Made by a program: the position numbers and the translations under genes. The notes beneath the pieces were generated by a model. The model was not told the origin of the DNA and did not search any database. It saw nothing but the letters and a program-made list of their open reading frames with translations. From Sphaerolaimus hirsutus (Eukaryota; Nematoda; Chromadorea; Monhysterida; Sphaerolaimidae), in assembly GCA_964036195.1 (NCBI GenBank), contig OZ038457.1, positions 24,066,787 through 24,130,786 on the forward strand: 64,000 nucleotides of DNA, given 5' to 3'. Of this stretch, positions 1-64,000 are shown piece by piece; the first letter of the stretch is position 1; each line of letters opens with the position of its first letter.

Positions 1-445
1 TCTGCATTTGTCTATGCCACTCGAAAATGAATATGAACTTTTGTCTGAACGTAAGCATTTTTTTCTGACGAATGCACATTGAATGTGGGTAAATAAATAC
101 ATTCAGCAAATGTGCAGCTATAAGAGTGATTTAATAGCATTTTGACAACATGGTATCAAGACAAATTTCACATCACATAAGTATTTGAAGGGAATATTCA
201 GTACACTGATCGGACCGCATGATTTGAACCGAACGTTACCATAATCTTATGAATAAAGTCATATGATAATGCTGTAACTAATTATTTTTGCTAAATTATT
301 CCACAGCGAAACCAATGCATCTTGCTAGAAATAAATATCAATTTCCAACTGAGTCACTATACATACATCTGACATATTTACCTACAGTAGAATTACAGAC
401 AACGTATGCAGTCAGTAAATAAATAGACTGCACCAGAATGTCAAC
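1..445. other. Unassigned AT-rich sequence
   Basis: No exon, RNA gene or clear repeat end is visible. The stretch at 215-300 (GAACGTTACCATAATCTTATGAATAAAGTC) is related to motifs seen near 11150, 25070 and 41150, so it is old repeat material. Confidence 0.4.
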
Positions 446-661
446 TACCGTATTTCCTCGAAATACCCCCCCCCCCTTGAATTAACCCCCTGCCCTCACA
501 ATACCCCCAGGTGAAAGCGTGTTCCTTACTATGAATTTCACGAAAATTTCTGACGAAATAGTAACCCCCCTCGTATAAGCCTCCCCCCTTCGAAATACCG
601 CCCTCAAAATTTCCACTCTGAAAAAATAAACCATCTGGGGGTATGTCGAGGAAATACGGTA
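446..661. mobile_element. TA-type miniature element, CCGTATTTCCTCG family
   Basis: The ends CCGTATTTCCTCGAAATACC and its reverse complement are flanked by TA on both sides. The interior is C-rich (GAAATACCCCC and GAATTAACCCCC words). It is a short copy about 210 bp long. With copies elsewhere it defines a TA-duplicating non-autonomous family, the target preference of Tc1/mariner-like elements; the superfamily is inferred. Confidence 0.75.
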
Positions 662-985
662 TATCCGTTTTCTGAAGGCATTTTTTTCTTTTTCAGTTTT
701 CCGGCAGTACATTTTTTCCGTTTCCATTTTTCCGGCTCATTTTCCATTTTCTGGCAAATGCCCTGGGTGTTTTTCGCCTTATTTTCCGTTTTCCAGCAAA
801 TTTTCTGTTTTTCTGCCTCATTTTCCATTTTCTGGCTTGACTTTCTGTTCACTGTTTCAATCAAACTGGTAAACCTCCCTACAGGTTTTTTAGTTATGTG
901 AATTTTTTGTTTCCAGCAAAATTTCTGCAATTGTTTCCTTTTTTCCGTCTCCATTTTCTGTAACAATGTTTTTGACACACTAAGT
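662..985. repeat. Remnant of the CCGTTTTC-word hAT family
   Basis: Repeated TTTTCCATTTTCTGGC/CCGTTTTCC words correspond to the elements at 34519 and 52092. The right part, TTTTTGACACACTAAG, is a decayed form of their end GTTGACACCCTAG. The left end is lost under the adjacent TA-type element. Confidence 0.5.
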
Positions 986-1073
986 ACTCATTATTTTTAC
1001 AGGTGGAAATGACAGTTGGATTAAAACATGTTCTTATCCAGAAAAACGAGTTAGATAAGTGTTCCAGAAAGTA

Positions 1074-1624
1074 CCGGGTGGCCCACGTCAGGCGCACGGT
1101 TTTGATTGGCCCCCAACACATCAATTTTGAATGAAAACCGCTCGAATTTGGTATGGGGGTAAATAAATGTACCCCATTTGTTGTGTTAAGTGCACGGTTT
1201 CATATCGCAAGATTTCGTGTCAGAACGTGAAAGAGTTTCATATTTACGTTTTTGAATGTGTCCCATTGTAGATGGTCCTGTGGAGTGACGTTGTTTTGCA
1301 TACAAAGTGATAAATGTGAAAATTTGGTGATATTTATGTCTGTGCTTAACATACTAAAAAGGGTACATTTATCTACTGTCATGCCAAATTTGGATTGTTT
1401 TGATCAATAATTGGTGCTTTGGTAGACGATTGCCTAACATGCGCCACGCTCAAACACGTATAAAACTTTGCTTCACGTTCCGACATAAATTTTTGTGGAA
1501 CCGTGCACGTAACACAACAAATGGGGTACATTTATCTACTGCCATACCAAAATTGAGCAGTTTTCATTCAAAATTGAAGTGTTGGGAGCCAATTAAAACC
1601 GTGCGCCTGACATGGGCCACCGTA
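1074..1624. repeat. Inverted-repeat element, GTGCGCCTGAC ends
   Basis: The left end GGTGGCCCACGTCAGGCGCA and the right end TGCGCCTGACATGGGCCACC are reverse complements with a few mismatches. Further paired blocks continue inward (GGGGTAAATAAATGTACCCC near 1156 pairs with the block near 1525). The interior holds no coding sequence. It is a palindromic non-autonomous element; its target duplication is not clear. Confidence 0.6.
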
Positions 1625-1656
1625 TATGTAATTTTTTTAAAATATAATCTCGGGAT

Positions 1657-2685
1657 TAGTGATGTAAAAGCGCCATGGCGCTGGCGCCTGGCGCAAGCGC
1701 CAAGCCAAAAAGCGCCATGGCGCTTTTGGCGCTTGGCGCCTTTTTGCCGTGGCGCCATTGGCGCTTGGCGCTCACACTTTAAAAAGCGCCAAAAAAGCGC
1801 CACACCTGCGTACGATTTCGATAGGTGGCATCAAATATGCCATCAAAATATGAGATGATTGTTTTTTGTTCCATCCAATTTTTCCATCACCTAACAATTT
1901 TTGTTCACACATCCAAATTTCATTGATATAAATAGCACAACTTGTTTTGCTTCACTAACCTACTGAAACTTTCTGCATTCAGAAAAAAACTACCTATTAT
2001 ATAGCATGCTAAATTTACACTTTACAATCTAACTATCATCTCACATTTATTTTTCAGACAATCTCTTGAATAATACCCACTGAATAACTCCCTGTTTTGA
2101 CCAAGTGATAAAAAATACCCCCCCCCCCTTGAATAACTCCTCCATCTGGGTATTTAATATGTACATATATCCATCAATGGTTTAAATTCCAATGAAGACA
2201 AATTTTTGCATGGATACCTTGTTTTTGTTGTCGTTGAACAGATTACATAAGTTTAGGGAATGCATTGATACAATGAATAATGGGCAAGTTCCGAGGAAAA
2301 AATAACTCCCCCTTGAAAAACACCCCCTTGATTACCTCCCTCGAAAACTTCTGACGAATTAATAACTCCCCTAAGGGTCTTATTTGAGGATATACTATAC
2401 GGTACTTGTATTCACTGCGAATAAATTTTTGGCACAAATTTTCAGACAGCTGATTCGTCAAGTAGAGGAACAACTTTGTGTATTTAGCATCCAGTTCAAT
2501 CCATATACAACGTACCATGTAACTTTAGATATTGATGTACATGGCTAATTAAAAATCGGCCAAGAAATTTTTGGCGCTGGCGCTATTGGCGCTTGGCGCT
2601 ACGGTCTGGAAAAGCGCCATGGCGCTTTTGGCGCATGGCGCTAAAATCGTTTGGCGCCAAAACTCTGGCGCTTTTTACATCACTA
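1657..2685. mobile_element. hAT element, AGCGCC-word family
   Basis: Ends are TAGTGATGTAAAAGCGCC and TGGCGCTTTTTACATCACTA. Flanking 8-mers are CTCGGGAT (1649) and CTCTGGAT (2686), 7 of 8 identical. Both subterminal zones (1668-1805 and 2572-2670) consist of AGCGCCATGGCGCT/TTGGCGCT words. The interior (1810-2560) has no transposase and includes C-rich TA-family debris at about 2105-2400. Confidence 0.8.
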
Positions 2686-2689
2686 CTCT

Positions 2690-3520
2690 GGATATCTCTC
2701 AAAAATAAAATATGGCTACATGTAACTCTAAAACCTGGAAGAAAAGAAAAGAAATCTTACATTTTAAAGAGATTTTTTTGGTAATTTTTTTACAAAACTC
2801 CGAAAATCTTTCAGAAAGGGTTCTCAGAACTCTGAAAAGAAAAATATAATCAAAACTCTCCGGAAAATCACAGAACAAATATATAAAAATATGAGATTTT
2901 CTTATATTTCCTCTGATTGAAAAAAATAAAAAATTTTATTGTATTAAAAAATGTTTTGTCGAAAACATAGATCAAAAACACATTATCAATGTTGATTTTG
3001 ATTTAACCATTCATCTGAATTTATTTAAAGTATATGTAAACTCGACGTACGTAAATATACATTACATGTAAACTGAAATTGATTTACTGAACCATGGAAG
3101 AGAGTGTAAATACTGATGGCTTACAAAGAATTTTGCCATATTTTCATGAATTAAGTCACATGGTAAACTGTGCAAAAAAATTTTAAAGCAATGTAGGTAA
3201 TGCACAAAGGAAGAATGTACTATTTATATTTGAGAAAGGTTTTTATTCAATTGGCAAATGGTAGATTTCACTGTGAGGTGTACATTCAGTAAACCAATAC
3301 TGTATACTTTCCATAGGCCAAGAAAACGTCAAAAAATAAAAAAATAAAATAGAAAAATAAATAAAAAACATTAACATCACATAGAAAACAGCATGATTTT
3401 CACAGAATGTTACTGTATTTTGATGAATAAACTTTATGTACAAATAATCTTAATGATTAAATCTGTCCTAGGTTACCTGATAGAGAAACCAATGTATTTA
3501 GGTAAGTATCATGGGGTGAC
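2690..3520. other. Unassigned AT-rich sequence
   Basis: Poly-A-rich with repeated AAAATCTC/CTCCGAAAATC words at 2700-2900. Nothing coding is seen. Confidence 0.35.
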
Positions 3521-4343
3521 CAGGGTTGGCAAAATCTCAGAAAAAAATAAAATAAAAATAAAATGGAAAATTGGAGAATAAAATAAAATAAAATAAAATG
3601 GAAAATTAATAAAATAAAAATACAATTTTACTAAAATTCGAATTTTAGTAAAATTTTAGTAAAATTGTACAAAAATTCGAATTTTTGTACAATTTTAGTA
3701 AAATTTTACAAAAACTCGAGTGTCTAAAATTCTACAAAAAGTTTTCTATCCTGTTGCTTAAGATTCTAGCTGCCAATTTGCAGAGCTGGTGCCTTGTTGT
3801 TGCTTTCATTGTTGTGATTTTTGCTCAAAATCACAAACTTTCACATTTTTTATATATTGTCACCTTAAAAAAACTAATTTATGTGATTTTTTCTCATTTA
3901 CTTTGTTCCATACCTTGAAAAAGCCTATATATAAACCCCGCAAGCCCCTCCACCCCACCTAAATAACAAATTAATAGCTATCTTCCCTTGGGAAGAGCAA
4001 TTAGCTGCAGATCTATCCGGCCCCTGTGTGGGTCAAAATTCAACATAACTACATCGCAACCAATGTCACAAGTCTACATGAAAAATTTTTTTGTGTTCAT
4101 CTGTACGCTTTTAGCGTGCACATTGTTTTATGCCCTTGCATCCAAGATTTCCTATTTTTTGTAAAAATTTTGTAAAATTATTGTAAAATTTTTGTAAAAT
4201 GGTTTCATTTTATTTTATTAATGACATTTCAGAATAAAATAAAATAAAATAAACTGAAACATGAATAAAATAAAAATAAAATACAATTTTAATAAAAATA
4301 AAATACAATTTTAGTAAAAAGAATTTTACTAAAACCAACCATG
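3521..4343. mobile_element. hAT element, AAAATAAAAT-word family
   Basis: Ends are CAGGGTTGGCAAAATC and TACTAAAACCAACCATG. The 8-bp duplication GGGGTGAC (3513 and 4344) is perfect. Subterminal zones are runs of AATAAAATAAAATGG and AAATTTTAGTAAAATT on the left, and matching inverted runs at 4195-4335. The centre is unassigned. Confidence 0.82.
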
Positions 4344-4672
4344 GGGGTGACACAAAAAATTAGCTTTATTATTCAGATGGTGTATGGTATATGTATGTAT
4401 ATGCACTTGCAAATGACAAATGACTATGCAGCTTGTGCATTTCAAGATTCCAATCATCTGTTTGTATGCGTTATGTATTTTACATACAAACACATCTATA
4501 GGTAGTGGAATGTGTTCAGCATAGGTAGTTGTTAAAAAAGCGTCTTTACATTTGCTCAAAGATACATATACTCGACTACTGAGCATATATGTTTACATTT
4601 CCTTGGAAAAAAGTACCTTCATTTGTATTTATATATACTTTTTAAGTACTCGAGTGCAGAAAACTTTTCAAT

Positions 4673-4915
4673 TACCATATTTCCTCAAAACCCCCCGGGG
4701 GTTTATTTTTTCGGAGTGAAAATTTTGAGAGAAAAACGTGAAAAATGCAACAATAACCACCATTTATAAGTTTTTACAGCCTTATATAAGGATGTAGATG
4801 GTATAAACGATGTTCTAACGTAACACAGTAAGTGTTTTGAACGTCTGTTATGCATTTCCCGGACCACAATATCATAGTCCCCATTTTGAGAGGGGTATTT
4901 CGAGGAAATACGGTA
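4673..4915. mobile_element. TA-type miniature element
   Basis: Ends are ACCATATTTCCTCAAAACCC and GAGGAAATACGGT, with TA at both sides. The interior (CACCATTTATAAG, TGTAGATGGTATAAACGATG) matches the interior of copies at 8334, 11234 and 16361. Confidence 0.72.
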
Positions 4916-5849
4916 GGCCATTATGTAAGCTTTTTCAAGGCATATAAGAGAAATGAGAGTGAAATGTAAGAATAGTGAAAAATTGGAAAAAATGAGTATA
5001 AATAAAAGCACATATCCAAAATTGCTGAAAATACTGTATTATCACAAATTACCCCTTGAATTAACCCCCCCTCGAATTACCCCTAAGTCTGAGCGAGCTG
5101 AGGTAAAAATACCCCACTCCCCTCAAAATACCCCTGTCTGGAATGACATATGTACATCATGTGTGCAATGTAGGTACATGATGTCTTTTTTGTGGTCAAT
5201 TTCCATTGTAGCTACACATAGACTTATTTGTGGAGCAAAAGTTATGAAAATTAGTGATTTTGAGTGAAAATTGGGACAAAATTTCCCAAAAATACCCACT
5301 TTTATGTGTTCTGGGAAAAATATTTTACTCACATTTACATATGAGTAAAAGTAAAAAAAATATTTAATGTTTTCTGTTCTCAAGGGCTGAGTAAAAAAAT
5401 AACACTTTAAGTTAAATTGTTACTGAAAAATGTGGTACTTCTAACAACTCTGGTGTTGAGTGCAAATTGAGTTTGCACATAGCATGGTGCGTATAAATGC
5501 AATCTTGAAGCTAAATAATCAGAAATAGTTGTGAAAGCATGCGCAGCTATGAAAAAATGCATGTATTTACAGTACTTAGTATTTTGCATATACCTCAATT
5601 CGACACTATTTTTCGCCCATAAAAAAATTGAACGGCAGCCTCCATTAGAACGGCAAGTAGAAATTAGGTGGGAAGAGTGCCCAAAAATATATTTGAAAAA
5701 TGGGTGGTGAGAACAGCCAAGTTTTTCAGGATTATGATTCATTGGTTGTTTACACATTTGCTAAAATAATATTGCGGGTATCGGGTTGCTCCAGTCCTGT
5801 CGCGTTCCCAACCCTAGCAGCAAGAGACGAACAATGTGAACTTTGGAAT
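4916..5849. other. Unassigned, with TA-family debris
   Basis: C-rich CGAATTACCCC words at 5050-5150 and a weak end near 5035 are remnants of the TA-type family. The rest, up to 5849, shows no gene. AGTAAA words at 5330-5400 recall the ACGTTT-type arrays. Confidence 0.35.
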
Positions 5850-6405
5850 TACCGTGTTTGCTTGAATAATCCCCCTCGGGAATTATTACTTCCTTAGACT
5901 TGTTTGAGGGTGGGAACTATTTGAGGGGGAACTATTTACAGGGGAATTATTATTTCGTCAAAATTTTTAAGTATACTTATATCAACTTATTTCATGAAAT
6001 ATGCTTTATTAACACAAAAAGTGTCATTTTTGTTCAAATTATGCACAAGAAATTGATCAAATCTCATGAGGGGTGGGGGTATTCAAGGGGGGTTATTATT
6101 GCCTCAGTCGTCCCCCTCTGGTGGCAATCCCAAGCCCTGTAAAGTGTAAAGTAAAGTGTTCAAATATAAAGTCAAATGCAAAGTAAAGTGTCAAATGTAA
6201 AGTCAAATGCAAAGTAAAGTGTCAATTGTCATGCAAAGTTCAGTAATAAAATCTTTTCTTTTTTGTTTTGATTGACACTTGACTTTGCATTTGACTTTAC
6301 ATTTGACACTTTACTTTACACTTTACAGGGCTTGGGACTGCCCCCAGGAGGGAATTATTCGAGGTGGGAACGATTCAAGGGGGAACTTTTCAAGCAAATA
6401 CGGTA
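5850..6405. mobile_element. TA-type element with a nested TGTAAAG-word element
   Basis: Outer ends are ACCGTGTTTGCTTGAATAAT and TTTTCAAGCAAATACGGT, flanked by TA. Inside, 6123-6342 is a second inverted-repeat element. Its ends are GGCAATCCCAAGCCCTGTAA and the reverse complement TTACAGGGCTTGGGACTGCC, and its arms are made of TAAAGTGTCAAATG words. A near copy of the inner element is at 25589-25793. Confidence 0.65.
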
Positions 6406-6479
6406 AATATGTTAAATTTATTTTGCATTTCGATATGCATTCTTCGAAATACCCACAGGGGTTTATTTTTTCAGAGTGC

Positions 6480-6530
6480 AAATTCTGAGGGGATATTTCG
6501 AGGGGGGGGGGGCTTATTCGAGGGTTTTTT
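6480..6530. repeat. TA-family G-run debris
   Basis: GGGGATATTTCGAGG followed by a G run; no paired end is nearby. Confidence 0.35.
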
Positions 6531-6594
6531 TATTATTTTCCTAAAAGGTAAGACAAAGCTGGTGATAAACATGATAAAACAGATACATTTAGAC

Positions 6595-6893
6595 TAGTGA
6601 TGTAAAAACGCCATGGCGCTGGCGTGGTGCTAGCGCCAAAGCAAAAGGCGCCATGGTGCTTTTGGTGCTTGGCGCTATTTTGCTGTGGCGCAATTGGCGC
6701 TTGGCGGCATGCCCATGAAAAGCGCCAAGGCGCTTTTGGCGCTTGGCGCTATTTTTACCCGGCGCCTGGAACAAATTAAATGCCTGGCTCTGTCTGACGC
6801 TTGGCGCTATTTTGCTTTGGCGCCATTGTCGCTTAGCGCTGGGGTTCGGAAAAGCGCCATGGCGCCAAAATCCTGGCGCTTTTCACATAACTG
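6595..6893. mobile_element. hAT element, AGCGCC-word family (short, complete)
   Basis: It has a perfect 8-bp duplication, ATTTAGAC, at 6587 and 6894. The left end is TAGTGATGTAAAAACGCC; the right end, CGCTTTTCACATAACTG, is slightly decayed. Nearly the whole 299 bp is GGCGCC/TTGGCGCT words, so it could fold into a long hairpin. Confidence 0.85.
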
Positions 6894-6901
6894 ATTTAGA
6901 C

Positions 6902-8333
6902 ATATCAACGTACCTAGATTGCTACAACAACATATGTATAGTTGCGATGCATAGTGGCATTGATTAATACATCATGTGCATTGCATACATGATGTACTTT
7001 TACCTTATTCCAAATGGTGGTAAATATGTCGAGGGGGTTTATTTTTCCTCAGCTTGAAAAAACCTGGGGTATTTCGAGTGGTGGCGTTAATTCAAAGGGG
7101 GTTAATTAGAGGGGTGGGGTTAATTGAAGCGAAATATTTCGAGGAATTTCGGTACTTTTTCTTGTGCATAATATTCCAAACTCGTCTAAATTCTTAACAC
7201 ATCCTTACCGCCACCATGTTTCATTTTTCTAAGGAATACGTACGTGTATATTTTTATGGTAAAAACGTACATATGATGATTAACGGAATAAAAGAAATAA
7301 AAAAAACGAAAGTAGAAGTTTCTGTGCTGTAATTCCGCAGGTGAATGAATCAGATCACGCTATTGCGAACGGCACAAAAGAATGTTCCTTATCACGTGGG
7401 ATAGTTTAATTGTTTTTGTGTCTGACCTTGTGGTTGTTTCTGATAAACGTGTTTGTTTTTCTTAAATACCTACAATTCAATAGGTGCTGATTTGAAATAT
7501 TTGATGGCTCTACTTCTAAAGGTCTATAAGCCCAAAAAGTTGATTTCGAGAAACTTGCATGAGTAGTTTTTCCCCAATTTTCTGTCAGTGATGCATGTCA
7601 AATGGGATTGCTCGCTGTCTATTGTAATCTTCCAAATGTCGATAATAAAATATAAAATTTTTCACCTCTGCTCTCAATATAAATGTAAGCAAAATGCAAA
7701 CGGACAGGTACAAAAAGGAAATAAAAAGTCCAACTACGAAGTAAACAAGTGTACTTTTCCACTTTCTGCCCACATAAAAATTTTTGACCCTACCCCCAAT
7801 AAATTCGCCTTGCAGGAACTCATGGACTTGTAAATTTTTAGAGATCTGTAAACAACAGGTGAAGAAAAAGAAGGAATAAGTTCAGTAAATAAGTGGATTT
7901 ATAAATTCTTGCTTGCTAAAACCATTGTTTTTCCAGCCAGGTAAAGGGTTGATTTTTGGGTTATTTATGGACTTATCAACGTTTAGAAGTCGGCGTCCGC
8001 AATGGACTTTGAGCTTTCCACAAAACGGATGAACTTATCGACTTTTTGCTCTCTGCAGCATGAACTTATCGTTGTTTGCTGGAGATTTTTTGAGGATTGT
8101 CCCTCATTTATCCCAAAGGTGTCAAAATGGGGGATGGTCCGGCCGTAAAGTAGGGGGTGCTACTTTGGGCCGGGCATCATTACGGCAGAGTTGTTTAAAG
8201 TACTGAACTTTTTTCAAAGTAAATGTAAACGTAATGTATTTTATTCTTAGTCACACCTGAATACAGAAAACGTTAAGTAAAAATTTTCTACTTTTACGCG
8301 TGTAAAAGGTGAGTAAACGTAAATATCTGTAAA
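6902..8333. other. Unassigned, with repeat fragments
   Basis: G-rich TA-family debris lies at 7018-7155. At 7930-8070, ATGGACTTATCAACGTTTAG and related words distantly resemble the GTCGACAAGTCCA family. GGCCGTAAAGTAGGGGG at 8120-8165 pairs with the TTTACGGCCGG repeats at 8755-8790. No exon was found. Confidence 0.35.
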
Positions 8334-8580
8334 TACCGTATTTCCTCGAAATACCCCCCGGGGGTTTATTGTTTCAGAGTGAGAATTTTGAGAGAAAAAC
8401 GTGAAAAATGCAACAATAACCACCATTTTTACCTTTTTACAGCCTTATATAAGGATGTAGATGGTATAAACGATGTTCTAACCTAACACAGTAAGTGTTT
8501 TGAACGTCTGTTTTGCGTTTCCCGGACCACAAATCCATAGTGCCCATTTTGAGGGGGGGGGGGGTATTTCGAGGAAATAC
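8334..8580. mobile_element. TA-type miniature element, right end lost
   Basis: The left end ACCGTATTTCCTCGAAATAC is preserved. The right end stops at GAGGAAATAC without CGGT. It sits inside sequence made of AAACGTAAA words (8215-8735), so it was inserted in an older ACGTTT-type element. Confidence 0.65.
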
Positions 8581-8599
8581 ATGCAAATGCAAATGCAAA

Positions 8600-9179
8600 C
8601 GTTACTCGTTTTCTGTATTCGCGTACTTTCAAAAAGTACGCGAGTAACTGAGTATCGGTATTTTTCGGGAGGAAACGTAAACGTATGTACGCAGCACTCG
8701 AGTATACGTATTTATCGAGTAAACGTAAATACGTTTGTACAACTATGCATTACGGCCGGATTTACTTTACGGCCGGGTTTACTTTACGGCCGAGATCTCG
8801 CCGTCAAAATTTGACACTCAAAATGTGCTAGTGACGTCTAACGAAATTTGAAAAAACGGCGAAAAAGTTCAGTAATTCTAACAACTCTGGTGCAAATGCG
8901 ATCCGACATCTTTTACTATTGGGAAATAAAAATTTATCTAAAAGTATTAATGAGATTTTTTTAAGCATCGAGAAAACTGTCCCTAAAAAGCACCCCGTAA
9001 ACTTGTACATTTCTCTTGTTATCACCCCCCCCCCCACGGTGACGTTTCAAAATGCAAACAGCCATTCCAAAAAATTTTCGTTCCAAGTTCCTTCCTTGTA
9101 AAGTTGCCTTCAAGTGCCAAGTGCACTGGGGTGGGTGTTCTCCCAGTGTATGGGTAAAAACATTTGAGTAGTGAAATCA
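8600..9179. other. ACGT-word sequence and unassigned DNA
   Basis: 8600-8740 has GTACGCGAGTAAC and AACGTAAATACGT words and ends GTACAACTATGC, resembling the CAACTCTG hAT end. 8755-8800 has three TTTACGGCCGG units. The remainder has no visible gene. Confidence 0.35.
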
Positions 9180-9472
9180 TACCGTATTTCTTCGAAATAC
9201 TCCACCCTCGAAATACCCCCAGGTCTTAGCAAGCTTGTGGAATAATACCCCCCTCGAAATACCCCACCATAGACGCTTATACATGTCGGTTATTGTTAAA
9301 TTTTTTTACGTCAGCGTATTTACGCTACCGACAACGAATAGGAAAGCACTGGAGGTTCAAAAATTCTGACGAAAAATAACCCCCCTCGAAATACCCCCAC
9401 CCTCGAATTACCCCCTAAACATTTGCAGTCTAAAAAAATATACCCCTTGGGGTATATCGAAGAAATACGGTA
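9180..9472. mobile_element. TA-type miniature element
   Basis: Ends are ACCGTATTTCTTCGAAATAC and GAAGAAATACGGT, with TA on both sides. The interior carries CGAAATACCCC words. Confidence 0.7.
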
Positions 9473-10085
9473 AGTGAACTGAGAGGTGACATAAGAAGTA
9501 AAAAGTTTAAAGCGAAGTAAAATGACAAGTGAAATGTGAAATGAGAAGTAAAATGTTAAAAACGAAATAAACTTTTTATCTCTTTTTTCACTTCTTTTTT
9601 ACCTACTTACGGAACTGGCACCTGAAACTTTTCACCCACAAACCTCCACATGTTCACTGTGGGGCTTCAAAATTGAATTTTCTCGCTAAATATATATAGC
9701 AGCGAGTTTTGATAAATAAAATACATCATAACTGCAAAATTGGGGAGGGAAATTGGTAATTCAATATGCGATTTCTCACGCCCCAAAAGACGAGACTTCG
9801 CAGGGTGACAAATGGTGGAAATCAAGCGCGCGTATGTTTGTGGCTTGTTTGGTTACATTGGCGGAAAATTGTAAAATATATATTTGGGGAGTTGATATTG
9901 ATGTAAAAAATACAGTTGCAGTGTGACGACCATCGTCCAGTGGTGCGCGAGCCGTGGTGCCAACTGCCAACTAGGGTCGAAAAAATATAAAATAACTCCT
10001 TAACGACACTTTTCAAAAAAAACTTTTATCCTTAAAACCTCCCAAATATGGTTAGGTATGTATGAGTCACAACAGATACAGCGAT
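9473..10085. other. AAGTGAAA-word stretch and unassigned DNA
   Basis: 9473-9605 consists of AAGTAAAATG/GAAGTGAAA words with CACTTCTTTTTTACC at the right, an inverted-word element without clear ends. 9606-10085 has no recognised feature. Confidence 0.35.
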
Positions 10086-10089
10086 ATGA

Positions 10090-10386
10090 TAGCGCCAAGG
10101 GTCGATGACCTTGCCAAAAATAGCGCCAAAAACGCCATGGCGCCTTCTGGGAGCATAAATAGCGCCAAGCGCCAAAAGCGCTTTGGCGATTTTCGGTTTG
10201 GTGCTGGCGCTAGGCATCAGCGCCTTGGCACGTCCCAGTACTATTTAATCTTTTTAACGATTCAAACAGAATTCCAATCACAAATCCCGACACCCCAATC
10301 CCGATTCCGACGTTTCAAAACCCCGACTCTGGTCCCTAGTGAAGGAATCGCGCCATGGCGCTGGCGCCTTTTTTTGTGGCGTTATT
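10090..10386. repeat. Decayed AGCGCC-word element, plus GGGATC-word fragment
   Basis: AGCGCCAA words occur at 10090-10235 and 10348-10385. Between them, 10262-10340 carries ATCCCGA/CCCCAATCCCGATTCC words of the family at 61668. The ends of both are lost. Confidence 0.5.
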
Positions 10387-10389
10387 GAC

Positions 10390-11233
10390 ACATGGTTTTT
10401 AAATTTCTTCTTCCCCCCGATTTTTCAATTTCCCACCACTGCACTACTGTATTTCCATGGAGAATTGTCAAATAATCTCACAGTTACACATATTTTCGTG
10501 ATCATTTTGTCGTCACAAAAAGCCAACGCAAAATGCATCGTTCTAAATGTTTAACATATTTGTATTTTAGATTTTGAAATGTGAACACATTCGTTGAGAG
10601 AAATATCAACTATGAAAAGAGCCTCGCGCAAAATTGCTTCCATGATGTGATGAAATTACATAATGCACGTTATAAGATGAAATCTACCGTATCCCATCGG
10701 AATAAAAATAAAAATTGTATTTTTCGTCACATTACATTGCTCTCACTTTGGCCGGGTTTTGTGCATAATTTTTTATGAAATATTATTCATAAAAATACGG
10801 TAGTATTCTCTCTAAAGTATTTAGTAGTCAGATCTAAATATATAACGGGAATATAAAGGGTATATAAAGCTTGGGGCAATAAATATTCATCTTTATTCGA
10901 ACGCAATAAATTGCCAATTCACCGAAATTGGAATTTATGTCACTTAGGTAAATTTTTTATGTTTCATGTGACTTTAGGGCAGCTACACTCGGCAGACCGC
11001 AATGTATGCAACCTAAATTACTTATGTCTTTGTCGATAACGCGCCAGCAGGATACTTATGCACGCAATACACGAAGTCGCAACGCAACTTGTGCACAAAA
11101 AAAGAATAGGTATACTCAACGGAACGCTAAGTATGCGCAGAATCCTACCATAATTTAATCAATAAAATCTTGTGATAATTTTTGTAGTTAATTACTTCAT
11201 AGTAAAAACGGAATATTATGATGAAAAACTGTA
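10390..11233. other. Unassigned, with paired fragments
   Basis: No exon was seen. 10985-11130 contains CTCGGCAGACCGCAATGTAT and related words of a CTCGGCGGACC terminal-repeat family seen again near 14610, 32702, 48535 and 60640. Confidence 0.35.
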
Positions 11234-11686
11234 TACCGTACTTCCTCGAAATACCCCCCGGGGGGTGATTGTTTCATAGTGGTCCCGAGAGGGGGGGGGG
11301 GGTAAACGAGGGGGGGGGGTATTTCGAGGGGGGGGGTTATTATTTCACAAGAAAATTTTTGAAAACCAAGTACAAATTTGTCATCTGAAACGTACGCAGA
11401 CGTCAAGAAATGCAACAAAAACTGCCATTTATAAGGTTCTGTAGACTAATATTAGTATGTAGATGGTATGTACACTGTTCTAACGTGACACTGACATTGT
11501 TTTAACGTGTGTTCTGCAGTACACAGAACACACACTACAGTTATTGTCATGTACGTTCCCTTTACACTCAATTTGGGGGGTATTTCGAGGGGGGGGGGGT
11601 GATTGTTTCATAGTGGTCCCGACAGGGGGGGGGGTCAAACGAGGGTGGGGTATTTTGAGGGGGGGATATTTCGAGGAAATACGGTA
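11234..11686. mobile_element. TA-type miniature element, full interior
   Basis: Ends are ACCGTACTTCCTCGAAATAC and GAGGAAATACGGT, TA-flanked, about 450 bp. The interior includes CGTACGCAGACGTC, TGTAGATGGTATGTACACTG, ACGTGTGTTCTGCAGT and TCATGTACGTTCCC, shared with 16361, 24058, 38081 and 44964. Long G runs flank GTGATTGTTTCATAGTGG. Confidence 0.8.
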
Positions 11687-12370
11687 ATTTTGTTCCATTA
11701 TTCAGATGGGTTATGGAAGGTTTCCATGCTAAGTGTGATGTCCGCCGAGTATATTTGAAAAAGAAAAATGCGGAGTCACGTACGAATGTTTTTTTTCCTG
11801 AAACGTTTTTTTATTTAAATTTTGTTTAATGCACGATGACGTCATGACGGGGTGTTTCCTCCAGGAAAAATGCATAGTATACGGTCCGCCGAGTATAAGT
11901 CTGCACGATATTTTGTAACGATTAATGACTTTCTGATGCCGACACGTTTCTTTATTAGGTAATCCGACTAAATCTATCAGTTAAACAGTAACATATTGCC
12001 AAACAATTCTGTGGACGGTCAAAAAACCAGCATTTGCGCCAAGGCAAAAACGCCATGGCGGTTTTGGCGCTGGGCGCTGGATCTCCAGGCGTACCATTTA
12101 CATTTTTTGGCAGATTTTTTTTCAATTCAATCGGAATGTTAAATGTTTTCACATTTCACATTGATTTTATGATGGATTGAGGTTTTTATGTATATTTGAA
12201 AATTAAATATTTCCAATTACAATTTCATATCGAAAATTTTCCCATAATATTCTAAATCCTCCAATTTTATTCAAAAAAGTACTGTAGATCGCATGTTTTC
12301 TTTGTTTAGAATGGCAGCTCTAACTAAAGCGGGGCGGGGTTAACTGAAGAATCATGTAGTTCTAATCTAA
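11687..12370. other. CTCGGCGGACC family copy and AGCGCC fragment
   Basis: 11705-11910 holds inverted parts ending TCCGCCGAGTATA at both sides (11738 and 11884). 12034-12085 is a fragment with GGCAAAAACGCCATGGCGG. The rest is unassigned. Confidence 0.45.
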
Positions 12371-12611
12371 ATGGCAACTCAATCAGTGTGCTTCATTGAC
12401 CGCAGCACTTCAATTCGCGTGTTTCACTGCGGTGGAAAAATATTTTTTCTGAATTTCGGATTTGAAAATGTGAAATCGTTTGAACCTCATTTGATACTTT
12501 ACTGTGTCTCAATATCGTTACTCATCGAAATGCACCCAGCAGCGAGAGTCAAGTACCGTAAAATTTACAACGTAAATTTGAGCGCTTACCTAATTCACGT
12601 TATTCAAGAAG
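12371..12611 (+). CDS. Candidate start exon, unidentified gene
   Basis: An 80-codon frame starts at an ATG in context CTAAATGGC and ends at GAAG|GTGGGT, leaving one base. It has more CG dinucleotides than its flanks. The peptide starts MATQSVCFIDRSTSIRVFHC and includes the stretch ILYCVSISLLIEMHPAARVK, which is moderately hydrophobic. No repeat similarity is seen within it. There is no recognisable family and no further exon, so it may be chance. Confidence 0.22.
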
Positions 12612-15210
12612 GTGGGTTTTTTTATCAGCTGGCTCAGATGGGTGTTTATTTTAAGGGAATATTTTTATTTTAAGGGAATATCTAAGGGAATATAAGTATT
12701 TTCTTAAGCTGTGTCATTTTTTTACAGAATTCGTTGTGGAAAATTGTATGTATTGCACTGTAGTAGAATATTTCTATTTGAAAATAATTTGAAAATCATG
12801 ATCAAATTATCTAGATGAAATTTTTTTAAACTTTTCACAATAAAATAGCAAATACCAGTTCAGGAAAAAAAAAATTCGTGATAAATTTGAATACATCTAA
12901 ATTCCTTTATTTTCACCATAGAAGTAGATTCAGTGTAGCGTGTTTGTATCTTTTTAACATAGCCCTGTCATGTAATTCTCTGTCTGTTTGTGTGCGTTCT
13001 GAAAGTAATGCACATGTGCACATGACAATTAAGTCTACCATTTTCTGTCTGAACACACATTGTATCATATTTAATCTGGTCCTACGGATACTAGTTTACT
13101 TACTGCCAGCTTACTAACAATTTAGTAACTTAATCAATTGACTTTGAATGTAATTTGAGTTTACTGTGTTCATCAACTACAGTCAATAGAGAGTACAAAT
13201 AACTCATTCCAGTAAACTCAATGTGCTCAAGACTGATTTATGAGGTCACATATTTATGCATAAAACTCATTGGCTAAACAATTTGATTAGCGATAATTGT
13301 TCTCAGATGAATTGAACATCAACAGTTTTAATAGAAACATCATCCCTGAAACTACAAACTGCTGTATCCAAATATTTTTTTGGCACATGGCCAGAATTTG
13401 CTATGGTTATGACATTATGCTCAATCTCGCTGGACTGTTTCCTCTAGGAAAAATGAATGGCACAAAGTTACCTGAGTGTACGAGAAAAAAAATATTTTTG
13501 GTATTTTATTTAGATGGGTTATGGTATATTTCTTGCACCAAATTTATCCATGTAAACCACCCAGGTGTTATAAATTTAGGCACTTTTCAGCAACCTTTTT
13601 TAAACTTGTATAACACCCGGGTGTTGGGTCAATGGGGGTGTTAGCAAAACAGCTAAATATCAAGTGTAAAAATGTGTGCTCTTTTTCTATTATACACATT
13701 CCTGCATATTGAGGTTTTTGAGTTCCCAGTGTGCAGCATTCAATGTTTTGCGATGTTTTTTTGCAATGTTTTTGCAACCTAGCATAGCACCCAAGGGTGC
13801 TATAAAGCTGTGTAACACCCGGTGTGTCATGCACAGGGGGGGAGGGGTGTTTACATGGAGAAATATGGGGCATTGCACAGTCGAAGGCTATATCTAAGCT
13901 CACTATGACGGATAATTTCAGCACACACCACCACCTCAATGCATTCTTTTTGTACATGTGATTTTGAGTGCGGTTTTAGGATCATTCTGAATTGGTCATT
14001 GTGTCTTTTTAATACCTCTTTATCTGTGTACACTTCTTAAACACTTAAGTAAGTTATGTCTAAGGACATAAATATTGATGTTGTCCTTTTATGTTTTACT
14101 TACATCTCTGGTGTGGTCTTCTTTTACTGTCAAACTTATGCAATATACAACATTAATCAATTCTTTGTTTCTGTTTTTGTAGATTGTTACTGCCTACAAA
14201 TTGGATACCAAGCTGGAGATTTTTTTCATGTCTTGTGTATATTTATTATTTTTGCGTGTCTGTTTTTTATAAGAGCTATTTTGAACCAAAACCACCAGTG
14301 GCAGTAACTTGTGATGACCTTCATTCACAGTATTTTATATTATACTTTAAAATTTATATCACATTTTGTTATACTCCGCGGACCGCACACTGTGAAATTC
14401 TCTATAAGAAACACTCCAGCATAACGTAACCATTAACATTATCAGAATTGTTCCAAAAATTGAAGAAATTGACGTTTCAAGAAAAAAAACAGCCGTCACT
14501 TGTACGCGACTACGCTTTTTTGTGAACGTGTTATCACAAAAAAAATAAGTGTGTTCATAACGCTTACGCGTTATCGGCTAAGACATAAGTAATTTAGAAC
14601 GCATACTTTGCGGTCTGCCGAGTAAACCATAAAATGAATTCTTCCAGGGCATCAAAAAACAATTTGCGTTGCAACCTCAAACTTAAATTATGCTAATTTC
14701 TTCAAAGTATTAAGAAATTGAGACCATTTTTTATGATTTTCTCATTTCACGTACTCACTCACCTCACAATTCCGAAAATTCCTCCATTCAAAATCACTGC
14801 AAATTTGATCAATCGTCCAGTCTGTTAGATTTGGATCATTTCCATTGCAATTGCGCATGCTAAAATCATGTAAATCAGGGTCATTTTACTGACACCAGTT
14901 GAATGTGATTCGAATCATCATGGACGGTGGAAATAAAAAATAAAAATTTAAATGTTCAATTACAATCTTTTTGTATACCAACAACTAGTGTTCAATTTTT
15001 TCACTTCACTCAAGTATAAATATCCAGGAAATAAATACCAGAAAATAAAAATTCTTTCAGACAGTAAACGATAATTTATCATTGAAGAAAAATCTTGTGT
15101 ATTATATTAGAAAAATGCTATTTTACCACACACACGCACTATGTAATTTACAGTCACCATTTCAAAAGGTGAGCACAGAGTTTCAAATCTGTTTCAAATA
15201 CATGAGTTTG
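12612..15210. other. Gene-free stretch with old repeats
   Basis: 13095-13290 is a copy of the ACTCATTCCAGTAAACTCA / CAACTACAGTCAA palindromic family. 13555-13630 and 13790-13830 carry AACACCCGG words and CATGCACAGGGG. 14500-14640 carries AACGCTTACGCG and CTGCCGAGTAAACC. A possible acceptor at 14182 leads into a short open frame without coding character. Confidence 0.35.
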
Positions 15211-15220
15211 CAGGAATGAG

Positions 15221-15395
15221 TGATGGAAAAAGCGCCAGGACTTTGGCGCCAAGTGCCAGGATATTGGCGCCAAGCGCCAAAAGCGCCATGGCGCTTTTCC
15301 GAACCCCAGCGCCAAGCGCCAATGGCGCCAGAGCAATATGGCGCCAAGCGCCAGAAGCGCCATGGCGCTTTTTGCTTTGGCACTAGCGCCACAGC
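15221..15395. repeat. AGCGCC-word element
   Basis: The left end AGTGATGGAAAAAGCGCC is present. The body is AGCGCCAAAAGCGCCATGG words and their inverse. The right end is not clear. An (AT)n-rich run follows at 15424-15482. Confidence 0.6.
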
Positions 15396-15399
15396 GCAA

Positions 15400-16360
15400 G
15401 AAATTTATCCCACTGAGAAAAACTACAAAATATATATATTTATATATATATATATATGTATTTATATGTAAATATATATTATTATTCCCCTCATTTCCCA
15501 TCACCAAATATTCTTTTGCATGTTATCCACTCCATTTGCACGCAGTTTTTGCATGTCCCCAATGTAACACGTTTTGTCTCTGAATCAAATTGATTGATGT
15601 TCAGTCATTTCTGATTCTATGCTATGTACAGTGTGGTTCAGTTATAATAATTTTGGAATTTTTTACATTCCAAAGATTTTTGGAAATCGTTTGAATATTT
15701 TTATCGTTTTCATGCAAACTGATTTTTTAAGTTTTTTTACTGTGGTGTTATTCAATGCGGTTATTTAAATCAGAGGCCACTCCCAGACCCTGTAAAATGT
15801 CGGATTTTTTTATATATTTTGAAACTGGTTGTTTGAGATTTGAAAGGGCAGTGCATTTTGCAAGACATTTGACATTTCACAGGGCATTTTACATGACTTT
15901 AGAAACCTTGCATGACATTTGACATTTCCCAGAGCATTTTACATTCTGACCCACCGTGTAAACGAATACTAATCAAAATCCAAATGTCATTCTTGATATA
16001 CATGAATGTGTGATTTTAGTGTCATCTTGAATTGACAAATGTGCAACATGATTATTTGCTGCACCTTTTCTAAAGGATGTAAATACATTCTCAATTTCTA
16101 ACGACTAGTGTCATTTCTTTCTTTTTATGAATGGGTATAATTTAGAACTTTACACACCTCGAAAATTTGTGTTACATTTTTAGGTTCCATGGTAGTTATT
16201 TTTGACCCAATTTAGATTGATGAATTTGTTACTAGATGCAAGACATTTTTTTTATTTTTTCTTATTTTACTAGCATAAAAATATTAATTTGGTGATTGAA
16301 ACTGTGATTGATTTTGCGGCATATTTTTCTAGGAAGGCATCAAATATGTTTTCAAATGTA
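15400..16360. other. AT microsatellite and ACATTTTACA-word sequence
   Basis: TATATATA runs lie at 15427-15480. 15790-15960 has GACATTTGACATTTCCCAG and CATTTTACATGACTTTAG words typical of the fold-back CATTTTACA family. Nothing coding is seen. Confidence 0.4.
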
Positions 16361-16799
16361 TACCGTATTTCCTCGAAATACCCCCCCCCCCTCGAAATAC
16401 CCCCCCCCTCTCGAGACCACTATGAAACAATCACCCCCCCCCTCGAAATACCCCCCCCCAAATTGAGTGTAAAGAGAACGTACATGACAAATACTGCAGT
16501 TTGTGTTCTGTACACTGGAGAACACACGTTAAAACAATGTCGGAATCACGTTAGAACAGTGTTTATACCATCTACGTACTAATATTAGTCTACAGAACCT
16601 TATAAATGGCGGTTTTTGTTGCATTTTTCGACGTCTGCGTACGTTTCAGACGACAATTTCGTACTTGGTTTTCAAAAATTTTCTTGTGAAATAATAACCC
16701 CCCCCCCTCGAAATACCCCCCCCCCTCGTTTCACCCCCCCCCTCTCGGGACCACTATGAAACAATCACCCCCCGGGGGGTATTTCGTGGAAATACGGTA
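16361..16799. mobile_element. TA-type miniature element, full interior
   Basis: ACCGTATTTCCTCGAAATAC at the left and GTGGAAATACGGT at the right, TA-flanked. The interior is the reverse orientation of the copy at 11234 (GGAATCACGTTAGAACAGTG, TGCGTACGTTTCAGACG). Confidence 0.8.
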
Positions 16800-18350
16800 G
16801 ATAATATTAAATGGATATAAAATGGGTTTCAAACTTTCAATATACCTATGACTTTATTTTTAGGGATACAACTACATGCATTTACTCTCAAAATACACTT
16901 AATCTTTTAACCTTATTTTAACTTTCGAGGGGGACAAGAATGAACAGCACATAAAAAGGTATTTATGTAAATGTATTGAAAACCTTTCCGAATATATTTT
17001 CTGGATCAAGTGATAGCTTTAGCTCGGCTTAAGCTAAAAATGGGTGAGCTAAAAGATTAAGATATTCTAAAAGTGGCTTTCATAAATCACTTGAGAAAGG
17101 TCCAAACCCCTAATTTCAGACTCCCATTACACTATTTTTCTACTAAAAAATATTTTTTTCACGATCTAAAATGCACCTTTTTTGGTTGCCCAACTCCAAG
17201 GTCACTTTTTCAGAAAATATATTTTTCACTTTTTATTCCAAATGTAGTCTTTCTCGTGTAGGAAACTGTGTAGAATCCCATTGAACAGTGTTCTTTGATT
17301 TCACTTGATTTGTTTCTGATTGCCGAGGGGATATTTATGTGCGATTTTCAGATACAGGGTGGGTCAGAAATTTTTATATTTCAAAATGTTTTTTTTGTAT
17401 ATGGGATTTCTGGTGTGTACTATCATAGTCATGAATGTTAAAGGCTCAAAAAAGATAACTGACAGGAAAATTGGTAAATAATAGGTGATAAGTCATTTTT
17501 TGGTAAGTCAAACAATAACCAAACTCTTAAGTGACAGGTATTTTGATTTATAAGTTTGCCTGTCACCTTACTTGCTACTTGTACCACTCAACTCTATTTA
17601 TCACTTTTCTTATCCACTTTTCGTATCACGGTTCAGTTACACTTGAGGAATTGTAATTTGTTGACAGAATTAAGAATAAAGTGTCTCATTCCTGTTTCTG
17701 GTGTTTACATTGAGCATTGCAGTAGTGAACAATGTTCACATTCATGTCAATTTTCAATTCTAACAACTTTTCATAATGGATCACCCGTGAAATCACTGTT
17801 ACTCTGCATGCAAAAATGCTGTCATGACATGGTCAAATCCATGTAATGTAGTAGTCACGGGAAAATGCCAATGCAAAATGGCGACTGCGCCATGACACTT
17901 TTTCAAAAAATGGCGCCACACGAATGGAGTTAAGTGCCTTCAAACTCACGGTGTAAACTGATGATTTTTTATGCTAATTGAAAATCTGGCTAGGTAAGTG
18001 TTATTGGATAAAGTGTTGTCATTGTATGGCATTTTCACAATTCCTTTTCAATCAAGCGAGAGTGTGTACTCTGGTAAATAAGTCTACACAAAGAACAAAT
18101 CTTGAAAATGTCATAAAATGACATTTTTTATTCAATAGCAGCTTCACAAACTTATAGTTTACAGCTGAATGAATCAGTTTACAAAGTATACTGTGCACAC
18201 ACAAGATGGAGTCAATTATGGTTGTAATGTGCAACACACTACCACTTAACTGCCAGTAAACTCAAAATTTGGTAACTCATTAATGAACTTTTAATGGCAT
18301 TTGAGTTCTCTGGAATTAGGTGTCCGTCAACTCAAGTTGACAGAGCGTAA
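16800..18350. other. Gene-free stretch with AAGTGATAAG words
   Basis: 17440-17640 has GGTGATAAGTC and CACTTTTCTTATCCACTT in inverted arrangement, a family recurring at 19600, 25380, 37747, 53590 and 57590. 17870-17925 has CTGCGCCATGACAC and GGCGCCACACG remnants. No exon is supported. Confidence 0.35.
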
Positions 18351-18400
18351 AAATGACCCATTCCAGTAAACTGAAATGTTCAGGGCTGATTTATTGGCGT
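18236..18400. repeat. Copy of the AAACTCAA/TTGACAG palindromic family
   Basis: CCAGTAAACTCAAAATTTGG and CATTCCAGTAAACTGAAATG flank AACTCAAGTTGACAGAGCG. Related copies are at 13095, 20903, 24838, 30880, 42420 and 55640. Confidence 0.45.
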
Positions 18401-20900
18401 TATTCTTATTTGGGTTACCATTTTTTGAAATTTTTGTGCATTTGTATGGCGCCATTCAAATTTCAAACACTAGTCAAATCGCAGAAGTTCATCTGTTTGG
18501 ACAAGGTTACAGGTGTCATTACAGTTGTTCTGGATATCTTTTACGATTATTTTTTGATGTATACGGTGCTTTTTTCTTTGGCATTAAGGTGAAAAAAAGT
18601 AAAATATTCCATTTTACATGTTTTTTTGCGCACAATGGTGGTCCGTTTGAAGTGTTTTATCGAATCGTTAAATTGTGAATTCATTGATAAATATTTTTTT
18701 GCGGATTTTTTTCCTTTTAAAAGCTTTTTCCATGACATAAATAAAATGTATTGAACAACGGATTTTGTTCACCTTGGGTTGATTTTTTTTCGTTTTTTTT
18801 TGTGTCGTATTTTCGTATAAAAAAGCTTTCACACGTTTGTGAGAAGGTCTTCCAGACAGCGAGGCAAGTAGGTAGTCTTTTTCAAATACCTAGCAGTAGC
18901 AATCTGTTTTGCAGTCCATTTTTTTTTAAATAGACATTTATTTTCATAGGTAATTATACGTGCAAAAATTAAATACTAATCGTATATATATATATATAAG
19001 TATACTAGAATAATATAAAATATGTATTTATATAAAATATATATATATTCAATATTTAAAATTACAAGAGAAAATCTTGCACCTGTAGAATAAATTTTTC
19101 TGGTTTGTCAATGTCGGCATGCACTATTTTTCAATTGCATATTTTCTGTACATTTACGGTATTATATTTATTTTTATACTTCACAAATTCACGAGATTTT
19201 TTATACTTTATTGTCTGGAAATGACTCAGTTGATAGGCTAGTTTATAATTTGTAAATTTATCTTGCTGTAACGAATTTTCAAAAATATTCTCTTTAAGAA
19301 CAACGACAATGTTTCGTCAAAAATTTTCAGCACAAAATATCGCTCTATTTCCGTAGAATTTTTTCAAAGATGCAGGTCAAATCTAATACTTAATGTAAAG
19401 TCATTATGTGGTAATTTTGTGTCACGGCAAATATTTACAACATTTTTAGTTCAGTGCACAATTGTAAATCAAAAAGATGCACTTCACTTTCATGGGAATG
19501 CTATTCAGAAATTCAAAGGAAATAATATACCTGTAATTTTACCGTAATTATTCCAATGCAGCAAAAGTGCTCAGCTGGCTGAGCGAGGTGTCATTTATGC
19601 AAGTGAAAAAGTGTGACTGTTATAATTGAGGATAGGTATGTCATGTGGTAAGTAAAGTGACAACTAGATGTATGGGCAAGAAGTTATTTCATTCACAAAT
19701 TTACTGGCCAGCTATAAAGTCACTCACTTGACACTTGATCTAGACCTTCCCACTTTTCTTATCACTTGTTCATTTATGGAATAAGCACAATCAAACCGGA
19801 TGCAGAGGCAGACACGGACAGTCCCTAACATTTTTTAAATGTGATTTGTAAAATGTAAAATTCAGCATTCAACATTTGTCTGGACATTTTACAGTTTGCA
19901 TAACTTTTAGGTTTGCAGGAAATTTTACAATTTACATTATATTTTACATTTTACATTAAGTTTATCATTTTACACTTTACATGACATTTTACATGACATT
20001 TTACATGAAATTTATCATTTAACATTTTAAATGGCATTTTACATGCAATTTATCGTTAACCACTTAAAATGGCATTTTACAATCTTACAAAACATTCTGC
20101 ATTTCGAATGACACTTTAGATTTTACACTTGAAATGTCATTTTACATTTTACATTGCATTTTACAGGGTGTGATTTTTTTATCATAAATTCTCGATCGAG
20201 GTTCCGATTTTGAGAGAGATGTTTTCAAAATCTTGTGTAATTTTTGTGTTTTGTATTTGTCTCTCCCGTAAGATTCTATTGCCATAGCTTTAAAAATATA
20301 ACAAAGTGCAGTATTTATGTTTCAAACCTACTTTTCACTGTATTCAAAAGTTGAAATGTATACACAGCGCTAAACACATTGTTTAATTTTAAGAGACTGT
20401 CTATTTTTCTTGTGAAACGTGACACAGAATTCAAGTGGCAACTTGACAATTTCTATTAAAAAAGGTGTGTAATTTTTGTTTGTGAGTTGAATTGGGTTAT
20501 TGTAGAAAACGATTGACTTTTAACTGTTTTGTTGTGAAATAAACAAAGAGATGACATAAGTATAGTATTGACATCAGGGGAGTTTTTGTTCTTGAAGTCA
20601 CATACAGTAAAAAATGAATTTGTGAAGTGTGTGAAAAGTGGCCGTTTGCACGTGAATCGGCTTGGTACCAATCCCAGACGCTGTGAAAGGCCTTGTAAAA
20701 CATTTTATCAAAATTTAATTTAATTTTATTACTTGATGTTAGACGCTTTCATGACATTTTCATTGACGTTAGAGACACTATGCGTGTCAATTGACATTTT
20801 GGATGGCATTTTACAGAGTCTGGCACATGCTTTCACACATTCTCACATTTCACACATCATTATCTTTCATTGTAACATTTCATGAGCTTCCAATGTGCCT
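18400..20900. other. Gene-free stretch, AT runs and CATTTTACA words
   Basis: TATATATATATAAG runs lie at 18983-19055. 19800-20170 is dominated by TTTACATGACATTTTACA words, probably one inverted-word element ending at 20168 (TTTTACAGGGTGTG). No exon or RNA gene was seen. Confidence 0.4.
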
Positions 20901-20902
20901 GC

Positions 20903-21091
20903 GCACACTAGTTTTCACACGGAATTTCGAAAACTCACAAATCAGGTTAGAACGCATTTGAGTTTTGTACAATGAGCTGGTCGTCAACTACAGTTGACGG
21001 AGAGTAAAAATAACTCATCCTGGAAAACTCAAACAGTTTCGAAGCTCATTTATGAGTTTTCTAAATTTCGTGTGAAAAATAGTGTGCGCAG
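20903..21091. mobile_element. Palindromic miniature element, CTGCGCACACTAG ends
   Basis: Ends are CCTGCGCACACTAGTTTTCA and its near-complement GAAAAATAGTGTGCGCAGG. Inner arms are ACTCACAAATC/CTCATTTATGAG around CAACTACAGTTGACGG. A sister copy ends at 42582 with CTAGTGTGCGCAGGC. Confidence 0.65.
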
Positions 21092-21174
21092 GGCCAATAA
21101 TTCTGATGCACATTGATGGAAATGATGGAATTGCACAAAAACAAGGCACTGGAAGTATTTATGGGCGCCAAGAA

Positions 21175-21816
21175 TTGAGGCGTCCAATTCAAAGGTCGAC
21201 AAGTCCAAAATATGAAAATTTCGAGTTAGGCCCGGGAACGTCATCTGGGGCTACTTCCGCACATTTTTCATCGTTTTCCATAAATTTTTTGACCTCACAT
21301 GCCCATCTGGCATAGTGCCAAATTTGACATTTTTGGGGAAAAATGCAAAAAATTTGGGCAAGAAGTCAACAAGTCCACTTAGTTTTTGGCTAAAAGTCGA
21401 CAAGTCCATCCTCTGCATCCTTTTTTATAGGGAAAAAACGCAAGAAATGTGATAAGTCCACTATGGGCGCCGATTTCTAAAAGTCGACAAGTGAATAAAT
21501 TTCCCATAGGCAGGCCCAACGCGGTCGGGAACAAAAATGTTCTCGAGTGCAAAAAGGCGACAAGTCCATTTCCCTCCCCGAAACAGTTTTGGTCTGACCG
21601 AATGGAATTTTATGGACACCCCATTTTTCACATATAGGTTGAGATAAGGGGCTGGAAATTTGACACTTTATTGTCAACATATGGAACTTAATGGAAAGCA
21701 TGAGAGAGCCAAATTGGACACGCCCTAGGGCCTGGAATTTGGTTTGAAACTTAAAATGCGATTTACTCAAAATCGCATTTTGTGGACTTGTCGACTTTTA
21801 GAATTAGACGCCTCAA
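21175..21816. mobile_element. GTCGACAAGTCC-end element (uninterrupted copy)
   Basis: Left end TTGAGGCGTCCAATTC, right end GAATTAGACGCCTCAA, with GTCGACAAGTCC/GGACTTGTCGAC words repeated inside on both sides. Length 642 bp. It is homologous throughout to 57928-59939 once the 1368 extra bases of that copy are removed. No long coding frame. Confidence 0.75.
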
Positions 21817-22300
21817 TTGTTACGCCATTTCCGCATTTACCGCTGGTATAATACCCCGCATCTTTTTGTATTGCGGCATGGACATGGTCAGCGCTATAAA
21901 AAGCACCAGGTGGACCTTGGTGCTAAACTCTAAAAGCGACTTGGTGGTTTTCTAACCTCCAGCGTTAATGCTGCGATTACAGTTGATGCTACGTATGCTA
22001 CCTACGTTAATGCTACGTAAAATTGACTGGGCGTAAAATTGCGTCTAATGGCGCCGGAGCAAAATAGCGCCAAGCGCCAAGAGCACCATAGCGCATATTG
22101 ATTTGTCGCTAATGCCAAGCGCCAGTGCCATGACGCTTTTACATCGCTAGGTACTGGGCGCTTAGCGCCATTTTTCTCTGGCATTTTTACATCACTAGTC
22201 ACTGCGGCAGCGTGTAACCACTTCAGGACGCTTCACCGCCCATCCTTCCCAATGTTTGCACTTTGTATGTTAAACTCGGTGAACATAATTCTCTGCCATC
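21817..22300. repeat. Decayed AGCGCC-word element(s)
   Basis: GGCGCCGGAGCAAAATAGCG (22050) and CGCTTAGCGCC words occur, with two right ends, TTTTACATCGCTAG at 22137 and TTTTTACATCACTA at 22184. The left end is not identified. Confidence 0.5.
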
Positions 22301-23062
22301 CAGAGTTGCAAAAGTGTATTTACACTTACCCGAAATACCCGAGTAAATGGGTATTTATATTTACACTTACACTTACACTTTCATAAAATACCCATACACT
22401 TATTTTACACTTTCCTGGGCAAAATACCCGGGTACAGAAAGTGTATTTTTTTCTTTCAGGTGGCCCTGTTTTATGCTTTTGAGAAAGCATAAAATGGGGT
22501 CATGTACAAAAAATGCATTGAAAGTAGAAAATATGGCAAATGTACAAACTAGCCTTTGATCTACAACCTTTGATCAGTACTCATGGTATTCTACAGTTTC
22601 ATCATACTTTTGTAACAAGGACAAGATCAATGGAAATTCACCAGCTGGACACAAAGTCAACGTTTGTATTGACATTTGCTGCATGTCCATTCTTGCATTT
22701 AAACAGTGTGTATCGCAAAGCTTAATCAGTAAAATATCAACACTGAAAAAGTGCCATTATTAGGGACTTCATAACATTACAGTAATTGTTACAGTCTGAA
22801 ATGTTTCATAAAAAGCTGTAAAATGTGAAATAATGCATGAAAATTATAAATAAATTGATCTAAAGGTGAGAACAGCGGTGTTTTCTAATGCTCAACAGTG
22901 AGAGCTCTTTCTAAAAATTTTTTTTACACTTACACTTTTTTTTACACTTTCCTAGGTATTTTTAAAATACCTTACACTTTTGGTATCCATACTCAAAATT
23001 TGGAAAGTGTATTTACACTTACACTTACACTTTCCAAAAATACCGGTATTTTAACAACTCTG
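22301..23062. mobile_element. hAT element, ACACTT-word family
   Basis: It has a perfect 8-bp duplication, CTGCCATC (22293 and 23063). Ends are CAGAGTTGCAAAAGTGTATT and TTTAACAACTCTG. Subterminal regions are TTACACTTACACTT runs with intervening AAATACCC/GGGTATTT. It is collinear with the element at 27602, except that the word ACGTTT there is ACACTT here. Confidence 0.88.
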
Positions 23063-24057
23063 CTGCCATCGCACTCATTTATGTCTCACGTTGGAAGCAT
23101 GCCAATGATGCCGATAATGCGATTTTTGTATAAAGATACAAAAAATCATTGTTGCGAATAAGTTAACATATAGCGTTACAACAGCGATGACTTTTCACAA
23201 CTTTTTATGAAAATCGCATGCGTAAAAATATCGTTGGCACTGTTCCAGCGGGAACCACGCATGCAGGGTGTAAAGTAACTGGAGTATACATGGGGGAGTT
23301 ATTGAAGGGGGTCATGAGTGTATAGTATTAATATTAATATATCAGTACTAATCGCAAAGGCATCATTGAATTATTTTTGTTTAAAAATATACATTCGTAA
23401 AAATTGTTTCTCAAGTGTTTCTCTCAAAATTTGGATTAGAGCGCGAATTGAATTAGAATTTGAATCACAAAATACCGGTGCTTTTGAAAACTGCGCTATT
23501 TTTTTAAATATTCGCAAGCAGTCAGCTACCGAACTCTTGTTTGTTTTGTAATATGACGTTTACATGTTTACCTAATTTTTTACGCCTAATTTTCAAATTC
23601 ACTTCACTGACATTGAATTTGAATTGTTTGATTTTATGCTTTAAGCTTTTTGTCCGGTCAGGAAAATTGTTGTGGGATTTTCCATTGCTCAATCCACTTT
23701 TTCAAAGCACTTTCTTTTGTTTTCTTGAACTTGAACAAAATTGTAAAGTGATTCTGATTCGAAAAATATTTTTCTTTTCTTTCATACTTTCCAATATTCT
23801 GTCGGATTGATATTGAATATAAAATCTTTTCTAGTGTGATACTTACCATTTTAAATCATTTAGCAATCAAAAACATGGAAGTGGTTATTATTTTGTACAA
23901 AAATATAGTCCACTGACCGCACTCGCTTTACTTTGCAATATACCATGTCCCATCTAAATAAAAAATCCTTATTTGTCTAATCATTTTGCATTGCTCTTAA
24001 ACTCAACGTCGCTGCACGCGCAGTGTATTTTACTAACGAAATATCAAAAAAAATTTT
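23063..24057. other. Unassigned DNA with one shared repeat
   Basis: 23075-23290 (CATTTATGTCTCACGTTGGA to GGTGTAAAGTAACTGGAGTA) has a diverged copy at 33880-34100. The rest, to 24057, is AT-rich without exons. Confidence 0.4.
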
Positions 24058-24834
24058 TACCGTATTTCCTCGAAATACCCCCCCCCCTCGAAATACCCCC
24101 CTCGTTGGACCCCGCCCTCTCGAGACCACTATGAAACAATCACCCCCCCCCCTTCGAAATACCCCCCTCGTTGGACCCCGCCCTCTCGAGACCACTATGA
24201 AACAATCACCCCCCCCCCCCTCGAAATACCCCCCTCGTTGGACCCCGCCCTCTCGAGACCACTATGAAACAATCACCCCCCCCCCCTCGAAATACCCCCC
24301 TCGTTGGACCCCGCCCTCTCGAGACCACTATGAAACAATCACCCCCCCCCCCCTCGAAATACCCCCCTCGTTGGACCCCGCCCTCTCGAGACCACTATGA
24401 AACAATCACCCCCCCCCCTCGAAATACCCCCCTCGTTGGACCCCGCCCTCTCGAGACCACTATGAAACAATCACCCCCCCCTCGAAATACCCCCCCCCCA
24501 AATTGAGTGTAAAGAAAACGTACATGACAAATACTGCAGTTTGTGTTCTGCGTAGTGCAGAACACACGTTAAAACAATGTCGGAATCACGTGAGAGCAGT
24601 GTTTATACCATCTACGTACTACTATTAGTCTACAGGAGTCTATACATGACAGTTATTGATGCATTTTTCTACCCCAGCGCACATCACAAACAACGATTTT
24701 GTACTAGGATTTCAAAAAAGTTCTTGCGAAATAATAACCCCCCTCGAAATACCCCCCCCTCGTTTAACCCCCCCCCCTCTCGGGAGCACTATGAAACAAT
24801 CACCCCCCGGGGGGTATTTCGAGGAAATACGGTA
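24058..24834. mobile_element. TA-type miniature element with internal tandem array
   Basis: TA-flanked ends are ACCGTATTTCCTCGAAATAC and GAGGAAATACGGT. The left part is expanded into six tandem units of 65-67 bp starting CTCGTTGGACCCCGCCCTCT, at 24101, 24167, 24234, 24300, 24367 and 24432. The remainder (24490-24830) is the usual family interior. Confidence 0.85.
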
Positions 24835-25483
24835 GCTCGAAATCAGTCTTGAACGCATTTAACTTTACTGGAATGAGTTATTCTACTCTCAGTCAACTGT
24901 AGTTGACGAACATTTACTTCCGGTAAACTCAAATGCTTTTCAAAGTAGATTTTTGTGTTCACTTAATTTTGAAAGGGGCGAATTTGGCGCATAAATTACA
25001 CGGAAATTTATTCATAAAGATACGGTAGCACGTTTGAACGGACAGAATGAATGCTACATACAATGAATGCTACCATATTTTGATGAATAAGGTCACGTAA
25101 AAAATTGGGCACCAAATTCACCCAAACTTTAACCTACCCAAATATCGGGTAGGTTAAATATCGCTATACTCTTGTGTGATCTGATAGGAAAACGTTTTTA
25201 TTTCTGTTCGTTTTTTCAGATGGGATATGGTAGATTTCATTGTAAGGTGTGTCGTCAGTAAACTATATGTATCTTATAATCCAATGTTTAAGCGAAAACA
25301 CTCAATTTGTACACTACATAATATCGAAATTAAAATCTGGGTCACACTTCACTCTCACATTCTTGGTTCTGTATACACGGTGGTCCATTGAGATTGGTGT
25401 CATTTATCCTACATTATTTAGTGGACAAGTGACAGAAAAGTGGTCAGTCAAGTTAAGTGACAAGTGAGTTTTTAAGTGACAAT
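24835..25483. other. Palindromic family copy and AAGTGACA words
   Basis: 24838-24960 is an AACTCAAATG/CAACTGTAGTTGACG copy. 25025-25240 carries GATACGGTAGCACG and GGGATATGGTAGATTTCATT motifs. 25375-25483 has GGTGTCATTTATCC and AGTGACAAGTGAG words. Confidence 0.4.
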
Positions 25484-25530
25484 TAGTGATGTCAAAGCGC
25501 CATTACGTTAGCACCAAGTGCCAAATCCAC
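25484..25530. repeat. AGCGCC-family hAT end
   Basis: TAGTGATGTCAAAGCGCC is a clean left terminus, but only about 45 bp of related sequence follows. Confidence 0.5.
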
Positions 25531-25588
25531 TCCCAAACCCAGACCCTATCAAAAGCCCTGGTGCCAGGCCAGTCCCCACACCCAGGTG

Positions 25589-25793
25589 GCAGTCCCAAGC
25601 CCTGTAAAGTGTAAAGTAAAGTGTCAAATGTAAAGTAAAGTGTCAAATGTAAAGTCAAATGCAAAGTAAAAAGTCAATTGTCATGCAAAGTTCAGTAATA
25701 AAATCTTTTCTTTGTTGTTTTGATTGACACTTTACTTTGCATTTGACTTTTCATTTGACACTTTACTTTACACTTTACAGGGACTGCCCCCTG
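25589..25793. mobile_element. TGTAAAG-word inverted-repeat element
   Basis: Ends are GGCAGTCCCAAGCCCTGTAA and TTTACAGGGACTGCC, with arms of AAAGTGTCAAATG words in inverse order. The central part is shared with the inner element at 6123-6342. Confidence 0.65.
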
Positions 25794-25799
25794 GAAAGT

Positions 25800-27600
25800 A
25801 CAAAGTCAAGTGTAAAATGTCATGTAAAATGTCATACACATTGGTAAATCGTCATGTAAAATGTGAAAAGTTCTGAAAAAAATCTTTTACATTTTAATGT
25901 TTGGAATAAAATCTAACCTTTGACCAGAAAACATCAACAAAATATATGCATCTGTCAAAATTTCCGAACCACCCCCCATTGTGGCCGAGACAAGATTTCA
26001 CATTCCCCTGCACCAGACAGAGTTCAATTTGCATAAGCTGTCATTTGCACACTTCTCATCATTTACTATGGAGTTCCGCACTAGCAAACCGTGACTTGAC
26101 TATAAATTTACACTCTGAAGTCTGAATGTAGGTATTTAAAATACAAAATGGTAAAAAAGTTGAAATCTGACTATGTTTGAAAAAAACGGAAATTCGATAA
26201 GCCATTTTAGAAGAAAAAAAACTTTTTTAGATGGTTTGTCAAATATCATTGGATGTGTGACATATTTACATCATGTTTTCATGTTTCAGGATAAATCCAA
26301 GTAAATGGCATGTGTAGAAATGACCTTGATTCATGATGTCTTCCTGTAAATACCTACCTACATAAATATATGAATTATATCCATTACTGCCATTAGGTCA
26401 TTTATGCATGCCATGTGCACTATATATGCCAATTAGGTGTTCATATTCATAGGTACACAAATAATGATTCCTTGTAAGTGATGGGAAGTTGTTCATCCCA
26501 GGGCCGTGTTCCAATTTGGCACAAACATATGTACTTTCCAGAAAAAAAGTGTTTCAAAATAAATAATATCCAAATACCCAAATACATACATTTTCATGAA
26601 TAATTTGAAGAGATGCAAATCTGATCTTCAATGTAAAATAAATATTTTTAGGTATATATGAAATACCGTCACTTCCTCAATTTCTTTTTAAAATATTATT
26701 TTTGCTATTATACCATCACAATGTTATAATAAATATAAGCAACCATTATATTTATCCTTTTATCCTATTATCCATCAAAATGGCGTCATATTTTCTCCTG
26801 GCACCCAAGTGGACACTTTCCTTGAGAAAATATCCCCATTAGTTCGAGACTAGTAAATTTCTGGGTCATATATTTTGCTACATTCTTCAGAGAACACTGA
26901 GTAAATCTCTCGCAAATTTTGTGTACAAATGAGTGTGTAAATAGTTAGAAATATTCATTTGTAAATATATTCATATATTTTTGTATGATTTCTTTCTCGA
27001 ATCAAATACTATATTCATTATAAACGATATTTAAATATGCATGATACAGGAAACATTTCGATAGATTTTATTTGTCAATTAAACACGATCAAAGCAATAA
27101 ATTATTATCTTAATCTGAATATTTTTTTTTCTAAAAAATCAAAATTATATTTTTCATTCTCCCATTACCCCAATTTTCATTATTATCTCTATTTTTGTGT
27201 GAAAAAATGTAAACAAAAAATAAAATGTCAAATTTTGTGACACTTTTGCAAGTCGGAAGTGTATTTATGAATATATTTAAGTATGTGTTTTACCTGTGCA
27301 AATATTTATTTGACACAATGCAAATAATGTCCATTCAATATGGTTTGTATACTTTTAACTGAGGAAAAATGTGGAATTTTGATCAATGATATTTGAAAAT
27401 ATAATGATCGTATTTCAAAGTTTTAGGAAAACTTTTCATATCACAATAATTTGTAAATACTACAGTATATAAAAGTATTTAGCTCCCTGTCCCTAGGCTA
27501 CATTCCTTGCACCAAATGTTCCATAATTATATGAATAAGGTTATGTCATCAATTTTTTTCTCACTTGTACCATTGTACTATTTACCACGAGTACTATCTA
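25800..27600. other. Gene-free AT-rich stretch
   Basis: AAATGTCATGTAAAATG words persist to about 25880. From there to 27600 I see no exon, RNA or clear terminal repeat. Confidence 0.35.
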
Positions 27601-27601
27601 T

Positions 27602-28104
27602 CAGAGTTGGAAAAACGTATTTACGTTTACCCGAAATACCCAGTTATTTGGGTATTTATATTTACGTTTACGTTTACGTTTTCCAAAAATACCATTACGT
27701 TTTGTTACGTTTTCCTGGCACAATTACCCGGGTACCAGAGAAAACGTAAAAATCGTATGGATAATGCAGAAAACCAGTGCATTTTTTAACTTTTTTTCTG
27801 ATACAATAAGTACAATTTATATTTTTGGCCAATTAGCTGTTTAATCGTTGATAAATAACATAGGTAAGCAAAAATGTGATCGTATTAGCAGAGAAATGCT
27901 TGAAATAGGAATGACAAAGGTGTTTTCCAATGCATCTGATCACGGGTTGTGCACTTCAAAGAAATTTTTACGTTTACGTTTTTTTACGTTTACCCGTGTA
28001 TTTTGAAAGTAATTTACGTTTTCAGTATTGATACTCACAATTTATAGAAGGTATTTACGTTTACGTTTACGTTTTCTGAAAATACCAGTATTTGTACAAC
28101 TCTG
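27602..28104. mobile_element. hAT element, ACGTTT-word family
   Basis: It has a perfect 8-bp duplication, CTATCTAT (27594 and 28105). Ends are CAGAGTTGGAAAAACGTATT and TTTGTACAACTCTG. Subterminal runs are TTTACGTTTACGTTTACG, with AAATACCC/GGGTATTT in between. No transposase. Confidence 0.88.
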
Positions 28105-28126
28105 CTATCTATACCGTATTGTTTTT

Positions 28127-28260
28127 ACCGTATTTCCTCGAAATACCCCCAGGGGGTTTATTTTTTCAGAGTGGAAATTTTGAGGGGGGTATTTCGGGGA
28201 GGGGGGGGGGCTTATTCGAGGGGGGTTTATTATTTCGCCAGAAATTTGCACGAAATTCAT
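28127..28260. mobile_element. TA-type element, left part only
   Basis: ACCGTATTTCCTCGAAATAC followed by GAGTGGAAATTTTGAGGGGG and G-run CTTATTCGAGG. The right end is missing. Confidence 0.55.
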
Positions 28261-28498
28261 AGTAAAGAGTACGCTTTTATATACTCAAAACAGCTAATCA
28301 ACGTGTCCAAGTAAGGTTTATTAAGAATAGAAATTACTTGGAAATTTATGCATTCGTTTACAGATCACTTCACATAATTTCTGTCTGGCCCCTGCCGAAC
28401 TACCGCACTTTTTGAACCTTCACAATATAACAACTTTATATTGAAATATACATGCTCACAATTTATCAAAGCTTTCGTGTGCCTGTGTCGAAATTAAA

Positions 28499-28603
28499 AT
28501 GGCGAAAAATGCCCAGTCATTCGCAAATTTTGACCCCCAGAAATTTGACAATTCATGCTGTGGATACATACAACTTATCAATTTAAATATAAAATATATT
28601 CAG
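28499..28603 (+). CDS. Candidate start exon, unidentified gene
   Basis: The ATG sits in a favourable context (TTAAAATGG). It opens 35 codons that end exactly at a consensus donor, ATTCAG|GTAATT, in phase 0. The peptide begins MAKNAQSFANFDPQKFDNSC and ends CGYIQLINLNIKYIQ. It has no signal peptide. I do not recognise it and found no following exon. The upstream 120 bases are not repeat-like and could be a 5' UTR. It lies 3 kb before the GDNF-receptor-like exons, but nothing connects the two. Confidence 0.35.
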
Positions 28604-29970
28604 GTAATTTACTTTTTTAAGCATTTGCATGGCGTCTGCAAACAAAACTTGAACGTGCAAATGGTAAATATATCTGTGATTTTCTGGAATTTCGATTGGT
28701 CATTGGTAGGTGCCGCTCATAGACACTGGAAAAATCCCTGTAATATGTAAAATGTCATGCAAAGTAGCAAAAGTCATGTAAAATGCCCTGGTAAATGTTG
28801 AATGTCAGGTAAGGTGTCAAAAGTCATGCAAATTCCTGGAAAATGTCAACTGTCGTCAAAGTGTCAAAAGTTATGTATAATTTCACGAAAAATTTGGAGA
28901 AGAAAAACTGGTAAAATCTGGAAAATTTTGCACAATTAAAGAGGGTGTGTTACTTGACTTCTGACAATTATCATGACGTTTGACATTTTACATGACTATT
29001 CACACTTTTCTCTATGACATTTGTCATGTTCCAGGACATTTTACGAGACTTTTTACAATTATCGTGACATTTTACATGTTTTGCAATTTGCACCGGAGCC
29101 CTGAATGCGCTCAATGATACTAAAATTGATCGACAGAAAATACGCTCTTTATTGACAGGTCATTAACCAATCATTCGATTTTTCATATAGGTATATTTTT
29201 AATGTTCCCTGTATTTTACGCACATTATTAATCCAATCTTTCAATTTGTAAGGTATATGCGAAACCATTTGTAAATGTGTTCACGCATAAGATACATCTA
29301 TGGCACCAGAAATGGATAATTTGTGAAAGGTAGTTTTCTGTCACTACCGGTAGTGCGGAAGCATTTTTGAACGCGTTCCCATATCACGGAAGTGCAGTTC
29401 ATTTTATCGGAAATTTCACACAGAAACGTTGGAAAAGGAAATGAATTTTGACCTGACCCGAACTGATCTTAAACTGAGCATAAATTATTTTTTGAAAAAT
29501 TTATAATAATGAATTCATTCCGCACATATTTCTAGGGTAAATTTGTAAATTTTTGTTCTCACGGAAATGACATAAACGAGCATACTCGATCCGATAGCCG
29601 ATATAATTTTATGGGTAGTTTACAGTGGATTTTATTTACGCTACCCATCTGAATAAAGAACCTCCTTTAAGGTTTTGTCTATCACAGTCTTCACACCAGT
29701 CGCAGTCCCGTACGCTGTAAAGTGTCATGTTAAGTGTCAAATGTCATGCAAAATGTCAAATGTCATGCAAAATGTCATAAATATTGGTTAAATGTCCTGC
29801 TAAATATCAAAGTTCCGTAATAATATTTTTCATTTTTATTTATTTTGTTTGACACTATTTTGCATGACATTCAACAAATTCACATGACACTTTACTTGTG
29901 TTTCAGTATTGATGCAGTCGGTTCACAACTTGTCATGCTATTTTTTCATCAAAAGCTGATAGCATTTGTG
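28604..29970. other. CATTTTACA-word element and unassigned DNA
   Basis: 28735-29100 is built from AAAATGTCATGTAAAATG words and their inverse (TGACATTTTACATG), one fold-back element. 29700-29905 is a second, shorter block. The rest is without features. Confidence 0.4.
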
Positions 29971-30091
29971 TACCGTATTTCTTTGAAATACCCCCCGGGG
30001 GTGATTGTTTCATAGTGCTCCCGAGAGGGGGGGGGGGTTAAACGAGGGGGGGGTATTTCGAGGGGGGGGGGTATTTCGAGGAAATACGGTA
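29971..30091. mobile_element. TA-type miniature element, internally deleted
   Basis: Both ends are present (ACCGTATTTCTTTGAAATAC and GAGGAAATACGGT, TA-flanked) but only 120 bp long. The interior between the C/G-rich arms is gone. Confidence 0.75.
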
Positions 30092-30880
30092 ACTGTAAAG
30101 CATGCGGTCCGGTTTCTACAATATTGTATTTTTCTAGCAGAGCTCAATTCCGCACTTGTCAAGTGTGATGTATCAAGAAATGCCACAAAATTCCATGTCA
30201 AAATTCAACTAAAATCATGTCGCATTAACTACCACTTTTCTGTCGTTTTTACAATGCCCCTTGATTATGAGAAATGTGTATTTTAACATAAAATTATTTC
30301 GAACACGCGACAGTAACGAAAAAAGTGTGCCATTTTGATTTTAAATTGTAGTAGTCTCTGTGGAATTCATTCGTTTCTGTACATATGTTTACAATAGAGA
30401 TTTTTATCTCGACAGACCGATTTAAATTGAGGCTATCGTGCCATTACAGATGTAGATTTCTGATATATTTGCAATTGAATTTAACATTTTTTAACCTAAT
30501 TTTCCCCCGCAGATTTATACGATGTGATCGAGAATGTCTCGAAAATTCTAAAAATGATTTAAAATCAACTAAAAAATCAGGCTATGATGTAGAGACATAC
30601 TCAAAATCAGTATAATATCATTTGAGCATGCGGCCATGCAACAGAATTCACTTGGATGTCTTGCGGCACTTTCCTGGATGTCTAGCGCCAATGTTGATGT
30701 TTACTGATACACTGATTTTTTACCAATGGCTTTTGATGTCTAATGTGCTAACTACAGTACTGATTGGTGTCGGTGGACAAGATGTTGCAAATCCGATGTG
30801 AGTAAATTTTTTTATTGGTGCGCACCGACTAGTTTATTAGTGAAATTGTAAAAAGAGTAAATTTTTAAATCAGCTCCGTG
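30092..30880. other. Unassigned DNA upstream of the GFR-like exons
   Basis: A good pyrimidine tract and acceptor at 30512 (TTTTCCCCCGCAG) open a short Cys-containing frame, but no compatible donor is evident. Nothing else is visible. Confidence 0.3.
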
Positions 30881-30986
30881 TGCATTTGATTACGCTGGAA
30901 TGAGTTATTCTTAATGAACCTACTTCCAGTAAACTCAAATAAGATTATAAAGTTTATTTATGGGTTAACTAAATTTTAGTTCTCTG

Positions 30987-31391
30987 TAACGATGGCATAC
31001 CCTCCAGAAAAAAGTATTTAAATTTTTAAGTGTTTTTTCTGAAATGACTTTTCGAATTTTCGAATTTTTTGGTAGTTTTAGATTTTTTCTAATAGTTTTC
31101 GAATTTTTTTATTCAAAACTTAATTGAACTCGGAACTGAACGTTTTACATCTTTATTGCAGCTCAGACACACCACAAGTCAATTGTCAATTGATTTAGAA
31201 CGTTGAACTTAAGAATACATATCAATGCCTCGAATCACCTAAAAAAAATTCGAGAAGTCTTTTCGAATCTTTTGAAAAATCGATTTTTATGTATTTTTCT
31301 CACCGCATGCTCAAAAATTCGAAAAGTCCAAAAAAATTTGAAAATTTGAAAACGTTTTCGAATTTTAGAATCTTTTTTTTTCCCATCGTTA
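30987..31391. mobile_element. hAT element, TTCGAATTTT-word family
   Basis: Ends are TAACGATGGCATACCCTCC and TTTTTCCCATCGTTA. Flanking 8-mers GTTCTCTG (30979) and GTTCACTG (31392) match at 7 of 8. The body is TTTTCGAATTTTCGAATTTT words and inverse. It lies just upstream of the first visible GFR-like exon. Confidence 0.78.
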
Positions 31392-31555
31392 GTTCACTGT
31401 CAGTAAACTAGTGTGTGCAGTCGCATTGCCATTGTGTGTGAATAAAAAATCAACAACAAACCCCCCCCCCCCATCAGGCATCCCCAGTCAACTCAAAACA
31501 GCCAATTATCAGCTCAATTAGCCCACTGCACAAATCAAAAAACCAACTGTGACAG

Positions 31556-31706
31556 GTCCACATCTTGCGTTCATAGAATCGCATACATGCACGCAGTTTG
31601 TGCAAGGAGGCCTTGTTCAAGTTTGTGTAAAAATGCAGTTGTCAATTTGTTGGAAGACGAATTGGGGGTGGAGGTGTTGATGACCGATTTGAGCTGCTTG
31701 CCCAAA
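31556..31706 (+). CDS. GDNF-receptor-like gene, first visible exon (cysteine module)
   Basis: This internal exon follows the acceptor ACTGTGACAG. It begins with one base that completes a codon from an unseen upstream exon. The frame gives about 50 residues with cysteines in the order C-x11-C-x4-C-x3-C, then a helix-like stretch (LCKNAVVNLLEDELGVEV) and a further C. That spacing, C-x3-C followed by a Leu-rich helix and a Cys, is typical of the GDNF-receptor/GAS1 module. The family comprises cell-surface co-receptors, usually GPI-anchored. The donor is uncertain: 31706 (AAA|GTGGAT) and 31733 (TCT|GTGATT) both leave phase 0, which the next exon requires. Family assignment rests on cysteine pattern and exon chaining, not on a database match. 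Exons upstream, including any signal peptide, were not found. Confidence 0.68.
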
Positions 31707-31770
31707 GTGGATTTTTTGAGTTGTTTTTTTTCTGTGATTTTTTGTTGGCTAGTGATGTAAAGTGATACAC

Positions 31771-31915
31771 TTGTGATGTAAAAGCGCCATGGAGCTCTTG
31801 GCGCTTGGCACAATTTTGCTGTGGCGCTATTGGCGCTTGGCGCTATTTTTTAAATAGTGCCATTGAAACTTGGCGCTGGAGGTGAAAAAGTGCCCTGGCG
31901 CAATTTACATCACTA
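31771..31915. mobile_element. Short AGCGCC-word hAT element in a GFR-like intron
   Basis: Ends are TTGTGATGTAAAAGCGCC and GGCGCAATTTACATCACTA. Flanks TGATACAC and CCATACAC match at 6 of 8. The 145-bp body is GGCGCT words. Confidence 0.6.
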
Positions 31916-32102
31916 CCATACACAAACTAGTTTTCAACTGAAACTGTCAATAAATCAGCTATGAATTCATTTGAGTTCATTTGCATGAATGGTGTGTCCA
32001 ACAACTACAATTGACGGATAAGTAAAATAATACGTTGTAAACACTTCTTTTGTCCTCGCCCCTAAAAAATATAAAAAAACACTTGCACTGAACTAAAAAA
32101 CA

Positions 32103-32402
32103 TAAACACCTTCCCGGTCACGTCCGGCAGCCATTTTTTGATTTCACTTCTTATATCCTATCCCCAGTTATAGGGCGCCCCCGAGGCTGAAACTTGGACG
32201 AGATATTGTCGCAACCCCCTTTTACTTCGCATGAATTGGGGGGGGGGGTGTCGCGGCGACCCCTCCCAATTCATGCGAAGTAGAGGGGGGTTGCGCCAAT
32301 ATCTCCCCCAAGTTTCAGCTTCGGGGGCGCCGTAGAACTGGGGATAGGATATAAGAAGTAAAATCAAAAAATGGCTGCCGGACGTGACCGGGAAGGTGTT
32401 TA
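32103..32402. repeat. 300-bp near-perfect palindrome in a GFR-like intron
   Basis: Left arm TAAACACCTTCCCGGTCACG pairs with right arm CGTGACCGGGAAGGTGTTTA. Pairing continues through GGCAGCCATTTTTTGATTT, CCTATCCCCAGTT and AATTCATGCGAAGTA to a small centre near 32252. No clear target duplication. It would extrude as a cruciform or form a long intronic hairpin. Confidence 0.8.
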
Positions 32403-32481
32403 CAAAGACCAAAATAATTCTCCAAAATTCTCATACATCCCTCCAAAAATTCACATTTAAAAAATTACCGCCCCCGCCCAG

Positions 32482-32633
32482 GTAAAACCCGGCCTATCAG
32501 CGTGCGATTTGCGGCCAAATGGGCCCCGCCTCCATTGCGCACTTGCGAAACACATTTGCTTATCTGATTCTGCATGTGCAAATGCTTGGGCTGCTTATCA
32601 GACCGACTGTGAATTGGTTTATAGAGATTGGAG
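32482..32633 (+). CDS. GDNF-receptor-like gene, second visible exon
   Basis: The exon lies between a C-rich acceptor (CCGCCCAG) and the donor AG|GTTAGTG. It is 152 nt long, starting in phase 0 and ending with two bases of an Arg codon. It contains CALAKHICLSDSACANAW followed by a Tyr and a further Cys. This is the hallmark first half of a GFR-alpha domain: C, a helix, C, an Asp/Ser turn, C, a helix with Tyr, C. The base composition is richer in GC than the flanking introns. It reads directly into the next exon across a 149-bp intron. This is one of the strongest coding signals in the window. Confidence 0.8.
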
Positions 32634-32782
32634 GTTAGTGAACCTTAATTTTGGAACGGTGCCAAGATTGGGAGGGGTTTGAAGACATGAGTAATTTTGG
32701 GCGCATACTTTGCGGTCCGTCGAGTATACATAATTATCACACATAACTATAACTAATTATCACAATAACTATAACTTTCCAG

Positions 32783-32897
32783 GTGCACAGAGCATTGTCA
32801 CAATTTACTCAATATTGCACTTGACACAACATCTGGGAAAGCTCTGAGAAATTGCACATGTTGGCCAGGTGATGACAAATGTCACAAATTAAGTCAG
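32783..32897 (+). CDS. GDNF-receptor-like gene, third visible exon
   Basis: The acceptor is AACTTTCCAG and the donor CAG|GTTCGT. The first base completes the Arg codon of the previous exon, then 38 codons follow, ending in phase 0. The protein contains CTEHCHNLLNIALDTTSG and then an RNCTCW-x4-DKC segment. C-x3-C, helix, Gly, Leu, C-x-C, acidic pair, C is the second half of a GFR-alpha domain. With the preceding exon it completes one module. There is a possible N-glycosylation site (NCT). The next exon fits in phase 0 across a 2.8-kb intron filled by three nested insertions. Confidence 0.8.
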
Positions 32898-33438
32898 GTT
32901 CGTTTGAAGTATTTTTTTAATGACATTTATTTTGTTAGGAACTTGCCAACATGGGAATATAAATAGGTAAATAAATATGCCGATTCATCACTTCATTTTC
33001 TTTGCTATTTATCAAAACATATTCTATGAATAGAATGTGTTAGGCCCCTTTTACACCTTTTTTCTGTGACGACTAACGATGGCAAACCCTCCGAAAAAAA
33101 GTATTTAAAGTTCTAAGTGTTTTTTCCAAAGTGAATTTTCGAATTTTCGAATCTTTTTGGGCAATTTTCGAATTTTTTGGGGTAGTTTTTGTATTTTTTA
33201 AAATAATTTTCGAATTTTCTTGGAGAATTATTGAATTTTAACCTTTGAATGCCATATTCATATAGTTTTGATTGGTTGGATCACTTTTTAACTAACCATA
33301 AATACCCCCACCCCCTAGAATTAGCCCCCCCCCTCAAAATACCACCGGGTCTGAATGTGCACTCTGAAAAAATAAACTCCCTACGAGGAAATACAGTATT
33401 CACTGTAATTTGGCTTTGTTTAGTCAATTTTACACAAA

Positions 33439-33847
33439 TACCATATTTCCTCAAATTACCCCCATGGGGTATATTTTTCAAATTGAAAATTTTGAGTGGG
33501 GAGGGGTATTTATTAGGGGGTTTATTATTTTGTCAGGAATTTTTTGAAATCCCAGTACGAAATTTGGGGTAATTTGTTGTTTGTAACGACACAGACGTCG
33601 AAAATGCAACAAAAACCACCATGTATAAGAGTCTACACACTTTAATAAGTATGTAGATGGTAAAAACCATGTTCTAACGTAACACAGTCGTTGTTTTTAC
33701 TGTGTGTTATGCACAAACGGCACCTTTTGTCATTTACGTTCTCTTTACAGTCAATTTGGGTGGTATACTTCGAGGGGGGGTATTAATTCATTCTCCCCAC
33801 TGTGAGGGGGTGTATTTCGAGGGGGAGTATTTGGATGAAATATGGTA
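33439..33847. mobile_element. TA-type miniature element
   Basis: Ends are ACCATATTTCCTCAAATTAC and GATGAAATATGGT, TA-flanked. The interior (AACCACCATGTATAAGAGTC, GTAGATGGTAAAAACCATG) belongs to the same family as 36127. A second partial copy lies at 33293-33392. Confidence 0.68.
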
Positions 33848-34194
33848 TACTCGGCGTACGTGACACTCTGCCCTCACACTGATTTATGTCTCGTGTTGGA
33901 AGCGTGCCAATGATTATTAAATCATACGATTTCCGTAAAAATATGAAAAAAATTCATCGATGTGAATATGTTAGTGAATAACATTATTACAACAAAAAAG
34001 ATTGTCATCTTTTTATGAAACTCGGACGCGTTAACCATCGTTGGCACACTTCCAGCGGGAACCACGCGTGCAGGGTGTAAAGTAACCGGAGTATAAGTTT
34101 GCCATTTTTCAGAGCATTTTCCATGATGTTGACACTTTGCACTTTGCATGACATTTTACATTCTACAGGGCATTTTACTGACTCTGGAACAGGA

Positions 34195-34425
34195 AGTGGA
34201 CTGATGGACTTGTTGGACAGTGCTCTGTTCAACAACTTGCAACAATACCTACAACTCTATACCAATTTTTTTTCATGGAGTTCAATACCAAATTCGTCTG
34301 TTTCAGCAGAAGTAGCTCAACTGCTCAACAAAACAGTAGAGCACCAAGTTCAGTATGCTGGGTGCATTCATCGATGGATCTGTAGTGTTCGCTTCGCCGC
34401 GGACACCATTTCAATGCTTTTATGA
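34195..34425 (+). other. Open frame inside a transposon, not assigned
   Basis: An open frame with plausible composition (FNNLQQYLQLYTNFF, VAQLLNKTVEHQVQYAGC) ends at TGA 34425. It could be a captured or former exon. It lies inside the hAT element 33074-35254 and does not fit the phase chain of the GFR-like gene, which joins 32897 to 35698 directly. Confidence 0.25.
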
Positions 34426-34518
34426 CATTTTTCTTCATTAAATTACTCATTTTCAGATGCATTTCATATCAATTGTTGATTGAATTATCAAATTTAATGT
34501 GAGAATGCGTGTTGTGGC

Positions 34519-35059
34519 TAGGGTGTCAACTTTTCGTTTTCCGTTTTCCGTTTCCGCTTTCCGCAGGCAAATTTTTTTCCGTTTCCGTTTCCGTTTTCCG
34601 GCTGCTAAATTTTTTTTCTGTTTCCGTTTCCGTTTTTCCGGCTCATTTTCCGTTTTCCGGCTAAATTTTCAAATTTTCCGGCTTTTTTAAATTTTCTGGT
34701 TCAATTGTCTGTTTTTCCAACTTTTTTTCCACTTTCTAGCTCAATTTTATGTTTTCTGTTGTAGCCAAACTGGTAAACATGCATGCAGGTTCTCTATTAT
34801 GTGATTTTTTATATTTCTAGTGAGATTTCTGTAAATTTTTTTATTTCTGGGTAAATTTCAGCGAATTTTTTTCCGTTTCTGGCAAAATTTCAGCAAATTT
34901 TTCCGTATCCGTTTCCGTTTTCCGGCCTTTCATTTTTCCGTTTTCCGTTTTCCGGCAAGTGCCAAAATTTTTCCGTTTCCGTTTCCGTTTTCCGGCAAGT
35001 GCCAAAATTTTTCCGTTTCCGTTTCCGTTTTCCGCCAAAAAGTTTTTGTTGACACCCTA
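34519..35059. mobile_element. hAT element, CCGTTTTC-word family
   Basis: It has a perfect 8-bp duplication, GTTGTGGC (34511 and 35060). Ends are TAGGGTGTCAACTTTTCG and AAAGTTTTTGTTGACACCCTA. The body is TTCCGTTTCCGTTTTCCGGC words in the same direction throughout. It is the same family as 52092-52695, in the opposite orientation. Confidence 0.88.
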
Positions 35060-35697
35060 GTTGTGGCCTTGAATTCCCTGAAAAATTCGAAAAGTATTTT
35101 CGAATTTTCGAATTTATGAATTTTCGAATTTTTTGAAAAAAAAATCGATTTTTAAGTGTTTTCTCTAAGGGTGAAATAAAAATTCGAAAATTCTGAAAAA
35201 ATTCGAAAATTCGAAAATGTTTTCGAATTTTCGAATCTTTTTTTGCCATCGTTAGTGACGACTTCGACAACATGAAAAAGTTCAATAATTCAAGTAAAAA
35301 TCCATATTCATTAGATAAAATGGCCGTTGCAAAAAATTTTTGCCATTGTCGGAGCCCGACAGATGGCGACAACGGCAAATTTTTTCAAACGTCTACAACT
35401 CATGAACGACAAGCACGATTCATCTGCAATTTGACATGCATATACGCCTAGGTGGTATGTATACTTGGATATTTTATTTTATGAATATGGATCTTTTTAT
35501 TTGAATTACTGAACTTTTTCATGTTGTCGGAGTCGTCACAGTAAAAGGGTGTAAAAGGGGTCTTAGAGTGCGCAGACATGTCTTCTTCACTCACTATTGC
35601 CACATGTTTTTATAACGCAACACGTATTCATTCACAAAGAAAAATTATTAGAAAATTCTACTCTCCGTATCCTAAAAACTATTTCCCAAATTTCCAG

Positions 35698-36013
35698 CAA
35701 ACTATTTCATCATGTCTGAGCTACACATCGACAACTACAACAACCACAACTACAACTACAACCACCAAAAACAAAGGCAAAAACACGCCGAACATTATCC
35801 AACCACAGTATTTTGCAAATGCGAATTCGCAATCTGCAAATGCAAATACAAATGGAAATTCAGCGCTATTGGTGCCATATGGGAGGGAGTCGTTTTCGCC
35901 CGGACAACTCGGCCAAAATGGAGAAATTTTAGAGGGGAATAGAATTGAATTGCCCGATAAAAATGGAAATGGGATTGGAGAGAATAGTGGAGAGTTTTCA
36001 GCTACTGATGGAG
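35698..36013 (+). CDS. GDNF-receptor-like gene, Thr/Asn-rich stalk exon
   Basis: The acceptor is AAATTTCCAG and the donor GGAG|GTATATGG. The exon is 316 nt long, starting in phase 0 and ending in phase 1. It encodes 105 residues of low-complexity hydrophilic sequence: a run of about 12 threonines (ACA/ACT/ACC repeats near 35731-35770), then Asn-, Ser- and Gly-rich stretches with several acidic residues. There is one Cys near the start. Such a segment looks like a disordered, possibly O-glycosylated stalk between the cysteine modules and the membrane anchor. An upstream in-frame ATG at 35578 makes the frame appear to be a 156-residue open frame, but the chain of phases argues for the splice acceptor instead. 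Confidence 0.7.
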
Positions 36014-36126
36014 GTATATGGTTTGGAATTTTCCGATTTATTGAGTAAATTTATTCAGGGGATCAATTTAGCTGTAAATACATCATCAACTGCCGAGTTT
36101 CGAAAAAAATCCCCGGGTAAACGATG

Positions 36127-36525
36127 TACCGTATTTCCTCGAAAAACCCCCAGGGGTTTATTTTTTACAGAGTGAGAATTTTGAGGGGGGGGGGTATTTC
36201 GAGGGCAAGGGGTGATTATTTCGCCAGAAATTTTTTGAACTCCCAGTACTAAAAACGTACGCAGACATAGAAAAATGCAACAAAAACCACTATGTATAAG
36301 AGTCTACAGCCTTCTATAAGTATGTAGATGGTATCAACCATGTTCTAACGTAACACAATCATTGTTTTTAACGTGTGTTATTCATTGCCCGGGTCATACA
36401 CCGCAGCTTTATTTCATTGACGTTCTCTTTACACTCACTTGGGGGGGGGGGGGTATTTCGAGGGGGGGGGTTAAATTCATAGTGCCCATTTTGAGGGGGG
36501 TGGGGTATTTCGAGGAAATACGGTA
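36127..36525. mobile_element. TA-type miniature element in the last GFR-like intron
   Basis: ACCGTATTTCCTCGAAAAAC to GAGGAAATACGGT, TA-flanked. The interior has CGTACGCAGACATAG, TGTAGATGGTATCAACCATG and GACGTTCTCTTTACACTC. Confidence 0.78.
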
Positions 36526-36702
36526 GTTTGCTACATGTCGTATACTCGGCGCGGCGGACATCACATTTAGACAAAATCCTGTCTGAAACATACCATAAGC
36601 CATCTGAATAATGAACCAAATTAACCAAATTACTTTTTCAATGCAATTGAAAATTTGAAAAAACGATGGCGAACCTCGGAAAATTATTCAATTTTACCTA
36701 TG

Positions 36703-37177
36703 TATCGTATTACCTCGAATTATTCCCCCCCCTTGAATTAAACCCCCCTCGAATTAAACCCCCCCCCCCTCAAAATGGGCTGGGGAAATAATACCCCCCC
36801 CTCGAAATACCCCCCTCCCTCGAAATACCCCCCCCTCGAAATACCCCCCCCCCTTCGGAATGATGTACGTCATGTACATAATAAATACGACATGTATGCA
36901 ATGTACATGATGTATATTACTGTTAATTTGCATTGCAGCTACACATAGACTAGTTTGTGTAGCTATCTACGTTTTTATGTCCAAATATATCCTGTTTGGA
37001 CACATTTATTACCTGTTTTGGGTATGCAAATGCCTACTATTTACTACGATCCTTACAGAAAATTTTTGACGAAATAGTAAAAAAACCCTCGAATACACCC
37101 CACCCTGAATTAACCCCCCTCAAATTTTGCTGGCGAAATAATAAACCCCCATGGGGGTATTTCGAGGTAATACGGTA
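36703..37177. mobile_element. TA-type miniature element, ATTACCTCGAA subfamily
   Basis: Ends are TCGTATTACCTCGAATTATT and GAGGTAATACGGT, TA-flanked. The interior (CATGATGTATATTACTG, CACATAGACTAGTTTGTGTA, TATATCCTGTTTGGACAC) is shared with the tandem array 45488-47031. Confidence 0.78.
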
Positions 37178-37301
37178 TTTTTGTCGGAAATGACTTTTCG
37201 GATTTTGAATTCTGTGTGATGTACCTTAAGTGATAAAGTTCTACGGTTTTTAAGTATTTTTATTTTAATGTGGCTGAAATAAAAAGTGTTTTTTCCCACA
37301 G

Positions 37302-37471
37302 ATAACGATGAAATCACAGAAAATTTGTCAGTAGCGAGTGCCAGATTCAGTCCGACAAATGATGCCAATATTTCTTCATTGAAAAGTTGTGAGAAAATAA
37401 GTGTGATTATTCCCAGTTTGTTTATCACTTTCATACTTAGTCAGTTCAAAAATGTTGTGATTAACAGATGA
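37302..37471 (+). CDS. GDNF-receptor-like gene, C-terminal exon with hydrophobic tail
   Basis: The acceptor is TTTTTCCCACAG. The first two bases complete an Asp codon begun in the preceding exon. The exon then encodes 55 residues and a stop. A Ser/Asn-rich acidic part leads to SLKSCEKISVIIPSLFITF, about 15 hydrophobic residues, and a short polar tail ending VVINR. This could be a GPI-attachment signal, which is common in GFR-type receptors. The polar final ten residues fit a single membrane span about as well. A poly(A) signal lies 124 bases downstream. The preceding intron holds two TA-type miniature elements. Confidence 0.7.
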
Positions 37472-37594
37472 ATTTTTTTGTATTGAATTGAATTTTGAAT
37501 GCATATTGGATACCTTTTGTGTGAATGCTTTGGGTCATTGTTGTTGAAGTTTGCTAACGAGTCATTTTTCACGTGGTGGACATTTTCATTGTGC

Positions 37595-37600
37595 AATAAA
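37595..37600 (+). terminator. Poly(A) signal of the GDNF-receptor-like gene
   Basis: AATAAA lies 124 bases after the stop codon of the C-terminal exon and is the first canonical signal there. It is followed by an A/T-rich stretch. The distance is normal for an animal 3' UTR. Confidence 0.5.
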
Positions 37601-37609
37601 TGATGAAAA

Positions 37610-38080
37610 AATCTTGAAAAATCACTATTTGACTATCTATGTATTGTATTTACATAAATTATTCTCCATTTCACTACTGCATGTTAGAAAGATGAAACTG
37701 TACATTACCTACTTATGATACTGTATTTGCTATAATCCTTGGCCAGGTGCCAATTCAGCATGTGGATAAGGAAAAAAAAACATTTTACAAGTGAGAAGTA
37801 AAAAGAAAAGAAAATTTTCAGGTGAGAAGTGAAATGGCAAGTAAAACGTCAAAAATGAAATAGCAAGTGATACTAAACATTCAACCTTGGCTATATTCTC
37901 TGCTCATGTAAAATTTCTGTAGTATTCTGAATCTTCTGGACCAAATCGTCGCTCTTGGGTCATCACCTTTTTGGACGCCACTAGGTGTTGTTGCTATTGA
38001 CCTGTGGGTGTTGAAAAAAACAATGTTTGTCGATGAAAACCTTCACTTGCATTGGTCAACTGAATTCCACAAATAGGGCA
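37610..38080. other. AAGTGAGAAG-word stretch
   Basis: 37745-37880 repeats AAGTGAGAAGTAAAA words after GGTGCCAATTCAGCATGTGGA, which recurs at 57695. The rest is unassigned. Confidence 0.4.
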
Positions 38081-38528
38081 TACCGTATTTCCTCGAAATA
38101 CCCCCCCCTCGAAATACCCCCTCCCCCTCGAATAACCCCCCCTCAAAATGGACACTATGAACTTATAAACCCCCCCTCGAAATACCCCCCCCCAAATTTA
38201 GTGTATAGAGAACGTAAATGACAAAGGCTGCGGTTTGTCATCTCGGCAATGCAGAACACACGTTAAAAACGATGACTCTGTTATGTGAGAACAGTGATTA
38301 TACGTCTACACACTTATATTGTCTTATTAAGTCTTATAAATGGCGATTTTTGTTGCAATTTCGACGTCTGCGTACGTTTCAGACGACAATTTAGTACTTG
38401 GTTTTCAAAAAATTTCTGGCGAAATAATAAAGCCCCCCCCTCGAAATACCCCCCCCTCGTTAAACCCCCCTCAAAATTCTCACTCTGAAAAAATAAACCC
38501 CCCGGGGGGATTTCGAGGAAATACGGTA
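38081..38528. mobile_element. TA-type miniature element, full interior
   Basis: ACCGTATTTCCTCGAAATAC to GAGGAAATACGGT, TA-flanked, same interior as 16361 (GTACGTTTCAGACGACAATT, CACACGTTAAAAACGATG). Confidence 0.8.
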
Positions 38529-39097
38529 ATAATGGTGGACAACACGTTATAGTAAAGGCATCTCAACATGTCTTACCAATGTGTGTTTGTGAGCACCGAC
38601 TGAAATTTAGAAAATGTGAAGTATCTTATGACGTTATGAGGTCACCTATTTGTAAAGGACCATGCTCAATTCACAGTTCATGTTGGGTCAGGAAGGAAGT
38701 GAGGCTGGATGCACGTGAATCAGCACGCTTCTACACGCTTCCATGATCATCACAAGATTTTCAGGATAATTGTTTGAACACGCTTCACCGCCCGACACTT
38801 CAAAAATTGTGCAAAATGGATCACGATACTGGTGCTTCAACTCGTGTCAAATGTGTATTCATACAGATTTTCATGGTGCTTGTGGAAGTGGAAAGTGTTG
38901 TTGTGAAGACACTTCACTTACACTTCACCACACATCCGCACACTGATGTAGCCTGTGTTTGTCAGTTTTGTGAAACCTTGGGAATTGTCAGTGTGAGAAA
39001 GCACTTCACCTTGCTTCGACATATGCATCATGGGGCCATTTTTTTTGTTGTACAGCATATGAAGCTAGAAAAAAAATTAGAATTCAACGGAAAATGC
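38529..39097. repeat. CACTTCAC-word sequence
   Basis: 38690-39010 is full of CACGCTTC, ACACTTCACTTACACTTC and GTGTGAGAAAGCACTTC words. It is an inverted-word element without clean ends. The open frame at 38774 is made of these words. Confidence 0.4.
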
Positions 39098-39243
39098 TCA
39101 CTGGGGTAAATTTAGTTGTGTTGTTGTGATGCTAATAGCATTCCTTTCAAATTTGTCCATGAGGCGTTTATTGAAGGCTTCCTTCATTTGCATTGTTATG
39201 CTTTTGTGTCGTGTTTTCGCTAGGTCATTGGACTGGTGCTGTT
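39098..39243 (-). CDS. Unidentified gene, 3' terminal exon
   Basis: On the minus strand the acceptor is TTCACACTGCAG. Two bases complete a Glu codon, then come 47 codons and a stop. The protein is polar and helix-like: NDLAKTRHKSITMQMKEAF, then NKRLMDKFERNAIS and a Thr/Gln/Leu tail. Codon use and charge pattern look coding. The phase matches exon 40538-40661. The 1.29-kb intron between them contains a complete 950-bp hAT element (39504-40453), so the intron was about 340 bp before that insertion. No clear poly(A) signal follows. Confidence 0.45.
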
Positions 39244-39503
39244 CTGCAGTGTGAAGTGAAATCAAGAACACAATTTGTAGTAAAAATTCAATATGTATTT
39301 TACACTTCAGTGACTGAGCATGTAGAATTATTTGTATATGATTTTGGCAGCATGCCAATGATAACTTTGGCATAGAAATTAAAAAATTCCTATGTAAGAT
39401 TGCAAATGAAAAAAACGTTTGGGCATTTACAACGTTTTTCTTAATTTTACACAAGTCTCATACGTTATGCCAAGTTATGTTTACATGTTGCCAATGTCAA
39501 CCA

Positions 39504-40453
39504 TAGTGATGTAAATGCACCGGGGCACCGGTGCCCCGGTGCTGGGCTCCGAAGGGCACCAGCACCGGTGCTGGTGCGGTGCCATTGCAATCTTCAGGGG
39601 TGCCATGCCGGTGCCGGTGCCATTTTTTTCAGAATAGCACCGGTGCTGGTGCGGTGCGGTGCCATTTTTTTGCCGGTGCGAAAGGTGCTAGCACCAGGGC
39701 CAAAGTAAAAGGCACCGGGAAAGGCACCGGCCAAGGCTTCATGTGCTGTGCAATGTTGTCCATAGTATGTGCTTATTCATATTTCAAAAAACAGCGATAG
39801 ATTTACCCAACCGTTTTTGCCTATTTTGTAAACCTCCCATCAAATAAATATACCTACTGTGAAGTCCATTATACCCGATACGTGATCTGATGTGCGAATC
39901 TAAAATTTGGCTGAATTTAAAATCATTTTTATATTTTATATTTATCTTACTTTTTTGTTCAAAATTTGTTGTCAGTTTATGACAGAGATAGTTCCATTCT
40001 CTGTACAGCAACGACTCCGATCAGTAGACAATACATGCTATGGAGGCAGGCTATGGACATTGTAGTGAATGAAATATTTTATCTTTCATTTGTAATCATT
40101 GTAATTGTTTCGTAAAAGTGATTGCCACATCATTCTGATCATTTTAAGTGCTCAACCATCAAAATCGGTTGAAAATTCATGGAAATATGCACTTCCAAAG
40201 GTGAGACCACTGAGAAACTGCCCGATATTTACTTCAGAAATTCCAGCCCGGTGCGGTGCTTTTCGGTGCTAGCACCGGCAACCCGCCGGTGCCCTTCGGT
40301 GCCGGTGCCATTTTTTCCAAAAGGCACCGGTGCCGGTGCGGTGCGGTGCCATTTTCTGGCCGGTGCCCCAGGGTGCCAGGTGCCCTTTTCATGCGTTGGC
40401 AAAGGTGCCGGTGCGGTGCGGTGCCATTTTTCCCGGTGCCTTTAACATCACTA
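39504..40453. mobile_element. hAT element, GGCACCGG-word family
   Basis: It has a perfect 8-bp duplication, GTCAACCA (39496 and 40454). Ends are TAGTGATGTAAATGCACCGG and GGTGCCTTTAACATCACTA, the same terminus as the AGCGCC family. Subterminal zones are GGCACCGGTGCCGGTGCGG words. The centre (39740-40240) has no transposase. It lies in the intron between minus-strand exons 40538 and 39243. Confidence 0.88.
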
Positions 40454-40537
40454 GTCAACCACGCGCATAAATACTGCAAATATCAATAACCACAGTACCT
40501 ATATCCTGCCTTCGTCGTATTGAGTTATTTGTCTTAC

Positions 40538-40661
40538 CTTCTGAATTTCTGATCATTTCATTCCAGGTTAGATCATTGGACCATGTATTGGATTGTCCAA
40601 TGTCAAAATTTAATTTTACATGAGGAAATAATCTGGCACCCACTGATGGCACTTTGCCAAG
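40538..40661 (-). CDS. Unidentified gene, penultimate exon
   Basis: On the minus strand the exon follows a strong acceptor (CACTTTTTCTGCAG). It ends at a consensus donor, GAAG|GTAAGAC. It is 124 nt, starting in phase 0 and leaving one base. It encodes LGKVPSVGARLFPHVKLNF followed by a hydrophilic stretch with WSNDLTWNEM. The LFPHVKLNF part recalls SPRY-like folds, but this is too short to call. The single base left over pairs correctly with the two bases opening the exon at 39098-39243. I do not recognise the protein. Confidence 0.5.
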
Positions 40662-41345
40662 CTGCAGAAAAAGTGTTTAGAATTGTGAAGTAGAACGTTT
40701 AGAAGAAATTGTTGAAATGAGAAAATGTACACACTTTGACAGAACTCTGACAGTAACATATTGTGATGAGTGAATAAAAAATGCTTTTATAATGCATCCT
40801 GAATTCGAACCATATTTTTTCTCACGTGATTGGTCGTACAATTTGTTTTTATGCTGAGAAGAAACGTTGCCAAATGCCAATCCACTCTCATGTTGCACAC
40901 TGCCAATCCTTTTACATGCCTAGTGTAGTATTTGATTGAATTACAATACTACACTAGGTAACTTTTTATTTTTTGTTTACTGGTTTGGTATACTATACAC
41001 AAGTGTTTTACTAAATATTTTATTTACATGTAACGCGCTCCATTAAGAGTAATTGTTCAATTGTTGTCAAAAAATATTTTATTACATCAAAAGGACATGC
41101 CACACTTAAAAAAATAAAAACCATAAATAAACTGATTGGCCTTGCAGAGAATGTTACCATATTTTACTGAATGAAGTCACGTATTACGTTAACCGTTATC
41201 ATATTTATGTATACTATTGCTACCCTACTCTCATCGATAAAATAATGTGATTCAAGTTTAAAAAATAACTTCATTATGAAACAAACGAACAATGTAATTT
41301 AGGCTGCAATTGTGACCTGTTATGTATTTACACATTCAAAAGCCC
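40662..41345. other. Unassigned; possible upstream minus-strand exon
   Basis: A minus-strand frame at 40677-40898 has acceptor-like TTTCTTCTCAG near 40853 and a plausible peptide (HKNKLYDQSREKKYG). A donor compatible with exon 40661 is only weak. 40900-41345 shows nothing. Confidence 0.25.
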
Positions 41346-42101
41346 TTTTTCCGTGGCGCCTTTGGCGCCTGGCGCCCTGCTTTTAAAGGGCGCCAAAAAG
41401 GCGCCAGCAGGGTTTCAAGGTGAGTGCTGTATAAATGAAGAAAAAAAGATGAAAAACGCATTCATGGATGATCTGAATCTGCCAGAAAAATGGACGAAGT
41501 GGTGTGAGTGGGTTTAAATCCTTTGTGCAACGGTTCATCAGATGTGTCTGACAGATCAGAAGACGAGAGTTGAGAATGCAAAATCATAAATCAACGGATT
41601 CAAATCGTTGCAATTCCGTTTGTTTGTCCATTTCGAGGAAACATGATTGGAAAGGTCAATTTGAAGTGAAAGGATTGTTGTCAAATGACAATATCCGTTG
41701 TGTTTGAATTGTCATGTGAATTTTACCCGAATTTTTTGTTGCTAGTGTTGCTTTTGTTCATTACACCCTGGAGAACGCAAATTAAGTAGTGAATGCATGT
41801 ACTAGGGTGCTGTAGAAACACTTTTAGCACACGCAGGGTGTTGTATACACTTATTGATCCTGGCGCCCTTGGCGCCTGGTGCCCTATTTTTCAAATGGCG
41901 CCATGGCGCCCTTGGCGCTTGGATCGCTCTTTCCGTGGCGCCCTTGGCGCCTGGCGCCCGCTTTCCGAATGGCGCCATGGCGCCCTTGGCGCCTGGCGCC
42001 CTTTTTCTGTGGCGCCCTTGGCGCTTGGCGCCCACTTTTTGAATGGCGCCATGGCGCCATTGGCGCCTGGCGCCCTTTTTTCTGGCGCTTTTCCATCACT
42101 A
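41346..42101. mobile_element. AGCGCC/GGCGCC-word element, left end lost
   Basis: GGCGCC words lie at 41355-41410 and 41856-42095. The right end GGCGCTTTTCCATCACTA is followed by ATGCAGTG, but no matching left flank was found. The interior contains the candidate exon 41464. Confidence 0.55.
41464..41503 (+). CDS. Candidate short start exon
   Basis: An ATG opens MDDLNLPEKWTKW and runs into a perfect donor, TGGT|GTGAGTGG. It lies between two blocks of GGCGCC words (41346-41412 and 41856-42101). It may therefore be interior sequence of a transposon rather than a host gene. No next exon was found. Confidence 0.18.
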
Positions 42102-42906
42102 ATGCAGTGTCATTTTTGCATTGAATCAGTTTTGTAGTTTTTTTCTGAAGTATGCAAACACTAACCATGTAGACCACTTTGATTGTGCCCTGTACAAAAT
42201 CCAACAAGCAGCAAAGATCCAATCAATGATGCAGCCAACATCTTGTGTATACAGAATTCACATTTGACTTTGTGTTCTGTAGATCATTATGAAATTGTAA
42301 CAATACCATCAACAATAAATTCCATCAACACTTTATCACCACAACATTGATGCAAATATTGTTTGAAAATTATGAAATGTTGAATGTGCACGTTTGGATA
42401 CCATTGGCCGAAATTTCGAATACTCATATGTAGTGAGCTTTAAAAGTGTTTGAGTTTTCCAAAATGAGTCATTTTTAATCTATATCAACTGTAGTTGACA
42501 GCTACCTAATTGTAGAAAACTCAAATGCATTTTAAGCTGACAAGTGAGTTTTCGATATTTCGTGAGAAAACTAGTGTGCGCAGGCACATTGTGAGGTACC
42601 ATATGGGGTTGGCTACATGTGCCCATGATGACTGCCTGAAATCGAGTACTTTTTACCTCGGAAAATGTAAAAACATGTACTTTTCTTCAAAGAATATGTA
42701 AAAATGGACACTTTTTCATGGAAAATGTAAAAGCCACTCTCACATGTGAGGGCGATTTTTACACTGGAAGACATAAGAGATGTCATTTTTGAGTGATTAT
42801 TTAGATTTTTTTTGGAAAAATGGCATGATTTCTTCAAGATTTTGTTATTTTAGCAGCAAAAAATTGTGATTTTAGCAACAAAAAATATGGGCCTGTGCCT
42901 CATGGC
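42102..42906. repeat. Old repeats, palindromic family copy
   Basis: 42420-42592 is an AAACTCAAATG/CAACTGTAGTTGACAG copy ending CTAGTGTGCGCAGG. 42650-42760 repeats GGAAAATGTAAAA words. Confidence 0.4.
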
Positions 42907-43755
42907 CAACGATGGGTAAGTTCTCCAGAAAAAAAACACTTTCTGTGTTATGAGTTTTTCAAAAATGAATACGTGTGTTTTGAGTTTTTTTCATGAAAAA
43001 AACTTGAGTAACTCTGTTTTTATTTCTGTGTTTTTTTTGGTAAAAACTCAAGTTTTTTTCATAAAAACTCGAGTTTTTTTCATAAAATGCAAGTTTTTAC
43101 CCAAACACAGTGGTTCAATGCAAAAACAGTGGTTTTTTTCATTACACATTTGTAAATGCATGTCCAGGAACCCTGTAAGATGTGCTGAAAATTTTTAACA
43201 GTCATGGAAAATGTCAAATTAAAGTTTTAACATTTAGCATTATTGATGACATTTTAATTTACTGGTTTCACTTGACTAACTCATCCTTTGACCCATTAGA
43301 GTTGTAAATAATAATACCTTACAAGTGACCGGGCAATGCTTTTGGCAGCTTTGGGGTGAGCCCTCAACTCTGGAATGAGTTGGTGGGTGCAAAAGTCTTT
43401 GTCAATCGGTCAGTGTCAATCACAATTCGAATCATTGTCAGAATGACCAGGTGCCATTTTGTAACTTAAAGTGTATTTCGTTACTTGTTATTAAATTTGT
43501 CCCCTTTATTTTCTGTTGATATGCACTTGTGCACATTTATTTTTTTGTTCAGTTAAACACAGCACAATATTCCTCAAATCCAATAAAAAAACTCAAAAAA
43601 CTTTTCTGTGTTTCCGTGTTTCTGTGTTCTCCAATAAAAACTCATTTGAGTTTTGAGTTTTTCAAAATTTCTGAGTTTCCGTGTTTCTGTGTAAAACAAA
43701 AACACATAAACTCAATGAGTTTCTGTGTTCAATTTCTGTGTTTTTTCCATCGTTG
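42907..43755. mobile_element. hAT element, TTTCTGTG-word family
   Basis: It has a perfect 8-bp duplication, CTCATGGC (42899 and 43756). Ends are CAACGATGGGTAAGTTCTCC and TTTTTTCCATCGTTG. Subterminal words are GAGTTTTTTTCATAAAA and TTTCTGTGTTTCCGTG. The terminus is close to that of 30987 and 33074, but the words differ. Confidence 0.85.
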
Positions 43756-43763
43756 CTCATGGC

Positions 43764-43930
43764 TAGTGATGGAAAAAGCGCCAGGACTTTGGCGCCAAGC
43801 GCCAAAAGCGCCATAACGCTTTTTTGAACACCAGCGCCAAGCGCCAATGGCGCCAAAGCAAATGGCGCTATTTTTGCCTGGCGCCAGCGCCAGGCATTTT
43901 GTTCCTGGCGCCAGGCAAAAATAGCGCCAA
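43764..43930. repeat. AGCGCC-word element abutting the previous one
   Basis: The left end TAGTGATGGAAAAAGCGCC begins immediately after the CTCATGGC duplication. The body is GCGCCAAAAGCGCC and inverse. The right end is not clear. Confidence 0.55.
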
Positions 43931-44113
43931 ACGGGAAATGTTGCACCAAATGGGAAATGCGGGAAAGCAAAAACACACCAATCATTATTCGTTGCACACC
44001 AGCTTCTTTGGATGTGTTTGCAAAAGATGCTGTTCAATGTTTTTAGCTTTGTTAATGGTCGAAATGTAAGGCTTTGGGCCTGAAATTTGAATTGGGTCTG
44101 CGATGTTATAATG

Positions 44114-44468
44114 ATACCGTATTTCTTCCAATAGAATGGCGCCCTTCTATTTTTTCGTCACTTTTTAACCTGCCCTTTCATTGGAGACGCCCTTCTATTT
44201 GAGACCGCCCTTCTAATTTTTCGGCATCTTTTCAGCCAAACTTTTTCAACGTTTTACGTCACAGACAGTGCATAGAATGACAATACATAGAGTTCATTCA
44301 ACATTTGATGCTCAAATAGCACAAAAGCAATGGACCAAAGCCACTAAATCACAACGTCCGCTGATATTTTTTATGCATTTGGCACAATTCCAACACTTTT
44401 GTGGCTTGAATTAAGTCGAAAAAGTGTACCTTCTATTGGAGACACCCTTCTATTGGAAGAAATACGGT
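44114..44468. mobile_element. TA-type element, CTTCTATTGGAG variant
   Basis: Ends are ACCGTATTTCTTCCAATAGA and CTATTGGAAGAAATACGGT, TA-flanked. Inner words are CGCCCTTCTATTTGAGAC. It shares the outer CCGTATTT with the main family but uses a different inner word. Confidence 0.72.
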
Positions 44469-44963
44469 ATCATCTTTGATGGAATGAATACAACATGTGC
44501 TAACATGCACAAATCATCGAATCATCATCGAATCATCATCGATGCTATCATCGAATCAGGATATCAAGCTATTGTCTCTTATTTAGCATCAAGTTCAGGG
44601 CACCAGGTTGTATTAGTCTGTCATGTGGCAAGCTTGTCATTGAAAAAAATACAGAGGGTGTAAAATGACCTGTCAAATGTCAAATGTATTTTACATTTTA
44701 CAATCAAACAGCTGCACACAATTCAGCTGTGTTGTTGCAATTGAAGAGTCTTTTTCCTGAAGTACATAAGCACCAAATCCACAAAAATTTAGTTGAGCAA
44801 ATAAGCCCTGTCCTAGCCACGTAGCCAGGTATAACATAACTCAGCCATTATTTTTGCATTACACAGATCCCAAACTGTACAAAGTGCGATGTTAACTGGT
44901 CCGGCATCAATAAATGCATCATGTATAGGTAATACTTATTTTACTTACATTGCATACATGATG
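44469..44963. other. Unassigned DNA
   Basis: ATCATCGAATCATCATCGA repeats lie at 44515-44560. Nothing coding is supported. Confidence 0.35.
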
Positions 44964-45480
44964 TACCGTATTTCCTCGAAATACCCCCCGGGGGGTGATT
45001 GTTTCATAGTGGTCCCGAGAGGGGGGGGGGTTAAACGAGGGGGGGGGGGTATTTCGAGGGGGGGGGGTTATTATTTCACAAGAAAATTTTTTTAAACCAA
45101 GTACGAAATAGTCGTCTGAAACGTACGCAGACGTCGAAAAATGCAACAAAAACCGCCATTTATAAGGTTCTGTAGACTAATATTAGTATGTAGATGGTAT
45201 GTACACTGTTCTAACGGGACACTGACGTTGTTTTAACGTGTGTTCTGCAGTACACAGAACGCAAACTGCAGTATTTGTCATGTACGTTCCCTTTACACTC
45301 AATTTGATTTGACATAATAATAAGATTTTGACTCGAAAAACTGCAACAAAATACACTATACCGTATTTCCTCGAAATACCCCCCCCCCCCCCTCGAAATA
45401 CCCCCAGTCTCGAAATACCCCCCCCCCCTCAAAATGGACACTATGAAATAATTACCCACCCCCTCGAAATACCCCCCTAA
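44964..45480. mobile_element. Composite of TA-type elements
   Basis: 44964-45305 is a left end and interior like 11234, lacking its right end. 45359-45480 is another left end, ACCGTATTTCCTCGAAATAC, with C-run words. Junction 45306-45358 is unique. Confidence 0.6.
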
Positions 45481-45487
45481 TTGTATT

Positions 45488-47031
45488 CACCGTATTACCT
45501 CGAAATATCCCCATGGGAGTTTATTTATTTCACCAGCAAAATTTGAGGGGGGTTAATGCGAGGGGGGGTTATTATTTCGTCAGAAATTTTCGTAGGGATC
45601 GTAATAAAAAGTGGGCATTTGTGTAACCAAAACATGTAATAAATGTGTCCAAATGGGGTATATTTGGACATAAAAACGTAGATAGCTACACAAACTAGTC
45701 TATGTGTAGCTACAATGCAAATTAGCAGTAATATACATCATGTACCTACATTGTATACATGACGTATTTATTACGTACATGACATACATCATTCCGAAGG
45801 GGGGTATTTCGAGGGGGGGTTATTATTTCCCCAGCCCATTTTGAGTGGGAGTTAATTCGAGGGGGGGTTATTCGAGGGGGGTTAATTCGAGGGGGGATAA
45901 TTCGAGGTAATACGGATGTAAAGGGAACATACATGACCAAAGTTGCGGTTTGTGATCCAGGCAATGCAGAACAGACATTAAAAAGAACCACTGAGTTACG
46001 TTAGAACCTTTTTATACCATCTACCGTATTACCTCGAAATACCCCCATGGGGGTTTATTATTTCGCCAGCAAAATTTGTGGGGGGGTTAATTCGAGGGGG
46101 GGTTTATTCGAGGGGGGGTTTATTATTTCGTCAGAAATTTTCGTAAGGATCGTAGTGAATAGTAGGCATTTGCGTACCCAAAATCGGTAATAAATGTGTC
46201 CAAACAGGATATATTTGGACATAAAAACGTAGATAGCTACACAAACTAGTCTATGTGTAGCTACAATGCAAATTAGCAGTAATATACATCATGTACCTAC
46301 ATTGTATACATGACGTATTTATTACGTACATGACATACATCATTCCGAAGGGGGGTATTTCGAGGGGGGGTTATTATTTCCCCAGCCCATTTTGAGTGGG
46401 AGTTAATTCGAGGGGGGGTTATTCGAGGGGGGTTAATTCGAGGGGGGATAATTCGAGGTAATACGGATGTAAAGGGAACATACATGACCAAAGTTGCGGT
46501 TTGTGATCCAGGCAATGCAGAACAGACATTAAAAAGAACCACTGAGTTACGTTAGAACCTTTTTATACCATCTACCGTATTACCTCGAAATACCCCCATG
46601 GGGGTTTATTATTTCGCCAGCAAAATTTGTGGGGGGGTTAATTCGAGGGGGGGTTTATTCGAGGGGGGGTTTATTATTTCGTCAGAAATTTTCGTAAGGA
46701 TCGTAGTGAATAGTAGGCATTTGCGTACCCAAAATCGGTAATAAATGTGTCCAAACAGGATATATTTGGACATAAAAACGTAGATACCTACACAAACTAC
46801 TCTTTGTGTAGCTGCAATGCAAATTAACAGTAATATACATAATGTACATTGCGTACATGACGTATTTATTATGTACATGACGTACATCATTCCGAAGGGG
46901 GGGGGGGGTATTTCGAGGGGGGGGGTATTTCGAGGGGGGGGGGGTTATTATTTCCCCAGCCCATTTTGAGGGGGGGTCAATTCGAGGGGGGGTTAATTCA
47001 AGGGGGGGGGATAATTCGAGGTAATACGGTA
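45488..47031. repeat. Triple tandem array of an ATTACCTCGAA-subfamily element
   Basis: Three units begin with CCGTATTACCTCGAAATA-type ends at about 45488, 46022 and 46573; the last two are 551 bp apart. Segments 45746-45991 and 46297-46542 translate identically, so the copying is recent. The array ends GAGGTAATACGGTA at 47031. It lies 330 bp before the RRP9 start. Confidence 0.85.
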
Positions 47032-47258
47032 CATACTTATGTAAGTGTATAGACTCTATTATTATACATGGTGTTTATTGGTGTATTTTTCGACGTCTGC
47101 ATACGTTACAAACGACACATTTGTACCGGGATTTCAAAAAATTTCTGGCGAAATAATAAGCCCCCCCTCGAAATACCCCCCTCGTTTACCCCCCCCCCCC
47201 CTCAAAATTCTCACTCTGAAACAAGCACCACCCGGGGGTATTTCGAGGAAATACGGTA
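47032..47258. repeat. TA-family right half immediately upstream of RRP9
   Basis: GTATTTTTCGACGTCTGC, CTGGCGAAATAATAAGC, C runs and the right end GAGGAAATACGGTAC match the right half of 38081-38528. Confidence 0.65.
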
Positions 47259-47363
47259 CTTTCTAAAAATCCATCTTCAATCCCATTCACGTATCGTGTG
47301 CCCAAAAAAACTGTCCACCTTTAAAAAAAAAAAGTTAAAATTCGGTGTCAATGTCAGTTCAAA

Positions 47364-47513
47364 ATGGTGAACAAGAAGCTTGGAAAAAGGCGGAGTGCGG
47401 ACTCAAAATCCGGTTTAAAGCGCCCGAAAATAACTAAACGTGCGGCCGCGTTGAATGAAGAAATACCCAGCGACAGTGATGATGAATTCTTTGAGAATGA
47501 GCAAAATAATGAA
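47364..47513 (+). CDS. RRP9: RRP9 (U3-55K) exon 1, start of the gene
   Basis: RRP9 is the U3 snoRNP-specific WD40 protein of the nucleolus, needed for early 18S rRNA processing. This exon has 50 codons. It starts MVNKKLGKRRSADSKSG, a basic nuclear-localisation-like region, then an acidic Ser stretch, NEEIPSDSDDEFFE. The basic-then-acidic N-terminus matches known RRP9 proteins. It ends in phase 0 at GAA|GTTAGT. The ATG context is CAAAATGG. An out-of-frame ATG lies 13 bases upstream at 47351 and opens a short overlapping frame. A TA-type miniature element ends about 106 bases before the start codon, so the proximal promoter is partly transposon-derived or very short. Confidence 0.82.
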
Positions 47514-48262
47514 GTTAGTTTGTTTTTGGCATGCTGCCAACTTCTCATTTGATGGTATAAGCAAGGACGTATGCCATGAATATTTTGTAGGTAGTTTGCA
47601 AAAACTGTTTGCGCGTTTTCCCGCCACACAATCTCTTATTCGTACCTAACTGAACTGAAACCGAACAATTTTATCTTGGTGCAAGAAAATGAGCTTTAGT
47701 TAAATTTTTTAAATAGAAATTTAGTCAAGTTTAGTTAATTAGCGGTTTCGCAGGACCGCAGTTTCTTGGTTGATTTAGACTTTTTCGGCCGATATTTGAT
47801 ATTCTTTCAATATTATCGATACGAAAACGGTGATTCAATTCATCGGCATTCTTTTTGCGACTCTTTTTGATAATGTGCCAAAAATGCGATTGGGATTATA
47901 GATTTGGATACGGTTTGTAGTTCGCATTTATTTGGTTTGGATATGCTTTACATACACATTTGTAATATTTTCACAATAATTTCGGCTCTGCTTAGGCTTA
48001 GGCTTAGGTCTGTGTCTTTTGGTGACGCGCTCATTCTCTGGAAGGGGGTACGAGTGTCGATTGGACCTAAGCCAATTAGTAAACGAACACTGAGAAATCG
48101 TTTGCCACGAAAACGTGGGCATTCTCTCCTACTTTTAATAAGTGGGATCAAATGAAATTGAAAATGTCATCAAATTTGTTCGATATGGAAAAGTATTATG
48201 TCAGATCCAGGTCGATAGATCTCAATCTCTGCACATTTTAAAATAACAAATCTCTTATTCAG
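47514..48262. other. RRP9 intron 1
   Basis: 749 bp without clear transposon ends. It contains TTCGGCTCTGCTTAGGC and TTAGGCTTAGGTCTG words and a spurious open frame at 47904-48155. Confidence 0.5.
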
Positions 48263-48418
48263 GTAGTTGGCTCAAGCGACTCAGAAATAGATGAAACGGC
48301 CGCAGCGAAGCGCTACAGATTAGCAAAAGATTTTTTGGCACAGGTCCAAAGTAATGAAAATGATAGAGAAGGGAATGAGGGTGAAAAAGATGCGAACGAT
48401 GATGTTGTTGGCGCCCAG
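48263..48418 (+). CDS. RRP9: RRP9 exon 2 (acidic, charged helix)
   Basis: The acceptor is CTCTTATTCAG and the donor CCCAG|GTGATT. It has 52 codons, phase 0 on both sides. It contains SSDSEIDETAAAKRYRLAKDF, broken here only by my choice of limits, followed by a Gln/Asn/Glu-rich charged stretch. The ETA-x-KR-x-RLAK pattern is the conserved segment just before the propeller in RRP9 proteins. Compared with the human protein about ten residues seem absent before exon 3, so a very short exon in intron 2 may have been missed. Confidence 0.82.
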
Positions 48419-48499
48419 GTGATTTTTTTATTGTTACATTTTCTGGGTTTAAAAAAAGATGTCATTTAAAAAAGACGTCTGTGATTAGAACGACTTTCT

Positions 48500-48722
48500 C
48501 AATCCCAGTAGTTCGTAGGACCTGAGTATTCTTATACTCGGCGGACATACACTTGTATGGAAACCTACCATAACCCATCTGAATAATGAACCAAAAATTA
48601 TCCAGTTATCATAAACTTTCGTTTTTACTATCGAATAATTAATTACGAAATCTATCACAAGATTTCATTAACGAATTTCTTAAGGAAGATTTCATAAAAA
48701 AATTATGGTAGGATTCTGCACA
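48500..48722. repeat. CTCGGCGGACA terminal-repeat family copy in RRP9 intron 2
   Basis: TATACTCGGCGGACATACAC, AACCTACCATAACCCATC and TTATGGTAGGATTCTGCA form an inverted pair. A fuller copy is at 60463-60650. Confidence 0.5.
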
Positions 48723-49084
48723 TACCGTATTACCTCGAAATACCCCCAGGGGGTTTATTATTTCGCCAGCAAAATTTGAGGGGGGGATAATTCGAGGGGG
48801 GGGGTTTATTCGAGGGGGGGGTCTATTATTTCGCCAGAAATTTTCAGAAATTCTTCATACGCGGACGTAGAAAAATCGAACAATTATATTGATGTATATG
48901 TGTTTATACGCATATATAACTGTATATACACAAAAACCCTTCCCTAACGTAACTTAATCATCAGTTTTAACGTGTGTTTTGCATTGTACAGATCACAAAC
49001 TGCGGTATTTGTCATGTACGTTCACGTTACACTCAATGTTAGGGGGGGTATTTCGAGGGGGGGTTAATTCGAGGTAATACGGTA
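48723..49084. mobile_element. TA-type miniature element in RRP9 intron 2
   Basis: ACCGTATTACCTCGAAATAC to GAGGTAATACGGT, TA-flanked. The interior has TTTAACGTGTGTTTTGCATT and GTCATGTACGTTCACG. Confidence 0.78.
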
Positions 49085-49178
49085 CTTTGCGTCCGCAGAG
49101 TATACACAAAAATACTGACCGTTATGAAAATACCGACTGTTATGAAAATACTGACGAAATTATAATCTTTATTCGAAT

Positions 49179-49869
49179 TAGGGTTGGGACGATATGACTT
49201 TTCGATATCGATATTCGATATTTTTTTCTGAAACTCGATATTCGATATCGATACGATATGGACCCTCGATATTCGATATCGATATTCAATATGAAAATAT
49301 GCTCGATATTCGATATCGATATTTCGATATTTTCGATATTTCGTCTTTCGTAAAGCAAGGCATATCTTGAGTGGGAAATTGTATTTCCATTTGGTCACAA
49401 ACATAGTTGATCATATTTATTCTTACTGAAGAGTAGATTGTACAAATTCACATAAAATTAACATAAAATCACCCCACAACCTAAAATGTGATGGATGTGG
49501 TAAAGAAAATGCACTATGGCGCCAGCACCATGGCAAATACTCTGACGTGGACATTTGTGAGTGCATTTGCACAATATTAGAGGTGGTTGCAACTGCTAAA
49601 TGGAAATATATGTCATCTGACGACAACGTACACACATGAGCACAGAATTTTTGAAAATTGCCTTAAAAATCACGTTCTAAAAGTGCAATTCCTGGCATTA
49701 TTTAAGTGAGGCCATGGAAGGGAAGAATATCGAAAAATATCGAAAAAATGCTCGATATTCGATATCGATATTCGATATTTTTTCAAAATTTTCGATATCG
49801 ATATTCGATATGAAAAAATAGTCGATATCCGATATTCGATATTCGATACGATATATCGTCCCAACCCTA
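49179..49869. mobile_element. hAT element, CGATATTCGATAT-word family, in RRP9 intron 2
   Basis: It has a perfect 8-bp duplication, ATTCGAAT (49171 and 49870). Ends are TAGGGTTGGGACGATATGAC and ATATCGTCCCAACCCTA. Arms of TCGATATTCGATATCGATA words surround an unassigned 320-bp centre. Confidence 0.88.
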
Positions 49870-50011
49870 ATTCGAATAACCCCCTTCTACTTTTGCTGGC
49901 GAAATATGAAATATAAACATTATTATGAAAGTTTTATTATTGAAACCCTGAAAATCAGTGTCAGCGTGAAATTCTGGCACTTTTCCAATCCGTTTACCCC
50001 CCGTTTTTCAG

Positions 50012-50186
50012 TTACTCCAGTCGTTCCACGCGGCGACCGGAAAGCAGCACCGTTCGCTTGCAAATACCGCAAAAATCACCGCGGTACGGAGTTTACCCAG
50101 TCACAAGTACGTACCCACTTGTACCGTGGTAACGAGTGATGGTACCCACGCGTTTTGCGGTACCAAGGGAGGAGAGATTGTGAAAT
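50012..50186 (+). CDS. RRP9: RRP9 exon 3 (first WD40 repeat)
   Basis: The acceptor is CCCGTTTTTCAG and the donor AAAT|GTGGGT. The exon is 175 nt, starting in phase 0 and ending with one base. It encodes SLPSHKYVPTCTVVTSDGTH and then AFCGTKGGEIVK. This aligns by eye with the first WD40 repeat of RRP9, including the cytosolic-strand Asp-Gly turn and the final Lys before Trp. The Trp codon is split: T here, GG in the next exon. The longest ATG frame over this region is a different, spurious frame. Confidence 0.8.
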
Positions 50187-50339
50187 GTGGGTTGGGGGAA
50201 TTTTTGGATTGATTTTGTTTTGTAACTGCCGTTTTTTTTAAAGAATTGGCTTTTTACTTAAATTCTAAGTTCCCTAGAGTTTTTTGAAATCAATAAGACC
50301 CCGAAAGTTCAAAGCTTCTATTCAACTTTAATAAACTAA

Positions 50340-50490
50340 AGCACGGTTCAAACGATATGGCTTTTCGATATTTTTTCTGAAACTCGAAATCGATACGTTG
50401 ACCCTCAATTTCGATATTCGATATTTTTTTACTGAAACTCGATATTCGATATCGATATTTTTGATATTCGATATTTTTCTTTTGGTATAG
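50340..50490. repeat. CGATATT-word element end in RRP9 intron 3
   Basis: ACGGTTCAAACGATATGGC opens a short run of TTTCGATATTCGATATTTT words. A facing end, ATGCATCGTTTGAACCGT, lies at 53022-53039, but the two flank RRP9 exons 4-5 and lack matching target duplications. Confidence 0.5.
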
Positions 50491-50761
50491 ACATATTTCA
50501 AGTGGCTTTTAGTATTTTCATGTGGTTGCAGACACGGTTGATCATATCTTCAACTGAAATGTGAATAGTAAAAGTGATTTCAGATTTTAGTTGTCGGTTC
50601 GCCGGACCATGTTCAATTGCACCAACCATATTTATCGTTTTTCGTTGCTGCGTGCACTCGAAAATTGTTTCACGGCATGTTCACTAAAACAGAATTGACG
50701 TGGAAACCAGTTGACACCCAGTGTGTGTAGCGTCAATTTGCCGCTTCTACAACTTTTTCAG

Positions 50762-50892
50762 GGGATATCACAACCGGAAAAGCGACAGCCAGAGTTTTTG
50801 GCTGCTCGCCAAAATCGAAAATTGCCAAAGGTTCGAAGCGCGACCGCCATGCTGGCGCCATTTTTGCCATGGCGTTGTCTGGCGAGTTTCTG
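50762..50892 (+). CDS. RRP9: RRP9 exon 4 (WD40 repeats 1-2)
   Basis: The acceptor is CAACTTTTTCAG. The first two bases complete Trp, followed by DITTGKATARVFGC, a Lys/Ser-rich insert and RHAGAIFAMALSGEFL. The exon is 131 nt and ends in phase 0 at CTG|GTGTGT. The K-W-D-x-x-T/S-G-K blade end, the basic insert before the next repeat, and the final FAMALSGEFL (A/S-x-D/S-G-x-Y/F-L) all correspond to RRP9. A partial transposon end (CGATATT words) lies in the intron just upstream. Confidence 0.82.
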
Positions 50893-50980
50893 GTGTGTGT
50901 TTGCGCATTAATTTTATCTAATTGTACATTACACCAGTTCTGACAACCAAAATTGCCAAAACTGATAAATCTGTTTGAAC

Positions 50981-51603
50981 TAGGGATGGCCAAAAAACGT
51001 TGTTTTTAACGACCCTGTTTAAAAAAAAAGTTTTTAAATTTAAAAGTGTTTTTTTAAAGCTCCCAGATATGGTTATGGGTCAACATATACAGGTATATCA
51101 AACAATTGCCAGTACTTTGTGATGTTATATATAGCCACAGAATGGCCGTGGAGCCATGGGATAGCAGTATAAGTGGTGATTTCTGTCAAAAATATCCATT
51201 TTTTGTCGACTTGTTACGTACGAAATGTTCTTGACTTCAAGTCAAGTTTGCATGGAATAGCACTTATACAAGGTTATAATATAAGGCTAATCCATTGACA
51301 GTGATGGATCACACTGTAGAAGTATGTGGGAGCACATTGGGGGCTGGATATTATATGCTACACTAACATATCACGGCTTATTATGACACGGCTAAAAATG
51401 CCTCAAAACCAATGAAAACAACCACAAATGGTAAAGTGTATGTGAAATTGCGCGCTTGCGCACAAAAAATTGCAAAATACCTAGTACATAGTAAAAAAAA
51501 TTTTGCCTGATGTTTTTAAAAAAACAACGGTTTCGATGCCTCTGTTTAAAAAAACAACAACAACATGTTAAAAAAACGGTTAAAAAAACACCGGCCATCC
51601 CTA
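50981..51603. mobile_element. hAT element, AAAAACGTT-word family, in RRP9 intron 4
   Basis: It has a perfect 8-bp duplication, GTTTGAAC (50973 and 51604). Ends are TAGGGATGGCCAAAAAACG and ACACCGGCCATCCCTA. The interior (GGAGCCATGGGATAGCA, AGTGGTGATTTCTGTC) is shared, inverted, with 53949-54599. Confidence 0.88.
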
Positions 51604-51762
51604 GTTTGAACATAAGTTTACCATGATGAATCAATTTTTGTCTCCGTCGGCTATACTTGACGAATATTTAATAGGTTTTGAAAATATCGTCAACTAGTGT
51701 GCTTAAATGCGTGTTGCTGTAAAATTTGGCAATTTAAAAAAGAAAGATCCCAAAATTTTCAG

Positions 51763-51855
51763 TGTGTGGGTGGTGCTGACAAAGATGTGAGCCTTTGGAA
51801 AAGCAACGATTTACAATTTGTAAAACGATTTACCGGGCACAGGAAGCCGATTTTG
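51763..51855 (+). CDS. RRP9: RRP9 exon 5 (second WD40 repeat), last exon found
   Basis: The exon is 93 nt, 31 codons, phase 0 on both sides, between the acceptor AAAATTTTCAG and the donor TTG|GTCAGT. It encodes CVGGADKDVSLWKSNDLQFV followed by a basic/aromatic stretch and TGHRKPIL. It has the G-G-x-D-K-x-V-x-LW signature of a WD40 blade and the GH dipeptide that opens the next. The remaining repeats and the C-terminus (more than half of a normal RRP9) were not found on either side. The five exons together give about 235 residues. Confidence 0.85.
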
Positions 51856-52091
51856 GTCAGTTTGTTTTTGTTTTTTTTTGGGAAATAATTTTTTTCTTCG
51901 ATTTTGGGCCAGTAATTTATTCATTTCACATTGAACACGACACATTTTTTAGAATGTTAAATGCGTTCATCCTGCATACACTTGAATCGGCATGCAGTCC
52001 TGTAAAGTGTAAAATGTTATGCAAAATGTCAAAAGTTCAGTAATAAAATATTTTTAATTATTTGACACTTTACAGGACGCAGGGCTGCCAC
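51856..52091. other. RRP9 intron 5 start, TGTAAAG-word element
   Basis: 51988-52080 is a short inverted-word element (GCAGTCCTGTAAAGTG to CACTTTACAGGACGCAGG). The hAT at 52092 is inserted at its right edge. Confidence 0.45.
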
Positions 52092-52695
52092 TAGGGTGTC
52101 AACAAAAACTTTTTGGCGGAAAACGGAAACGGAAACGGAAAAAATTTTGCACATGCCGGAAAACGGAAACGGAAATGGAAAAAAATTTGCACTTGCCGGA
52201 AAACGGAAAACGGAAAAATGGAAGGCCGGAAAACGGAAACGGAAACGGAAAAATTTGCTGAAATTATGCCGGAAACGGAAAAAATTTGCTGAAATTTTGC
52301 CGGAAACGGAAAAAATTTGCTGAAATTTTGCCGGAAATGGAAAAAAAATTGCAGAAATTTATCCTGAATTAAACAAATTTGCAGAAATCTCACTAGAAAT
52401 AGGAAAAATTCACTTCATTGAGAACCTGCATGCATTTTTACCAGTTTGGCTGAAACAGAAAACAGAAAATTGAGCTGGAAAGTGGAAAAAAAGTTGGAAT
52501 AACAGACAATTGAACCGGAAAACGGAAAAAGGCGGAAAAACTGACAAAATTTGCCGGAAAACGGAAAATGAGCCGGAAAAACGGAAACGGAAACGGAAAA
52601 AAACATTAGCAGCCGGAAAACGGAAACGGAAACGGAAAAAAATCTGCCTGCGGAAAGCGGAAACGGAAAACGGAAAACGGAAAGTTGACACCCTA
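52092..52695. mobile_element. hAT element, CCGTTTTC-word family (reverse orientation)
   Basis: It has a perfect 8-bp duplication, GCTGCCAC (52084 and 52696). Ends are TAGGGTGTCAACAAAAACTT and AAAGTTGACACCCTA. The body is CGGAAACGGAAACGGAAAA words plus GAGAACCTGCATGCATTTTT, which matches the inverse in 34519-35059. Confidence 0.88.
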
Positions 52696-52699
52696 GCTG

Positions 52700-53175
52700 C
52701 CACCAGGTGTCAATTGAATTTTTATTGAAAGTGTGTAAAAATGTGAATTTTGAGTGGATAAATACATATGAATTTATCGACCTATTGAATTATAGAAAAA
52801 TGTTTTCACACTTTCAATGAAAAATCCAATTTAGATACAACTAAATAATATCAACTTACGCTGCGTAAATTAGTGTGCAGTTCAATAGATTAAGCTCACT
52901 GATTTCAAAGTTCAAACGACATCACGTATCTATATCGATACTCGATATATTCATTTATTGTTCGATATATTGACACTCATTTATATACTTGACATATAAA
53001 TAATGGTCAATATTCGATACGATGCATCGTTTGAACCGTAAAATGTTCAAGAGTAGAAATGTGTGAATAATACGAGAAATCACATTTTCGTGACCAGATA
53101 TCGAAATTCCGAATTTTTCCGACTTCTATATTGAAAATCGTTTACAAAACAACAGAAAAAATCATATTAAAAAAA
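52700..53175. other. Unassigned, CGATATT-word end at right
   Basis: 52915-53039 has TCGATACTCGATATATTC words ending ATCGTTTGAACCGT. Otherwise no features. Confidence 0.4.
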
Positions 53176-53279
53176 TCACGCTTGTTTCACATTTGTTTTT
53201 CGAAAACAACAACAGCACAAATATTGTTTCCACCTGCCTTGACACTTGTCGCTGGGTTGTTTTTGCGCTTGTCGGCTGT
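53176..53279 (-). CDS. Candidate terminal exon with a Cys cluster
   Basis: On the minus strand, after ATTACTCAG, two bases plus 33 codons and a stop encode a Gln/Lys-rich peptide with QGRWKQYLCCCCFRKTNVK. Four consecutive Cys next to aromatic and basic residues would suit palmitoylation or a metal site. The phase (2 bases) fits the start exon at 54806-54974, giving a 90-residue product. The intron would hold the 651-bp hAT element at 53949-54599. The acceptor's pyrimidine tract is weak. The reading frame continues upstream into a GGGATC-word transposon remnant, so the exon limits are doubtful. Confidence 0.28.
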
Positions 53280-53419
53280 CTGAGTAATGTTGCGAAGGTG
53301 TTGGTGTGAATTCTTTGAAGTGTGTGTGCATTATTTTTGGAGTTTGAACGGGTCCCGATCTCGAATTAGGTAATTTTCCGGATTCATTGACCCCTATCCG
53401 AAAAAATCCGAGGGTCAAA

Positions 53420-53948
53420 ACCTTGGAAACCCCTGATCCGCTGTCTACATGCCAAAAGGGTTACATGCGAAGCGGCACAGGCCCATTTGAACGTTTTTGT
53501 GAGCAAGCTGTTCTTTGACATTTTTTTACGCGCTCTGGCCGCGGTATTCTTTTTATTATAATGTTGAAATTACGCCATGCCAATTTATCAAGTTGACAAA
53601 TGACAAGAAAAGTGGAAAGCGCCTTTTATGTGACAAGTAGATTTGATTGTGAAAATAATTGTCACTTATAAGTTAACTTGTCATTAGACCTTATCATTAC
53701 TCATCGTTTTTCTTGCCTAGTTCACTAGTGGAATTGTCAAAGTGTCAACAGATGCCAGTACCTTTAAGGTGTAAATTTAAGTGTCAAATTTCATGTAAAA
53801 TGTCGTACTAAATAAAACAATTTACTGAAATGAAAACATTTTGAATGAAATTTTGACAAATTTGTGTGACATTTTGCATATCATCTGACACTTGACTCCA
53901 CACTTTACAGGCTTCAGGGCTGCCTCTACATGATTTACTTGACTGGAC
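53420..53948. other. AAGTGACAAG and TGTAAAG word stretches
   Basis: 53590-53735 has TGACAAATGACAAGAAAAGT and CACTTATAAGTTAACTTGTC. 53750-53930 has inverted AAGTGTCAAATTTC/CATCTGACACTTGAC words ending GGGCTGCC. Confidence 0.4.
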
Positions 53949-54599
53949 TAGGGTTGGCCGATGTTTTTTTTTAAACGTTTTTTTTATTTAAAAAAAACGT
54001 TTTTTTTTTAAAAAAACATGACGTCCGAAAAAACATCAGCCGAAATTTTTAGTACTAAGCACTAGGTATTTTGCAAAATTTTTGCGCGCAAGCGCGCAAT
54101 TTCACACACAAATTGACATTGGTGGTTGTTTTCATTGGTTTTGTTGCATTTTTAGTATCAAAACATCCATTTCTATGTGCTACCATGGGTGAATAAGCCG
54201 ACATATTTATGTTGCTGTAATATATAATATTGAGGTAATGTGCTTCCATGTACCTCCACAGTGTGTAACTTCACTCCCAAAGTAACAACCTCCTTTTATA
54301 ACCTTGTTTGATCACCATTTCGTGCCAAACTTTACCTGAAGTCACGAACATTCGACTATAAGGCGATATACGAACGATATGTCGACGAAAAATGGATATT
54401 TTTGACACAAATCACCACTTATAATGCTATCCCATGGCTCCACAGCCATTATATGGTCATATTTAACATCACAGAGTATTGCCAGTGTCTGATATACCTA
54501 TATATGTTGACACTAGGTCATATCTGGGAGCTTTTAAAAAAAACGTTTTTTTTTAAAAAAAACATCGAGTTAAAAAAAAACGTTTTTTTTCCAACCCTA
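53949..54599. mobile_element. hAT element, AAAAACGTTTTT-word family
   Basis: It has a perfect 8-bp duplication, GACTGGAC (53941 and 54600). Ends are TAGGGTTGGCCGATG and GTTTTTTTTCCAACCCTA. Arms are TTTAAACGTTTTTTTT words. The interior is an inverted relative of 50981-51603. Confidence 0.88.
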
Positions 54600-54805
54600 G
54601 ACTGGACTTAAAAACTTTAAAACTTCGCACTTCACATGGCAATTGAAACCAGTGGGGGGGGGGGGTGACAAACAAATGATACTCGCCAGTCTGACGAAAA
54701 AAAATAACTGTTTGGTCTTCCTTTCCATAAAAATCATAATTTTATGAAAGGGATGCCTAAAATATTTTTTTACATTTTTCTTATAAAATTCAATAAAATA
54801 CTCAC

Positions 54806-54974
54806 CAATAGGTAATATAACTCCGTTGCTACTTTTCTTCACATTTCCCAAAGTTGCAGCTGGTGGACAATTTTCTGGTAATGGATCAGGATTATTATCG
54901 ATATAGGGAATGTTTTGATTTTCATCACTGTTTACTAGCTTTGAGTGAGCTTCGCACTGGCCGGAAGTTTGCAT
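54806..54974 (-). CDS. Unidentified gene, probable start exon
   Basis: The minus-strand ATG exon ends at a consensus donor, ATTG|GTGAGTATT. It has 56 codons plus one base. The peptide is hydrophilic and Asn/Pro-rich: MQTSGQCEAHSKLVNSDENQ, then NNPDPLPENCPPAATLG and NVKKSSNGVILPI. No signal peptide or membrane span is present, so the protein is likely cytosolic or nuclear. No acceptor precedes the ATG. The frame continues past the donor into A/T-rich sequence without coding character. Downstream exons are uncertain; see 53176-53279. Confidence 0.45.
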
Positions 54975-54979
54975 ATTTT

Positions 54980-56330
54980 TTAAATTGATAGATGAATAGA
55001 TAGATGATAAATTTGAATATATGCTTTTTATCTGCGTGATGTTAAGAAAGTGTGAATGCCAAACATATTTATTGGAATGGGATATTGACAGAATGACATA
55101 TTTACGTATGGAATATTGACAGAAAATATTTTGTTACCCTAAATGCTCCAATAAGGCGACAGTTGGTTTATTGTTTTCAGACCATTTTTGGGGGTCGCAT
55201 TATTGGAGAGGTCGCTTTATTGGAGACGGTCGTATTGTATTTTTCAAAAACTCAACAACTCAACTTTTCATTTAACGCGTGTGAGCATGGCACCGTAAAG
55301 CAATAGGTAATCACATCAAAGCCACAAAATTCTCAAAATACTAAATATTCGGGTTCAACAATATCAATTCGCGGCGTCCGAAGATTGCGACATCGTTTTT
55401 CTTTTTTCAATTTTTTTTTGGGGGTCGAATTTTTGGAGGGGGTCGGATTATTGTAGAGGGTCGCTTTATACTTACACAACGTGCCAAAGGGGGTCGTACT
55501 ATTGGAGAGGTCGCTTTATTGGAGGGGGGTCGTCCTAATAGAGCATTTACGGTATATTGTGAATAGCTAGCTGACTGCATACTTTGCAGGGAATGTCACA
55601 TTGGAAATGTAGGGAATATTGCACGTACACACACTAAGTATACCTAGTTTACAAGCGAAATTTTGAAAGCTCGCCAACCATTTTTGAATTCATTCGAGTT
55701 TACTAGATCGTGATATTTTTAAACCCTGCCATGGGCATCTCGTTCAGGTAAACTCAAATGTGTTCAAAGGTGATTTTTGAGTTTTCGAAATTTCGGTCGA
55801 AAACTAGTATGTAAATATAGGGATTGGGCTTTTAATGAATAAAGTCGCGTGATAAGCTATACTCGAATTCACTCGTAGTTAAAGACTTGTAGCATGATTA
55901 AAATGTGCACTTGAAAAAAAAACATTTCCGTATGGATTACTGTAGTTTAACTTGACGTGGAAATCTACCATATCCCATCTCAATAATAACGAAAGCAATT
56001 TTTCATCTCATCACAGTGCTATCACTGTGGGTTAATTTGATGCACAATAGTTTTGCGATTTTATTCATCAAAATACGGTATCAACTTTTTAAGGAAACTG
56101 AATTTGACTTAGAAATTCACTAAAAAAACTTGAAAAGTTGAAGTAACTTGAAAGTAAAATGCTATCTAAACATTTTCGTTGACAACCAACAAAAAAAGAA
56201 CAATAATATAATACCGAAACGTTTTATCATCTGATCCCTTAAAAAGCAACGTGATTTACAATTTAGCAATTATTTTGCCATAAAGATAAAACTGCATGAT
56301 AAATTAATCGGCTCATGCATATGTATAAAC
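54980..56330. other. TA-type variant element and old repeats
   Basis: 55135-55554 has ends ACCCTAAATGCTCCAATAAGG and CCTAATAGAGCATTTACGGT flanked by TA, with GGTCGCTTTATTGGAG words inside. 55640-55815 is a palindromic AAACTCAAATG copy. 55840-56090 contains ATACTCG...TACCATATCCCATC inverted parts. Nothing coding is seen. Confidence 0.5.
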
Positions 56331-56500
56331 ATGAAATCCATGCAGCGTGCATGCATTCAGTTTCCAAGGCAACACGCTTTATTTACTAAATACGCGGAGA
56401 TAAAGGTCAAATATTATTCGGCATCTATTTTGGCATCTATGTATTTCAGTGCAAATCTATTTGCATGTGCAAATGAGGGATATGTCCCCAGGGTTCAAAT

Positions 56501-57003
56501 CAGGGGTATCTTGAATTTTGACCCTCCGAGTGGTTGGATAGATAGCAAATCGCTCCTCCGGAAGGATAGATAGCTGGAAAATTTTCTGGGGGGGGGTTGT
56601 GTTGGTTCGATATATAGGCTTTTTCGGGGCATAGAAGGAAAAAAGGGAGAAAAATCGCTAAAAGTAGGTGTAAAATAGCTCAAAATGGGTATACAAGAGC
56701 ATATAGTACTTAAAATAGCTGAAATAGGCAGTTAGACACATGAAACAGTGATTTTGGAGGTGAAAATCTATATATAGGTATGAAAAATAGCGATTTTGAG
56801 CAAAAATTGGGGTATAGTTTCTGAAAAATCGCTCCAGATAGGTAGATAGCTGGGCAATTGGGGGGGTTAGGGGTCAGTAGCCCAAAATTTTGCCTCCGGG
56901 ATAGATAGATAGCTGAGCGGCCTCCGGGATAGATAGATAGCTGGGCGGTTTGGGGGGGGGTAACCCCTCCCCCAACCCCCCCCCCCCTCATTCGAGACCC
57001 CAG
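56501..57003. mobile_element. hAT element, GATAGATAGC-word family
   Basis: It has a perfect 8-bp duplication, GTTCAAAT (56493 and 57004). Ends are CAGGGGTATC and GAGACCCCAG. Inside, GGATAGATAGATAGCTGGGC units repeat at the right and TTGGATAGATAGC at the left, and the central AAAATCTATATATAGG is unrelated. Confidence 0.78.
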
Positions 57004-57013
57004 GTTCAAATGG

Positions 57014-57262
57014 GGTTGACTTTTCGGGATTGGGATTTGTTTTTCAAGTTTTCGGGATCGGGATCAGAATTTTGGATATTGTTCTGATATTAAAGGTTTT
57101 TCTCTTATTTGCAACAAAGATGGCACAAAAATACAGCTGGATGCCATAACAGTTTAATAAACTGGACACTGAAGGTTCCTGTTCACATTTCTTAGTGCAA
57201 AATATATTTAAAGAAAACTTTTTATCATTCCCCACTACTTCTTCCGGGATTGGGGTCACGCG
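57014..57262. repeat. GGGATC-word element remnant
   Basis: TTCGGGATTGGGATTTG and TTTTCGGGATCGGGATCAG at the left and TTCCGGGATTGGGGTC at the right resemble the 61668 family. The ends are decayed. Confidence 0.45.
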
Positions 57263-57410
57263 ATTGCATGAAATGTGCTATTTTACATCACTTTTGACTA
57301 CATCATGCATTGCATGAAATTTTACATTTCCCCGGACTTAACTTTACACACTTTGCATGACATTGTAATCTTGCACGGTCTGAGAGTGGCCTCTGGCGGT
57401 GTCGGTCAAC

Positions 57411-57530
57411 CAGGGGTAGCAAGGGGGGGGGGGGGGTTACCCCCCTCCAAACCGCCCAGCTATCTATCTATCTCGGAGGCCTCTCAGCTGTCTATCCAAC
57501 CCCCGGGGGTCAAAATGTAGAATACCCCTG
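57411..57530. mobile_element. Short hAT element, GATAGATAGC family
   Basis: It has a perfect 8-bp duplication, CGGTCAAC (57403 and 57531). Ends are CAGGGGTAGC and AATACCCCTG. Only 120 bp, containing CAGCTATCTATCTATC; a deleted form of the 56501 family. Confidence 0.8.
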
Positions 57531-57927
57531 CGGTCAACAGCTGAAGCCTCTTCACTCCAGTGTTAATTTCTTATTTACAAATAATTGGGTTTTTACTTCT
57601 CCACTTGCGGGTCAGCTGTGGACAAAGACAGAATTTTGTCAAAACATAAATTTAAGGAAAATTGTAAAATGATTATCAAAGTGGCAAAGTGCCCATGTGC
57701 CAATTCAGCACGTGGATAGATGACAAGAAAAGTAGCATAACCGTTTTATTTGTGAATCTATAAGAGCGCAGTCAAGCACAGGCTTACTAGCGCACTTGTC
57801 AAATACTAATTGCTCCAGATAATTATGGGTCCGAACACACTAGTTGACATCAAAATTCGTGTCAATTAAATTCAACTAAATTTTGGTTTGTCATGTGATT
57901 TTAACTTTCCTGTGTGATAGAGTATAT
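57531..57927. other. AAGTGACAAG words, unassigned
   Basis: 57590-57760 includes GTGCCAATTCAGCACGTGGA, which resembles 37745. The rest is featureless. Confidence 0.35.
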
Positions 57928-59939
57928 TTGAGGCGTCCAATTCTAAAAGTCGACAAGTCCAAATATGAAAATTTCGAGTTAGGCCCGGAAACGTCATCTG
58001 GGGCTACTTCCGCACATTTTTCATCATTTTCCATAAATTTTTTGACCTCACATGCCCATATGGCATAGTGCCAAATTCGACTTTTTGGGGAAAAATGCAA
58101 AAAATTTGGGCAAGAAGTCGACAAGTCCACATAGTTTTGGGCTAAAAGTCGACAAGTCCATCCTGCGCATCCTTTTTTTATGGAAAAAAAACGCAAGAAA
58201 TGTGATAAGTCCACTATGGGCACCGATTTCTAAAAGTCGAGAAGCGCATAAATTTCCCATAAGGGAGGCGCAACCATAGGGGATTTTGGGGTTAGCATTT
58301 TAGGGGGGGGGGGTTAACCTGCCGGCGCGTGCTAATAACTCGGGAACCGCTTGGCGAAAAATGTTGAAATTTGGATATGATATAGTTCTAGGTTGGAGCT
58401 ACGCACAATTTTGACGATTTTTTTCTACGACCCCCCAGACCGGAGATAGGGGGGGTCTATAAAAACACTGTCATTTGCGTTTTTTTGGGTGTCGCAGAGA
58501 ACATGCAAACTATGAACATCAATAGCTCGGTCATTTATGAACCGATTTTAGTCATTAAAATGTTAAAATGATCACAAATGTTCGGAGAGTTCATTTCTGA
58601 GGTCAAATCGGAGATACACATTTGTTTATATATCGATTTAGCCCGATTTCGAAATGCAAAATTTCCGCAAAAGTTTGCTTTTTGAACATGCTATCCTATT
58701 CTCCTGATCGAGAGAAACTCAATGAAACAAAAATGAGATCGATATCTCTTTCCGAACAAAAGTTATGGCGCTTCAAACTTTTCCCTCCCATCCACATAAA
58801 TAACCACATGCATGCAACTTCAAAACTCCATATCTCGGCCATTTCTCAGCCGATATTCACTTATGAACACTTAAAATGATCAGAATAACATGGAGATTTC
58901 ATTTTTGGGACAAGATTATCCGTATTTTGCAGCAGATTTCCCATACAAGCAAATAATGCGAACTCTTGAATTAAATTGTCATAATGAAAATGCATACAAA
59001 TAAACTGTGGATAAAAATGATATCTACATGTTGTTCTGATCATTTTAAGTGTTCGTCAGTGAAAATCGGCTCAGAAATGGAAGTTTTGAAGTTGCATGCA
59101 TGTGGTTAATTATGTGGATGGGAGGGAAAAGTTTGAAGCGCCATAACTTCTGATCGGAAAGAGATATCGACCTCATTTTTGTTTCATTGAGTTTCTCTCG
59201 ATTAGGAGAATAGAATAGCATGTTCTAAAAGCAAACTTTTGCGGAAATTTTGCATTTCGTAATCGGGCTAAATCTATATATAAACAAATGTGTATCTCCG
59301 ATTTGACCACAGAAATGCACTCTCCGAACATTTGTGATCATTTTAACATTTTAATGACTAAAATCGGTTCACAAATGACCGAGATATTGATGTTCAAAGT
59401 TTGCATGTTCTCGGTGACACCCAAAAAAACGCAAATGACAGTGTTTTTATAGACCCCCCCTATCTCCGGTCTGGGGGGTCGTAGAAAAAAATCGTCAAAA
59501 TTGTGCGTAGCCCCAACCTAGAACTATATCATATCCAAATTTCAACATTTTTCGCCAAGCGGTTCCCGAGTTATTAGCACGCGCCGGCAGGTTAACCCCC
59601 CCCCCCTAAAATGGTAACCCCAAAATCCCCTATGGGCGCAACGCGGGCGGGAACAAAAATGTTCGCGCGTGCAAGAGGGCGACAAGTCCATTTCCCTCCC
59701 AAAAACAGTTTTGCTCTGACCGAATGGAATTTTATGGACACCCCATTTTTCACATATACGTTGAGATTTGGGGCTGAAAATTTGACACTTTATTGTCAAC
59801 ATATGGAACTTAATGAACAGCATGAGAGAGCCAAATTGGACACGCACCACGGGCCTGGAATTGGGTTTGAAACTTAAAATGCGATTTACTCAAAATCACA
59901 TGATGTGGACTTGTCGACTTTTAGAATTAGACGCCTCAA
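57928..59939. mobile_element. GTCGACAAGTCC-end element interrupted by a hairpin hAT
   Basis: TTGAGGCGTCCAATTC to GAATTAGACGCCTCAA, homologous along its length to 21175-21816. Subtracting the insertion 58275-59634 and one 8-bp duplication leaves 644 bp, against 642 bp in the intact copy. Confidence 0.8.
58275..59634. mobile_element. 1.36-kb hairpin hAT element
   Basis: It has a perfect 8-bp duplication, GGCGCAAC (58267 and 59635). Ends are CATAGGGGATTTTGGGGTT and AACCCCAAAATCCCCTATG. The arms, each roughly 620 bp, are near-perfect reverse complements (for example CCGGCGCGTGCTAATAACTC pairs with GAGTTATTAGCACGCGCCGG) around a loop of about 130 bp at 58895-59025. No coding capacity. Confidence 0.88.
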
Positions 59940-60460
59940 TTATATTGTCGTGAAACTTAATTTACATTGTTTCTGATAAGTGCGATGCTTCTAGACTTTT
60001 TTAATGTTATTTAGTTACCATACAGTTGACATGAATTCGCGATGTCAACTAATGTATCTGGGCCCATTGATGCTTACTTTGAGTCTTGAGAGAATTGACT
60101 TGGCTGAAAACTAAAACTGTTTGTTTTGACCTGAATTTCATAAAGTCATTTATAAATATTCCACCAGACAAATAAATATGTTCTGACAGGAGTTTTTCTA
60201 TCACAAACGTGACCTGCTCAATTTGTGTCACAAAAAATGAATGGCTTTTCAAATGATGACATGAGTGCCTTGAATATAGATAATAAAGATGGTTGCTATT
60301 TTACCTCTATTTAAATATTCAGTGTCAAAAAAGCCACTGCATTCATAATTCACTGTTTGACCAGTGGCGAAACATTTTCACTGCATTTGCTATAGTCTCA
60401 TCTTACCACCAGAAACAGCTGATTTGAAAATAAATATTAAGATAAAATTACAGGTATACG
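59940..60460. other. Unassigned AT-rich DNA
   Basis: No exon or repeat end was recognised. Confidence 0.35.
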
Positions 60461-60462
60461 CG

Positions 60463-60650
60463 ACAGACATCACACCTAGTATTAAAACCTACCATAACCC
60501 ATCTGAATAATGAACCAAAATTTTTACAGTTTTTTATCATTTTATGTCGTTTTTACTATGGAATAATTAATTACGAAATTTATCACAAGATTTTATTCAA
60601 TAAATTATGGAAGGTTTTCATACTAGGTGTGCCGTCCGCCGAGTATATGT
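60463..60650. repeat. CTCGGCGGACGGCAC terminal-repeat family copy
   Basis: CAGACATCACACCTAGTATT and AACCTACCATAACCCATC at the left pair with ATTATGGAAGGTTTTCATAC and CTAGGTGTGCCGTCCGCCGA at the right. About 190 bp, palindromic. Confidence 0.6.
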
Positions 60651-61667
60651 GTAAAATACATAGCTTCCATAATGTTTTCTGCCAGAACTCATGCAACCTG
60701 GAAAAAAATTATACAAAAGAACTATTCCATAAATCAGGTCATAAATTTCAACTGGTTGCCTAGTGCAAATGCACATAAAAAATGAAAAAGGGCACATTGT
60801 TAACCATAAATTTCAAACCATAGCAAAATCCATATGAATAAAGAAATTACATTCTGTACAGAGTTTCCAAATATAGAAACTTTGGTGCAAAAAGAATATT
60901 GGTGCAAAAATAGCACATTGCTAACCATAAATTCCAAGACACCATTAACAAAAAAAACATACTGTATTGAGTTACATATATTTAAAAACCTAGATAGTAA
61001 AGCAGTGGCAAGCTAGAATTGGGAAACAGTCAGTAATAGAACAGTCAGTAATAGAACTGCAACAAAACAGGTGTGTCACTTAAAAAGTGAAGTGCATTTG
61101 TGGGCTGCACTGATTGCAAAGTTTGTTTCATTGGATTTGGACTGTCACTGGGAGAATTTTGCTAAATTTTTCCTCAGTACATATGCACTGAAAATGGTCT
61201 AACTATATGTTCATCAAATGTAAATATTTGCATTAACAAAATGGAATATCAAATGATGTGGAAAATGGATTTTGATTGATGGAATTATTACATTGGGCTA
61301 ACAGGCCTCACATCTTTTTCATTTGTTGGGAAAACCCATGAAACATGATCAAATGCAAACAGAAATGATGTAACAATACCTGTGATGTGACACACTGCAA
61401 ATGTGTACATATTTATTTAACCACCTGCTAACACCTTCAAATGTGTTCACTGCAGATATATTTGCATCCTTTCAGTGCATTTAAAAAATGCATTGAAAGG
61501 TTTATTTGTTCATGCAGTTCATTGCACATAAACATTCAAGAGTGAATACAGCGGTTTGTTTTAGATAGAGAAAATGCAAATTATAATAATAGCAAAATGT
61601 TGAAATAAATTTGAATTCAATTGTAATTTTTGTCTAAATGTGTTTGTTTCAAACATGTATTCACATT
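60651..61667. other. Unassigned AT-rich DNA
   Basis: No coding signal; a local duplication of GGTGCAAAAA...GCACATTG with ACCATAAATT occurs at 60790-60960. Confidence 0.35.
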
Positions 61668-62109
61668 TAGGGTTCAAACGGGATCTCGATCCCGGATCCC
61701 GTGAAATTCCGGGATTTCGCAGTCCCGATCCCGAAACCCCAATCCCGAAACCCCAATCCCGATCCCGAAATCCAAAAATACCAATCCCGATCCCGTTCCC
61801 GAAAACTTTCAAATACCGATCCCGAGAATCTCCCAAGTCCGGGATCCCGATCCCGGAAAAAATAGTGGAAATTATAAAAAGTGAAAAAAATGACATTTTT
61901 GCGTGCAAAAATGTGTACGCAAACCCGCAGCGTCCATTTTATGTCACTTTTCTGGCATCCAACAGTGTTTTGAGACCTTCATGAACAACTGTGAATGCCA
62001 GAACAGTGACGAAAATCTCTATCCCTAGACCCCAATCCCGATCCCGAAAAAAATGCCGATTCCGAAACCCCAATCCCGATCCCGAAAAGTCAATCCCGTT
62101 TGAACCCTA
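61668..62109. mobile_element. hAT element, GGGATCCCGATC-word family
   Basis: It has a perfect 8-bp duplication, TTCACATT (61660 and 62110). Ends are TAGGGTTCAAACGGGATC and TCAATCCCGTTTGAACCCTA. Arms are CCCGATCCCGAAACCCCAAT words; the 170-bp centre is unassigned. The open frames here are read-through of the words. Confidence 0.88.
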
Positions 62110-63588
62110 TTCACATTTGCGTCAAACTGGAACCGAGCCCTGGCGCAGGTCGTCCGATTCACGTGGAAATCTTTTTACATCCTAGTGCCAAAATGTTTCA
62201 TGCGAGAAGAGAATGTACATCCACGACACAACATGAATATTCATTTTCACCATGCCTACCATTAAAAAAAAACTGAAAGTGCATCAAAAGTGGGCGGAAA
62301 TGCAAACTTTGAGCAGGAGCATGGGTGGAAATTTGGGAAAAAAAATTTTGAACACCAAACTCGTCACATGTTAAGATAACCACACTATGCTGATATAGGC
62401 TGAAAGTTTTATTATTCCATAACAATTTCCTCCAATGTGCCACTTTGAGGCAAGTGTGCAGCACTACTCAGGATATCCATCTCTTTGGGTTATTTGAGTA
62501 TTTGTTGTTTTTTTATCATTGCAAGGGGCAATTTAGAAAATGGTTTCTACACAGCAACAAAAAAACAGCAATAATTTTCAACTAGGTGTATGTTGAGCAG
62601 TATAAATAAATTTTATGTTGCACTTGCAGCACACATCAAATTGAGATATGTTCATAATTTTGATGAATTTTCACACTATTATTCTCTGGCATTGAGTGAT
62701 GAATCTGCCAGCAAATTCTGTGTGCATTTATGTACATTTTCTTACCTACATAATAGGTATGTATTTACTATGCACATCTTATTTCACATAGAAATTTCTT
62801 TGGGGGAAGATATTTATAGCTCTTGTGGGCATTGGCAGGCAGCATTTCTTAAGGGGCTTTTGGATGTGTAAATAAGGATAATAGGTATATATTTATCTAG
62901 ACTGTACTGGATTGAATTTTTGAAAAGCAGTAATCTAGCCAAAAATATAAATTGCGTAAATGGGTTTCATAAATACTCCATATCCATACCCAATTTGGAA
63001 AAGTGCCAAACTTCACTATAGACAACATCAGTTCACCGCAAATTTGTCAGCTTTAAAATATGTTGTCTGGGTGCAAATTAGGTTGCAACTTTGGTTATTG
63101 GTTTATAATGGAAGCAGCTGCACTTTTATTCAGTAAATAAATACTCGGAAACTAAATACATAAGCGTGTGCGAGATTTTATTACTAATCTTGTACGCAGT
63201 TTTAATGTATTTATTCAAGTGGCATAAAGTGGAATAAATATAAATAAAATTCATATGGCGGACACATTTTGCGGGCTGCATAAATCCTCCCTTTTATATA
63301 TTCAAAGATGAATGGAATTTCATTATGTTTGTCATGTGATTGTTGTTTTCCAACGATATGTTTTTGTGTGCGAACAATTTCGATAACGCGTGTTTGTCGC
63401 GTGAATATTTTAGTGATGTTCAATAAAAAAATAGTTGAAATAATTCGATAAAAAAGATTGATCACTGTATGTAACGATGATGCACCATTAAAATGACATA
63501 AAACTACAAATGTGCGTGTGATGCGCGGTGAAGTGTCGTGAAGTAATTACATGCCGCAGCGGTGTTTCGTGGTGAACAATATTTAAGT
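62110..63588. other. Unassigned DNA
   Basis: Two frames look mildly protein-like (plus strand 62590-62760; minus strand 63211-63465), but neither has convincing splice sites and the second overlaps GGCGGACACA...GCGGGCTGCA repeat words. Confidence 0.3.
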
Positions 63589-64000
63589 CAGTGGCGTAGC
63601 CAGGGGGGGGGGCGGGGGGGGCGGCCGCCCCCCCCTCTCCGGGGTGGGACATGGAAATGTAAGGAAATGTGTTCTCCTGCAACGATTTCGGGGTCAATTT
63701 TCAAAAATTTTGCGCGCAAGCGCGCATTTTTGCTTCACATTACAGGCATTTTTACTTCACAGGTTTCGATTGCCTCAAGCTGGGTTAAAATGCACTCAAT
63801 TGTGTCCATGTCGCTGTATATGTACCTATGTAAATTACATACATTTACAGCGGTATGTGACGCCAATGGCGCCATATCGCGGCGCCTACGAATGGCGCCA
63901 ACACCATGGCGTGGCGCCTACGAGTGGCGCCAGCGCCATGGCGCCAATTCCCTACTATAGGTGTCAAATTTTAGGGGGGGGGCGCCGCCCCCCCCCGTTC
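63589..64000. mobile_element. hAT element, CAGTGGCGTAGCC end, runs off the window
   Basis: The start CAGTGGCGTAGCCAGGGG is a common animal hAT terminus. The left flank ATTTAAGT should recur after its right end, outside the window. 63869-63950 is a block of GGCGCC words (ATGGCGCCAACACCATGGCG), and C/G runs reappear at 63973. Confidence 0.65.

Follow-up and report, generated by a model that had tools for sequence, protein, structure and literature searches.

We analysed a 64,000-nucleotide window of the Sphaerolaimus hirsutus genome (contig OZ038457.1, positions 24,066,787 to 24,130,786), which holds two short hAT elements, here termed E1 and E2, and an element of an outgroup family. Their features, in window coordinates, are as follows.

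22301–23062, forward strand: E1, hAT MITE of family A, dialect ACACTT, 762 bp; target-site duplication (TSD) CTGCCATC on both flanks; TIR CAGAGTTG/CAACTCTG
22293–22300, second copy 23063–23070, no strand: TSD of E1, CTGCCATC, 8 bp, exact
22312–22444, forward strand: E1 left-arm words, AAGTGT at 22312 and 22439; ACACTT at 22322, 22363, 22369, 22375, 22396 and 22407
22926–23032, forward strand: E1 right-arm words, ACACTT at 22926, 22932, 22944, 22974, 23015, 23021 and 23027; AAGTGT at 23005 (the odd slot)
27602–28104, forward strand: E2, hAT MITE of family B, dialect ACGTTT, 503 bp; TSD CTATCTAT on both flanks; TIR CAGAGTTG/CAACTCTG
27594–27601, second copy 28105–28112, no strand: TSD of E2, CTATCTAT, 8 bp, exact
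27613–27747, forward strand: E2 left-arm words, AAACGT at 27613 and 27742; ACGTTT at 27623, 27664, 27670, 27676, 27697 and 27707
27970–28074, forward strand: E2 right-arm words, ACGTTT at 27970, 27976, 27986, 28016, 28057, 28063 and 28069
8186–8747, reverse strand: element of outgroup family D, left TIR CATAGTTG at 8747, mainly ACGTTT words, another repeat inside; TSD found

The first-pass annotation had placed hAT elements with a common terminus at the positions of E1 and E2, and this assignment held: both carry the short CAGAG-like TIR CAGAGTTG/CAACTCTG and an exact 8-bp TSD. The TIRs of hAT elements start with the pattern YARNG. Searches of the 348-Mb host genome returned 40 scored near-full-length matches for E1, itself included (the other 39 at 95–97% identity), with one additional short match at 84%, and 40 scored matches for E2, again including itself (the rest at 95–98%). 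No reading frame of at least 120 amino acids was present in E1 (762 bp) or E2 (503 bp), and both are MITEs in being short, high in copy number and noncoding. Exact 8-bp TSDs flanked 36 of the 38 fetched copies of families A and B, documenting their mobility; the exceptions were L020, whose duplication was not exact, and L022, where the match ended two bases short and misplaced the TSD test. The frame pattern shared by the two families occurred at 4,321 places genome-wide with at most one mismatch. The families are related and number thousands of genomic copies.

E1 contains 13 forward and three reverse copies of ACACTT, and E2 contains 13 forward and two reverse copies of ACGTTT. The forward words of the left arm lie at offsets 21, 62, 68, 74, 95 and 105/106, and those of the right arm lie at nearly identical distances from the right end in the two elements. 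These positions bear out the earlier description of words scattered through both arms. The same description held that every word of one element had been exchanged for the other word, which was accurate for 15 of the 16 ACACTT/AAGTGT words of E1, where the matching slot of E2 reads ACGTTT/AAACGT (the pair 22439/27742 was matched through its distance to CCCGGGTAC, not by the aligner), but failed at the reverse slot at 23005, which shows a different change. This odd slot breaks the rule at word position 3, reading mostly ACCTTT in family B and ACACTT in families C and A. The lone ACGTTT of E1 (offset 359) lies in the core, outside both arms. When family consensuses were compared (A from eight copies, B from 30, with 15 slots in the aligned arms), word positions 3 and 4 differed at 30 of 30 sites, positions 1, 2, 5 and 6 at none of 59, and frame positions at 35 of 190. 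Fisher tests gave p = 3.4e-19 for the switching and p = 3.4e-5 for the conserved word positions.

A direct two-base swap, as originally envisaged, was not what the relatives showed. A third family, C, is abundant in the genome and carries the exact intermediate ACGCTT, so the swap resolves into two one-base steps. The dialect path runs from ACGTTT (B and outgroup D; ancestral) through ACGCTT (C) to ACACTT (A). Between C and A, frames differed at only 7 of 188 positions and word position 3 at 14 of 15 slots. The left arm of the D element matched family B arms at 72–74% (E values 3e-9 to 4e-7), and a left-arm tree rooted on D separated A, B and C from D with support 100.

We surveyed slot 2 within a spelled-out frame using two patterns that together covered all 14 dinucleotides besides AC and GT. 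Among the 100 listed of the 4,321 places, the slot read GC in 97, GA in two and TC in one; the first slot of these 97 was AAGTGT in seven and AAGCAT in two. The pattern for nine of the 14 dinucleotides matched 108 places, and most of the 100 listed paired ACATTT with AAACGT in the first slot. Among the matches listed (100 of 4,321 and 100 of 108), nothing at slot 2 pointed to another common dialect beyond the three.

Separately, two members of the D clade (L060 and L064) contain some ACGCTT words, and a second hAT clade (TAGGGTTCAAAC) carries the words CGATAT, CGGGAT and CGGGAC. The same recoding may have occurred independently in these two clades.

Across 64 copies scored at 14 slots (odd slot excluded; the remaining cells are decayed words or gaps), the dialects were almost pure and word type tracked the frame tree. 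Family B cells (n = 462) comprised 433 ACGTTT, one ACGCTT and no ACACTT; family C cells (n = 308) comprised two ACGTTT, 277 ACGCTT and three ACACTT; and family A cells (n = 126) comprised 123 ACACTT with neither of the other words. Beyond the aligned slots, whole arms counted, three stray ACACTT were found in B and one ACGTTT in A. Most members of families A and B were picked for their likeness to E1 and E2, and the purity of these two dialects is therefore partly a selection effect; C copies were chosen on slot 2. Mapped onto the frame tree, the dialect follows the frame, with support of 1.00 for C plus A versus B and 0.97 for the A clade. Together with the dialect purity and the 14 of 15 slots changed between C and A, this tree supports the view that one subterminal word was replaced in a coordinated manner within a homologous frame.

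Since going from C to A alters a CpG, and the copies do contain CpG decay products, deamination of methyl-CpG could in principle have turned ACGCTT into ACACTT everywhere. Such a mutation bias is extremely unlikely and was already disfavoured. Deamination affects both strands, and decayed words among C copies do run both ways (three ACACTT, six ATGCTT), whereas all 14 word CpGs of C became ACA, in word orientation, in A. CpG decay alone therefore fails for A, in which five of the seven frame CpGs of C are retained. The step from B to C, a T-to-C change at position 4, involves no CpG loss. It is likewise very unlikely, if slightly less so, that slippage, gene conversion or template switching spread one mutated word to all slots. 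The left tandem run of C copies does vary by whole 6-bp units (two, three or four words), as such templated copying would produce, but seven of the switching slots are single words in differing surroundings, two of them in reverse, and word flanks vary from slot to slot.

One copy, L046, combines eight C words with four A words while remaining collinear with A in arms and core. Its switched slots are scattered and form no tract, a further point against templated copying. Judged from the left arm alone, it could be taken for a copy with reverse slots switched and forward slots unswitched; this description was rejected, as two forward ACACTT words stand in the right arm. Gradual intermediates, which had been named as evidence against coordinated replacement, are thus present in part, as a slot-by-slot mosaic, and the change was possibly gradual within a lineage.

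This mosaic also suits an explanation in which the transposase stayed unchanged, an AAGT-type word was always preferred, and sites were improved singly until A became strongest. Read in reverse, the words are AAGTGT in A, AAGCGT in C and AAACGT in B, and the step from C to A changes AAGC to AAGT; according to the accessible portion of PMC10368747, the Hermes BED domain binds AAGT followed by AT-rich DNA well and AAGC weakly. We nevertheless consider this explanation unlikely, as B copies (at least 95% identical to E2) and the abundant C copies amplified despite supposedly poor words. The ancestral word kept in 433 of 462 B cells suggests that ACGTTT was optimal for B's own enzyme.

Related hAT transposase exon remnants were found in one A-dialect element and in B-dialect elements. 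The 1,266-bp B element L081 has a TSD and an exon matching PF05699, the hAT C-terminal dimerisation domain (E = 3.7e-13), and the exons of L087, L091 and L095 accompany B-type right arms. The 1,053-bp A element L094+L099, also with a TSD, carries a degenerate exon that is 59% identical to that of L081 over 69 residues. The 26 fetched exon sites were assigned by their ends as follows.

A ends (1): L094
B ends (4): L081, L087, L091, L095
D ends (5): L079, L090, L092, L093, L096
TAGGG-type ends (7): L077, L078, L080, L083, L084, L088, L089
No assignable end (9): L082, L085, L086, L097, L098, L100–L103

L102 has four ACGTTT words close to its exon. C-dialect arms occurred at none of the 26 sites, the fetched C loci yielded no transposase exon, and the loci fetched gave neither a full-length transposase nor a BED domain for any of families A, B and C.

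We consider it probable that the word is a transposase binding site, recoded from one amplification wave to the next as the enzyme changed in specificity or affinity. E1 and E2 are non-autonomous hAT elements, both arms full of a single 6-bp word. A hAT transposase would probably dock on this word through the BED zinc finger at its N terminus, binding many weak sites at once. Such binding appears the more plausible for the hAT remnants in A and B and for published subterminal binding by hAT transposases, that of the Hermes BED domain to AAGT among them. If the enzyme came to favour, or to bind more tightly, a different base at one position of the word, presumably through a residue change in the BED domain, better-matching copies would be mobilised more, and recoded cohorts would hence spread in waves, each carrying elements with one base changed at all sites and the remaining word fixed. 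We infer that the changes spread by selection during transposition rather than by templated copying. A broader formulation, "dialect speciation", in which the transposase code was rewritten base by base and cohorts were recoded at nearly every site, leaving fossils that include L046, is tentative, and we give it somewhat less than an even chance.

It is an old question, mostly approached through end states, how specificity shifts jointly in a DNA-binding enzyme and in its many sites. Here, three states related by single bases, an outgroup and a mosaic stand side by side on closely related frames in thousands of copies, with some transposase remnants, so that the sequence in which the changes arose, the part played by intermediates and the specificity of the individual states become directly testable.

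Hermes and the elements described here share a CAGAG-type end and an 8-bp duplication. As far as the accessible portion of PMC10368747 goes, Hermes has five words in the terminal 55 bp at each end and requires AT-rich surroundings, and it resembles our elements in having many short words near both ends, with AAGT corresponding to the A core and AAGC to the C core. It differs in that AAGT and AAGC are mixed and arranged differently at its two ends, and that portion describes no family-wide recoding (PMC10368747). Among open-licence papers, judged by title and the start of the abstract, we found no description of coordinated subterminal-word replacement; a coral MITE study concerns, by its abstract and outline, a different matter (PMC2872659). 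In hAT-derived CGG-binding proteins, the accessible text reports DNA-binding domains that diversify in specificity, and motifs of four tested hAT proteins that fit subterminal parts of their elements, but this evidence is protein-side and cross-species, without coordinated word replacement within element families (PMC8097297). From what is accessible of PMC3143072, Herves, with CG/AATTCAT, and Ac, Tol2 and Tag1 are elements in which the transposase binds repeats of a subterminal motif; the motif varies among hAT elements, as the word does here. Those are distant elements, whereas here three dialects lie on closely related frames within one genome and follow a single-base order.

Two short interspersed elements in the window, both with CAGAGTTG/CAACTCTG ends and each with its own exact 8-bp target duplication, carry a repeated 6-bp word in different spellings (dialects):

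22301-23062: E1, a hAT MITE of family A
27602-28104: E2, a hAT MITE of family B

None of the listed reading frames of at least 120 aa in the window overlaps either element. The shared blocks described in the first-pass annotation are present in the E1-E2 alignment, with words at corresponding places (13 ACACTT and 3 AAGTGT in E1; 13 ACGTTT and 2 AAACGT in E2), and the frames (non-word positions) are homologous and collinear. Searching the genome (348 Mb, 762 contigs) with E1 gave 40 scored near-full-length matches including E1, all at least 95%, as the best of 2356 first-look candidates, and one further short match at 84%; the E2 search likewise gave 40 including E2, all at least 95%, as the best of 3230. 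The elements have been mobile, and exact 8-bp duplications accompany 36 of the 38 fetched copies (8 A and 30 B). Not all fetched copies are independent, since some resemble segmental duplicates (L003/L005, L049/L050, L074/L075). Between arm consensuses built from the 8 A and 30 B copies, word positions 3 and 4 each differ in 15/15 slots (word places in the arms), whereas positions 1, 2, 5 and 6 differ at 0/59 and frame positions at 35/190. The change is AC versus GT in 14 of the 15 slots and AC versus CT in the odd slot, a reverse right-arm slot at E1 23005; a sixteenth slot just beyond the aligned arms (E1 22439, E2 27742) has the AC/GT swap too.

A third dialect, family C (ACGCTT/AAGCGT), one base away from the A word and from the B word, came to light in the sequence flanking fetched copies and through a pattern search. 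The pattern occurred at 4321 places in the genome, which can include A, B and C because one mismatch was allowed, and the reversed pattern, used as a control, at 0. Complete elements of 380 to 1255 bp were found at 22 of 30 fetched loci, with duplications identical at all 8 bases or at 7 of them. The C arm consensus (20 of the 22 elements; L039 and L057 omitted) differs from A at 7/188 frame positions and at word position 3 in 14/15 slots, with no difference at position 4, and from B at word position 4 in 15/15 slots. In the odd slot ACCTTT predominates in B, whereas both C and A have ACACTT, so position 4 changed there as elsewhere. The swap first described between E1 and E2 therefore holds as a net AC/GT difference but not as a single two-base change: the abundant ACGCTT family lies between, one base per step. 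Five C loci (L041, L049, L062, L066, L068) differ in the length of a left-arm tandem word run, by entire 6-bp units (2, 3 or 4 copies).

Of the 74 duplication-flanked elements (73 harvested plus L081), 64 fit the A/B/C frame (33 B, 22 C, 9 A). Over 14 aligned slots, B has 433 ACGTTT, 1 ACGCTT and 0 ACACTT in 462 cells, C has 277 ACGCTT, 2 ACGTTT and 3 ACACTT in 308, and A has ACACTT in 123/126; gaps and decayed words make up the remaining cells. More than one canonical word occurs in the aligned slots of 5/64 elements (four with a single stray, L039 with two), and in 11/64 when whole arms are counted, slots or not. The sample is thus almost pure, although purity in A and B is partly built in because their copies were picked mostly by similarity; C copies were picked on slot 2. 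A tree of non-word columns with word identity mapped on it, as the first-pass annotation had proposed, splits C and A from B (support 1.00) and groups A (0.97), with no resolved branching inside C; the mean A-C frame distance (0.106) is about equal to that within C (0.098). The proposed coordination agrees with this purity and with the frame tree, but locus L046 counts against strictly simultaneous change. It aligns to A across both arms and the entire core (70% over 510 bp), and its words comprise eight ACGCTT, two decayed ones and, besides the odd slot, four ACACTT/AAGTGT; a scripted search found no clean target duplication there. Two readings fit L046: an intermediate, or a partly decayed old copy of C type.

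ACGCTT contains a CpG, and CpG decay alone was considered as the cause of the A word. It was rejected: 14/14 word CpGs of C are altered in the same word orientation in the A consensus (0.5^14 = 6e-5, supposing both strands equally likely), while 5/7 frame CpGs are kept (p = 0.001), and decayed words in copies run both ways (3 ACACTT and 6 ATGCTT in C; 10 ACATTT and 6 ATGTTT in B).

The order of change was read from a fourth family:

8186-8747 (and others): family D element, TIR CATAGTTG

Family D is a homologous outgroup, with a left arm that matches B arms at 72-74% (E 3e-9 to 4e-7). Its words are chiefly ACGTTT, with some ACTTTT, and a left-arm tree of 74 non-word columns splits ABC from D at 100 and joins C, A and L046 at 86. 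ACGTTT is therefore most simply ancestral, with the path ACGTTT, ACGCTT, ACACTT. Two D-frame copies contain ACGCTT (one word in L060, three in L064), a thin hint of possible parallel change within the D frame.

The families are of hAT origin. The PF05699 profile has 28 matches in the genome; L081, a 1266-bp element with B arms and duplication GCACCATG, carries a hAT C-terminal exon without stops (Pfam E 3.7e-13), and L087 has a nearly identical exon, with a stop, adjoining a B-type right arm. Used as a genome query, the L081 exon had 149 matches (150 of 282 candidates scored), and nine of these sites were fetched afterwards. L094 and its upstream neighbour L099 make up one element of 1053 bp, flanked by duplication CCTGGTAG; both of its arms have A words, and it contains the exon in degenerate form. 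B-type right arms lie at L091 and L095, and D-type ends at L090, L092, L093 and L096, as at L079. No element ends were seen at L097 and L098. Elements with related hAT exons thus include ones with A, with B and with D ends; at 26 exon sites none was a C-dialect element. Many matches are confined to roughly residues 65-94 or 43-95 of the exon (e.g., L090, L091), which suggests MITE families retaining the gene tail.

The window holds further elements and repeats:

61668-62109 and 49179-49869: second hAT clade, TIR TAGGGTTCAAAC or TAGGGTTGGGAC
34519-35059 and 52092-52695: TAGGGTGTCAAC elements, TTTCCG words, 8-bp duplications
33074-35254: TAACGATGGCAA element, own word TTCGAA, with the 34519-35059 element nested inside
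39504-40453, 42907-43755, 50981-51603 and 53949-54599: candidate elements with 8-bp duplications
58275-59634: element with long inverted arms CATAGGGGATTTT, 8-bp duplication GGCGCAAC
24058-24834, 28122-28173 and the D element 8186-8747: C-rich repeat ACCGTATTTCCTCGAAATACCCCC, including inverted copies

The second clade, also at L080, L083, L084, L063 and L098, seems to show a like word swap, with right-end words CGATAT, CGGGAT or CGGGAC in a common frame over about three aligned slots; L083 and L084 coincide with PF05699 matches. Relatives of the TAGGGTGTCAAC elements (L077, L078, L088) sit at hAT C-terminal exons, and several of the four candidates are tiled with their own word, e.g., CACCGGTGC and AAAAACTC. 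The C-rich repeat forms a 66-bp tandem array at 24077-24495. Identical tandem-repeat rows 551 bp apart (45847-46124, 46398-46675) suggest a tandem duplication at 45847-46675.

On the simplest account, the words would be putative transposase docking sites, and successive element cohorts may have been recoded while the enzyme altered its base contacts one by one. The main rival holds the enzyme constant, with elements evolving stronger sites. The transposase of Herves binds a motif repeated in the subterminal region, and the authors describe bound sequences as varying among hAT elements (PMC3143072); hAT DNA-binding domains have diverse specificities, which in the cases tested match subterminal portions of their own elements (PMC8097297); and the Hermes BED finger binds AAGT with AT-rich DNA after it, while its binding to AAGC is weak (PMC10368747). 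On the opposite strand the words read AAACGT in B, AAGCGT in C and AAGTGT in A; the Hermes cores AAGT and AAGC are the starts of the A and C words, respectively.
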